NCBI GenBank assembly: GCA_963681505.1
Contig: OY811971.1
Coordinates: 8,985,991-9,049,990 of the forward strand
DNA: 64,000 nt
Direction: 5' to 3'
DNA from: Eunapius fragilis
Taxonomy: Eukaryota > Porifera > Demospongiae > Spongillida > Spongillidae
The notes beneath the pieces are model-generated. The model saw nothing but the letters and a program-made list of their open reading frames with translations, ran no database searches and had not been told where the DNA came from. Positions 1 through 64,000 of the stretch are shown here, piece by piece (the stretch's first letter is position 1; the number at the start of each line of letters is the position of its first letter). The translations under genes were made by a program, and so were the position numbers.

Positions 1-80
1 GGCCCTGCATGGCTACAGTATGTTTACCAGATGTTTGCTTCTGAGGCCATTTTTACATCCCTCTCCTTCCAATTATGCAG

Positions 81-3000
81 GCAGCACAAGTAATCGCCCT
101 TGTCGCTTCTTCGATACCCGTGAAGGCTGCAAGCGAGGCTCCAAGTGTCCCTTCTTGCACCTGCTAGAAGGTATAATAAAATAGCATTACTCATGATTGC
201 TGTTATTAACGAGGGTAGGATGGGGGGAGGAGGGGGGTATATGGGGCCAGCTGCTGTGTCTTGAGTACTTCCCTCTTCCCTCTAAGGCCAATGTGATCAG
301 CAGCTGGAGGAAACATTCGTCAGGGACTGTGGGACTACAGATGTGACTCTACCAGTCGTTGGTGATTGGGTGGCGGTATTGGTGACTGCTGTGATGTCTG
401 CAACCAGGTTCTTTGTCCAGCTACCTCTTGGAAATAGGAATCCGTTTTCTGCTCCGCACGTTGGCTCTGATCTGCCTGGAGGTAACATGGGAAGTACATG
501 TAGCTAATGGCTTTGGTGAGGGGAATATGTCCCGTAAAGTATCTCTTACAAACCCCCTTCCGCCCCCCCCCCCCCCCCCCCCCCAACAAAATAGAGTTGT
601 CTGTGTTTAGACGTCTACATGTACATAACCGCGAATGTTGCTGCAGACATTTCAACTTTTCAGGAAATAAAACATGATTATGTAAAAAAATACGCTGAAA
701 CGTTAGCGATTACGAAGATATGAGTGCTCCACCTCCATGCTCATGCCAGATTACCACAAAATCATCATTTACCATTAGTGTTCACCGACTGTGCACGACG
801 CAAACATGTAGTACATACATCAGTCCTGAGTGTTTTTACTGCTAGCAGGTACAAACTCAAGCGCTTCCTCACTTCTAAGCACTTTCGTCTTTGATGTACC
901 CATCCTTGGCAGTCTCTGACTTCCAGTGACTATGCTCCGACTGTGGTAGTACCACCAGCCCAGATACTGTGCGTACCAAACAGCACAGAGTCCCACCCCT
1001 TTGCCAACAATAATTAACTGAGGTGGTTGTAGCTAATCCCCCTGGTCTTACGGAGTTTCTCACCCTCCTTTGTAGTTAGTCACAATCCCCCTCAACACTT
1101 TCTCACTAGTCTGCACTGTGACTTTAGCCATGTCAAAGTAACATGTCATCATATTTACTGGGCAAGTTGTTGTGCATGTGCGAGCAATAACCCTTCCCTG
1201 TAATGGTCAGTCTTACACTAGCCCGCATGCTCTCGCAGTATTAAAGGAAATGTCTGAGTGCCAATGCTTTATTAATTCATCATGACACAGAAATCCTGCA
1301 AATGCCAACGAGCACACAGCCAACAACCTCACTTCACTAAGTGATGGTTCCATGCCTCAGCCTCAGCCATGGCCAGAGGCATGTCGACTGTCACAGGCTC
1401 CTTACGAACCTTAGGCCTAGCCAAACACTTGCCAGCGCCATGGGATTTTAACCCAACTTGATGCAACCATGTACTGCCTCCTCTGCTGCTGCCTTAAGAC
1501 TCTAGTTTTCCTATACAGGATGTTCACCTGTCACTCTACCTGCCAAACTAAGTGTGAGTCAGTATATATAGATACGCCTTGCCTGCTCTCTGTCCAGGTA
1601 TCTCTTGTAGGTTCCCAGGTACTTGTTGGTAGTGCTATCAGCCTGGCTCCTTAAGAGCTCTGGGTCCTCTTAGACGGTCAGTATTGGTCACACTCCTGAG
1701 GTCTAGATATCCATAGGGGTGAATTTCCTGTATTAAATATGAAACACAGCACAAAATGACTAGTGTACATAACAGTGCCTGACAGCAAACCAGTCCAATG
1801 GCTGACACAGCATGCTCTGTCTCAGAATGCTATTTTTAGAGCAAATAGTGGTGTATTGGTTAGCACACAAGCCCCAGACATGAACACATCCCTAGCAACA
1901 ATTGTTGCTGTCACAAATGATGCATTGCCTGAGCAAGCTGGGGGCCAGAAGGGTGTAATAATCGCACCATGTGCTCTACATGGCTGGGCATGGTGTAGGA
2001 CCCTCACTATCTTGGAAGGGGTTAGGCAAAGCCAGTCGTTATCCTCACTCCAGTCAACTTTAAATGTGTCAATTACCTCAGCGTTAGGGCAAGCATACCG
2101 AGAGTTGAACCTGGGTACCCTAGGCTAGCAGATGTAGCCATCATAGGGTGAATGGCATGCAGGCTGAATGTGGGGCGAATGGGGTGCGAGCCTAGAGTTG
2201 TTTCCTTTGGCCCCAGGATTAGGGTAGCCATGTGTTAAGTGGTGGCCCCTCAGGGACCATGTAAAGTTAACCCCCCCCCCCCTCCCCATTAAGGCAATAT
2301 TGGTGCCCATGGGGTATGATAGTGACAAATGAGGATAACAGAGAGAGACACAACGAAACATAGTGCAAAACAGTTAGGGAACCCTGGCAATCTGTGCTGT
2401 TGTGGAGGAGTGGATTGGAGACATACTTAGAGCCATGTCACTGCTCCACCTGACCAAGTTGCTTTATGGTTGCAGGAGGCAGGCCATCTCAGCTGTAGCT
2501 GCTCCTATTCGTAACGTGTGTGTTATAGGTCCCTCAGTCATAGCCGTTCCAGCACAACAGGGATTTCAGGGTGGACTGTAGTCTTTGGGCTGACAAGGGC
2601 CTGCCAGACTCAAAGTGGTATAATGGAGCAGCTGGTTTGGCCTGACAGCACAGTAAGTAGGATGTCATGGCAAACTGAACAGGTGACTTCACAAGTGGGT
2701 CCCATTGTAACAATGGACCTGTTCCCTAATCAGCTGATCTTCAATCCTGTGGCTAGGAAATTATACCCCTTCCTTGTGACTTTTCCTTTGGAGTTATCTT
2801 CTCACTCTCAGAAGCCAAAGTTCTGCTAATGCTGCCCTATGTGACCAGTCTTGAGAGCCACCTTTCTATCACTCAGCTGCTGGAGTAGTTTTGCCATTGG
2901 CCTGGGGGGGGGGGGGGGGGGGGGGGGGGCAACAAGGTGATATAGTTTGATCAGCAGGTCTCTGGGCAGGACAACCAGCTATACTATTCTAGAAGGCTAC

Positions 3001-6000
3001 CAGGAACGTGCTTTAGGAAAACAGTGCATGAAGTTATGGGATGCAGCAATTAGAGAGCTGGGGGGATCTTTAGCACTTTGGGGAGACCATGCATTAATGA
3101 TGGAAGGTGATCCAGTGGTTGGCTAGCCAGGGCCCCACTGCCACTAAAATGGCAAATGGTTCCTGCAATTGGATAGACAGCAGTGGTAGCCTTGGGTGCT
3201 CAGTCTCCTCGACCCTTGGAAGCGGCCACCATAGCCCGGTGTGCCGGGTGCATTAGTGAATAGGGATAGGTGCTTCTTGGTGGCTGTGCGACATCCCAAC
3301 CAATAGGTGACTGCCTGTGAGATTTCGATTTCTCTGAGCTTGTCCACTAGTAGACATGTGATATCTAAGAAGGTCAAGGTTAATGCAGTGTCTTTAGGTT
3401 TGTTGTGTTGTTTGTCCAGTGCTAACTGGGACACCAAAGTTGCCATGCAAAGCCAACATTGTCCAGCTGGGCCTACAAGCAGGAGATCAGATCATCCAGA
3501 TAATGTAACCCTCAATTGCATATTTGCTCTGCAGGATCCACATGATTTCCTTTTCAAAGTGGTTGAAGAGGCAGGCTGAGTGTTGTCCAAATTGGAGGGA
3601 TGTGTCCATGTAGAACTTTGCCTTTTCAGTGCATGCACTGAGACGTTCTACATGGACACAACCAATTCAAGAAGGTGTTGTCCCTAAAAAGATTGTCCTA
3701 GGAGGTTCCAGTCTTGACAATCTTTTTAGGGACAACACCTTCTTGAATTGGTTGTGGTGGCTATACACATGGCTCATGGGCACATCCCACTTCAATCTCA
3801 TGCCAGGGCTGATACAAGGTGATTTGCTAAATGGCCGTTGACACCATTAGTTATATACCACCGTTATAACAGCCAGGAGACCTTGGTCTTCATGGTTGGC
3901 TATCTCACACTGTGTGCAGATGTTGCAATCCTCATCCCAGGGGGCAAGGAGCCCTCGGGTGCAGAATGTGGCTGAGTGATCGTGATCTCCCACACCCAGC
4001 TTCCCAACATTTGTGCACTAAGGAACAATGGGGTATGCCAATAGACCGGAGTCACTGCTGCTGCTCCTAGACCAACTTGGGGACCTGCGATATCTTTGCC
4101 CATGGTAACAGTGGTGGGAACAGCTGTGGGTGGCTGCTGGAATAGGACCACGATGAGGAGCTGTTGCTAGGTCTGAGAGGGTTCCTCATTGGGGGCACCT
4201 GCTCCATCTTTGAAGGGTGGTTCGTTCTGTGCTTCTCCATCTTTCCCTGCTGATTTGTCGTCGCAACCCCTCAGATGGGGCGTAGCTATGTATGATGTCA
4301 TTGTCCAGCAACCAAAGCCCTCTTTGAGCCAGACATCTCACTTGAGGTTGGCTTGATTAAGAGAAGGCGCTAAACCTCTGTGGCCTGATAGCACCATTTG
4401 GTACACACACTTGTCTGACCTATCTCTAGCTCTAGATCCATGATTACTAGGAGATAAATACCAAACTGAGAAGATATGTGAGATGGGGTTATATGCATCC
4501 CCCTGGGTAGAATGCATATGAGCAGTGCAAGTAAGGGGCAGTAAGGGGCAGTTGATTGGGCCTATTGAGGTGGTATGATATCACCATGGTCACACCATAT
4601 TTCCATTACAGTACTGTTGTACCCTTTAGCTACAGCCATAAGCATGCTGCCTGACAGGTAAAAAAAGTAGCACGTTATGTAACTACTCAGCACGCCCAGT
4701 CACATGGATAGATCTGTTTCAATACGTGTAGATCGTCACAATGTGCACAAGTAACAAGTTACATGTAACTGTGGTGGGTGTCTTAATGAATCTAAAAGTG
4801 CGTGAAACTTTTGCGAACGTGTAAGTATGATTATCCAAGGAAAGATGTGTGGTGCAAATTTTCAAATCACTATTTACAAAGGAGTGACACTGCTACATGT
4901 ATCAATNNNNNNNNNNNNNNNNNNNNNNNNNNNNNNNNNNNNNNNNNNNNNNNNNNNNNNNNNNNNNNNNNNNNNNNNNNNNNNNNNNNNNNNNNNNNNN
5001 NNNNNNNNNNNNNNNNNNNNNNNNNNNNNNNNNNNNNNNNNNNNNNNNNNNNNNNNNNNNNNNNNNNNNNNNNNNNNNNNNNNNNNNNNNNNNNNNNNNN
5101 NNNNNNGGATTATTATACAGGCTTGTATTGTCGGACAATTCTGCAAACATGCTGCACCAGGTGCCCTTTGTTGTTTTTCTATGCAATTCTTGGTCGATCG
5201 CACTACTTATACCACTGTATTGGTTTTCGGTGTATAAAATTGTTTCTTATAACATTCGCTTTTGCATCCATTTATAGTGTATATCGGAACTGTACCTTGA
5301 ATGCTGAGGCACATTGTTAAAACTATAATGAGCTGGCTTTTAAAGGTTACAATACGATAATTGTATATGCCTGCTGATTCTTTACTTTTCCAATTTCATC
5401 TATAATGATTGGAGTATTATTAACATGTTTAACTTAGAAAAAAATCTATAGGAGGGAATTATGAATATTATATATTTCCCAATATTTCCCCCCATCTGTC
5501 GTAAACCATGTGTTAAATTGTTACTGTATACAGGTAGGTCATGTCATCATAAGCTTCTTTATCACCTACTTTATCACCTTGGATAGTGAATTCCAGGTAT
5601 TCTCAGAACATGGAAATTTAATGTTTTTGTTAAAACTGCGCCATTCCTTTACCAATGGCTTGCCCTACACACACACAGGTCATGTCATTTAAAGATATCA
5701 GTAGATCACACACATACATATACAATAACAGGTTTTTTCAAGGGTAGGCGTTGCTGTAGAACAATTGTGCTTTGTTACTAGGTGATTTAAATTTTATGAT
5801 GGGCATGAGTTTATGTCCACAGTAACAGTAGTGTATTGTCATACAATTGTGGTTAGTTTAACTGTTGGCATGCAACTCTTGATCTTCACCACAAATATCA
5901 CATGGCAGCCCAATTTATTATTTCATATCTATCATGTGATTCTGGGCCTTTGTCTTGAAACTCCCTAGTTGAAGCTGAATATACACACACACAACACATG

Positions 6001-7187
6001 CACATGCACAAGAGCTGTGGATCATAAGATGGCAGTCTGGGTGAAATGCTATGTAACTACGTGTAATTGATTGCAACCTTGTGAAATGTCTGATCAATTG
6101 GGACAATTGATGAGAGGGAGGATAGCGAGGTGATGCAAGGAGTGGAGTGATGGAGAGGAGAGGTGATGGAAGGGGAAGAGTGAGGTGATGGGGATATGTG
6201 TCAGGTGTTATGGTAACTGGCTATCTATTCTGCATAGAGCCCAGCAGCTGTTATGAAATGTTGGAACTCCTTATTGAAGAAATGAGGTATGTGATGTTTT
6301 GTACTAGTGGTACATTATTAACAGCTGGTTAAGTGTTCTTACAATATTAATAGCTAGTTGATAATAGATGGGATGGATGTTTGTTACCTGTAATGTCACA
6401 CACACATGTTCCTTCCTGCGACATAGCCAACACTACAATGGCAAGGCGTTCAGTGAGCAGGAGGTCTTTGAACCTCACCTCGGTGAAATCGTTGCTGCAC
6501 GGTACTCAGATGACGTGCAGTGGTACAGAGCACGTGTTGTGGATGTGTCTGAGAGCTTTGTGCAGGTGAGTGGGGTGTAGTCAGTATCCATAGTGATGTG
6601 ACAGTTTATCGTTATTTTCAAAAGGTGTTTTTTGTGGATTTTGGCAATGTGGAGATAGTGTCCCCCAAGGACATACGTACTATGCTAGGCCAATTCATGC
6701 ACTGTCCATTTCAAGCATATGAGTGCTGTCTGTCCAACCTGGTGTGTACCAGCCGCTACTCCAAGTCTCCTGTGAGGTGCCGTGAAGCCAAGTAAGCAAG
6801 TCATGTGACACATCCTGCGCACAATACTATTTTTTTGTAATTTTAGGAGTCTAGAAATATGCCATTGTGAATTGTACTGAATGTACTATCTTGCAGGCAA
6901 TTATTTGTAAGCCACATAACTGATCGCGTGCTGGTAGGGGAGGTGATATGGAGGTGAGTTACTAGTACTGGTACATGGCTTCAAGGATATATAAGACTGT
7001 TTCAACCTTATCTTTCCACAGGAGCAGTGACAACGTGCTTGGTCTTAACTTGTTCTGCACTGAAGGCACAGCGGGGTCAACAGAGCTGCATTTGAACAAA
7101 CTGCTTGTTGAACGGGGCATTGCTAGGTGGATCGAAGAAGGGTCATCAGCGTCGACCGAAGATGACGTCAAAATGATCCCCGGCTAA
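81..7187 (+). CDS. CCCH zinc finger / Tudor domain protein, 3' part (starts before window)
   Basis: Seven phase-consistent exons: 81-170, 287-481, 6238-6286, 6427-6565, 6625-6791, 6897-6953 and 7022-7187 (stop TAA), coding about 286 residues in the window. The first exon encodes a C-x8-C-x5-C-x3-H zinc finger (cysteines at 101, 128 and 146, histidine at 158). The rest reads as one extended Tudor domain: an SN-like half (GDWVAVLV...FFVQL), a helix (YEMLELLIEEM), then the barrel with YSDDVQWYRARV and FVDFGN, the typical aromatic-cage and strand motifs. Extended Tudor domains bind methyl-arginine ligands in germ granules and piRNA factors. The large second intron is bridged by matching phase and by the domain running across it. 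The gap inside that intron could hide another exon. Which TDRD-type protein this is cannot be decided without the N-terminal part, where a helicase or other domain may lie. Confidence 0.75.
2960..3690 (-). mobile_element. Degenerate DIRS-like retroelement fragment (reverse transcriptase to RNase H)
   Basis: On the minus strand, successive frames spell decayed DIRS/Ngaro-type pol motifs in the correct order. FYMDTSLQFGQHSA corresponds to the usual YVDxxLPFGLRSAP block, then comes a remnant of the YLDD block followed by LLVGPAG, then LTFLDI with LREI, and then FTNAPGTPGYGGRFQG, matching the FTDASGTxGYGAxFQG block of the RNase H domain. Frames shift between blocks and the catalytic YLDD is destroyed, so this is dead. 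No split direct repeats or tyrosine recombinase were identified. The family assignment rests on motif memory only. Confidence 0.6.
3601..3754. repeat. Two adjacent perfect inverted repeats (16 bp and 39 bp arms)
   Basis: Arms 3601-3616 and 3645-3660 are perfect reverse complements (28 bp loop). Arms 3659-3697 and 3716-3754 are perfect reverse complements over 39 bp (18 bp loop). The two hairpins share the two bases 3659-3660. They interrupt the RT region of the DIRS-like relic. Confidence 0.95.
4907..5106. other. Assembly gap (200 N)
   Basis: A run of exactly 200 N lies inside the large intron of the Tudor gene. The round length suggests a placeholder rather than a measured distance. Confidence 0.99.
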
Positions 7188-7239
7188 TCGTTTCAGTTTT
7201 GTTTGTTTGTTTGTTTTTTTTTTTTAACCTGTTATTCCA

Positions 7240-7245
7240 AATAAA
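7240..7245 (+). terminator. AATAAA polyadenylation signal of the CCCH/Tudor gene
   Basis: A canonical AATAAA lies 53 bp after the Tudor gene stop and only 23 bp before the proposed KLHL18 start codon, so the two transcription units touch or overlap. A long T-rich tract (7198-7225) precedes it. Confidence 0.5.
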
Positions 7246-7267
7246 GTCACCCATCAAGTGGGCTCAA

Positions 7268-10200
7268 ATGGACTCACATTATCTTTTATTATCGGAGGAC
7301 TATCTCATCGAACTTTTTGCGAAGTTTGAAAAGATGAGAAATTCTCTTTCGCTTTGCGACATAACTATTAGAATTGACGATAAGGTATTCCATGCACACA
7401 GAGTGGTCCTAGCAGCCTCTAGTGCATACTTCGAGGCTATGTTTACCTCAGGCATGGTAGAGTCGAGAAATTCAGAAGTAAAGCTTAGCGGGGTGGAACC
7501 CTCAGCGTTCGAGGCTATCCTGGATTTCGTCTACACCGCCAAGGTTAAAAATCTGTGCAAAGAGAACATCCAGGCCATTCTATCAGCGGCAAGCATGCTG
7601 CATATCCACCGCCTCAAACTGGAGTGTGCCAAATATCTGGAGCGCTACGTATCTCCGTCAAACTGTCTCGGAATCAAAGCATTTGCGGAAGGTCATGGCT
7701 GTGACGACCTTGCGCGATGCGCTATGACCTGCGCGTGCACGCAATTTGATGAGGTAGCCGCAAGCGAAGAGTTTCTGCTGCTACCCGCCGAGCAGCTGGT
7801 GGAGATAATAAGCAGCGATATGCTCAAGACCAGCTCAGAGGAAGACGTGTTTGACGCGTTGTGCCGGTGGGTGGAGTGTGACCATGGAAACAGAGCACCG
7901 TGCTTTGCAGCCTGCTTTCGCCACGTGCGTCTGCCCCTGATGTCACGGGTGTGCCTCGCCGATAAAGTAAGGACCAACAGACTGGTGCAGAGCAGCTTGG
8001 AGTGCAGGGACTGGCTAGACGAGGTTCTCATATCCTACCATCTTATACCAGAGAGGAGGCCCAACATTCCACTGCAGCACACCCGGCCTAGGACACCTGC
8101 TGTTCACATGTGTGCCATCTATGCTATCGGTGGGCTGAGCTCTGTTGAAGGAATGCAACCTTCTGTGGAAAGGTGTGTTTTTTTGGGTTTGGGGGGGGGG
8201 GGGGGGGGGGCAAACGGCGGATCCAGCATATTTTAGGCTCATCAAATATGGGCCCATGCCCGTAATTGCCCAGTGTTGATGAGCCTAACATATGCCTGGA
8301 TCTGCCACTTGGGGGGAGGGGATTTGTAGTGGTTCCTGAAGGCCAGGGTATTTGGATGAAAATGTTCATTGCATTTTGTGGTAAGAAAACAGTAGCACAA
8401 TACGCATGGCAAATGGGAAGTACATATTAATATGTGCATCGGTGGTTGTGCTTGTGAAGCCTGTTGTGTACACATTTGGGACCTTGTACAAATACACTGT
8501 ACTTATGGTCAATCCGAATGTCCGTACTTGTGTGGGTGGGGTGGATTAACAATGGCTCATCCCCCCCCCCCACCCATAAGTAGTACCAAATTACGTGCTT
8601 AGTCTTGACACCTGATGTGTATACAATATGTTATATCATTCACTGTTGTGTGCAGGTATGACACTTCAAAGGCCACGTGGGGGCTGTCCAAAGCAATGCA
8701 CACTACACGCAGCAGGGCCGGTGTTGCCTCTGGGAGTGGTGGAAAGCTGTACTGCATTGGAGGGTTCGATGGCGTGTCAAGGCTGTCCACTGTGGAGTGC
8801 TACGATCCTGTTACTGACGAGTGGAGCGCGATGTCTCCAATGATGACCAAGAGAAGTGCATTGGCCGTCGCCACAGTAGGAGAAGAGCTATACGTGATTG
8901 GCGGCTATGATGGAGCTGCTTCTCTCTCTTCTGTGGAAATGTATGTACTAGGTGATGTGGTCCATGTTTATCCCTCCCACACCCCTCCCTACCCACACCT
9001 GTTGTCCGTAACAAGAGAGTTCTGTTCTGTACCTTTTGGCTCCTCATATCTGTTATGTCCTGCTTGGTGGGGAGGTGAGGTTGGGAGATTACAATTGTGC
9101 ACTGCTTTCATTGAGCCTTGTTATAGTTTACTATACTGGCATGTAGTACAAGTCATTATAAGAGATCAAACTGCGCAGTACGTTTGCTTTTAAACAAACA
9201 ATGCTAGCTGATCTATTCACTATGCTCCACACTCTGTACACAAAATTTGCTTTGACTTACGTGTCATGACCCAATCCTAAAAGAACCTGCCAGTACTGTT
9301 AGATATGTCTAGATCCATTCAATGACCAAACGGTGCTATGCACCTCCCCCCCCCCCCCCCCCTCCTCGTCCGACCACTTGGATGACATTCAAACCAATCA
9401 ACATTAATGAATGAGTTTTTTTTCCCAACGTTTTAGCTTTTGATAACCACTCTTGCAGCTACAACATAGCCACAGACACATGGAGACACGGGATACCAAT
9501 GCACACCAGACGTAGTGCTGCAGCTGTTGCGGCTACCCAGGACTCCATATATGTAGTCGGTACATGCCCACCCCCTCATTACCATGCTCCCAGTGTGGAT
9601 CAAACGTTACCTCATCCCATTAGGTGGCCATGATGGGTCTTCCATCTTCAGCACAGCCGAGCAGTACAGCCTCCATACCCACACGTGGAGGATGCTACCT
9701 TCCATGCACAGCAGGAGATGTCGCCTGGGCGTCGTGGCCTGCTCTGGATTGCTGTTCAGGTAGTGTTGGCTTCTTGTACGTAACACCATGTGGTGGGTGG
9801 GTGTATGTACTGTGCACCACTTGTCGTCCCCCCCCCCCCCCCCCTTCCCCATAATAGCATTGGTGGATATGATGGGTCGGCTTTCCTGAAGACTGTCGAA
9901 TCTTACAACCCTGTGACGGAGCAGTGGACGAATATACAGCCAATGAACTGTTGTCGAAGTATGTGAGCAGTACCGTTTGTATAGAATTGCAGGTACATCT
10001 AAAGGCCTATATGGCTTTGTACGTGTGTATAGAAACAAACATAAGATAACATTTTTAAAAACATTTTTAAATTCTTGAGCTGTTGTCCAAATAACGTATC
10101 TGAACCACTTACATGTACATCATGTGATAATAACCAATAATCCATCTACATGAACCTATGTAATTACCTGTAAGTCCATTGGTTTAATTGTAGGTCACAT

Positions 10201-10387
10201 GTATTTTTTTGCAGGTAGGTTGGGTGTGGTCGCTGTATTTGATCAGATCTTTGCTATTGGCGGCGTTGATGGATCGTCAAACTTGAGCACTGTAGAAGTG
10301 TACAGCATAGAGAGGCAGTGCTGGAGCAGTGGGCCTCCAATGAGATACCACTGTGGTGGCATCAGTGTCGCCCTCACCAGCTGCTGA
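7268..10387 (+). CDS. KLHL18: BTB-BACK-Kelch protein, KLHL18-like
   Basis: Six exons: 7268-8172, 8656-8940, 9459-9559, 9624-9759, 9858-9958 and 10215-10387 (stop TGA), giving 566 residues, close to vertebrate KLHL18 (about 574). The BTB domain lies around residues 20-125 (LCDITIRI...FHAHRVVLAA). The BACK domain follows, from about 130 to 235. Six Kelch blades each carry the GG doublet and the spaced Y/W pair (for example VIGGYDG and VGGHDG). The linker YHLIPERRPN...TRPR and blade 4 with its KRC/RRC turn resemble KLHL18 most among the KLHL proteins I know. KLHL proteins are substrate adaptors of CUL3-RING ubiquitin ligases. The chosen ATG is 80 bp after the upstream gene's stop; an in-frame upstream ATG at 7199 would add an implausible T-tract-coded leader. 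The ortholog call is from memory of motifs and could be a close paralog. Confidence 0.8.
8217..8307. repeat. Short foldback in KLHL18 intron 1
   Basis: Arms 8217-8246 and about 8276-8307 are imperfect inverted repeats (GGCGGATCCAG... against ...CTGGATCTGCC). They lie directly after a G homopolymer (about 8190-8210). The end motif GGCGGATCCAG resembles hAT-type MITE termini. It is probably a decayed non-autonomous element. Confidence 0.6.
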
Positions 10388-10982
10388 TCATGCAGTCCGC
10401 TGAGCACCAACCAAATGGCACCAATGGATGCATCAGTAGAGAAAAGTGCTGCACAATGACATCATCGCATCACAGGAGCATAACAGCAGGCAGCACACTT
10501 CCAATTGAATATTTGTACAAGAGCGCACATATATTTATGAATGATCAGACATCTACTTCTGTATACTAGTAGATGTACATGTAGATTTACGTAAATATTT
10601 TGCGAGGAACAGTGAACTGTATTTCATGGTTCCGATATAAGCTCGCCCGTACGAGTATCCTTCATCCTAGGGCAATTACACACATCGGTGCAAAGCAACT
10701 TCTTCGACCTGGCGGTTTGCATTGATTGTATCATGATATATGATTCTTATGATTAGTTAAGTTTGTGTGTAGGACCTGAAATGGCTCTGCCTCATGTAGG
10801 TTTACCGTTATATCCCAAAATAGCAATGAATTTATGTAAGCCCCTTGGGAAATCGATGAAGTCATCGGTTAACACACGGACACGCAGGCGGGGCTGCGGA
10901 TGGTACGATGAACCATGTGACCTTGAGCTGGACGAATGGCACGTGATGTAACATTTTAACACGTCATCAGGTCCTAGCAGAG
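10388..10982 (+). other. Intergenic: KLHL18 3' UTR and upstream region of the Ser-Gly protein gene
   Basis: No exon was recognised. A 62-codon frame at 10763-10951 has no recognisable family and no splice partner. The segment should contain the KLHL18 3' end and the promoter of the following gene, but neither a clear AATAAA nor a TATA box stands out. Confidence 0.5.
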
Positions 10983-13401
10983 ATGTACTGCATGTCGCTG
11001 TGTTATGCAGTGCTGCTGACGAGGCTCGTCTTTGTCCTGTCGCGATCAGTTGCAGCTGAGGGGCAGATATGTTCGGGCGCCAAATATGTGTACTGTCAGA
11101 ATATTTATGCTGAAAACAATTGCGCCGTGCAGCAACAGCCGCAGCCCATTGATTGCAAAGCCTGCGCTGGGGTCTTGGAGTGTGCCCAGCCTGCGCTCAA
11201 TCCCTGCGATGACGTAGAAGAGAGAGGCCATTGCGCTGCACTGAAGAATGCGGCGCCGTGCACGGAAGGGGACGATGACCTGAGCTGCGTCGCTTGCACG
11301 TTTTATGAGGACTACTGCAAAGCGAAGGAGAGCAGTGTTTGTGCGGACTCCATGGCGCATGACCTCTGCAGCTACGTACCAGTTTACGAGGAATGTATGT
11401 TGAGGTTTAGTTACGCAACTTGCCAGTTCTGTCGCAATTTTAAATCTGCCTGCGGTGTGGTGGCGGGAAATATGAAGCACCGCTGCTCTGACGTGTCTGA
11501 GATTCGGCTATGCAAGAGTACTCTCAGTGGAAGCATGTGCAGTACGTGGAATGAAGTGTGTGATTTCTGTACTATTTTATTAGGAGTCTGCAGTAGTAAG
11601 TCAGAAGATCGTAGTAGTAGTGGTAGTGGCAGTGGTGATGGTAGTGGAAGTGGCAGTGGTGATGGTAGTGGAAGTGGCAGTGGTGATGGTAGTGGCAGTG
11701 GTGATGGTAGTGGAAGTGGTGATGGTAGTGGAAGTGGTGATGGTAGTGGAAGTGGTGATGGTAGTGGCAGTGGTGATGGTAGTGGCAGTGGTGATGGTAG
11801 TGGAAGTGGTGATGGTAGTGGCAGTGGTGATGGTAGTGGAAGTGGTGATGGTAGTGGCAGTGGTGATGGTAGTGGAAGTGGTGATGGTAGTGGTAGTGGT
11901 GATGGTAAATCTAAACAATCACCATTGCAAGATCTCTGTCTTGAGCAGATACCCCAAGACCTTTGCTCTCATAGTATCGTATTTGATGAGAAGTGTGCTT
12001 TGTTCTTAAGTGCGGACACTTGTAAATTTTGCAAGTACTTCACAAGTGAGTGCGGGCCCCCAGTTGGCAGCATTTTAAGCCATTGTGGTGACCACACTGA
12101 AATATCCATGTGTGCAACCACTGTGTTGAATATGAGCTGCACAACTTTTGGTGATTCCTTTTGTGACTACTGCAAACTTTTGCTTGAGGTTTGCACCTCC
12201 AAAGCACCTACTGTCAACACTGAGAGCAAACCTGAAACTGCATCCTCCGGATCTGATACAAATTCCATTTCAGTACCAGTTTCTGCTGCAGATATACAAT
12301 CGAAATCCGGTGGGCAGCACGTGCCTTCTCACTCAATACAGGTAATATACAGTGCATCGGTACCTCATATGTCCCTGTTGATGATGTTACCTTTCTATCC
12401 GTTAGGCCTCTGCCCTTGTTCATGTTTCCAATCTCACTGATGAGCAGGCAGACAACTGTGCCTCAATACTGTTCTCTGGCCTCACTGTAAGTCTATATGT
12501 GGAGAATTGTGAGAGGTCATGAAGCATTGTTGGCAGTACTGATAATAGCCATACAATTATCATACATAACCATGTGAAGGAAACCTTGGGATTGTGTGTG
12601 CACTGTACTGACTTTGCATTATGTTGTTGGCTTCACTAGTTTTGGGATGGAGCATACATGTATATAGAGCACCTTTTCTCTGAGCAGGTGGATTTAAAAT
12701 GTTTGTCTTGATGTGCAATGTTTGCTCCATTGGCAGAGGGCTCAGTTCCTAGCAGTGGTGCAAAGCTTTCATGACAGCGTTGGTGCTGCACTGGGATATC
12801 AAAAGCCTGGCACAAGGGGGAACAAAAGAGATGTACAGAAAGGTTCTGTCGTGATAGTAGCGCCATCACCTTACAAGTACCCTAATGGAACAATGACGGT
12901 GGTGATATTTGTCACAAAACAAGATGGATCAGTTTTGGAAGGAAAGGCTTTGGCTTTTGCTGTAGAAGAATCCAAACATTACATTGCGGCCAAGGTATGT
13001 ATAAAATGCACACAGGTGTACATATGTGCACAGGATTATGGCAGCATAGCAAGGCATTGTAAAGCGTTAACTGGTCTCATCAATATCAGGTTGGAGCTAA
13101 GGAGATTGTTCTGGTGTTTCAAGGGATCCCAAGTAGCCTTCAGAGTGATACTCGTGAATCATCCAGTATGCTTGGTGAATATGGAATGTGCTGCTTTGCA
13201 GTATTAGCATTTGGGATTATGGTTATGGCAACCATAGCAGCTGGAGCAGCTATGTACATTCGCAGGAAGAAGCACTATGATGTCTGTGCAGTAAACCACA
13301 CATACAAGCCACTTTTCATACCTGCTGATGGTAAAGTGTATCCACAGCTTATTCATATTCAGGTTGATCACAAAGATGATGTGAACAAAATCTACAGTTA
13401 G
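10983..13401 (+). CDS. Cys-rich type I membrane protein with long Ser-Gly-Asp repeat (candidate proteoglycan core)
   Basis: Four exons, all phase 0: 10983-12341, 12406-12486, 12737-12994 and 13090-13401 (stop TAG), coding 669 residues. A hydrophobic N-terminus ([14 protein letters not shown]) fits a signal peptide. Next come cysteine-rich modules of roughly 90-100 residues: one at about 25-110, one at about 110-208, and a clearly matching one at about 312-405, with the last two flanking a linker of about 15 SGSGDG-type units (about 210-310). After a Ser/Thr-rich stretch, a non-repeated domain (about 455-585) leads to a single membrane span (about 600-622), a stop-transfer IRRKK and a tail of about 45 residues. 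Ser-Gly dipeptides next to acidic residues are the known attachment context for glycosaminoglycan chains, so a cell-surface proteoglycan role is inferred. I recognise no named family. Confidence 0.75.
11608..11907 (+). repeat. In-frame coding minisatellite encoding SGSGDG units
   Basis: About 15 tandem units: the first few are 24 nt (SGSGSGDG), followed by about a dozen of 18 nt (SGSGDG). Third-position changes (GGA/GGC/GGT) vary between units while the amino acids are constant. The unit length is always a multiple of three, so copy-number change keeps frame. The antisense strand gives an unbroken Thr/Ile frame that is only a shadow. Confidence 0.95.
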
Positions 13402-13814
13402 GGGTTTTATAAAACCTGCAGGATGCATGTATTTGTAATGTGACACAATTATGGTTCTTGTGTAAATTTCGGATATAATTTCTATAAACCTTGACCTACA
13501 TCGTTTACTTGCCAAACAGTTGGTGGCTTCCCTATATGAATAATGCATGTACATGTAGTTATTCACCCAGCAGCTGGTGATTCAGTGCGAACAGCGCCCA
13601 CGCCTTTCTATTACATTGGTACAGTTATGAAATTACATACATTGGTACATTTTGAATCAGCTTTTGCAATGTGGTGTGTAGGAGGATAGGAAGCGAATCA
13701 CTGCGCAATACCTTCGCTCTACCCTTTCTATGAAAAATGTACGGCGGTGCGCTGTAGGCCTACTTCTCCTGGATTTATCATACTCACTGGATTAGCTGCC
13801 ATCAATATTTGCAT

Positions 13815-14375
13815 ACAAGAACTTGGTAGTCTAGCAGATTGGTCACATGCTTGTACAAGACTACGAGGTCATATGATCATGAGTTCGATTCCACATCAGT
13901 TTTTTTTTCTTTTTAGTACATTAAGGGTAAATGTACTGTTGTTGAGGTATAGGTTCCAATCGCAAGATAGTGCAATCTGGCATAGTGGGTTACGATGAGA
14001 GCTATCATGCTCGAGGTACCGTGTTCAAGGTCCGGGGTCCATCGGATTTCCTCCCCATCGTCGTTTATCCATCCACTACTCCGGATTGTGCGGCATCATA
14101 TCACCTGCTCTAGTCTTCGACTTCCGAAGTGGAAAAAGCTTACTTCAAGGTGATGACGTCACTTCTAGCTGGTTTCTGTTGACTTGGTAGTGTCACTCAA
14201 TAGAAATTCTCCACAGAGAAACAGTTAGTTGAGGCGATTCATCGCTTTCCCTTCGCTTGTGTCAAGTGTACGTACGGTGCTGTCTTTTTTATTAAGAAAA
14301 GTTATTTTTAAACTGACTTAGTTCATGTTTTTCCTGCATAATATTTTTGAATATTTTTTCAAGTTTGTTTTGAAT
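13815..14375 (+). repeat. Interspersed repeat copy A with tRNA-like box B
   Basis: Shares the whole order of blocks with the copies at 16030 and 18285: box-B-like GAGTTCGATTCC (13881-13892), the block GAGCTATCATGCTCGAGG, the block GTCCATCGGATTTCCTCC, and the 3' block TTGAGGCGATTCATCGCTTT. Its box A region is degenerate. The 3' end is abutted by a LINE fragment. Confidence 0.75.
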
Positions 14376-14395
14376 ATTTTTCTAGTAACTATAAG

Positions 14396-15550
14396 GTCAA
14401 CAAGCCCAGTTGTGCTTGAGTAGAGGTGGTCTTGGACTCCGCAGCTTATCCCAGCATTCAGCAGCAGCATATGTAGCTTCCTTTGCAGTGTCAGGCTATG
14501 CAACCAACACAAGCCACCATCTTCTCCAATCAATAGATTGCTTTAATAGCGTGGTTTCTCCAGCTGATGTAACTTCTACTGATGAATTGCTGACTTCACC
14601 CATAAATCAGAAGGAGCTTTCTAGTAGGATTGAACATAGTCAGTTTCATGCACTCTTTGAGTCCTCTTCACTGCCAAATAGGGCACGGCTATTATCAGTC
14701 GCATCCCCTCATGCTGCTTTGTGGCTTTCAGTTGTGCCATCTCCTGGACTCAACCTACATCTGGAATCTGCAGAGTTCCAAACTGCAATAAAATGGTGGC
14801 TTGGGATTGACCTATTCAGTGGGGAGAAATGCCCTTGTTGTCTTACCTTGTCATTAGATCCCTTGGGTCACCATGCCCATGCATTAACTTGTCGATATAA
14901 TGGTGACGTGGTCTCTCGCCATAATAGGGTTCGGGATAGTTTTTTCGAGTCTTGTAGGCAGGCGTGTATTGGTGGCCAAATGGAAGTTGGAAGTGGTTTG
15001 GGACATGATGCCCGACGTACAAGGCCAGCTGACGTGCTTGTTCCTAATTGGGTTCTGGGAAAACCTGCAGCTTTTGACATAACTGTCACATCACCGCTTA
15101 CTCCAATTACTCTACATGAAGCGAGTGTGACAAGTGGGTCAACAGCTCAGGTGGCTGAGAACAGAAAACATGCCAGCAATGACACCAAGTGCTCAGAGCT
15201 TGGATGGGTGTGTGTACCTTTGGCAGTTGAGGTATATGGATGTTGGGGTCCTGAAGCACAGACAAACCTTTCTCAACTTGCAGCGCGCCTGGCAATTAGA
15301 TTAAATTGTTGCAAGTCCCAGGCCACTTCGGCTCTATATGGCAGGTTAAACCTGGTTCTAGTTAGAGCGAATGCCAGAGCTCTGCTGTCCCGTTCAATGG
15401 CAACTGGATGTTAGTCTCCTCACCTTCTCCGTTCCAGTGTATTGTTCTTTGTTTAGTAACATTGTGTAACTTAAAACTGTAAATGTTGTATATGGAGTAT
15501 ATCATTAATAACAGTACATATAATATTTAACCACACACAATACAAACAAT
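14396..15550 (+). mobile_element. 5'-truncated LINE, family A, with C-terminal restriction-like endonuclease
   Basis: An open frame of 334 codons (14410-15414) continues the C-terminal third of a non-LTR retrotransposon polyprotein. It starts in the conserved SRGGLGLRS block that follows the RT thumb, then has a Cys/His finger (CPCC...GHH...C) and the RPADVLVPNW...FDITV block typical of PD-(D/E)XK-type endonucleases of early-branching LINEs. The frame has no stops, so the copy is fairly recent although truncated. About 140 bp of AT-rich 3' sequence follows the stop. A relic of the same family lies at 58890-60130 and 63040-63290. It is not host coding sequence. Confidence 0.8.
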
Positions 15551-15555
15551 TACAC

Positions 15556-15770
15556 CACAGCTTTCTCATAATATTCAGGTTGATCACAAAGATGATGTGA
15601 ACAAAATCTACAGCTAGTGGTCTTATAAAACCAGCAGGATGCATGTATTTGTTTGTGACACAATTATGGTTCTTGTGTAAATTTCGTATATTATTTCTAT
15701 AAACCTTGCCTTCATGTACATCGTTCTATTAAAACTTAATACTTTCCAAACGGTTGTTGGCTATGTTAAT
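15556..15770 (+). pseudogene. Duplicate of the last codons and 3' UTR of the Ser-Gly protein gene
   Basis: Bases from about 15556 closely match 13342-13530. The match includes the last 14 codons ([13 protein letters not shown] plus stop, TAG in both copies) and the following UTR with a few substitutions and short indels. No upstream exon accompanies it, so it is a 3'-end duplicate. Together with the repeat that follows each copy, it marks a segmental duplication of about 1 kb. Confidence 0.85.
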
Positions 15771-16029
15771 TGATGTATGCCATGCATGATTCGCAGGAAT
15801 ATATGTAACGTAATTATGTATCGAGTAGCATGAATAAGCTAATCCAGTGGTACGATAAATGAGTACCGCGCGCGCCGTATGCATTATGTCATTTTCACGT
15901 CCGAACACCTATCAAGGTATAGCGCACGTGATTCGCTTCCAATCCCTCTATATATAAAATTGAAAGGCATGGGCACACAGTTCACACTGAGTCACCAGCT
16001 GCTGGATGTACATGTAGTCTCAATTGAGG

Positions 16030-16665
16030 TAATATTCGCATGTGGTCAAGCAGATTGGTCTCATGCTTGTGTCTACGAGGTGATATGATCATGAGTTCGA
16101 TTCCACGTCAATACAGTTTTTTTTTTTCTTTTTATATCCCTTTAAAATTAAGGGTACTGTTGTTGATAAATCGGTTCCAATCGCATTATTTCAAGCTAGT
16201 GCAGTCTGGTTTAGTTGGTTACGACGAGAGCTATCATGCTCGAGGTACCGTGTTCAAGGCTCAAGGCCCGGGGTCCATCGGATTTCCTCCCCATCGTCGT
16301 ATATTAACTAATCCGGATTGTGCGGCAGCATATCACCGGTTCTAGTCTTCGACTTCCGAAGTGGAAAAAGCTTACTTCAAGATGATCACGTCACTTCTAG
16401 CTGGTTACTGTTGACTTGGTAAGGTGATCACGTCACTTCTAGCTGGTTACTGTTGACTTGGTAGTGTCACTCAATAGAAATTCTCCACAGAGAAACAGTT
16501 AGTTGAGGCGATTCATCACTTTCCCTTCGCTTGTGTTAAGTGTAGGGTGCTGCCATTTTTATGGAAAATCCATTATTTTTATACAGGCTTTAAAAATAAA
16601 AATTTTAATGCATGTTGTAGTTTCTCCTGCGGAGTTTTTTCACCTTTGTTTTGTTGACAAGAATA
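16030..16665 (+). repeat. Interspersed repeat copy B with tRNA-like boxes A and B
   Basis: TGGTCAAGCAG at 16043-16053 fits the RNA polymerase III box A consensus TRGYNNARNNG exactly. GAGTTCGATTCC at 16093-16104 is close to box B. The boxes are about 50 bp apart, within the range of tRNA genes with a long variable arm. A T-rich run follows box B. The remaining roughly 500 bp match copies A and C, with one internal duplication of about 55 bp near 16380-16460. A tRNA-derived SINE head fused to a long body is the best reading. Confidence 0.75.
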
Positions 16666-16718
16666 ATTGCCACACAACACACAACATGGATAAAAATTGA
16701 TTTCGTATATGTCCCCAC

Positions 16719-16950
16719 AATAGACAACTTCACGATCTGATTATTTTGTACTCCGGATGTGATGTCACCTAGTCACTACGAAGAAGTCCGTTGTTGTCTC
16801 TTTGTTGTCTCTAGCTTTTACTGGGCCTCATATAGTTACATCGTTGTGGGGCCCAATAAAAAAAGCTAGAGACAACAACGGACTTCTTCGTAGTGTCTAG
16901 GTGACATCACATCCGGAGTACAAAATAATCAGATCGTGAAGTTGTCTATT
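16719..16950. mobile_element. Foldback element with ~95 bp arms
   Basis: Arms running inward from 16719 and 16950 are near-perfect reverse complements over about 95 bp, apart from an extra tandem copy of TTGTTGTCTCT on the left and a few small differences. The centre is short (about 30 bp). There is no coding capacity. It is probably a MITE; superfamily unknown. Confidence 0.85.
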
Positions 16951-17040
16951 CGCCACAAATATTGCTGGGAATACTACAAGTACTATGCAATTAAACCTAT
17001 ACCATTCTACTAATTAGGTGCGTGCCACACCAGACAACCT

Positions 17041-17345
17041 CAGCATTGGCGGCCCTGGGGTGCGGGGGGGGGGGGGGGGGGGGGGGGGCCCAGGGGGGCC
17101 ATAGCACCCCCCTCCCCTGGTTATTGCGCCCCCCCAACCCCTATAAGTAATTATTACGTTAGCGTTGCAATATGTTTACTAAATGTATAGCTATGTGTTT
17201 CTAAGTAAAGTAGTTCATCAGAGCGTACAAATAGCGATTAACAAATGACTTATAAGATAGCAAAATCGATAATGTCCCTCCTCCTTTGGCGCCCCTCGTG
17301 GGTTGGCCCCTCCCTTCGGTAAGCGCTGGGGCCGCCTATGCTCAG
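17041..17345. mobile_element. MITE with hAT-like ends
   Basis: The left end CAGCATTGGCGGCCCTGG and the inverted right end (CTGGGGCCGCCTATGCTCAG) are matching terminal repeats bounding about 300 bp with no reading frame. It includes a G homopolymer of about 22 bases. The GGCGGCCC-type end resembles hAT non-autonomous elements, but no 8 bp target duplication was confirmed. Confidence 0.55.
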
Positions 17346-18284
17346 CTCAGGAACATATTTAGGATTGCCGCGTGATCGATCATCCCGCCCTGCCTATTTG
17401 TGCCCTACCTTGATCCTTCTTCCTGAATAACTTTGGTATCCTAGTCGCATTATAGAACACATGAAATTATTTATTTTTTCATAGACTACGCAATGATATA
17501 AGTGGGGGCTACGAAGGGAATGATACGGAAGCTATACAAACGTTAATTCTAAGGCACAGTTCGAGAGCTGCCGTGACTTATAACGAAGTGAGATTTGAGG
17601 GCGTATTGCTTGCGGCTATGTATACTACAGTCAGCAAACTGGGATAGGTTTTTGTTGGATCCGGCAGTGCAGCCGCAGATGCCACGATATTTTATATATG
17701 GGTACGCATTATACGGCAGCGTGTATGGCCGAACACTACACAGCACAAAAACTCGTCGAATCAATTCTTGATTTGTCAATTGCTTTACTACCTGCTCCGG
17801 CCTGCTGAATTATTGAATTATATTTCCATCCATCTATCTCCGTCCAAAGTTCCATGAGTCTTTTCTCCGTAGATCCCATGCACGTTTGTATCGCGGTATG
17901 ACCAAAGCATTTCGCATGTGTAAATGATCCGCCCAGCCCGAATAGTATTTTACCGCGAAAGCTTATACCTTTTTCCGTAGGAGTATTTTTGACGGCGCGC
18001 GGGGGGGGGGAGATAGTATTCACCACTGTATACGATATCTCCCCTGGCCCTGCCCTACAGCATGAGCACGGTTATGCGTTGGTTCTTTATAGTCGCCGCC
18101 ACAACAACGCAGTCTCTAATTTGGTATTCAAGTATGCTGCATTAATAATTATACCGCCTATAAAATATCTCTCGATATTTCGCGGCAGCACTGGATATAT
18201 AGCTGCCGCTGTAACGTACTGCTATCCATGCTACTATACTATAGATACATAAGACTGAGGGTAATATTTGCACACAAAAAATGA
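17346..18284. other. Intergenic stretch, nothing recognised
   Basis: Minus-strand frames of 76 and 96 codons (17549-17779 and 17736-18026) overlap one another and resemble no family I know. No repeat partner was found elsewhere in the window. Confidence 0.4.
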
Positions 18285-18527
18285 TGGTCAAGCAGATTGG
18301 TCTCATGCTTGTGGCTACGGGGTTATATCACTTATATGATCTTGAGTTCGATACCACATCAATACAGTTTTTATATCCTTTAAATTAAGGGTTGAAGTTT
18401 AGCTTCCAAACGAGTCATTTCAAGCTAGTGCACGCAGTCTGCCTTAGTTGGTTACGACGAGAGCTATCATGCTCGAGGTACCGTGTTCAAGGCCCGGGGT
18501 CCATCGGATTTCCTCCCGTCGAATCCG
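18285..18527 (+). repeat. Interspersed repeat copy C, 5' half, split by a transposon
   Basis: Box A TGGTCAAGCAG (18285-18295) and a box-B-like GAGTTCGATACC (18344-18355) are followed by the same body as copies A and B. The copy breaks off after TCCGGATTATC and resumes at about 19750 as ATTATCGGTTCTAGTC, as expected if the 1.2 kb element between them inserted into it. Confidence 0.75.
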
Positions 18528-18589
18528 GATTATCACTAGTCTCGTTCCCAGACCACACCCGCAGCTGCGGATGGCGCTACGCTAGAAGT

Positions 18590-18904
18590 TAGTTGGGCGT
18601 AGCCCGACCTTCGCGTATTGGCGGAAGGTCGGGTACCAAACCCGCACAGGTTTTGTACAAGCTGCAACGGGGATTGCAGTCCAATCAGAATGCAGCATTT
18701 CACTGCGGGCAATTATCGCCCAATAAATATACTCTGCGCAGCTGGTAGTAAAGCCAACACTTAATTTATAAAATTATTCATTGATCCCGATTGTATAACA
18801 CGCCAAAATTCATTGACAAATTGCATAATACGTCTGTACAAAACCTGTGCGGGTTTGGTACCCGACCTTCCGCCAATACGCGAAGGTCGGGCTACGCCCA
18901 ACTA
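18590..18904. mobile_element. Nested MITE with identical 68-69 bp TIRs and 9 bp target duplication
   Basis: Arms 18591-18658 and 18836-18903 are perfect reverse complements over 68 bp, extended by T/A to 69. The element is flanked by GCTAGAAGT at 18581-18589 and again at 18905-18913, a 9 bp target duplication. Each arm also folds on itself (CCCGACCTTC...GAAGGTCGGG). Long identical TIRs with a 9 bp duplication are typical of Mutator-like elements. The internal 177 bp has no coding capacity. Confidence 0.9.
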
Positions 18905-19001
18905 GCTAGAAGTGGTCTGGGAAACTGGCTAACAAAATTGGTTCTATGCCCGGCCATTTCTAGGATAATTAGGTAATAGATTTGATTGAGCTGTTAATAG
19001 T

Positions 19002-19238
19002 ATGATGGCTGTGTCAAACCTGGAGCTCGACAATACGATAATTCAGGCGTCTCAACAGCTGGGTTATGCGACGATTCGGAACAGATCTATTAAAAGCTTC
19101 ATGGAAGGGCTTGATGTTTTTATTAGCTTGCCGACGGGGAGTGGAAAGTCGTTATGCTTCTCTGTGCTACCCTACGCGTTCGATTACCTCTACAAACGCG
19201 TTGGCAGTATCGTGGTGATTGTTTCACCTTTGATGTAA
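19002..19238 (+). pseudogene. RecQ-like DNA helicase N-terminal fragment inside a transposon
   Basis: ATG-initiated frame of 78 codons. It contains the Walker A block LPTGSGKS followed by LCFSVLPYAFDYL and IVVIVSPLM, the spacing seen in motif I to Ia of RecQ-family helicases. It ends at TGATGTAATAAG, where GTAATA may be a former splice donor, suggesting that only a first exon with its upstream region was captured. No DEAH motif II or other helicase motifs follow before the right terminal repeat. Capture of a host exon is more likely than a functional enzyme. Confidence 0.7.
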
Positions 19239-19756
19239 TAAGTATTGGGCTATTCCATTTAATGCACAGACGATTCCATTTAATGCGCAGACGGAGGGAG
19301 ATCTTTGATTTCAGGTCCTTTCTAATGCTATCCAATTTATCTTGCAGTGCCAAGTACTTCTTGATCGAGTCGAAGCACCTTGGACGCAAGTACCCTGAAT
19401 CATACTCTCTCCTAGATTCCTTTTTTTTTAGTTGTCTCGATCGCTAAACCCATTAAAACCACTCTGCAGCGTTGCGATGTTGTACTAGCAAGGTGTCTCC
19501 AATTCCTGCTAAGCTTTCTAAAACTGGAGTGTCGCACAACTTGCATATTCATTTTACAAACGTATTGACCAATGACACCGTTAATGAGTGTTGCCACGAC
19601 ACTTACATGCAATGACGTCACAACTGTTACGAACGTGCCTAAATTTAGAACCAGAGATTGTTAACATCTGGTAGACCAATTTTGAGACGCCTAGCGTAGC
19701 GGTGATGTAATCCATCTGCAGCGGCGATGTGGTCTGGGGACGAGACTAGATTATCG

Positions 19757-20000
19757 GTTCTAGTCTTCGGCTTCCGAAGTGGTGACGTCACTAATAGCTG
19801 GTTTCTGTTTACTTGGTAGTGTCACTCAACAGAAATTCTCCACAGAGAAACAGTTAGTTGAGGCGATTCATAACTTTCCCTTCGCTTGTGTCAAGTGTAG
19901 GGTGCTGTCTTTTGGAAGGAAAACAATTATACTGATTTTAAAAATTAGTGCATGTTGTTTCTCCTGCAGAGTATTTTTCTTGCTTGTTTTGTTGTTGTGG
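19757..20000 (+). repeat. Interspersed repeat copy C, 3' half
   Basis: Matches the 3' blocks of copies A and B: CTAGTCTTCGGCTTCCGAAGTGG, the TTGACTTGG/TTTACTTGG stretch, CACAGAGAAACAGTTAGTTG, and the tail TTTCTCCTGCAGAGTATTTTT. A further short echo (GGCGATTCATCACTTTCCCTT) lies near 20138-20165. Confidence 0.7.
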
Positions 20001-20483
20001 CAGTTGCAAATCAGTAAAAAAAAAAAGTTATGCAACGCGTACGTAAATGCAGAGATCATATAGAGAGGGTTAGGAAATGAATCACGTGCGCGTAGAGGTG
20101 GACAGTGTTATGTGGGTGAATTCATGAGCAAAAGTTGGCTCAGCAGGCGATTCATCACTTTCCCTTGTGTAGGTGTTTCCTCTTTTCAAATTTTTTTTCC
20201 ATCCCTGATTTACTAAATCATAATCACTTTGAGCAGATAGATAATAAGGTACAGTAGCTATGCACATATTTGCATGTTAAATGAATAAAATTCCACACTT
20301 CATAACTTACATTGTACAAACAAACACAGCAGGTGCTAATACATAACAGCTCATTTGTATGGTCCTTGTTAGTACTACCTTGTACAGTAATACAACAAAG
20401 AAAAGCTAAAGTACTGCTCTATCTATTGTAGTCAACAATTAGACAAAAGTTACACAGATAACTGTACTCCATTTGCAATCAGC

Positions 20484-23400
20484 CTAATTTTTTGCTTTTT
20501 GGTTTTGCGAAAGTTGTTGACCAACATTATAAGCACCAATCTTGTTCCAATCAACCTTTGTGCGAGTGAATGGAAGTTGCCGACGCAAAGCCTTGAAAGT
20601 TGTTTGGCTCATGGTCTTGTAATTTTCAATCACAGCGGACTAGAATAGGAAACGATATAAATAACAATAAATACTTGACATGAAATGAACCTGGTATTCA
20701 TTTTCTGCTGCATTGATCAGCTTGACAAATTCTTTGGCTGTGCCCTCTTCATTCTGCAAACGAATGAAAACCAGGATCAAATGTCATATGACATCATTGC
20801 TTCGTGAAATCTGACAAAACGTATGCTATTTTACATTATGTAGGTGTCAATAAATGTACCATATGGTGCAACCACTGATAAATTAGTAGTGGGTATGTCT
20901 GACACTGGGGAAAATTCTGGTGGACGATGGGCCTACTAAGCCCCCTGAATATTTGGCATGGCAAAATAACCTTACTTTAAAATAGTTATATAATATATCT
21001 TTCTGGAGTTCTTATTATTTACTGTACACATCAGCTTTCTTTTGGACTACATACACGGTGTGAAAGGTATGTACATATGTGCATGCGAAAAGAACAATTT
21101 TGTTCTGCTATTTTTTTCTTTGGTTTACATGTTTGTAGCTTTTTCGATTACTGTGTATCAAATAGCGTTACTGTGCATGGTAATATTTACCTACATGTAA
21201 GCTGGAGGTTAAACAAATTTGTAAATGTAATTGTTAGGTAGCATCTGTTATGGCTGTTCAAAATTATTACAAGGAACTTAGCAGTATGATTTGCATGCTT
21301 TGTGAGTAAAATCTGAGACACTTCATTGAATGAATGATTGAATGGGGATGAGGTAAACAAAATGACTAGAAGTACACGTCTGGTTACCTTCAACAGTGTT
21401 TACATGCACACTGACCAAGATTTCGGCCGACCCAATGGGATTACAACTTACATAAAGTCATGTGATTTGTTGATGAATAATATAAATTGTTGGTACTTGT
21501 AGTTAATTGGAAAATGGTTATGTACTAGTCAGCAATAAATGAAGCGATCAGCAGAGCTTTGGGGTGCCACTGATATTCAAAAACACGGGAGAAGCACAGT
21601 GATGCATTTTTGAAGAGGGAATGTGGTCACCATGGGCAGTGGATACATTATTGCCTGCTCCCAAAAGCTTTTGACTACCAATGCGGCACAAAGGGTCATT
21701 GTAATTAGCCCTTTAGTTGCCCTACCCTGATGAAAGATCAGGTTTGAGCCATGACTCAATGAAAGGTTAGTTATGGCTAGTTATCTCACGGGTGCACTCG
21801 ATGACTTTTGATTAACATGTTCCACACACTCATCGGGGGCAAATTATTAATTATGATTGGAACCTGCAGTGCATGAATAGTATACTATATCCCATATAAA
21901 CATCTATAGATAAGAATTTTCAGTATGCATGTAAACACACTGTTGAAGGTAACCAGACGTACTTCTAGTCGTTTTGTTAACTCGTCCAGATTCAATCGTA
22001 CGTATGTCTGGCTTGTGAGGCTATTTTTATTAGTGTTTATGTTAATATACTCATATAAATGTATTATCATGTATTAATATATGGGACATTGTCCAGCAAA
22101 ATCGTACCTTCTGGGTAGTTTTTCAAGTTTTCAATTTTTAAAAATTTTCCCCGTGAACTCCAAAGAGCTTCTATCAAATGGTCCTTACGCATCCTAAATT
22201 AGACTATCCATCATGAAGTTATTAGGCACTGAATTTATAATTAGCCATACATTTCAATGCGAGCGTTGCTTTTCTTTTGCTTGTCCTGGAATATTTGAAA
22301 AAGTATCACGAGGGTGATTTTGCTGGACACTGTTCCATATATTGAACTGGACTAATTGGAACATTGTTTTGAATACGGAACTCTTAAGCTAAAATACGTT
22401 AACACGAAATATATATTTATAATTACTCCTTGTTCATAGGTATTATGCATGTAAATGTATACAGTAGTGGTCAAAATAAACATGACGTTTTTATAATGCC
22501 GTTGCAGTCGCACGGTGTGAGTACTACAGTTCAAGGGGCGCACCGTTACCGTGCCGTTTTATAGAACATTAAAAAACTTATTGACACTTTATGTGTCAAC
22601 AAAATCGATGTTGCACCACCGTGCCGTTTAAAAAAACTACTACAACATTTTGATTATGTGCCAACGTAACTACATGTACGAACGCTTCAACATTCCTCAC
22701 ATTAAAAATATTAGTACAGCGGAGCAAAGCAATAAGAAATATTAATGGTCATATAAGAAGCTGTGGATAGTGCATAAATGTTTAAAGGCTCTGGCGATTG
22801 CAAAATGTTTGTTAAAAGAAGATGCTAGCTTCGAGACAAGGAATCCACGACTTTTTGAAGAGGTATGCGACAACTGGCTCCATCTGTTGAAAACAAGGAA
22901 GCGGACGAAAGTCAAAAGCCAGTCATGCAATCCATTAAAGCAATCGTCGAACAGCAGATGAGAGAGGACGACAAGACATCAGCACTTCACCTCCATCATC
23001 TCCTTCGTTCCAAGGGACACTAGCTCTCTCTATGCACCGTCCTTTGCTGCAGACAGGCACTTGGCTGGACATTCCGCGGTAGCGCCTACTGCCAAATGAT
23101 CCGGGAAGCTAATAAAGGGAAGCGATTAGAGTGGACGAGGGCAAACATCGACGAAGCGTTACTACTAAATGCGCACTCAGAAACGTGCTCGCGAACGGTG
23201 ACAACGTTCTATCAAACGGTGTTTGGCAACGGCAATCAAAGAACTTGTTAATTTGGTGTAAACTAGAGGCATCTACGTACAGTACAGTTGGACTAGCGTG
23301 CAGTCTTTTGAAATGACCGTGCAACTGCAACGGCATTACAAAAAACGTCAAGTTTATTTTGACCACTACTGTAAAATGATCGATATGACAGACTACATTT

Positions 23401-26400
23401 CTACCACAGCATGGACTTACACTTGTCTTCAGGGTAACTTTGGCATCCTTGCTTGAAACCAGTTGCACATTTCCATCTTCATAGTAGTGTACCTATAATC
23501 AATGAAGAGAGAGTAACTGAGGCATATAAATGACATGTACATGTACTACACGTTTAATTGCATCATGCAATACATCAGAGCTGACGTTTAAAAGCTTTAG
23601 GTCTATAATTACGAATTATACACAAGTTGAGTGACATAAAACTATTGTCATTTATTGTGCATACCACAGGGGTACATGTACATGTAGTTGGATATGACAC
23701 CGTCAGTTTACACTATATTACCAGCAACACGTACTTGAACTTTCATAGACCCTTCCAACTCAGCACTTCCCCCAGGATTGAATGCTACACTCCATTCAGA
23801 GCGCCAGCGACCATTCCTGTATGGGCATGAGACAGTGTCACAGCAAAATCACCCTTCTGGGGGTTACATATGATCAATTTTATAATTAAAGCCCAACTCT
23901 ATTCATTGACTCAATTAACGTGCAATCATACAGAAGTGTCTAAGTGAAGGTGATTGAAAGGGTATCTTGTACAGCTGCAAAATACATGTACATGTATGCA
24001 AATTTATATGGAACATTGTACGAGAAAATGGGTCTTATGGATTTAGATATATACAGCATCCAAATCAAATCGATACATCACCCAAAATGGCTTCCTATTT
24101 CTTACACAACATACCACATCATTGCTATATGTAAATATATATTTTGGTGTCTTATTAGTACGGGGTACTGACATTACGAGGTCTGATACCCCATAGGGTT
24201 CCAAACGGCCACATCTTCAGGTAGGAGCATTGAATTGCATCAAATTGGGTATGCACATGTACGTTTCTGTTGCTATTGATTAGTTCTGTTCATTACATAT
24301 TACTTTGTCCATTTGGATGCTATATGCATGACTCCTCAAGGCCCATTTTCTCTTAGAACGTTCCACATATATCTACAATTTCATAAATGTGGACGTGAAA
24401 ATTTTATGCTGGCATATATACTTAGTGCAATTGTCAGGATCCTCAGCAAAAGATTACCTGTATTTATCAAGCCAAATATAACATTTAAACATGTGATCAA
24501 TGGTAATACCAATAAGAAGTAACAACCCACATAATGGACATGGCATGAAATACGACCAACAAAGATAACTTACCAATAATTCTGAGGACTATACTTGTGA
24601 TCTTCAATACATACTGTCAACTTAATGCTGCTCCCTGATGACGAGCCATACACCTAATAACAAAGTACATCCAGTAACAGATTAACACATAAACATGTGT
24701 CAACATACAGTCGTCACACCACTAGGGTAGTGATCCTTTAGGTAAGCCTGTATAGCCTTATCCAATGCAGATCTCCATGGTTCTGCAGTTTCGTCGACGG
24801 AAGCACCCTGGATATCGCTGGCTTGCTACATATGCGACATTAATGTATTACATTACACATATGTAAGGATGCATCAAACAAACCTTTCGAAGGTGATCAT
24901 ATTTAAATGCTTTCTTGTTGCGGGGATCTAGGTATCGCCCACCATCTAGTTTGCCATGAGCAGTCACCAATACCTACACCAAATGAATGTCAGTAATGGT
25001 TAACACAAGCAATCTAATAGATATAAATTAGATTGGGGGGTTGGAGCTGGTGCACAAGTAAACACAATTTCTAACTTAGGGGCTAGTATTATGAAGTACA
25101 TGTTTCATAGTTGGGTCTTTGCCACAACCATAAAATTTCATCACTTTTCTGATATTCTTTCTTATGCGATATAGGCACATAATAATTCAACCATATCGAT
25201 TGTATTGTTCCGTCCAATGGATGCAAAACAGGGGCATTAGCTCACTGTTGTATAGAGGGAATTCCATGAGGAAAGGGACCTAATGGACAATAACATTTTA
25301 AAATGCTCCTATATGATCTCTGTTTGACTCGCTGGTACATTCAGACAATTAATGCTACCAACCTTCTATTTTCAGCATCTCGTACCCCAATTCTAATATG
25401 GCATTTGTTTAAAGTTAATTCACATTTGGCCAATCATTTTGTGCCGATGATTTTGGCAAACCATGTCCAATATAATGTATGGGGATGAATTGAGCATGAA
25501 AATGTGCATTAACTTTGTACAGCAATATCTCCGTGTGAATAAGGTATAAATTATCGAACAGAACTTATCAATAGTGTGACAAGACCCCCCTCCCCCCTCC
25601 ACGTGGATATGCACAGAATTTGAAGCGATTTGAACATTCCTATTGGAAGAAGTGGCGGTTTTGAACCCCATGGGGATATCAGCCTTTGTAACACCAACAC
25701 AGAGCTTGTCTAGATCTAAGACATGAAAATCGAATTTCTCATAGAGCAATGGTGTAGTATGAAGTGCTGAAAATAGGAGGTCAATAGCCCTTATCGTATG
25801 GGAGCTATAGCGATTCTAGCGTAAGACTTACAATGTATTTATGGAATTGAGGCAGCAAAAAGGGGCATAATGCCTATTTTTGCAAGTTTTCAAATGATTT
25901 CATATTCAAAGAGATGCTTATGTCCTCTACAACAACTTTTATATGCACCGGAAAATAGTCTGTCCATCATGGAGTTACAGTGACCAGAATTTTTAATTAC
26001 ATGTACATTTTAATTGCATGTGTCAACGTTGATGCTCCTTCCTGGAAAATTTTTATAATATGGGCTAGGTTCCTTTTTGCTGCCTCAACAAATATAAACA
26101 AAGGGAAATTTACTCATGCAGTGTCCCACATAATTAATTATATGGAACATTCAATGAGAAAATGGGCCTTGTGGATTGATATATGGGGCAGTGCAAGAGA
26201 AATTCGGGCTTATGTAGGATTTTGAGAAAATTCCAAGACAACTAAAAGAAAATAATGCTTGCCATTGAAATGTATGGCTAATTAAAAATTCAGCGCTTTG
26301 TAGCTCTATGATACACTGTCCAATTTTGGATGCGTAAGAACTGTTTTGTAGAGAGCACTATCCTGTATCCAAAAACTGTTAAATTTGAAAACTTGAAAAA

Positions 26401-28443
26401 AATTGCAAAAGCCCAATTTTCTCTTGCACTGCCCCATATACAGCACCCTAATAAAATTGATATAAATGTAACAAAGTCTATTGTTCTGGGAGGCATGTAT
26501 GTCCACCAAGGGGGACAGAAAACAAATTGTTTGGCAATTACTCTGGTCAGATTTTTAAACGTATTGCCACATTGTTCAAGTCCTTATACGTTTCGGCTGA
26601 AGCTTTGAAGACCTAACTGTATTAGCTGCTCCTAAAGCAGCATGTCAAAGTCGAGAGACCCAGTACATATGACGTGCGTAATTAGAAATTTTTACTGGCC
26701 TTTAAATGGTGGCTATATATAGGTATGCGGTAAAAGCTAAGCCCTCACTTTCAAATACATAATCTTCTAAATAACGTGGGGATACAAAGTCCTCACCATA
26801 GCTAAATAGGTAATCTTGGGCCCTTGGTTATAAAGTTATGCGACGCATTTTCAAAACTATCTGAAAGTGAGTTATGTACTGGGTGGTCCAGCTTAAACTA
26901 GCTGCTATAAGGAGAACCAAAGACGGTAGAGCTGATAATGGCTGGACGGCTTATAAAAACTATCTTACAATGCACAGTGCAAGCTCATGGTTTTTATGGT
27001 GACCATGTGTATACAAAACTATTGGCAAATACAGGAAGCTGAAACTTGAACACTGTAGGGATAGCACAGTACAGTGTAATAAATAGGCTTTGGTTTTGAA
27101 CATAAACTAGTCCAACGTAATAGCTAGATACACCACAATGGACGCACAAATTTAAGTACGTAAATAACCAACCAACCTGATTGCTCTCGACAGCAGCTGG
27201 AATGAACTGCTCCATATTGTGTTCACTGAAAGCACTGTGAAAAAACAAACATCAAACAACACTACAAGTAGGAAATGTAAACATTTCAGATGTATGTCCC
27301 CATATATCAGTTAACTCATGCATGCCACAATTGCATCCTTATATATGTTTACCATTACTAAGCCACAGGAGAATAGAGCTTTGGTTTCAGACACAAATTT
27401 AAATTTAGCCTCCAATTAAAAAAAAACTATCATGTACAAATGATATGCATTGCCAGTTGATGCATGAATAACCAACCCCCAAAAGACTCCTCCACATAAC
27501 TTTATTATACTGAAGTGCTTTTATCACTCATAACATTTGCTAATTAGATTGTCTCAAGAGTAAAAAGCAAACAATACTGCTACGCTACATGCACATAATA
27601 TCACCAGAGCTATCCTAGTTGCTGGAATTTTTGATGTGGAAGCACATATGAAAATATTTATCCTTAACCGAAATATAAACATTCGAATGGTTTGTACATA
27701 CCTTGAAGCTCCCTCCTTTAATAGCTGGTCATTGTCGAGCAGCACCCTGACATCTTTGGTAATCATATAAGATGTACATGAAATCCTACAATCAACAGTC
27801 AGAGCATGCCTACCATTGAAAACTTCATTGAACTCCCCAGGAGGAGCACTTTTGATGAAGGCTGATACAATGCGCACCTGGGGGGTTAAGATTGCCAAAC
27901 AGGTATTGAACAATATGTGACAGATTGTACAAACATTCTCTGGGATATGCACATCCAGCAGAATCTACATAATAATAAAACTTCATACTAGCAAGTTGAC
28001 AAATGAACACGTGATACTGGTATTTACAGTACACATACTTAAAATGAAGTAGTTTATTTTTGCATGAGTACAAAGGGCATGTTCATACATGAGCACAATT
28101 ATGCACATTGATGGCACGCTATCCAGACCGTTAATATGTAGAAGGGGAGCCGTAGAAGGTACCGGGCAGCTTTCCCTCCCTCCCCCTCCCCAATGTACCT
28201 ACCTATACTACAGAAGGCGACGACAACAGTATGCACCACGCATGGCAAATCAGCCCTCCTAATTAACGAGTTGTTGGGTATACCGCCGTTGTCGGGAAGG
28301 TTTATATGTAACAGGGTATCACCAAATGTCAATAGTAATCAGCGCAATCACATCACATTTTTGAACGAAACTGTACGAACGATCCTGAAGAATAGTATTT
28401 AGGTTCATACCTTTTCTTTGTCTGATATCTGCTCACTAGACAT
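20484..28443 (-). CDS. CAPZA: F-actin-capping protein subunit alpha
   Basis: Eleven exons, in transcript order: 28443-28411, 27877-27814, 27753-27702, 27234-27177, 24973-24884, 24825-24709, 24653-24574, 23816-23735, 23492-23421, 20753-20691 and 20639-20484. All phases join, giving 288 residues (human CAPZA1 has 286). Characteristic blocks are [51 protein letters not shown] and the C-terminal [18 protein letters not shown], which precedes the actin-binding tentacle. The alpha subunit pairs with CAPZB to cap filament barbed ends. Introns 1, 2 and 5 are short, while introns 4, 9 and others are swollen by MITEs and a Tc1-type element. One alpha gene is usual in invertebrates, so no paralog number is assigned. 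Confidence 0.95.
21303..22018. repeat. Inverted repeat of ~100 bp arms in a CAPZA intron
   Basis: The segment 21303-21412 (with GACTAGAAGTACACGTCTGG and GGTTACCTTCAACAGTG) is matched in reverse by about 21922-22018. Arms are about 85-90% alike, separated by about 500 bp without a gene. Probably an aged foldback element. Confidence 0.65.
22079..22342. mobile_element. MITE, ATATGG-end family, member 1
   Basis: Ends ATATGGGACATTGTCCAGCAAAATC and its inverted partner (about 25 bp) bound 264 bp. The inner core ATTAGACTATCCATCATG is shared with the elements at 25847 and 37656. Non-coding. Confidence 0.75.
22462..23371. mobile_element. Non-autonomous Tc1/mariner-type element
   Basis: Terminal repeats start CAGTAGTGGTCAAAATAAAC and match for about 55 bp at both ends. 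The element is flanked by TA on both sides, the expected Tc1/mariner target duplication. The 910 bp interior holds only broken frames; one, near 23095-23150, reads like the [14 protein letters not shown] stretch that follows the DNA-binding part of Tc1 transposases. It sits in a CAPZA intron. Confidence 0.8.
24005..24371. mobile_element. MITE, ATATGG-end family, member 2
   Basis: Left end TATATGGAACATTGTACGAG and the inverted right end (...AGAACGTTCCACATATA) bound 367 bp in a CAPZA intron, with AAAATGGG/CCCATTTT continuing the arms. Non-coding. Confidence 0.7.
25847..26088. mobile_element. MITE with TTGAGGCAGCAAAAAGG ends
   Basis: 17 bp perfect terminal inverted repeats bound 242 bp. The core AGTCTGTCCATCATGGAGTTAC matches the cores of members at 22079 and 37656, although the ends differ, so these are related families with diverged termini. 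Confidence 0.7.
26181..26440. mobile_element. MITE, ATATGG-end family, member 3
   Basis: Ends ATATGGGGCAGTGCAAGAGA and the inverted partner (TCTCTTGCACTGCCCCATAT) bound 260 bp. A loose half copy (TATATGGAACATTCAATGAG) lies just before it at about 26138. Confidence 0.75.
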
Positions 28444-30165
28444 TGGCGCCGCTACTAAGGATGATGGGCAAAATGATGAAAAACAAATGTAGTCACCACC
28501 GCCTTATTTGGCTATCACACGACCAATGTAAGTCACGCGTCAAAGTATTTTGGGCACGAGGGTCGCGAAACATGTGACGTCACGGCTTAACTCGAAACGG
28601 TAGACAGGTTGCCAGAGCCGGTGAGCAGAGAAAGCATCCATTCCCTGCAAGGAGCTGTGGTGGGTTCGCGCCCCTGTAGTAGTTAAGGCAGTGGTGCTGG
28701 GGCATCCTCTCTAGATGCTTTCGAATGTATTGTTTTATAACTAGTTCTAAACAACCACAGCTGTCAGCATCAGACTTGCTGCCATGTGAAAAACGATCAG
28801 CAATTAAAGTGACTCTAATCACATTATTCCATCATGCTCCCAATCTACCCAGAAGGAGTGCGTTCAGGGTGTGCAGTGGTCATCGGAGCTCCACTATGCG
28901 ACATTCACATATTACACCCTGTCTTTTCCTGGAGACCTAGCCCATGACTGCGTGATCAGGATATCCTCTTAATGCACTCCTTGCCACAAACTGGTGGCTA
29001 ATTCTTAGGTCTGCTTCCCACCAACATTGGCTGAGAGCAGTGTAGTACTCCCACTTGTACTGGTAGACCTTTTAATTTCAATGATCCACCATGTGTTTTT
29101 GTTTGAGCCAGATCAAGGTCAGCATTTTCTAGAATCCTTATAGCAAGGAGAATTCAAACGAAGTTAAATGTGTCCCTTCTTCAATAGGCACTTCAAACCC
29201 ACACCAATTTGTCATGTTGCACATGTATTATTCCTGTGACTCATGGTACCTACCAATCACATGAAAATGAAGCAAAACTAATCAAATCAGCAGTTTTTAT
29301 GGTCAGTACTGGTCAATTTAGGAAGGCTAGTTGTCTACCTTTTTCCTGGCTTGTGGACCCAATAAAAGATGCTAATGACAGCCATTATTTTTTTAAACAC
29401 TCCTGCTTCATCCTAGTATAGTACCGATTTTAATATGATGGTCATACCTTCCATAGAGATGCTGAGGCTTAAGAAACCATCACCGGCCTGCTAGGTGCTT
29501 CAATCCATTAGCACTTGGCCTAAACCATCTGCAATGTAGACATTAGCTAAACTCATTTCATTTTGGGGAGACATGGTTGACAGGGGAATGCCAAGGCATA
29601 TGACCCAGTTCAGTTTGGTAGTAATGCCTCCAATGTAGCTGGCCAAATGCACCCTGCTATCTTGCATAGTCTGGTGCTATGATATGATACACATGCAGCA
29701 CAATGGCACACTTGCCTTCCAAGTCTGGGGGTTCAGCTAGGGTACCCAAAATCCTTTTTAAGTATTTCCCACTTTTGCTCCAAAGAATCATAATCTGCAG
29801 TTCATATGGACACTGAGATGCCCTAGACAATGGAGTGTTAGCCAGTACTTAATTTGAATGCCTCAAACATTGCACTTGATTGAAAGAAAACTGGTAAATG
29901 TATGCATAGTACATGGTTCCATTTAAGAGGGTAGGACAGGATGAGGAGCGACGAGTCACTCTCTGAAATATATATGTATCGTGTCAACTTTTAAAAAGCA
30001 TGTTCACTGACTATTGAAATATGTTCTATTACTGAACTGAAAACAATCATCAACTTAAAGCAACACTGAAGCATACATAGTAATACAGAGTATGTGCCAA
30101 CATATAACAGTTCCATTGTACGATGCTCATCCTGGATGTAATTATGCATGCAAGAACGCAAGTTG
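28444..30165. other. Intergenic between CAPZA and RAP1
   Basis: CAPZA upstream region and RAP1 3' flank. Frames of up to 80 codons near 28580-28940 resemble nothing I recognise, and no repeat partner was found in the window. A CpG-rich patch (about 28530-28590) just upstream of CAPZA fits its promoter area. Confidence 0.4.
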
Positions 30166-31729
<1,564 letters not shown>

Positions 31730-31985
31730 TCTCCACAATATGAAGGATTAACTACAGACAAGAGACAAATATACCAGACAGAACAATTTGAACGCGCAAC
31801 TCCCCCCCCCCCCCCCCCCCTCCCAACCTTTCCCCCTTTCTCCTCCCTCCCCGTTCGCATCAGCGGGGCAGCTAGTGTATCAGTGTACTAAAGAACGTTA
31901 CACGATATCATCACAAAGAAGTGTGACACAAGCTACAATACTCGCAGTTACAAATGAAAAGGTATGAAAAGGAACGCAAACTTAC

Positions 31986-32206
31986 CTGAAGTATCACTTG
32001 CGTCGGTAACCGTGGTACTGATAGGTGCGGTCAAAGATGGCAATTTTTATATTTGAAACTACTGTTACTATATTTAGTACGGACCGCGTACTCTATTTAT
32101 AGTAGCACACAATTATATTATATTACCGCGATGGTATATTTCATAGTCGACTATTCATCCCCCGACGCATTGGCCATCGACGGTTGGCGTTGAAATAGTG
32201 AGCGAG
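31986..32206. promoter_or_regulatory. Probable shared promoter of RAP1 (-) and F-box/WD40 gene (+)
   Basis: On the minus strand a donor (GTAAG, 31985-31981) marks the end of a RAP1 5' noncoding exon starting upstream of 31986. On the plus strand a donor follows 32206 (GCGAG|GTAAGA), marking a 5' noncoding exon of the F-box gene. The two first exons therefore lie within about 220 bp, head to head. CG-containing blocks (CGGACCGCG, CGACGG) sit between them. Start sites are inferred, not seen. Confidence 0.55.
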
Positions 32207-32565
32207 GTAAGACCATAAAAGTGTGCCGCAACTATTGCTTGGGAGATGCGGGGTATAGTTCAATGTGTGAGTACTTAAATAATGAGCCTTTACAACACAA
32301 CTAATGTCTCCTCAGGATTACATGCAGCATGTATCTGTCAACGTTATTAAACATGGCTTACGCAACTTAGATAGTCATATGAATAGCGGGGGTGGGAGGG
32401 GGCGGGGAGGGAGAGGCTATTTTAGAGCGTTCAGTTGAAATTCCCTGCTTAGCTTTATAAAGGATGTAGGTACACTCACCAACTGTTCCAAATGATGCTA
32501 TTTGTATTGCAAAGTACATCATTCCAAAGTTTCTACCATTCCAAAATAATTGACCCTACATAAAT

Positions 32566-35500
32566 ATGTTGTGTCATGGTAAGAACTACTCTACCATCCA
32601 CAGCATGAACAACCCATGCTCATTTTGTGATGCTCAAGTACTACCTCATAATCATGGAAAGAGTCTGTTCGGTACAAGTAGTGGTACTCGGACCAAAGCC
32701 ACTTTAACTGGCAATGTGTATTGCAGTGATCAATGGACTGACCTTTCGTTAGGCTATGAAAAACCTAGTTCTCATAATAGTACATTGCATGCGCAAACCT
32801 TGCCTCCAAAGCTAGGTTTGAAACAAGAGCTAGCTGCCTTGACAGGATGTGTAAGCCGCTGCAGGTCTGTTTTCTCTCCTGAGCCTGTGGCTGCTGCAGT
32901 TCTACCAGGTGCCCAAGACCAAAATAACCTTATCCACACATGTGAACTTAACAAAGTGTTCACACCAGCTGCATTAAAAGATAATGACTATTGTGACTGC
33001 CTAGACTGTCGGGGATGTACTACATCAGACAACACGACTGGCCAGCTAGTTAAACAGACTTCATTTGAATACGACCACCTTGATAACATCTGGAATGACA
33101 ACGGTCATGAAGAAAACCCATGTGCTGTAAGTGTTCATTTTAGAACAGATCTCTCTTCTGGACATTTAGAATCACAAAGACTTGCAGATGAGATTACTGC
33201 AGTGCCACACCTGCAAATTGACAGTGGGAGCTTTAGACAACCAAAGTGTGGGGGCAATGAGACACAAATCAGTAGCTTGGGTAGCAATGTGAACAACAGT
33301 GCTACTATAACAATGAATTTCACTGATCAGTACAATTGCAACCATTCCGATACGATAGCCCCCACTTTCACTGATAGCCCCCACCTTTCAACATGGCCAA
33401 GAAATCCTAGAAGAAGAGTTCACCATAATAAAGTAGACACTTGTGTAGAAAGTATGCCATTTGCACTAAATGTACCAAGCACAGCCAAGATAACCTTGAA
33501 AGGTTCCCAACCGACTCAATCTTATGGAAGCTCCAGTAGTATGAGGTCACTTCACTCCCTCTGCTGTGAAAAATCCTCATTACCATTCCGCAAAGGGATT
33601 GATGGAGTTACTTTCAAAACTAGGATGGAAGTGAGATACTTATGATGTTTATTACCTTTGTGATTATTTATGCGTAAATAATTTTCAGACACTACTCTCT
33701 TGGTTTGAGGAATTCAGTGATGACCAGAGAAATTCCTTGCTTGGGAAGGTTCTGGTAAGGTTGTGTCTAATTTTTGTATAGCCTTGGCTGAATTATTGTA
33801 CTTGTCTTGTATGTATTATAGGAAGAATGCAACTGTTCTCAAATGCATCTATTGTCATCCTACATGGAGCCAATTTTGCATAATGGGTGCCCACATAATT
33901 GCCAAGACCCACTCTCATGGTTTCCACCATCTGTGTCATATCATATTTTGTTATTCTTGGATCCAGGTATAATCATGCATCACCAATGTGGTTTGTTCTT
34001 ATGTTGGTCATAATGAAGGATTTGTGTTCACACCAGTGGCTGTTCATGTGTGCTTGGGTGTGTATATGCAGGTGTGTGCATCTGTGTTACATGTTGATAC
34101 TGCGTAAGAATGTATGGTTTCTGTGTAACATGAATGTTAACTGCACGATCAAGCATTCAATGAATTAACCTTTTTCTTATAAAAGCGGCATTGACCCCTT
34201 ATTTAGATTACTCCAGGAATTGCTAATTGCACATCTGCAACTAAATGTTCTTGCACATTGTTTTTATGTATTTAGGCACAATATAAATTTAATTGTACAT
34301 GTAGTTCAACTAAAACCTTGTCCGCTGTTGTGACCAATTAATCGTTGAGTGATCTAACCTTGCATATGTTGTGGGTCATAATGTTCTCTTTGTTTCATTA
34401 ATTAATGCCCAATCTTGGTAAGCAATAATTATGTATTCATAAATAATACAGCTATTCTCGATTGTAGTGGGTTCTGGTAGCCAGCTACTTTTGACCTTTT
34501 TCAAGTATCTCATATGTCCATTACAGTGCGCACTGTTGTTAAAGGACAAGAATTTTTGTTTTGGGGTACTTGATTTGTGGAAAGGAAAGCATTAGAAGGA
34601 GGGCTCAGACTGTGTTAGATATGAATGGTTAACATTAATAAAATAACTATGCAATTGCATGTCAGGGTAAATATTCATTATGGTCATATATCTGTTTCTA
34701 CCATAGCTAGCCTATGCCAGGCAAGTAGAGTAAACAAAGCATGGAATGCTATATCCAATGACCCAAAACTGTGGATGATTCACTGCAGGTAAGGTTTTGA
34801 TCATAACCGACACACAGGCAACTTAGTTTGCACTTTTCTAGAAATCTGTTGCTGTCACCTGCTGGAGAGAGTAAACAGCGCTGCTTAAATGTTGATCCTG
34901 ATGGCACTGTGCAGGTTTGTTTTTTGTTCCTGTTTACATAATTTATTTCCATTGTTTTTCAGTGGAAAAAAATGTATTCCGAGAGGTTCAGATTGAGGAG
35001 GAACTGGTTAAAAGGATATTGCACTGTGAGAACGTTTGAAGGGCACACTCAAGGTTAGTAGTCCCTTGTACATGTAGCCAGTTCATGAATGTTACATGGT
35101 TATGAGCTCTAAGTTGCCAGGTTAGTTAAAAAAAAGATAGATGTGATGTGACTATAATATGTATGCTGTGTACATTGATGCCAATAAACATGGTGATGTA
35201 TTGATTGTGCTTAGGGATATCTTGTGTCCAATTTGATGAAACCAGGATCGTAAGTGGTTCATGGGATAAAACAATTAAGGTTTGTGAATTATTCATATGT
35301 AACAGGCATTGATACCTAAGGAGGAAATGTGTGTCTCTGTAAATGTACAGGTGTGGAACCGTCGCACCAACACTGCCTGGGCAGCTTTGACTTTATCTGG
35401 GCATTCTGGCACAGTTCAGTGCCTACACCTTCATAACAACAGGCTTGTTAGTGGGTCCTCTGATAGAACTATCAAGGTACTGTACATGGGTGCTGTGTAC

Positions 35501-38175
35501 CTGAATGAAGACTGAAATATTTTTTAGGTATGGGACCTTGCAACAGATAAAGTTGGTTGGGTTGGAGCTGCCTGTAGAGCAACAATGCTGGGCCATCTAC
35601 ATACAGTTCGATGTCTTCAGGTAGATGCACATTCACTGCATTTTAACATGCAAAAATTTACTGCATGATGCAGAGTCCCTGTTGGCAAAGCAATATCTGC
35701 ATATTAAGTTGGCCTAACTGGTCAATGTAGGACAATTGACTTGAATGTATTTCAATAGCCATATCTATACAATAATCTTATCGCGATACAATAATTTTCT
35801 TACTTCAAACTTTCTGAGTGGAATTAGTTAGTAACTTAATTCTCTCCCCACCCATCCATCCCTGTGTCAAAGGCTGATGATGACAAGGTCATCAGTGGAT
35901 CATATGACCACACACTGAAAATATGGGATATACGGTCTGGACACTGCAATGCAACACTACGGTAGGGAAGGATCGACCATTCTGTGCTGAAATTCAATTT
36001 GCTAATTCATATTAAAAACAGTGGTCACACTGATGCAGTTTTGTGTGTGCAGTTTGATGAGCAAAAGGTGGTGTCTGGGTCCAAAGACACTTCAATCAAA
36101 GTTAGACATGTATAGCTCAATTCAGGTACTGATTTACTTCACTACTGTATTCATTCAGGTGTGGGATCTTCCTGATGGTAACTGCAAACTAACCTTGTAT
36201 GGACACCAAGCAGCTGTGACATGTTTGCAGTTTGATGAGCGCCGGATCATAAGTGGAGCTTTGGATCGCCTAATTAAAATTTGGAATATCTGTACTGGAG
36301 AGGTAGGTTGTACTGTATGTCATTGCATCACATGGGATACCTTACTATCTTGTGCATTGTGTTGCTATTCACTTTTTGTGTCATTGGATTCATATGGAAA
36401 TTTGCTGCACAAATAAAATGGCAGACCTGGGTTAGAAATACAGTACATGTAGAACCTATGTTTGAGATTGAGCACTGACATAGCAAGAATGGCTATTGAG
36501 TTTGAATGCCAAAAAGGTCTCACTGGGTTTTTGAGTGTTGGTAATCGTGATTTATTCCTGAGGTCCACATAGCATTTAGTACTAAATCCCATTTTGAGGC
36601 AAGTACATTTTAAATTCAGGATGTATTTTTGTGTACCTTAAAGTGTAAAAGGAAAGAGCAATTAGCGGTATCAGTCGTGGGTATAAATGCTTAACACCGC
36701 ATCCATGAGAAACATGGGGAAATTTTGTCTATTTTGGGGCAAACCGAAAAATGATTAATTCCCTCTAGATAGAATTGCTTGGTTTTGAGTGGAGACTTCA
36801 CTACATGTACCATTATGAGGCATATTGCATTATTTTGTATCTCAAACAGACATACCATTGGCTCGAAATGTCATTGCAGAGTTGAGTGGTTCTAGTTCTA
36901 GCGTTATCTCGTAAGAGGTACAGATTTTTTAAAATAACATATTCCTTCTAGAGTATTACAATAAATGCGTAAAAACTAATAAATTATGGCTCTAAGTTAA
37001 ATACATGTAACAACTCTCACGGTCGGGAGTGATATGCAGTGCATGGTAATGAAATGTGAAAACGGCATTACCGGAATTTATGTACCCTCCTATAGTTGTA
37101 TAACCCATATATAATGCAATTTTGTTTCAGTAATACTCAAGGTGGTGGGAAACATGGCCCTAAAAAAAGTGTACCCGAGGGCATTTACCACATCCGTTTG
37201 ACATTTTCATGTAACAGGGAGTTATTTATAGAGCACCATTCCAAAAAAAGTAGAAATTACTCTTTACAAATAGTTGAGCTTTCTGATTATTATTTTTTCC
37301 AGTCAAAAAAACAATAGGGGGAAATTATCAATATCCACAAATGCCCCCAAATTTCCCCGCATTTCTCTTGGATGTCAATTTTTTTTTTGTACTTGTATCT
37401 CATGGTTCAGACAATAATGATACATGGCAATGAATTAAATTTTATAGTGCATTCAAACTCTGGATTGGATACGCTCTGAAGGACATACTGGTGTTGTAAG
37501 GTATGTGCACAAAATGTATTGATAATAGTACAAGGGCGATCAACTTCCATGTTTATTATAACTTGAAATTGTCCTTCACAATTAGGTTACATTCAATGCC
37601 TAAGGGTTTTATTAATATTAACCTTTAGCAGATGGGTTCATGCTAATATTATACTGTTGTAGCGAAAAGGGCCTAAATTTTTCTTCAGTGATCTATAACT
37701 TCCTTCCTATGCATCGGAAATTAGACTGTCCATCTTGGAGTTCCAATGGCCTGAATATTTATGAATTCCATGCTTCAACTTCCTGGAAAACTTTATTATA
37801 CCCTTTTCGTTGCAATGATCCCGTTTGGCTTTATGGATAATACATGTATGGGCAGGGCATTGGATATTAGGGATATGCATTATCACTTGAAGATATTTCC
37901 TTGATTGTATTGATTTTTGTATAGGCATTTGCAGGCTGATCAGTGGAAAATTGTAAGTGCGGCAGATGACAAAACAATGAAGGTATACATGAAAAGTTTT
38001 GTTTCTAGCTCATTACTATTTACACCCATAGGTTTGGAGTGTGGACTCTGGAGCACGTTTGCTCACACTTAGATCACACACTGATGGGGTTACATGTTTG
38101 CAGTTCAATGATGAAGTTATTGTTTCTGGATCCTATGATAAGACAGTCAAGTTATGGGATTTCTCTGTGTGCTAA
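32566..38175 (+). CDS. F-box/WD40-repeat protein (Cdc4/Met30/FBXW7-like SCF adaptor)
   Basis: Fifteen coding exons: 32566-33630, 33689-33754, 33822-33966, 34707-34788, 34842-34914, 34963-35053, 35215-35279, 35351-35476, 35528-35620, 35873-35961, 36022-36100, 36159-36302, 37448-37500, 37925-37982 and 38032-38175, about 790 residues. The long first exon (355 codons) codes a low-complexity Ser/Thr/Asn-rich region with scattered Cys pairs. The F-box follows (SWFPPSVSYHILLFLDP...LCQASRVNKAWNAISNDPKLW). Seven WD40 repeats close the protein, each with GHxxxV, C(L/V)xF or LQ, and (V/I)SGSxDxTIKVWD. F-box/WD40 proteins present phosphodegron substrates to SKP1-CUL1. The linker WKKMYSERFRLRRNW resembles Met30/FBXW7-type proteins, but I cannot assign an ortholog. 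The start could instead be the ATG at 32605. Confidence 0.85.
37656..37816. mobile_element. MITE in F-box/WD40 intron
   Basis: Ends GTTGTAGCGAAAAGGG and inverted CCCTTTTCGTTGCAAT bound about 160 bp. The core ATTAGACTGTCCATCTTGGAG is shared with MITEs in CAPZA introns. Confidence 0.65.
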
Positions 38176-38384
38176 ATGAAATGTTAGTACTGTTCACATT
38201 TCTTTGAGCAAATTTTCACTGTTTGCAGCAGATCAGAAGTGTCATCACAATTAAGTTAGATATGTATTGCAGTTTCTTGTACTATGTAAACATCTCTAGT
38301 ATTGCATGCAAGCAATTACACACTCCCACAAATAATAACATCATTTAGCATGGGAGCACAAAAATCAAGCTTAAGCTTGCAACA

Positions 38385-38390
38385 AATAAA
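38385..38390 (+). terminator. AATAAA polyadenylation signal of the F-box/WD40 gene
   Basis: The canonical hexamer lies 210 bp after the F-box gene stop and 31 bp before the METTL5 stop on the other strand, so the convergent transcripts probably overlap in their 3' ends. Confidence 0.5.
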
Positions 38391-38420
38391 TGTAAACAAC
38401 GTAAAGTTGTATTTTCTGGC

Positions 38421-39077
38421 TTATAAAGTACGTCTAAAATGCAAAAGATCTACTTCAACATCTCTTGAGACTTCTTTATGAAATTTATAGCATTTATCAA
38501 TATTAAATAACATAGTCTCGAGACAAATGATTTCCACATTCCATTCCTTCTGTTTTCGAAGCCAATATGACCTGGTGGACTTTTTATGAAAGGAATAGAC
38601 ATTATCAGTAAACAGAAGTGCTTTCTGTACAAAGGTTGTATCAATATTCAAATGTGTTCTAGTTCCAAAAGGAGGATTCATAATAACTGTGTCGAACCGA
38701 GAGCTGTTAAAATCGTGGGTTGTAATATCTCCGACATCTTGCACATGAAACGAAATGTCATCAGTTAAGTCATACACAACCCGCAAGGTATCGACATTGC
38801 GCTGTGCAGTTTCAACCGATAATTGATCAACATCAACTCCTACGATTCTTTTAGCCCCCAACAGTGCGCATCCAATAGACAAAATTCCATTACCACAACC
38901 GAGGTCCAATACAGACATTTCTTCAATACCACCATAATGTGATTGAATTGTCCATAGAACATGAGCTGAGATATGTGGAGGTGTTCTATATTGTTCCAGA
39001 TCAGAATTCAGGATGTTTGTAATTTCTAGGCGTTGCAAAACCCCTTCCAGCTGCTTTGGCTTGAGCTTGGCCGCCAT
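38421..39077 (-). CDS. METTL5: 18S rRNA N6-adenosine methyltransferase METTL5
   Basis: Single uninterrupted frame of 218 residues (human METTL5 has 209), beginning MAAKLKPKQLEGVLQ. SAM-binding motif I is VLDLGCGNGILSIG (about residues 54-68) and the catalytic NPPFGT motif lies near residue 134, the adenine-N6 methyltransferase signature. The C-terminal EVDLLHF block is also typical. With TRMT112, METTL5 methylates an adenosine in 18S rRNA helix 44. The gene has no intron while all other host genes here have several. It lacks obvious poly-A or target-site marks of retrocopying, and an intronless state may be ancestral. Confidence 0.93.
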   Translation of the reverse strand: MAAKLKPKQLEGVLQRLEITNILNSDLEQYRTPPHISAHVLWTIQSHYGGIEEMSVLDLGCGNGILSIGCALLGAKRIVGVDVDQLSVETAQRNVDTLRVVYDLTDDISFHVQDVGDITTHDFNSSRFDTVIMNPPFGTRTHLNIDTTFVQKALLFTDNVYSFHKKSTRSYWLRKQKEWNVEIICLETMLFNIDKCYKFHKEVSRDVEVDLLHFRRTL

Positions 39078-40399
39078 AATTTGTGTTTAATTAATATTTA
39101 CAGGCATTGCAAATCATTATTAGTTTTAGACGCCATCTTAATAAATTATGGCACGACCTATTTAATTGAAAAATGATGCCTTGCAGAAAGCAAGTACAAT
39201 ATTAGGCATGCACAATTATCTATACGAGCGTGTTTATACGATAAACATTCCGTCATATTGGTCTTGGAACGGGACAGAGTCAGGGGCAGCGGAAGGTATT
39301 TTTAATTGGGGGAGGGGAGGGGGGAATATAATGAGTGGGCGTGGTATATAACAGTTGCACATGCGCAAATGAACGGCTCGTTGATTAGCTAACTGCAACG
39401 GTCACACTGACAGTTAGTCCAAATTTGTTCATCCTGTTTTCTTTACCGTGTACAAAACAGCTATGGCTTTCAAGCCAAGTTGGTTAAATGAAGTAAATTA
39501 ATTCTGCCCTGAAAAGTTGGGGGGGGGGGGGGGGGAAATTTCACCCCCCCATGCTGAACGTTCCAGCCGCTTTTGCTCTTATTATAGTCTCGTCCCCAGA
39601 CCCATGGTACAGAAGTGGATGGATTACATCACTGCATCGCGAACAGACACGAGTGAGGTGAGTATAATAGTGATGTGAGAATTCTGATTTCACCACGACT
39701 ATTTTATCATGTTTCAAAACAACAAATTATTTATTCAAATTTTTTCCTAATTGAGTTCCAAACAGATTTTGTATTACTAAAAACCGGTCTGACTATAATA
39801 TGCGTGTGTCATGAAAAGAACATTAAACATCCATTAACTAGATTCAAGACAAATTTCAACCCAGCATAATTTATTTATAAACGCTACCATTGCCATCTTT
39901 TTTAAAAAATATTGATGTATCGTCTGCTCACGAGACTTCTGCTCACATGCACAAGTCTTATTATAATTATTTGCTCACGAGAACATTAAAAACCTGGTAA
40001 TGCATGCATAATATAGTGTGCCAAATCCGTATCCGCAACGAGTGTGGCTTCACGATACTACATGTACTACGGTACGCCCACGCTTATTCGCAGCGCAAGT
40101 GCGTAAATTAAGAGTTCTGCATGTCTATTTATGTCTTATTAAGTTGGCATGCATAAGTGACGCTACACCTATTGCTATGTGATATGGGACTGTGGGGATA
40201 CCATGGGAGGCATTGGGGGTGGGGGGGGGGGTGGGTGTGGGGTGTGTGTGTGTGGGGGGGGTAGTTTCCAAGCTATGCAAGTAATCTCGTGCATTCTCAC
40301 GCGACACATTAGGGGATCTAATAATGATTGAGTTTGCGAGGTCGCCGCTACATCAGGCGGGAATGAGAATGTAGTGGAGATTTTTTTTGTCACACAAGT
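39078..40399. other. Intergenic, with a lone transposon end
   Basis: METTL5 upstream region, then low-complexity sequence: a G run near 39520-39535 and a GT/G-rich tract at 40216-40262. At about 39587-39605 stands TAGTCTCGTCCCCAGACC, matching the terminal repeat of the elements at 18536 and 45807, followed by GGATTACATCACTGCATCGC. It is a solo end or a truncated copy. No gene recognised. Confidence 0.5.
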
Positions 40400-40760
40400 T
40401 TATTGCATAATCACTTTTGGACATACGCAAGTGTGCTTTAGGTGCTTTTGCATTATTCTTTCCGGATAATATATATAGTAACAAGGTACTTCTAATCCTT
40501 TTCCTTGTTGCGGTCTCCCTCTCACCCTGCAGATGATAGTGCCACCGCGATCGATGAATTTCACCAGTATTGCTGTTAATTCACGTGGTAAAACAATTCC
40601 ACCTCCATTCTTGATGCAGATGGCACAGCGATCGTGTACGTTTCCAGGCTCCCTGCATGCCTCTACCAATCACAGGGGTCCAGATAGCGTTGTAACGTAC
40701 ACTCGATCGCCGCATGCCACGATAAGACTATACTTGCAATAAACTTCAAACTTCGATCAA
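40400..40760 (-). pseudogene. HIRAN-like domain fragment, frameshifted
   Basis: The minus frame ending at 40400 contains CREPGNVHDRCAICIKNGG, then LPRELTAILVKFIDRGGTI and RPQQGKGLEVPCYYI. This is the pattern of a small HIRAN-like domain widespread in sponges and cnidarians (REPxNxHDxxAVxI, GHLPxxxS, RGGxI, GxRxxGKGLEVPC). The expected upstream piece (IWTPVIGRG) lies in another frame just before it, near 40690-40710, so one frameshift separates them. There is no start and no intact N-terminus. Family memory only. Confidence 0.5.
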
Positions 40761-42785
40761 TGTCATCAATTTTCGTGAATTTTGTATGAATATTGATTAA
40801 TAATAAAATAACTAAGTAAACAAAAATACATATATTAGCATTGCAATCTATTCCTATATATATTAAACATATATAATTGCATGTGAATAACGTAAAGTCA
40901 AGGGGTGAGGCGAAAATCATTTCATTAAAAATTTCAGAGCTGGAGTGATGGCCGCGCGCAATTCTTGAGAATGTTACACTAGCAGTGATTATGCGTACAT
41001 CATTGTACACAGCTGCGATGGGATGACATCAATCCGCAGATGCCCAGGCAGTGTCTTCGTCTGTAGGGTGTATACATCATGTACATAGTGTCAATTTATC
41101 AGGCCATCACATGTACAGAGCGCAGTGCATGCACTTTTGCTACACATCTGTGATGCATCACATAAGCGGTGTTGTAATTAATTGCTGATTACCCCACCCA
41201 TACATGAATACATGCATGACTTTATACATGCACTTAGCATAGCGCTTGCATTGGGCTACTATGGCCAGAACGCGTTGTAGCAATCAGGAAAAGAAAGGTG
41301 AGTTCTACAAATAAATATTAATGTATACAGGGGCGGATTTTGGGAAAGGGGGGGTCTGATAAATATAGTCACAACTGGGGGAGGTCCCGTGACAGCAAGG
41401 GGGTCTGGGGGAGCGCTGATAGCCCCATCAGTGGGGTCTGGGGCTTCGCCCTAGCCGCTTTTTTGCTTTTGCGTTTATTTAGCACGAAATTCACAGTGAT
41501 CCAATACATATACATCACGCAATATCCGGATTACTAGAGCCTGCATACGAGAAAACTCTTCACAATGCTATGGTTCCTACTGCTCCGCAATTAAATTCAT
41601 GACGGAAAGCATTTGTGATTGTGGGAGCGTGCACGTGACCATGCACCAGCTATACATGTCGGTCCATAAACGCTAACGACTCATGAATGTTTTATTCTAG
41701 TATTAGTTAGTTTAGCTCTATAGCTACCTGTTAGGAAAAGAATCTGAGATCCATCCCACTCCCGTCTTTTGATCGCTTACCTCAATTGCTGCTCACATGC
41801 ACCGATCGCGCGATTAAATACTAATTATCTACATGCACACATGCCGTTATGTAGGATTCAATTAGATCGATATAGACCCCGCTTGGCTAGAACGATTTGC
41901 AAGCTTGCAAATCCAAGGATGGTAACATGCAGAACGCTGCATAGATTACGCATGCATTACGTCATTCTTCATATAGGAAAGGGGGGGTCCGGACCCCCTG
42001 GACAGAACAATCGTCATGGGTTCTTGAGACAGTTGTTACAGCTCTCGCTAAGCGGTACGTATATATGTACATATAAAATCGCACTTGTGACACGTATTTA
42101 ATATATCGTGTCTTTTTTTAGGAGCTATTTCAATCCGAAACCGAGCATTAGAATTGTTATGGGTTGTGTTTCGAACTTGTTAAGTGATATGTATTGGGGT
42201 TTCCATTTGGTCTTTGTTTAGAGCTCGTGGTACCACGGGTTGACTTGTATTGCTTACTATCCATCACACTGTCGATCGCAATATGCCTATACTCATGCCC
42301 ACTCATGCAAGCGTGTGATATATATACTGGACTGGTGTGTCAATGTACATAACGCAGTCCAGTACATACAATACATGCACACCGGTCCATTACATACAAC
42401 AAACCAGTCCAGTGCATATAGCACAGTTGTGTAGTACATACAACACACCAATCCAATACACCGGTCTCATCCATTCAACACACCGGTCCACATTTCACTA
42501 AGCGGGGAGGAGAAAGGGACTCTGACAGCACTGAAACAGGCAATGAGTGACAGGGCAGGCGTAATGCGGGACTCACTGACCAGAACATGCAATGCTGAAC
42601 AAGAAGGCAGTAATAAGACATAGCTGCATGTTAAATCATGCTTGCACACTGAGAGTGAGTATACATTTGTGTGTATGTGCATGTGTATACGAGTGGGTAT
42701 CGCCAGCCTGCCTATCATGATTGAGTAAGCAATACTGGTATTCCAAAGGCAAATATATTCTGCCTAACCACAAGCTCTAAACAAA
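40761..42785. other. Intergenic, decayed repeats
   Basis: No gene recognised. About 41330-41470 starts CAGGGGCGGATTTTGGG and contains GGGGGTCTG blocks, and about 41975-42005 holds GGGGGGGTCCGGACCCCC; both look like ends of hAT-type MITEs of the CAGGGGCGGAT kind. About 42325-42495 is a degenerate tandem array around the motif CCRGTCCA-ATACATACAACACA. Confidence 0.4.
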
Positions 42786-43222
42786 TATCTACTGGATAAC
42801 CATGTTATAGAAATTTCTGCGCACTTTATAAGGATGTTTATCTCCCCTACTTTAAAAACACCCACCACATTCACGACTAATATCAGGCCTCTAGAACAGT
42901 GGTTCTCATCTTTCAGGTAGTTCAGGGTATGAAGTTCAGCCTAAGGTAAAGAAGAATAAACTGCATCTGAAATAAAGGACGGTATGGAATAATGACATAG
43001 GTATTTTGGATGAATGATTAATATTAAATACCTACTGGATAACCATATTATATTATGTAAATTATAATTATGTGCACCTTATAAGGATGTTTATCTCCCC
43101 TACTTTAAAAACACTCACCACATTTACATATGATATCAGGCCTCTAGAAGAGTAGTGCTTATCTTTCAGATAGTTTAGGGCATGAAATTCAGCCTAAAAT
43201 CAAGAAGAATAAACTGCTTCTG
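42786..43222 (+). repeat. Tandem duplication of ~190 bp block
   Basis: Segments 42786-42975 and about 43029-43222 match in order (CTACTGGATAACCAT, TTATAAGGATGTTTATCTCC, ATCAGGCCTCTAGAA, AAGAAGAATAAACTGC) with about 85-90% identity. They are 243 bp apart start to start. There is no coding content. Confidence 0.8.
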
Positions 43223-43411
43223 CAATATTAATATTCATCATGGCTAGCGCGAATGAGTGGAATCTCTTCTAAAACGGCTTGAATGACCAGGAAAATTCAT
43301 CTGATTTTGAACATCAATAATCTGCAGAATCCAATTAGCGACATGCATGTCTCCTTCAGGTACATTGCGTTCAGTTTTAATCATAGATTGACCGAAAACA
43401 GTAGTGATTTA

Positions 43412-45459
43412 CTTAAGTCACTACCCTGGGATACAGGGAAATGCCTTGCTAGTTCAAACAAATTCTTTACATGTGGTTGATTATGATACAGATAACAGCG
43501 CTGCAGGTCATATCTATTAATTTCATTTAAGCTACACATGATCACTTGGGAGTAAAAATGGCATGCTTGCTAAATTTAGGCATTGAGTTTTACTGATTAT
43601 GTATGTGCTTTACTATACAGGCGCTTCCTTGCTTAAGCTTAGACTTCAGCCCACATAAGGCAACAATGCTGCCATTTGCCATTTCAGAGCACACAGTACA
43701 ATAGTTCTTGCATGGGCTTTTGCATACACTGCAAGCTCTACTAGCATAGGTAGCTGCTACCCAAGAAGCAGAGTTTTTGTCATACAATGGATGCAAGCTC
43801 AATGGTGCAATATTGTGTGGTAATGTTTCATTTGAATCCTGTTGCTGAGAGTGAGTACGTTTACGTTTATTGGTACATGTAAGTAAAGCTTCAGCAAACA
43901 GCTTCTGTGAAGTCTGAGTGGCTCATTTTCGTACTCCCTGGGTGAAACCGTTTGAACAGAAGGTATGCATAAGTTTCAACCATGCCAAGAACAGTTGAAA
44001 TAACACGGCATGCCCAGGACTGAGTTTGCCAGGCTGTCTCCTAAGCTAAGCCTCTTTGGCATAAATGGTTGTTGATGTCGATGATGGATGCTGCATCAAA
44101 ATACGATTCAACCACTTTCCTATGTTTCAATGTTTTTTTTTTAAACTTCTCTCATCACCGTCTTCATTTAGCATCTCTCTCCAGCAACGTTTACTGGATG
44201 GTTTCCCAGGCAAGGTTGTAGAGTGAGTTGAAATAAAGTACTTTCGTACCTTATTTCCCCATGCATGGGCCATAATGTTGTGACCTTCAACATTAGCCAC
44301 TAGTGTTACATCATCTCCAAGTTCTGGAAACTCCACTTCATCCATGCAATTTTTTGGATACATCCGTGTTGCTGCCTTGACAAGCCCTGTGAAGTCCATG
44401 CCATTCTTTCTACATGCAATGGCTGTAGTTACACTAGCGAAAGCAGAATCAGCATTTACAGCCCTCCGAGATCCATGCCAAAGTTTTGTGAGTCGAAGAA
44501 GTTGGGCAGTTCCTGCTAATTTGTACTCAGCAACGTATCCTTTGGTGGCCATGTTCTTCAGTTCACAGCCCACTCCTTTGGGCTTTCTCTCGATGCAAGT
44601 GACATGGGGCATCCCATCGGAACAAAAATCTCCATCCTTACCTCACCATGAAGATACAGATTCATCAACGCAGAGCTGCCATCCAGGAAATATTTTCTGG
44701 ATTCTTTGTTCATTAAAACCATCAATAAGACGTCGAACTGCTACCCACTTGTCCCCTGTGGCCTCAAGTGCAGGGCAGAACAAAAGATGTCGCAAGAGGA
44801 TTTCAAAGCGGTTCCTTGACAAACCATACCGTTCTCCAAAGTGAGGGGGAGACAATAGACCATCTTTTGTTGACCACAAATCCCTCCTACCTTCTGTTGT
44901 CCTTGTTAAGGAATACAGCACACCAAAAACTGCCAAGATTTCTTCTTCTGATGCCTTAGGGCATCCTACAGGCAAGCAGTCTGAAGTCCAACAAATGCAG
45001 CATTTGTGATGGAAAGGACAATTTCCTGTAGTCCAGAGGCGTCCTGTGTACCGCTTCTACATCATTTCCCCACAATATGTGTGTACCAAACTGAGGTGAG
45101 GATCTCCAGTCTTCAACAATGCCATCTACTGCTTTCCATTGCAGTCCGTGACAAGATAAACTACTGCCATCACTGAAGTCATCGCTTTCTTGCTCGTGTG
45201 GCTCTTCAGTCATTGCATGTGACACGATCGCCAAGGAAGAAAGGCATCGCGGTTTGAACACAAAAAGGGGCGTATTTTGTAATGTTTGCCGCCAAACAGC
45301 TATAAACGCTGCCCTGTTTGCTACGCTTCTCTGGTTTAAAATCCAACCATTTTAGATTCAAAAGAATAGTTTAAAGCTGCATGCCAACAATTAAAAAAAA
45401 AAAAAGCGCTGGCATCGACAACTCAAGTGTTTTATCGTTCCGAAAGTTCAGTGACTTAA
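43412..45459 (-). mobile_element. Decayed piggyBac-type transposon, TTAA-bounded candidate
   Basis: TTAA at 43412-43415, followed inward by GTCACTA, and TTAA at 45456-45459, preceded by AGTGAC, give matching inverted ends around a transposase-like region. piggyBac elements duplicate TTAA, which supports these limits. The shared inverted end is only about 6-7 bp and does not start with the usual CCC, so the boundaries are tentative. Confidence 0.5.
43590..45261 (-). pseudogene. piggyBac-family (PGBD) transposase, broken
   Basis: Minus strand. An N-terminal acidic part (45261-44956) is joined by frameshift to 44975-44643, which holds FGERYGLSRNRFEILLRHL, DKWVAVRRLIDGFN and PGWQLCVDES, all typical of DDE_Tnp_1_7 transposases. 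A TGA at 44645-44643 stops the frame directly after DESVSSW. The family sequence continues in the same frame as GKDGDF and on through 44612-44127 (GMPHVTCIERKPKGVG, MATKGY). A C-terminal Cys-rich finger (CSVCKSPCKNYCTVCS) survives at 43802-43590. At least one stop and two frame changes make it nonfunctional. Confidence 0.85.
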
Positions 45460-45530
45460 GTCACTATTTATACACAGCCAAATTGGGCCAAACATTTGGT
45501 ATGTGATTAGTGCCAAAAGTCGGTCGCGCG

Positions 45531-45603
45531 CAGCGATGACGCAGCGCGCTGCGCAATTGAAATGCAACGCAGCGCGCTGCGCAATTGAAATGCAGCGCAG
45601 CGA
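45531..45603 (+). repeat. Tandem GC-rich palindromic repeat (~32 bp unit)
   Basis: The unit GCAGCGCGCTGCGCAATTGAAAT occurs twice with a partial third, each containing the palindrome GCAGCGCGCTGC. It is strongly GC-rich against the AT-rich surroundings. Confidence 0.85.
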
Positions 45604-45806
45604 TCTCGTACCCAGAAATTATGAGAGAAAAATATTATTAGAGAGCTAGAGTGGTAGGGAATCGGCGGGATGACAATCACATGGCCGTATACAGGTGAAA
45701 AAAAAGCTGTTAAAGAATATATACAGCCCTATAGCATTCTACGAATGAGCGTAGCTACGAGTAGGCTTTCTCTGGTCCCTCCTGTGATATTACCGGTCAT
45801 CTACAC

Positions 45807-45944
45807 CTAGTCTCGTGCCCAAACCCAGCTGCGGGTGGATTACATCACAGCTACACCTAGTCTCGTGCCCAAACCCAAGGCGGGTGGATTACATCATCGC
45901 TGCAAGCTAAGCTGTGATGTCTGTTGGGTTTGGGCACGAGACTA
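45807..45944. mobile_element. Miniature CTAGTCTCG-end element with 8 bp target duplication
   Basis: Begins CTAGTCTCGTGCCCAAACCCA and ends TGGGTTTGGGCACGAGACTA, its inverted match. Flanked by ATCTACAC at 45799-45806 and 45945-45952, a perfect 8 bp duplication. The left end is tandemly doubled (again at 45857). Same termini as the 1.2 kb element at 18536, so one family. Confidence 0.88.
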
Positions 45945-48900
45945 ATCTACACATATTAGCGTAGACCAAAGTGGGTACGACCATAGATATTAGAGTAGAC
46001 TGTTTATAATTTTATTTGAGGCGCACAAATGTACTTACGGCAGTGCCTGAGGCGTGAACTGTAGTTCTCTTCGAGAGGCAACTGGTGAAGTGGTTTAAAT
46101 AATTTGAGGTGATCGTTGTTGCTGTATAATTTTTTGTCGTCTTTGTGCTCAGGCAGTGCCTTAGTTGCATTGTGCACAATAGAAGTTTTTTTAAAAAATA
46201 CTGCTCAACCTGGCATGTCAACATTCGAAGAAAGGGGCCAGATTGAAAATGTGACAGTTGTATAGCTGCACAGTTGATGGTTTTGCTTTAAGTGTGTTGA
46301 TTCATTTATTTGTGTTTGTGCGCATGTGTGAGTGTATGTGTGCATGATTGTGTGTACATGTGAATATGCATGCATGTGTATGTTACCTAAGTTCAATCTT
46401 GAAGCATCTCGTACTGAGTTAATTGACTAGAGTTGCAAGTTCTCTACACATGTACCTTCAAAGGGATCAGTTGCCTCATTGATAATGATTCTGATCTTGC
46501 AACCTAAAGCTAGTCATTCCCCTGGAAATATTTGCACATGTCATGCATCCAATGCATTTATTTCAATACTAGTGAATTGTTTGCTAAAATAATTGGTTGT
46601 TACGCCATAATTATACAACCAAACTCCTGTAAGTAATTTTTTGATTTCACGTAAAATAAATTTCAGATTATACTACTATAATGGCATATATTCACAACAA
46701 GAAAAGGATTTTTAAAAGTCAGGTACCTATACATAGTGCTCAGCTGGTAGTGCAGTATATGCCCACTCATGTTTAAAGTTCCCTCCCACCTCTCCATCCT
46801 GCCGTCTCTTCACATCACTTGAGGCACTCAGGTCCCCTCAGCCCCTCCGCACCCCCCTCTCCCCGCCCTCAGAGGTCATACTGTTCATTAGCCTTGGCCA
46901 GAATTCTGCTGGACCAGCTCTCAATTCTAAGCCGCACACTGCATCTTCAGTGATTGAAGATGAACAGCCTATTGTGGAGGGATGAAGAGTACATGTGTAT
47001 GGTGCTAATATAGTGCATGTGTTGAGCATAGTGTTGTGTGTAACATTTGTAAGAATGTGATGGTATGTGATATTCAATGGTGTTATGTAGTGAGATAGTG
47101 CAAGTATGTGATGGTACATGTGATGCACATAACACTGTGTCACTGCATTTGATTTGTCGATGTAACATGTACTCACGCAGTGAATGTATTCCGGCAGGGT
47201 GTGTGTTGGGTAACCTTTCTTTACTCGTGATATTTCTACTGTCATTGCCTTTGCCCTGCTTGTCAGCTATGGCTGCAATGTCTTCAATGACTGTACTCTC
47301 ACCTCTGGCAACATCAGGCATCTTGACCCCTGATGTCTTGATCATGATTTGTATGCAAAGGAATTGCATTGTAGTCCACCTGGTGTTGTGGACCACATGT
47401 GAGTGGGAGTAAGGAGAGGTGGGTTACCAGAAGAGGTAACGTCCTGCAGCTATATCCTCTCACTTTTGCCATCTCCTTTCTCTCAGTGAAGGCTACATGT
47501 TTTGAGGGGGGAAGAGGTAGATATTTGATCATGTGCACAGTTAAATGCATACGTGTTAATATGACGGGGGAGCATTTTGTGTGTGTGTGTGGGGGGAGTG
47601 TGGGAAGGAGTTAGAGGAGGGAGGAGAAAACAAAGGTTGAAGGATGGTTGAAAATAAAAAGACAGCCTAAAATGACAACTGAAGGCAGAGAACTGGTCAG
47701 TCTACATTGTAATGGTGGACAAGGACTACATTTATAGGATTACAACACAACTACAGCTACCTGCCCTGTAGAATGAATGCCTTAACAATTGTTAAATTGC
47801 CAGCTTGTTACGTCACATAAAAAGCTCATTCAAAGAACAGCAAAACAATTATAGCTAAGCAAGAAGCTGACAGAGTTGAGGTGAGTGTACATGTCCTAAC
47901 CAGCTTAGGATTTGGAACTGGTGTGTTCAAATACCTTACCTCTTACTAACCTTGCCCTGATCTGAAAGAGTGCTGTGCCCTGTTGGACGCTATTGTTCTT
48001 TCAATGTGCTGATGGTTCCATGCACCTTCGCCAACACCGCTACCGTAGTTGCTTGTCCTAGAACTATTTATTTAATGCTAGTGCAGGTTATGAAAACTGC
48101 ATTTGTGCATTTCTCAGGCATGTTTGAGTGTGTAGAGACTGAGCACAACTGCGTAAGGAACTGTATTAATCATGAGATGATTTTATAAGTGATTTTTATA
48201 AAAATAATCTATGAAATCTTGTGTCATCATTGGCTGTTAAGCTAGTTAAAAACTTGCCAACATGAAATTGACCTTTGAAACTGGGATGCAACTTCCCGTC
48301 AATATTACCATCAATTATTAGCTATCAAATCAGTAACCTTTTTTTCTTTTTGAAAGGACATATTTCTTGCACCAGTGTGTGGAGTCTTTCTGTTTGCTTG
48401 TGTGAATCATGCATATGCGCGCATGCTCTAGTACACACCACGAAGTATTAATTGTACATAACTGTATATATAGGTCCTAATGGGGTACATTTTGAAAAGA
48501 TAGATGTAAGCCAATTACTTAACTTAAGATGACATCATTACTTAACCTTTTGGCAGAGATGTGCGTGGTGATTTTCAGTTTGGCTATGCAGTGGAAATTC
48601 CTGTGTTTTAATCATTTGAGGTGCAGGCTTAAATTTTTATGGCTCCAGCTGTGTGTGCAATGACACTTAACCATTATAAACATAAACACCACTAACCAAT
48701 TCACTGCCTAATCAAGATGTGCCCAGCATGGTTGGATGATGCAGATTGCGCAAAGCAGCTTGCCCAAGATGGCCATGTGGAACATGTGATGGTGAATTTG
48801 TGACAGTCCCACGCTGTAGTAAGGCTGTTGCTAAGGGCTGTATGAATTTTAAATCTTGTAGATTGCAACACTTCAGTGTCTATCCAATTTAGACAATAGC

Positions 48901-49294
48901 ATACGTAGCAACTAATAAAACATTAACTCACAGAACACACAGGATGATCTGTTTGGCGGTTGAACAGCACAATATATTATGCACATAAAAATGCATGAAT
49001 GCATGATGTATCGTGCTGTTTACCCATCCAAATAATCAGTACACTGCAAAAAATTGTGGGTTCACCAGCACTTTGGTTTTTAATACTTAGTGAGCTGACA
49101 TGATTATATGATCATGTCCAACCCATCATACCAATGCATAAAAGACTGTGTCTAAAAATAGCTGTGACGTTTTATAACTTTTGCTGAACCTTACATACAT
49201 GACAATCATTATGAAAATAGTGATGGAAAGCTAGGTTAACCTAGTGTTCTTGGTCTTCACTGGGGAGGTGGAGCTTCAAAGGAGGTGGAAAAAA
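45945..49294. other. Intergenic or unrecognised region
   Basis: No family was recognised. Exon-like minus-strand frames occur at about 47430-47525 (HVAFTERKEMAKVRGYSC), 47200-47375 (GVKMPDVARGESTVIEDIAA) and 46885-46965 (GLELRAGPAEFWPRLMN). They have protein-like composition and nearby AG/GT dinucleotides, but they could not be joined in one consistent phase. GT/CA-rich stretches lie at 46290-46370 and 47575-47595. A host gene here cannot be excluded. Confidence 0.35.
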
Positions 49295-49912
49295 GTGAGA
49301 AAATTTCCCAATAGAATGGATTAAATAGCATGGATGTTCAGTATAATGTGAACATGTAGGTTGTAAATTGATTGTGGTATATTTGATTGTTATTTTATTT
49401 TTTAAAAACATTTTGTATTATGCTGAACTGAGATTGATCAAAATAAAGTTATTACACATTCATCGTATGTATGAACATGTCACAATACTTATATTATTTG
49501 CTGTGGGTTTTATGTGCCATGAACTTTGTCCGAGCAGCCATACGAACACTGGGCATGAGGGCCACATGCCAAAGGTGTCCATATTGTATTCCAAGCATGG
49601 AATGTGACCCCAAGCATCAGTGACATGGGTGGGTTGGATGTGTATGAGGTGTGTGTGTGTGTTCATATGGATGTGTTTGTGTCACACAATACATATCACA
49701 TGATAACATGTAGAGAAGAATGAATTGTATATTCATGGCCTTGAGAACTTCCTTAATACGTTCATACATGTATTGCCCATGTTACCATTAACCCTTTAGT
49801 AGAGCACACTGGTCACCCCTAGTCCATAGGTGTACATTGCTCTCATCACACACACCTGGACATGTACAGTGTAGTTTCATATACATGCAGAGTACACACC
49901 CTGCAGCAACAC

Positions 49913-49918
<6 letters not shown>

Positions 49919-49955
<37 letters not shown>
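49919..49955. repeat. (CA)n microsatellite
   Basis: About 18 CA units inside the LINE insertion, upstream of its coding part. Confidence 0.95.
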
Positions 49956-49959
<4 letters not shown>

Positions 49960-50008
49960 AAGTATCAGGGAACTGACTGCTACATAGTAAATGTTTTGAA
50001 TGTTATTA

Positions 50009-51143
50009 AGATATAGATTCACATGATGCCATTATTAACATACCCTCCATTACAGGACGTGACAGCATCACTGTTACTGAGAGGGACATTTTCGCTCTTC
50101 CAGCACGCCTTGGGGGCCTTGCCATACCTAACCCCATTGTATCAGCTCCTTTTGAATATTCCTCATCTGTAAAAATCACAGCCCCTCTTGTCTCCTGTAT
50201 AATGTCACAGTGCATGGACCTTCCTCACTCCACCCTTGTTGACCAAAAACAGGCCAAGGCAACAATTCACTCACTTAGACAACAACTACACTCCTCTGAA
50301 ATTGTGCGACTCAAAGCTACCTTGCCTCCTGCCCATGTACGATCTATGGCTCTAAACAGTGAACAGGGTGCCTCATCATGGCTGTCAGTTCTGCCTATCA
50401 GTGATCATGGTTTTGCACTCCACAAGGGTGCATTCCATGATGCCATGTGTCTTCGTTACAATTGGCAACCATCAAACCTACCAAGCCACTGTGTCTGCGG
50501 CAGTTCCTTCACCACAGATCATGCACTCACCTGCCCGACAGGTGGCTTTCTATCTGTGCGCCACAATGATCTGAGGGATTTTACAGCTAATCTGCTGACT
50601 GAGGTATGTCCCAATGTGTGTGTAGAACCACCATTGCAAGCTCTAACTGGAGAGCTGATGTCACATCAAACTTCGAATTCTGAAGACGGTGCTCGTCTTG
50701 ACATCAGCGCACAAGGTTTTTGGGATGATCGTCACCAACGTGTTTTTTTTGATGTACGTGTTTTCCATCCAAATGCTCCCTCTTACCGAAACATGCAGCT
50801 ACCATCAGCTTACCGCCTTCATGAACGCCAAAAGCAGAGGTCTTATGACCAACGTATAAGGCAAGTTGAACATGGCTCATTCACTCCTCTAGTATTTAGC
50901 ACATCAGGAGGAATGGGAAAGTGTGCTTCAGTTACATATAAGAGAATTGCCACCCTTCTATCTACAAAGAGAGAACAAACATATGGCGCTACAATTGCAT
51001 GGATAAGATGCTGCATTAGTTTATCCCTCTTGCGCTCTGCCATTATGTGCCTTAGAGGTGCCAGATCTTCACAAGGACGACCATTCACACACAGTGCCAT
51101 TGACTTGGCTGTTTCGGAAGCCAAGGTTCCCACATTTGTGTAA
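50009..51143 (+). CDS. LINE family B polyprotein C-terminal part (restriction-like endonuclease)
   Basis: Open from about 50009 (no ATG needed, as the element is 5'-truncated) to a TAA at 51143, about 377 codons. The ALPARLGGLAIPNP block follows the RT thumb in such elements. Then comes a Cys/His finger C-x1-C-x7-H-x3-C (CVCGSSFTTDHALTC), the block ARLDISAQGFW...FFDVRVF expected for the PD-(D/E)XK nuclease, and the C-terminal FTPLVFSTSGGMG block. The frame is free of stops, implying recent activity. It differs clearly from family A at 14396 (different finger spacing and nuclease block). Confidence 0.8.
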
Positions 51144-52836
51144 CTGATTACCTGTATTGTGTTGTTTATTTATATTTATTTTTGTTATATACATATAATG
51201 TTCTTGTTTTATGCTTAAAAAAAAAAAAATTATTATTAATAATAATTCATCCTCAAAATACACGAACATTCAGTGGTGCATGATCTGTTGTAAAGTTCGT
51301 TGTTAATTCTGACACCTGTCACTATCCATGACCACACCCACCAAAGGTCACTTGACTTGAGTGACTCCCCATTACGAGGAAAGGTCTCGCTGCTTGAAAA
51401 GGTTAGAGAACTAGTCGTACTTGGAACATCGTGGAAATTACACACCTGTGTGCATAAAAATGAATTGTCATTGTCACACTCACCAATCGATGCGACACCC
51501 ACCAAGATCACGTGACTCAAGTTGACCCCATTAGGAGGAAAGGTCTCACTGCGTGAAAAGGTTAGAGAACTAGTCGTACTTGGAATGTTGTGGGAAATTA
51601 CACACCTGTGTGCTTAAAAATGAATTGTCACTCACCCACATTTGACTTGAGATGAACCCAATAAGGAGGAAAGATCTCACTGCATGAAAAGGTTAGAGAA
51701 CTGTGGGTTTTATTTGCTATGAACTTTGTCCGAGCAGCCATATGAACACTGGGCATGAGGGCCACATACCAAAGATCTCATGCTTAAAAAGGTTTTCAAG
51801 CAGTGAGATCTTTCCTCCTTGTAGGGGTCAACTCGAGTCAAGTGACCTTGGTGAGTGACAATTCATTTTTAAGCACACAGGTGTGTAATTTCCCACGACG
51901 TTCCAAGTACGGCTAGTTCTCTAACCTTTTCATGCAGCGAGACCTTTCCTCCTAATGGGGGGTCACTCAATTCAAGTGACCTTTGGTGGGTGGGGTCATG
52001 GGTAGTGTGACAGGTGTCAGAATTAACAACAAACTTTACAACAGATCATGCACCACTGAATTGACTGTTTGTGTATTTAGAGGATGAATTATTGTTAACA
52101 CTACATGTCCAGGTGTGTGTGATGAGAGCAATGTACACCTATGGACTAGGGGTGACCAGTGTGCTCTACTAAAGGGTTAATGGTAACATTGGCAATGCAT
52201 GTATCAATGTATTAAGGAAGTTCTCAAGGCCATGAATATGAAATTCATTATCTCTACATGTTATCATGTGATATGTATTGTGTGACACAAACACATCCAT
52301 ATGAACACACACATGTCATACACATCCAACCCACCCATGTCCCTGAAGCTGGGGGTCACATTCCATGCTTGGAATACAGTATGGGACACCTTTGGTATGT
52401 GGCCCTCATGCCCAGTGTTCTTATGGTTGCTCGGACAAAGTTCATAGCAAATAAAACCCACAGCAAATAATATAAACAATACTGTCTAGTGTATTAATCG
52501 CCAAAATAATAAGAAAAAACAATAACTATAATCAGATTACTAAGTACAATAACGATAAATACTGAGACTCTGCCCTCATGTACTGCTAGGGCCAGATCAC
52601 AATAAACTTGGTGGTGGTGGTAAGAAGACCTGCTTCCTCCCAGACACGTGTCTAGTGTAGGTATTGTGACATGTTCATACATAAGATGAATGTGTAATAA
52701 CTTTATTTTGATCAATCTCAGTTCAGCATAATACAAAGTGTTTTTTAAAATTAAAAAATCATTTTACAACCTACATGTTCACATTATACTGAAAATCCAT
52801 GCTAATTTAAAAATCCATTCTATTGGGAAGTTTCAC

Positions 52837-55800
52837 TATGACAGACTACTAATCATTAGTCATCTTTATTTGTATGCATAATGATACCAACTGCTCTGCT
52901 TTGATGAATCTCTTTCTACACATGTTTTGTCATAACAGTACAGAATATCATCTTTTTACTATGAATTTCCATTGCAGTGGGTGGACATACTGTATGGTTG
53001 TTGGGATCTCATCAAACTCTTCTATAATTGCACATATCGATAATCTTTGGAGTAGCATTTGTGACAACACAAAATATTTCACTTTCCCAGATAAATACGT
53101 ATCCCTTGAGTCATCATGGAATATAACTGTGGCTGTTTTGCTTTGTGACTCTTCCATATGAAGTTGAATGATAGAAGATGCAACCATTAATGCAAGCTCT
53201 GGTAAAAGCTTTGCATGATGTAATGTTTCCATAATCTGTTTCCATAAAATTAAGCACGAATGTTTGCAAATCAGTAGGCTACTCGTTTGATAAGTTTATT
53301 TCAGCTCCTAAGGCATATTAATGTCTTCATGTGCCTGCTGCATGTGAAAAGCATATGCGCGCATTATATGTGACCCTCATGGCTACCTTCCATCATCACT
53401 TAAAACTGGATTATAATTGTGTACCAATAATCGTTGAAGCCTGCAGAAGTTCTGTGCAATCCGTATCACCAAAGAAGTTGCAGATAATAGCATGAATACC
53501 TCTATGTTGCTACTTCTCTTGTTCCATGAAAGTGTTTCCTTACAACAAAGGTCATAGATTCTAATGGAAACGATGACATGGTCCATATTGGACCCCAAGC
53601 TTTTGTATAAAGCACCTAATGGCTTAAGAGGTGTACATTCATTGAAGTCAATTTGACACCTATTTAAATGTAGAACAATAAAATTTGTAATTTGATTCAT
53701 AAAAAATGACTCACTGTAAAGGTTTGGGCTACAAATAGAACTTGTGCAAAGATTCTTCTGCTAGGAATAGCATGTCTTCTGTTATATTGCCACACTTAGC
53801 AGAATGTGACTAATGACCAGAAGGCAGTAATGGTTAAAGTATTCATTACTTAGAATATCACGTAGAATGGGAACAGAGTAGTACAAAGCCACGAGAAAGA
53901 ATGCAGCACCTACACCCTTGAACAAAACTTACCTTTCCTTTTTTTTTAATGATCAAAGACTTTGGAGGATGCTTGATAATATTTGGTACCTTAATAGCCA
54001 TCTGTTTTGCATCACAAAGGTTAAGCTGCATAAAATCAAAGTTTGTTTTAAAAGACCCACATTGTTTAATAGATCATGCACTGATGCGTGGTCATAAAAT
54101 ATGCAGCTTATGCTATGATAATGGAGCATTTTCAGTTCCCACTTTATCACAAAAATTAAAAAGGCACATGTCTAGGTGTGTGAACTGTAAATGAAAAATG
54201 TGTAGTAAGGTGTTTCAAGTTCAGCAAACTGTTGTGGACAGTTGGTGGACGGACCAGAAGCCAAAACAAGATGTAAATTTGCAGATTGTTCATGAAGAAA
54301 GCCATCATGTAAAAAGCAATGTTGGATGCAAAGAGGTCTAGTTTAGAATATGCCATGCCGAATGTGATTCATATTTTTAGCAAACCTTGATTATTCTGTA
54401 CTCATTAGTGTGTACCATAGTTGTAACTGCAATAACAGCATTGATGTTAAACAATACATTAAGTTAAACACAACGGTTCAAATGTGGTACCAACGTAGAT
54501 GGGTCCTGTTCTTCCCCTAAATGCCCAGGTCTCCTAGTCCCCACTACACAGTAGCAGACCTGGGGGGGGGGGGGGGGGGGGGAGCCCTAGCTCCCTCCCC
54601 TTAAAATAAATAGTATCCATTGCAATTTGCTATGAGATTTTTAATGCTGAAACACCACAATTGCAAAGGCGTATGGGGCAGGGCCTCACCTGATTGGCGA
54701 GCTTACAGTGTTCCAAGCTGCAGTGGGCATGGACACCTCCCACACCTTGTGCCTCCCCCCCCCCCTCCCACCTCCCAAATCCTGAATCTGTCACTGCTAC
54801 ATTGTACATACTTGTGTCTCATTGCCTCTACTACATGTTGATGTGACCATATGCATGCCATTCACTATGTGTTCACAGGGGGGGAGGTGGTGTGGTCAGG
54901 TTAAAGCCGAAAAGCAACCCTTCTATTTTGCGTTATGCTCTGCACACAAAGGTGTATTAGCCACTCACATTTTAGCGTTATTTTTTTCAAATGCATATCA
55001 CACCTTCACATACAGACACGTCCTATCTCATGCCTGCTTATGTCTCATAACCTCATGCCTTTCACTATGTACATGATCATGTCTCATAGTCTAAAACTAG
55101 ATAACTAGTTGATGCTAGCCTACATTACATGTTTGTATCCCATAGCCTGCACTACATGCTTGTGTGGTCCTGTCTGTGTGGGCCATTTCTTTGAAACAAT
55201 ATGATGCATATGAAGCCATGGGTGCAGTTGAGTTTGAATGCAATAGCTATTCTCAGGGACTGTAGCACAGTGCCCCAGACTTACCACATCTATTCTGGTA
55301 AGGTAGCAGTAATATTCACAGTGACAAGTACATGTACATGAAAGGCTTCCGTTATAGAGAAGTCTTGCCTGCACATCACAAAAACATGAATTGCTGCCTG
55401 GGACTGCACATATCACTTTTCAGAAAGGTACCATGTGTAATGGTACCATTGAGGGATGAAAAGACCTTTGTGTGCGCACACACTCTAAGCACATATTGAA
55501 GGGGATGGTCACATTTAGCATGTATGGGAGGTGATGAAACAGTGGCATATTCAGGATTTGGGGCACAAGGTGTGGGAGGGGTCCACGCCCACTATAGGTG
55601 GGAATGCTGTAAGCTTGCCCATCGGGAGAGGCTACATGTATTCCCCATACACCTTTGGGTCAATCCATTATGTCAATCACTTTTGGCTCTCACATCTTCA
55701 GGTCTTGATGCAACTTCTCACGTTTGTTTGCTTTAAAAAGATGTTAATTATGCCTATTAATAACTTTAATGGTTTACGAAGTATATCTTCCTGAATAATT

Positions 55801-56689
55801 GTTTTTTTACCAAAAATTGCAACTGGAGAGCTCACATCTTTGCCACCACAGTGCAGATGCTGGTATATCAGACATCAAATATTGAAGCTCCTTAGCACAA
55901 CTGAACTATGCCTATTTCAGGGTGATGAAAGGGTTAAATATGAAACTTGTTTAATGTTTTCTTTACAAAAAAGAGGTCACTTGCCATATGATAACTCAAG
56001 GTTTTTATTCACCATATAGAGCAAAGGAACCTATTAAGGAACAACCAACTTCCTTTGACTGATGCAGACAAACGATGCATGCTAGAGTGATAATGTAAAC
56101 ACTGTTGGATAGAGAATATAACGGAGATGTGTTGTATGAATTCTGGTACCGACAACCCACTTTTCGGCAAACATACCTCAATGTATGGGAAAGTTACCGA
56201 ATAAGGAACAACCACTTCAAAGGGTTGTTATATAAACACACAGCTGCAATAGCTATTGTACTTTGTAATCTGATTATTATTATTTTCTAATTATAATAAT
56301 TTATAATTGTATGTGCATATTTGAACCTTACGAAGTGCATACTTGAACCTTGCGATGTTATTATTTCATTATAAGAAAATAACAATGTTGACCTTAGATC
56401 GAATATATAGCCGATCTCAAATAAACAATGGTGTGTACGCAATGTGCTTTACTGAAATAATCATCCAGAATTATAAGCGTAGCTTTTCACTCTATTAGCA
56501 ATAATCAAAATGCAGTGTGATGTTAGTATCCTAGAATCAATATGGCTCGACGTGTTTCTTTGTATTGAGCAACAGCCGATCTCAAAAGAACACTTGTCGC
56601 GTTGTGCTTTGTTGTTTTAAGCATGGTGAAAGTAACTTTTCAAAGTATTAAAAATAATCCCATAGATTTATAAGCAGGATAATTTGACG
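52837..56689. other. Intergenic, repeat remnants and unrecognised frames
   Basis: Minus frames at 53700-53383 (LNRCQIDFNECTPLKPLGAL...) and 53232-52948 are protein-like but unassigned. The former faintly recalls the C-terminal part of the ribosome-biogenesis factor URB1, a weak call. 54541-54800 carries G and C homopolymers and GTAGCAG/CTGCTAC ends, and 55543-55590 begins CAGTGGCATATTCAGGATTTGGG; both look like hAT-type MITE remnants. Confidence 0.35.
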
Positions 56690-56920
56690 TTATTGGTAGT
56701 TTATAACAGCCCAGTAGTAGAAATTATACATGCATGCATTGTACATTTCTCATTACGTGTATGATTCATTAATTAGTTCTGTTTGACGCAATGGGTCCGT
56801 GTACTTTTCCACATTTCAATATCTCGTATTTCTATTTATACTTGGAAGGCTCAATTGGCAATGTTTCACGTGATGGAATTCTATTTGTGGTCTAAATCTA
56901 TAGAGCGCGTTGCAACATAT

Positions 56921-57126
56921 TGAAAAATGAAATATCGTTGTCTTCGTCAATATAATGAACAGTGCTCAATCTGAAGCAGAATAATAGTCTGGAAGCAGTC
57001 CCGACCTGTCTCGAAGGGGTCGATTCCGGTGATTCGAGACAGGTCGGGACTGCTTCTAGACCATTATTCTGCTTTGGATTGAGCACTGTTCATTATATTG
57101 ACGAAATAAACGATATTTCATTTTTC
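56921..57126. repeat. Long hairpin, ~95 bp arms, 17 bp loop
   Basis: Arms 56921-57015 and 57033-57126 pair over nearly their full length, with perfect pairing over the inner 24 bp (GCAGTCCCGACCTGTCTCGAA and partner) and a few mismatches outward. The loop is 57016-57032 (GGGGTCGATTCCGGTGA). Confidence 0.9.
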
Positions 57127-57339
57127 ATCCTACTGTAAGAAACAGTTTCGCGTACCTATCGGTCATCATAATAGAAACTGTTATGATTATTATTGTGTAA
57201 AGCAGTAATGTAGAAAAACATTGTATCGTTCAATGAGAAAAGCATATTGCAAGTATTTCTACTGCATAGGCTTAAAATCAAAACCAATCAACAAGTTTAA
57301 CCATTTTGAATCATTTAAATAAATGTATAGTTCATTGAT

Positions 57340-57560
57340 AAAAGCGCGTCGGACGTCACGTTCGTATCAACGTGTGAATTTATTGCTTTAATATTGATGA
57401 AGTATTAATTATTAATACGGTAAGTGAAATCGGCTATTTATAACTACTAACAAGTCAAATTACTAATGAAGCATTGTTGCAGCAATAAAATCTTTTGAGA
57501 ATATTATTTATACAGTGAAACGATCCGTTCCGAACGTTTGAGATTCTTAATTGAATGAGA
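57340..57560. repeat. Short element bounded by inverted GCG-TCGGACGT blocks, copy 1
   Basis: AAAAGCGCGTCGGACGTCACG at 57340 faces an inverted relative (ACAGTGAAACGATCCGTTCCGAACG) at about 57517. The same pair recurs at 63612-63893, and the left block alone at about 61226 and 61673. Confidence 0.6.
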
Positions 57561-58889
57561 AAAGCATAATTCATGAATGATACATCATTCTGATAACATG
57601 CTGATATGTCTATAGATAGATAACAGAATCATCATTTAAGTAAACGTCATTTACGATACTTAGTACAACGGCAATATGCTTTGTTCAGAGAAATATGAAA
57701 TTGGAATTAAAAATCTCGCACTGCATTCATCATAAGATGGTAATGCTCCTGGAATCAACACATTTTATGTTTGCTGTTAACAATTTTAACAATTTTAACA
57801 AGTTGCAGATCGCTTTATTCCAAACAATGTACAAATAGCCAACGCTTGAAATTATAAGGACCAATATAATAAAGAGGGCTGCTTGCAAGCTGGCGGCAGA
57901 AAACAACGCCAGCGTGCTGCTAGTGCTACGAACGCTCTGTTGGGGCACGCCCCTCATTTAGCTGGAGTTGTTCCGATTTGTAAAAAAACTTACTAGAAGC
58001 ATTCTTCACTTGATAGGCATATATAATTTTAACTATATTTGCCAAATACACACGATTTCCAACTTTTATACTCACTTTCGTCAAGATCGTAGGCAATTTT
58101 TGTACGCTCCTCCATCTCGATCGTGTATCTACAGAGCCGATATTTGAATAAGCTCCAAAGCGAATTTAAAACGAAGCCCTATGCTTAAGTGTTACTTTAT
58201 TCGAGTTCACAGTTTTATACAGCATTGAATGCGAGGACCATACATTGCAATAGAACGCCTACACGTAGGCTAAAATTTCGCCTACATGTAGGCGTTTTTC
58301 GATCTATAGATCACAGCAGGCCCGCCAAAACTGTATAAATACTTGCAATGAGCTTTTCTCATTGAACGACGCAATTACTGCTTTACACGATAACAATCAT
58401 AACAGATCATAACATGATGACGATACGTTACAAGAACCATTGTTTATTACAGTAGAAGGATGACCACATCCTAACATGTTCACATTTTAAACATAGGAAT
58501 GAAATTGTGATCAATTGCGATTGGCTGTCAACTCTAATTACAATTACAATGTCACCAATAGATCGCTTTTGGGGTTCGACGTTAACGGGCGTCTCGAAGT
58601 ATGAATCTACGAATTGCTCATTAAATAAGTTATAGTTTATTAGATGGTTCAATGCTACTGTAGTAATATGCATGCTGGAAGGTACGACTATGCTGAAATG
58701 ATGTATTTATTAATTCCAAAGCTATTGCGTTAAACCGAACTAATAAATGTATCATACACGTAATGGGATATGTTCAATGCATGCATGTATAATTTCTACT
58801 GTTCTTTTGATTCGGCTGTTATAAACTACCAATTATATAAATCATTTATCTAGTATTCTATGCAATTATTATTACCTTGATGAAGGAAT

Positions 58890-60130
58890 TCTGGTGCAGT
58901 GTCAAATTGAGAGCTTTGGATATCATACAAAACATGGGTCCAGATCTTGGCTTACATGTGAACATACAAAATGTGAGCTATTTGGTAAAGACACATCAAT
59001 TCTACAATCCCTAACTCCAATATCCCACATTTTGAGATTTTGGGAGCCCCAGTCAGTGATGCGGAGTGCAGCAATAAATTGTCAAAAAGCATTTTGCAGC
59101 TCGTGCACTCCTAGGAATCTAGTTTAGAGGAGATAGGAAGCATTGATCCCCATGTGGCATTTACGTTACTGTGCCAGTGTGCTGGGTTTTTGAAACTATC
59201 CCATCATGCCAGAGTCACTCCACCTTCACTTGCTTTTAATTAACGCTTTGGAAGAATTTGACTGTGACATTCGTCTATTTTTCTCCAAGAGTACAGGTGT
59301 TGACACTCCAGACCAAGCCTGGCATCAGGCTCGACTCAGTCTGTGTAGAGGTGGATTAGGGCTTCGTTCACTTGCGCACCATTCATCAGCTGCTTACATG
59401 GCATCACTGAGCAATTCTAACAGTGCAACATCTACTCACTGCCATTTAGCTTCTGCCATTACATAGTACAGTACATTTGTGCCTCCCTCTGATGCACTCT
59501 CTGTTAATAATATTGTACATACACTTTCTCCAGAGACACGTGTCAGACAGGCTAGAAGATGTTCAGTTAAACAACCTCCTTAATGCTTCTTCGTCTGCTG
59601 ATAAAGCACGGTTACTTTCTACATCATCGCGACATGCATCTGTCTGGTTAACTGTTGTACCATCAGGATAGTTTAGGCTGAAGACCTGCAACCGCATGTT
59701 TCCGACTGCTATCACCTAGACTGTGGTTTGGCATTAGCCACAGCATCTCATGATGGTAATCCTCTAGTTTGTCCTCTTTATCCTGACAAAGCATTGGACA
59801 CTTTAGGCCATCACTGTACAACCTGCAAGTGTGAAGGGGATGTAACAATCAGGCACAGCATGCTTCAAATTGCATTGTTCAACAAATTTTGCCATGCATC
59901 TTTATCATGAGGTTGAATTGTGGCTGGGGGCTGGACAAGTCAAATACTAGACGAGCTGATGCATAGTCTCCAACTAGGATGGCAGTGCCTCTGCAGCATT
60001 TGACATCAGTGTGACATCTTTGCTAAATTCATCGTTAGTTCTGGAAGCGGGCATGTCATCTGGTGCGGCTGCTAGAGCTGCAGATAAAAGGAAGCACTTG
60101 TATCAGATGAATGAAATCGAGATCAATTGC
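58890..60130 (+). mobile_element. LINE family A relic, main part
   Basis: Broken frames follow the order of a non-LTR polyprotein: an RT-thumb stretch (KCELFGKDTSIL, IDPHVAFTLLCQCAGFLKLSHHARVTPPS), then RLSLCRGGLGLRSLAHHSSAAYMAS, then HASVWLTVVPS, then the finger LGHHCTTCKCEGDVTIRH. These match the copy at 14396 block by block. Stops and frameshifts occur at 59463, 59670 and elsewhere. The copy ends at about 60130, where the C-terminal region should begin; that region reappears at 63040. Confidence 0.75.
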
Positions 60131-61044
60131 GGTTAATAACGCTGATAAACGATCACAATGCTTAGTTCAATATAATAAGAGCAATACTTCAGATAGGCTA
60201 TTAATAACGAACAATGCAATATGCCTTTCTACTGTATGTGCTTTCGTCAGTAAAAAATGTGCTTTTGTTATTGAATGATACTGTCTTATCTTATAGTAAT
60301 TGTATGCTATGTTCATAGAAATATGCAATGTCAATGTAAATCTCGCGGCCTTTGCACTGCATTCATCATAAGATGATAATGCATATGCATCAGTTCAACA
60401 TAATTTAAGATTGCTGTTCACAATTTTAAAAAGTCAGTAATGAAGCCTGTCAATAATTATGGTTATAGAGTTAACATCTCATAAATAATCCGTTCTTTTG
60501 AAGAACACTTCCATAATCATCTCCAACCGTATCAAGGCATGGATCAACAACCGAATAATAGCATAATGGTACGAGTCCAACAACAATATACAGACATGGA
60601 TCCTAAAAGAAATCGTACCAACGATGCTTGGTACATATGGGCACTATGCATGTATCGCAACAGCTCCTTAGAAGTCGGCTAATAATTACAACCCATTGCT
60701 ATGTAACATTATATCATGCCAATGTAGCATAATCTATCTACTGGATCCATTTTATTACGATTGCGATTTACATTGTCAAAAGCCACGTTACTTAAAATCG
60801 CTAGTTCAGAGAAAAAAATGCGGAGGTTGCAGTGACATCCCGGGAAGAGCGGAAGCCATGTTGTTTGGTGTCTCCAGTTCTGTAACAGCATCCATTTATG
60901 AAGCGATCAGTCAGGATAAACATTCATGGTGCTGTGTCCAATGAGAAATATACACATAATAAGTAATGATTGCATCATTTGAATATGCGCTTAAAATAAA
61001 TTCACCATGCCATATAGTTCTATGACAAAGCTCATTGCATCGTT

Positions 61045-61725
61045 TTTAGACAAAAACACATTGCATAGTTCATTCAATGAAGAAAATACATAGTATATAG
61101 TTCAAAGTCAAAAGCACATGCATAGTTTATTGACAACAGCACATTGCATAGCTCAATGACGAAAGCACATAGAATAGCTCAATATAAAATTAATAGTTTG
61201 CTCTTACAGAAGATCCTTGCATAGTTCAGTGTGACAAAAGCGCTTCGGACGTAACGGATCTTTTCACCGTGTAAATTACATATTCTAGAATCATGAATAA
61301 GTTTATTATAATGCCAATCTAAGACATCGCATTCACTGCATTTTAATAATCAATATTGACAGATTAATAAGGTCAACAAGTGTGATAAGGTCAACAAGTG
61401 TAATAAGGTCAACAAGTGTTTAGTTTTATTAGGGACAAGAAGCCTTTCTGAACATTGCATAGTTTTTAGACAAAAACACATCGCATAGTATTTCAATGAA
61501 GAAAATACATAGTTTATAGTTCTTTATAGTATATAGTTCAATGTCAAAAGCACATTGCATAGTTCATTGACAAAAGCACATTACATAGCTCATCGACGAA
61601 AGCCCATAGAAGAGCTCAATAGAAAAGCGCATTGCATAGTTCGCTCAGATCCTTGCATAGTTCAATGTGACAAAAGCGCCTCGTTTCACAGTGTAAATTA
61701 TATATTCTAGAATCATGAATAAGAA
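61045..61725 (+). repeat. Tandem duplication (~260 bp blocks) built of ~26 bp motifs
   Basis: Blocks 61045-61305 and 61462-61725 match in order. Both are made of repeats of the motif GCATAGTTCAATGACAAAAGCACATT and both end in a GCG block followed by GTGTAAATTA-ATATTCTAGAATCATGAATAAG. Between them, ATAAGGTCAACAAGTGT stands three times in tandem (about 61368-61420). Confidence 0.8.
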
Positions 61726-61941
61726 AGAGCAAGCATTGAGCATCTAAGCATTGTGATTATATATCATGGCTTCTCGCAAATAATTTTATTTTCACACATC
61801 CAAATGTGTCAACATGTTAGGATCCATGCATTCGAATGGTTAGATGTGATTAACAGCTCTTATTTTCAATAAAAAAAAGTATACGCTTAATGCAATGTGC
61901 ATGCCATGCTATGAAATATAAAACTTCTCATTCACTGCATT

Positions 61942-62646
61942 GTCCACGAGTAAAGTGGGTTCGAATTAGGGGGAAACTAAAAAACTAAAAGATCCGCTAG
62001 CAACAGAATCACAGGTACTAGTTGTAATAAAAGTAGAGTAACCTTTTACACTATGTTCACATTGTAATTTATAACAGCTGCAACTATCACAGTTTTGATT
62101 CACGCACTTTAAATAAACTAGTTCGGTACTACGCTTATCATTTTATCATTTTACACCCCTTGCCTTCTTTACTGTAAATTTATGCATAAGCATGCATAAG
62201 CCATCTATATCAATGCAGCTCTTGGTTTCCCTGAAATAAAAATTACATATGCATGCAGACTCGCAAAGCAGCGTGCAAAGCAGCGAAGTTAAACCGCATG
62301 CGGTACTATAGACACGACAGAACACATGCATACAGTTTAAAAAATACATTGCGTACGACTGAAAATCAATTGAAATGTGTAAAAGTGCAACTTGGCTTAT
62401 ACAATGTGATTACTGCCGTTTTTCGACGATGATGAATTAAGGTTTCATCGGAACGGACCCCTTTTATATCGCCGCATTTGTAGCATCCAGCGAGCTGAAT
62501 GATCTCTCACAAAATGCATCCAATGTCGTCTCAAGAGTTGTACTTTCACATTCCTGTTATTGAAAACAAATATACTCATCAGCGGACCTTTTAGTTTTTT
62601 TACTTCCCCCAAAAATGGCCTAAATTTACCCACTTCACTCGCGGAC
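61942..62646. mobile_element. TIR element, ~700 bp
   Basis: Left end GTCCACGAGTAAAGTGGGT and right end (inverted GTCCGCGAGTGAAGTGGGT) start terminal repeats of about 60 bp that run through an AAAAAACTAAAAG block to GATCCGCT/AGCGGACC. The interior is non-coding. Confidence 0.75.
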
Positions 62647-63039
62647 GCGGTATTAATAATCTATACTCAAGGATGATGACAGAATTAATATCTTAATAAA
62701 TTACAGAAATGTTTCAAATTAGGACAAGAGCCTTTCTGAACAATTACATTTGGTTCTGTGCGATAAGCACAGTTACATTTGAGATCGGGTGGTATACATA
62801 TTATTATCGTTCTATTGGGATGCAAAGGACATATCATAAATCACCGAAAGGTATGGCCATATGAGTCTTAAATGCAGTTCGATTCAATGCAATGAGATAT
62901 ATGTACCATGTATGGTGTATCTCATGCTTATGAGATCAATTAATAATAACCATCTGCTGCTTTTGATGTCTCAGTGCTACATCCCCGCTTAATCCTTTAC
63001 ATATTGCTTAATCGGGCATAGGCCTATTACCCGGGACAG

Positions 63040-63290
63040 CAGCAAAGGCAACAGAGTAAAGCAAATATAGGAACAATGACGCGAAGTGTGCAGAGTTGGG
63101 ATGGCGCTGCGTTGCAATGGTGGTGGAGTTTTATGGTTGTTGGGGCAAAGAGACGAGGCTGGCTTTGTCGCAGCTGGCCTAAAAACTGGCTGATCGAATA
63201 AACACCACAAATCCCAAATGCTGAACAGCCTATATGGTCGTCTTAACCTCACTTTGATTAGGTAGATTGCTAGACCATACATAGCAGGTC
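63040..63290 (+). pseudogene. LINE family A relic, C-terminal piece
   Basis: The plus strand reads NDAKCAELGWRCVAMVVEFYGCWG and LALSQLA, followed by ADRIN, matching the end of the family A protein at 15160-15390 (KCSELGWVCVPLAVEVYGCWG, LSQLAARLAIRLN). Several stops interrupt it. It is the likely continuation of the relic that breaks off at 60130, but a separate copy is possible. Confidence 0.7.
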
Positions 63291-63611
63291 TCACTTTGCT
63301 TCTTGTGAGCAAGTTGTTCCGCATGATATTTTTGTCTAGCAACTTTAAGGTGTTGCTAATAATAACTAATTTACAACAAACTTGATTTCTGGAACTATAA
63401 TTTGCATTATCATCTTATGACTAATGCAGTTCAGAGACGATTGCATAATAAATCATATTGTATCGTACTAAGCATCATGAATGTATGACAGAACTCAGTA
63501 CTATGTAAGTGATTTTCTATTGAGCTATGCATACTATGAGCTCTCGTCATTGAACTATGCCATACTCAGTTCGCACAGTATAGCTGTATAGGTTGGCACA
63601 TTGCATAGTTG

Positions 63612-63893
63612 ACAAAAGCGCGTCGGACGTAACGGAACGTTTGTCTGTGTAAATTATATTTAAAATATCTTATTTTCATTCATCCAAATGTATTAACATG
63701 ATGCGTTCGCATGAGGTTATTACACTATATATAAGCTCAATGCTAGCATAGTATTCTGCTCTCTTGTTATATCCACAATCAACAACGTCAAGCCGAACTA
63801 CTAATGATTCATTATTACAGCATTATTATAATCTTTTAGAATATTATTTATACAGTAAAACGATCCGTTATGTACGTTTGAAATTCTTCATTG
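63612..63893. repeat. Short element bounded by inverted GCG-TCGGACGT blocks, copy 2
   Basis: AAAAGCGCGTCGGACGTAACG at about 63615 faces ACAGTAAAACGATCCGTTATG at about 63853, in the same arrangement as 57340-57560. Confidence 0.6.
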
Positions 63894-64000
63894 GATTATC
63901 ATGCATGATATTTCATTGTTCTAGCATGCTGATATGTGTATAGATAAACTGAATCATCATTAGAGTAAGCGATGCTTAATACTACGCAAAATGCTTTGTT
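63780..64000 (+). repeat. Direct repeat of 57445-57690, running off the window
   Basis: The order ATTACTAATGA/ACTACTAATGA, AATCTTTTGAGAATATTATTTATACAG, GCTGATATGT-TATAGATA, GAATCATCATT and AATATGCTTTGTT/AAATGCTTTGTT is the same in both copies at about 80% identity. The end of the repeat lies beyond 64000. Confidence 0.7.

Follow-up and report, generated by a model that had tools for sequence, protein, structure and literature searches.

The window, a stretch of 64,000 nucleotides from the demosponge Eunapius fragilis, carries on its forward strand at 10983-13401 a four-exon gene model with a predicted product of 669 amino acids. The start codon at 10983 lies in a reading frame that opens at 10947, just past a stop, and spans 10947-12440, and the last base of the stop codon is 13401; the span given in a preliminary description of this locus was right to the base. 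The introns measure 64, 250 and 95 bases, and all are GT-AG and phase 0. Several splice alternatives are open at this locus, and the present model was preferred for its AG acceptors and for introns that are phase 0 throughout. The exons are:

10983-12341, + strand: exon 1, residues 1-453; open frame with a GT donor after 12341, encoding the N-terminus, six Cys units, the Ser-Gly block and a linker
12406-12486, + strand: exon 2, residues 454-480; here the membrane-proximal region begins
12737-12994, + strand: exon 3, residues 481-566; membrane-proximal region
13090-13401, + strand: exon 4, residues 567-669 and the stop, as given by the splice model

Just upstream and on the same strand, frames encoding Kelch repeats occupy 8609-10387, the first and last of which were confirmed in Pfam. 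Downstream of the gene lies a dispersed local repeat (13804-14348, 16042-16656, 18263-18517 and 19779-19994; aligned pieces 73-91% identical), together with an open frame of 339 amino acids at 14395-15414 that has no Pfam match and by eye looks like the tail region of a protein from a retroelement, and two near-perfect inverted repeats (16719-16950 and 18587-18907, with arms of 83 and 73 nt, 99% identical). The last coding bases of the gene, its stop and its 3' flank (13342-13501) recur at 15555-15715 with 91% identity, a partial duplication without the remaining gene. A scan for bacterial promoters and terminators 3' of the stop was uninformative.

In the predicted protein a signal-like N-terminus is followed by Cys-rich modules A and B, a Ser-Gly block, module C, a linker, the membrane-proximal region encoded by exons 2 to 4, a membrane span and a tail. 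The signal-like start, Cys modules on both sides of a Ser-Gly block, one span and a basic-led tail had all been described before, and each of them is present. Of the 42 cysteines in the product, 36 fall within six repeated units:

10983-11057, + strand: likely signal peptide, residues 1-25 (...SVAA/EG); N-terminal hydropathy 1.9, cleavage placed by eye
11070-11183, + strand: six-Cys unit 1, module A, Cys 30-67
11205-11318, + strand: six-Cys unit 2, module A, Cys 75-112
11340-11453, + strand: six-Cys unit 3, module B, Cys 120-157
11484-11591, + strand: six-Cys unit 4, module B, Cys 168-203
11613-11906, + strand: Ser-Gly-Asp block, residues 211-308; 98 residues with 15 SGSGDG units and 14 DGSG sites, an 18-nt minisatellite
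11937-12053, + strand: six-Cys unit 5, module C, Cys 319-357
12084-12194, + strand: six-Cys unit 6, module C, Cys 368-404; helical by prediction, with pLDDT averaging 63-82 per block
13189-13260, + strand: single membrane span, residues ~600-623; hydropathy maximum, borders placed by eye
13261-13398, + strand: tail of 46 amino acids beginning RRKK, with two YxxPhi motifs (YKPL at 638, YPQL at 650)

The hydropathy maximum of 2.39 (19-residue window) falls at residue 599, and the fit of the N-terminus and the span to the secretory route was judged by hydropathy alone. For the membrane-proximal region, a SEA domain was sought: Pfam gave no match in the protein, and exon 3 folded by itself at a mean pLDDT of 48.4, as a low-confidence helix followed by strands.

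The units follow the spacing C-x7-9-C-x8-9-C-x6-10-C-x2-C-x5-6-C, which occurs four times before the Ser-Gly block and twice after it. The repeated Cys modules mentioned in the preliminary description are in this respect more regular than had been claimed, being one unit used six times. When the two Cys regions were shuffled 20,000 times, 19,636 shuffles contained no unit, 364 contained one and none contained two, compared to six in the real protein, the pattern having been written post hoc after viewing the sequence. Between modules B and C identity is 39%, at E 5e-15 with one as query and 1e-13 with the other. Over 94 codons they share 39 identical residues, 25 of which are encoded by different codons, and keep the cysteines at 12 of 12 positions; their differences number 38, 40 and 71 at codon positions 1, 2 and 3, respectively. 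Because of this excess at third positions, the kept cysteines and the differing codons behind identical residues, the codon comparison indicates that modules B and C are an old duplication under purifying selection.

Searches for relatives of the protein returned no Pfam family above cut-off over its whole length. The N-terminal modules gave nothing in Pfam up to E 10, and module C gave only Thioredoxin_2 at E 1.9. TrAA12 (E 2.4e-5, 23.3 bits against a cut-off of 30.9, residues 259-310) and CFAP143 (E 0.036, below cut-off, residues 255-330) were rejected as low-complexity matching, the former lying within the Ser-Gly block and the latter mostly so. NCBIfam, searched with the two Cys regions only, produced one match at E 1.4. 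Among PDB sequences the C-terminal part and the module profile found none, and the best matches of module C and of the unit profile had E values of 0.2 and 0.24. A search of the Cys module, proposed at the outset for metazoan and sponge proteomes, was run here on Pfam, NCBIfam and PDB sequences and gave no significant match to any secreted family. The host genome (218,937,333 bases in 24 contigs) was searched with module C and with the C-terminal part. Apart from itself and module B, module C matched only two places by chance; these weak matches on contig C7 (E 0.54 and 1.5) sit in a simple tandem array and were set aside as not being paralogues. The C-terminal part found itself and the short duplicated tail. 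Bacterial and archaeal contigs contained 23 stretches with the pattern and viral contigs 32, with no relative confirmed among them. For the possibly lineage-specific family of the preliminary description, the search space thus comprised Pfam, NCBIfam and PDB sequences, these contig collections and the host genome.

Folding module C with AlphaFold from an alignment of the three modules gave a mean pLDDT of 55.6, with only the second unit at useful confidence (helices at residues 63-74, 78-81 and 83-97 of the folded piece). With this model Foldseek returned a single match at E 9.5, and VIA, limited to that one Foldseek chain, returned none. The fold prediction suggested beforehand has yielded a helical second unit of module C, with the rest at low confidence and no solved fold matched. 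Relative to the libraries used (Pfam, NCBIfam and PDB sequences) the Cys module is unrecognised.

The Ser-Gly block had been put at about 15 SGSGDG units and more than 30 Ser-Gly dipeptides; we counted 15 units, and 38 dipeptides in the protein, 33 of them within residues 211-308. An acidic residue lies no more than four residues N-terminal in 30 of the 38 dipeptides. The motif E/D-G/A-S-G, reported as a chondroitin attachment motif of C. elegans (PMC8418075), is present in the block in 14 exact copies, compared to a mean of 0.25 (maximum 3) in 5,000 shuffles of the whole protein and a mean of 1.3 (maximum 6) in 5,000 shuffles of the block, and the same review describes attachment motifs by themselves as ambiguous (PMC8418075). 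On the DNA level the 18-nt units are near-identical, the 15 of them differing at a single Gly wobble base only, and serine is encoded by AGT in 35 of 35 codons in the block versus 14 of 60 elsewhere in the gene. Because of this uniform codon choice and the near-identity of the units, the block is, by its codons, a recent minisatellite expansion.

A two-unit pattern from the block, allowing up to three mismatches, finds 51 matches in the genome, of which 14 lie in the gene and 37 outside it, and a reversed control pattern finds 20; with zero mismatches, all 12 places are within the gene. We inspected five of the other GGT/AGT arrays, and those on C22, C13 and C14 appear non-coding by eye. The array on C10 (L043:3531-4184) lies in a frame that starts like a signal peptide, encodes GSGGGDG repeats and has no Pfam match; this frame is possibly a second Ser-Gly core. 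The frame around the C18 array encodes GGGSGD repeats, and its end looks ordinary.

We then turned to the glycosaminoglycan enzymes of the host. The C-terminal domain of XylT gave two matches, both over cut-off and both on C11, the second of which crosses a stop that is possibly an intron mark, and an exon piece near these matches corresponds to xylosyltransferase 1 in PDB (E 2.6e-21). Two Fam20 matches over cut-off lie on C13, and a frame upstream of them matches glycosaminoglycan xylosylkinase in PDB (E 1e-11). Over cut-off were furthermore 21 of 24 GT43, 8 of 8 GT64, 5 of 5 Sulfotransfer_2 and 12 of 13 PF05679 matches, those of GT43 and PF05679 being assigned to the family level and not to individual enzyme roles. 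Six of the PF05679 matches are long frames of 463-572 amino acids, one of which was compared with PDB and found chondroitin sulfate synthase 3 at E 5.8e-48 and synthase 2 at E 8e-29; another was confirmed in Pfam. These six chondroitin-synthase-family frames (L024, L046 and L047) are each open over most of the profile, and four are on C20. None of 14 control genomes had a match over cut-off for these enzyme families. The enzyme searches covered the C-terminal domain of XylT, Fam20, GT43, GT64, Sulfotransfer_2 and PF05679. As far as its genes show, the host is probably able to put chains on the protein.

Taken together, we read the gene product as a single-pass cell-surface protein whose most likely role, which we rate as an even chance, would be that of a proteoglycan core, perhaps a part-time one. 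For this reading speak the reading frames, the splice sites, the six Cys units, the purifying selection on modules B and C, the 14 motifs and the enzyme genes; against it stand the youth of the block, the similar GGT/AGT arrays at 37 of 51 places outside the gene, the ambiguity of motifs by themselves (PMC8418075) and two accounts, one denying glycosaminoglycans to marine sponges (PMC5050403) and one setting sponge glycans structurally apart (PMC5865150). The proteoglycan that the preliminary description had proposed fits the glycosaminoglycan-initiation and chondroitin-family genes of the host and the 14 attachment motifs, but its Ser-Gly block is a young minisatellite on which long-term selection is not evident. 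On the molecular level, the protein would enter the secretory pathway and its cysteines would pair up; a sponge xylosyltransferase could prime several DGSG serines in the block, on which chondroitin-family enzymes would build chondroitin-type chains or a sponge variant of them. The charged block would then keep module C apart from modules A and B, the Cys modules may bind the matrix or a partner on the cell surface or a neighbouring cell (the binding-head idea being a guess), and the basic tail with its two YxxPhi motifs, which we take to be anchoring and recycling signals, would hold the protein in place and return it.

An alternative that we consider a real possibility, at rather less than an even chance, is that the SGSGDG block is a flexible, unglycanated spacer, an in-frame minisatellite in the linker between modules of an ordinary Cys-module receptor or adhesin. 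It would account for the near-identical 18-nt units with their invariant AGT codons, for the position of the block between modules and for the GGT/AGT arrays elsewhere, three of the five inspected looking non-coding by eye, and an expansion encoding Gly, Ser and Asp would be tolerated. The zero-mismatch pattern is, however, unique to the gene (12 of 12), and the spacing of Asp yields 14 motifs that fit the attachment consensus exactly, in a membrane protein whose host genome encodes XylT. Since the spacer explains the young repeat equally well, we hold the proteoglycan core at about an even chance. A further point concerns the acidic context: according to a preprint, chondroitin addition is influenced by clustered acidic residues and by a Trp close by (PMC13405426), and the block, with its Asp spaced every six residues and no Trp, would by this measure argue against efficient addition.

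The serines might instead carry another modification, either phosphate or an acidic glycan peculiar to sponges and attached through some other linkage, which we regard as improbable. Sponge glycans are reported to be unlike classical chondroitin and heparan (PMC5865150, PMC10971851), but the genome contains homologues of xylosyltransferase and xylosylkinase, and one of these reports itself suggests fucosylated chondroitin sulphate for the main fraction (PMC10971851). That the gene model is wrong, or that the gene is decaying, we consider very improbable: the model is predicted from genomic sequence, and the 161-nt copy of the 3' end (91%) indicates that the locus has been rearranged, yet four GT-AG, phase 0 exons yield a full frame with a signal-like start, a span and a tail, and the differences between modules are strongly biased to third codon positions.

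The proteoglycan core can be compared with known cores. Chitin-binding domains, which in CPG-1 and CPG-2 of C. elegans are presumably of the peritrophin-A type, were not found in the sponge protein (Pfam, N-terminal modules up to E 10). CPG-1 and CPG-2 are described as cores with multiple putative chondroitin sites plus chitin-binding modules (PMC5603424). The sponge protein likewise combines putative sites with modules, but CPG-1 and CPG-2 are secreted, whereas it has a span and no Pfam family above cut-off. Glypican domain PF01153 had no match in the sponge protein (Pfam), which also has a membrane span and a basic tail. Syndecans are single-pass proteoglycans with Ser-Gly sites in an acidic context and a short basic-led tail, and the sponge protein resembles them in its predicted type I orientation, its sites and its tail; it differs in that syndecan domain PF01034 has no match in it up to E 10. 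In the whole host genome PF01034 had none up to E 1, a search that had no positive control and that a short, intron-split domain could escape. Serglycin shares the long run of Ser-Gly dipeptides but has, to our knowledge, no Cys modules of this kind and no membrane span, and the sponge protein differs from it in these and in its Asp every six residues. Sponge aggregation-factor proteoglycans, with their Calx-beta/Wreath architecture and acidic glycans, are likewise glycoproteins of the surface or matrix, but no Pfam domain above cut-off is present here.

Whether sponges make glycosaminoglycans is unsettled in the literature, one account denying it and others finding enzymes or a chondroitin-like polysaccharide. 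Marine sponges are said to produce none (PMC5050403); elsewhere sponge glycans are called structurally distinct, with the enzymes present in Amphimedon (PMC5865150), and EXT1-, EXT2- and EXTL3-like proteins are reported from the same sponge (PMC9178029). Work of 2024 on a marine sponge suggests, as a preliminary result, fucosylated chondroitin sulphate for the main fraction and finds that sponge glycans differ from classical chains (PMC10971851). Among the open-licence papers listed on sponge glycosaminoglycan enzymes and core proteins, none mentions in its title or abstract opening a comparable Ser-Gly core protein from a sponge. The glypican GPC6 is counted among the core metazoan genes (PMC3789837), and sponges may therefore have conventional cores in addition to this protein. 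A named candidate acceptor and XylT and chondroitin-synthase-family genes in one genome allow a direct test at the peptide level. More specifically, and as a conjecture that we think rather unlikely, demosponge chondroitin-type chains would sit on a membrane core of an uncatalogued six-Cys family, with the block growing and shrinking as a minisatellite; chain number could then vary between individuals through minisatellite length.

The genome searches yielded a further observation. Contig C24 (28,504 bases) is mitochondrial, with the best match to a COX1 peptide and genes for 23 different tRNAs over the 25,000 bases scanned; read with code 4 it contains cox2, atp8, atp6, cox3, cob, atp9 and nad frames, named by eye. 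COX1-like pieces on the nuclear contig C9 (L018, L019) are 87% identical to the COX1 query peptide and are probably nuclear copies of mitochondrial DNA.
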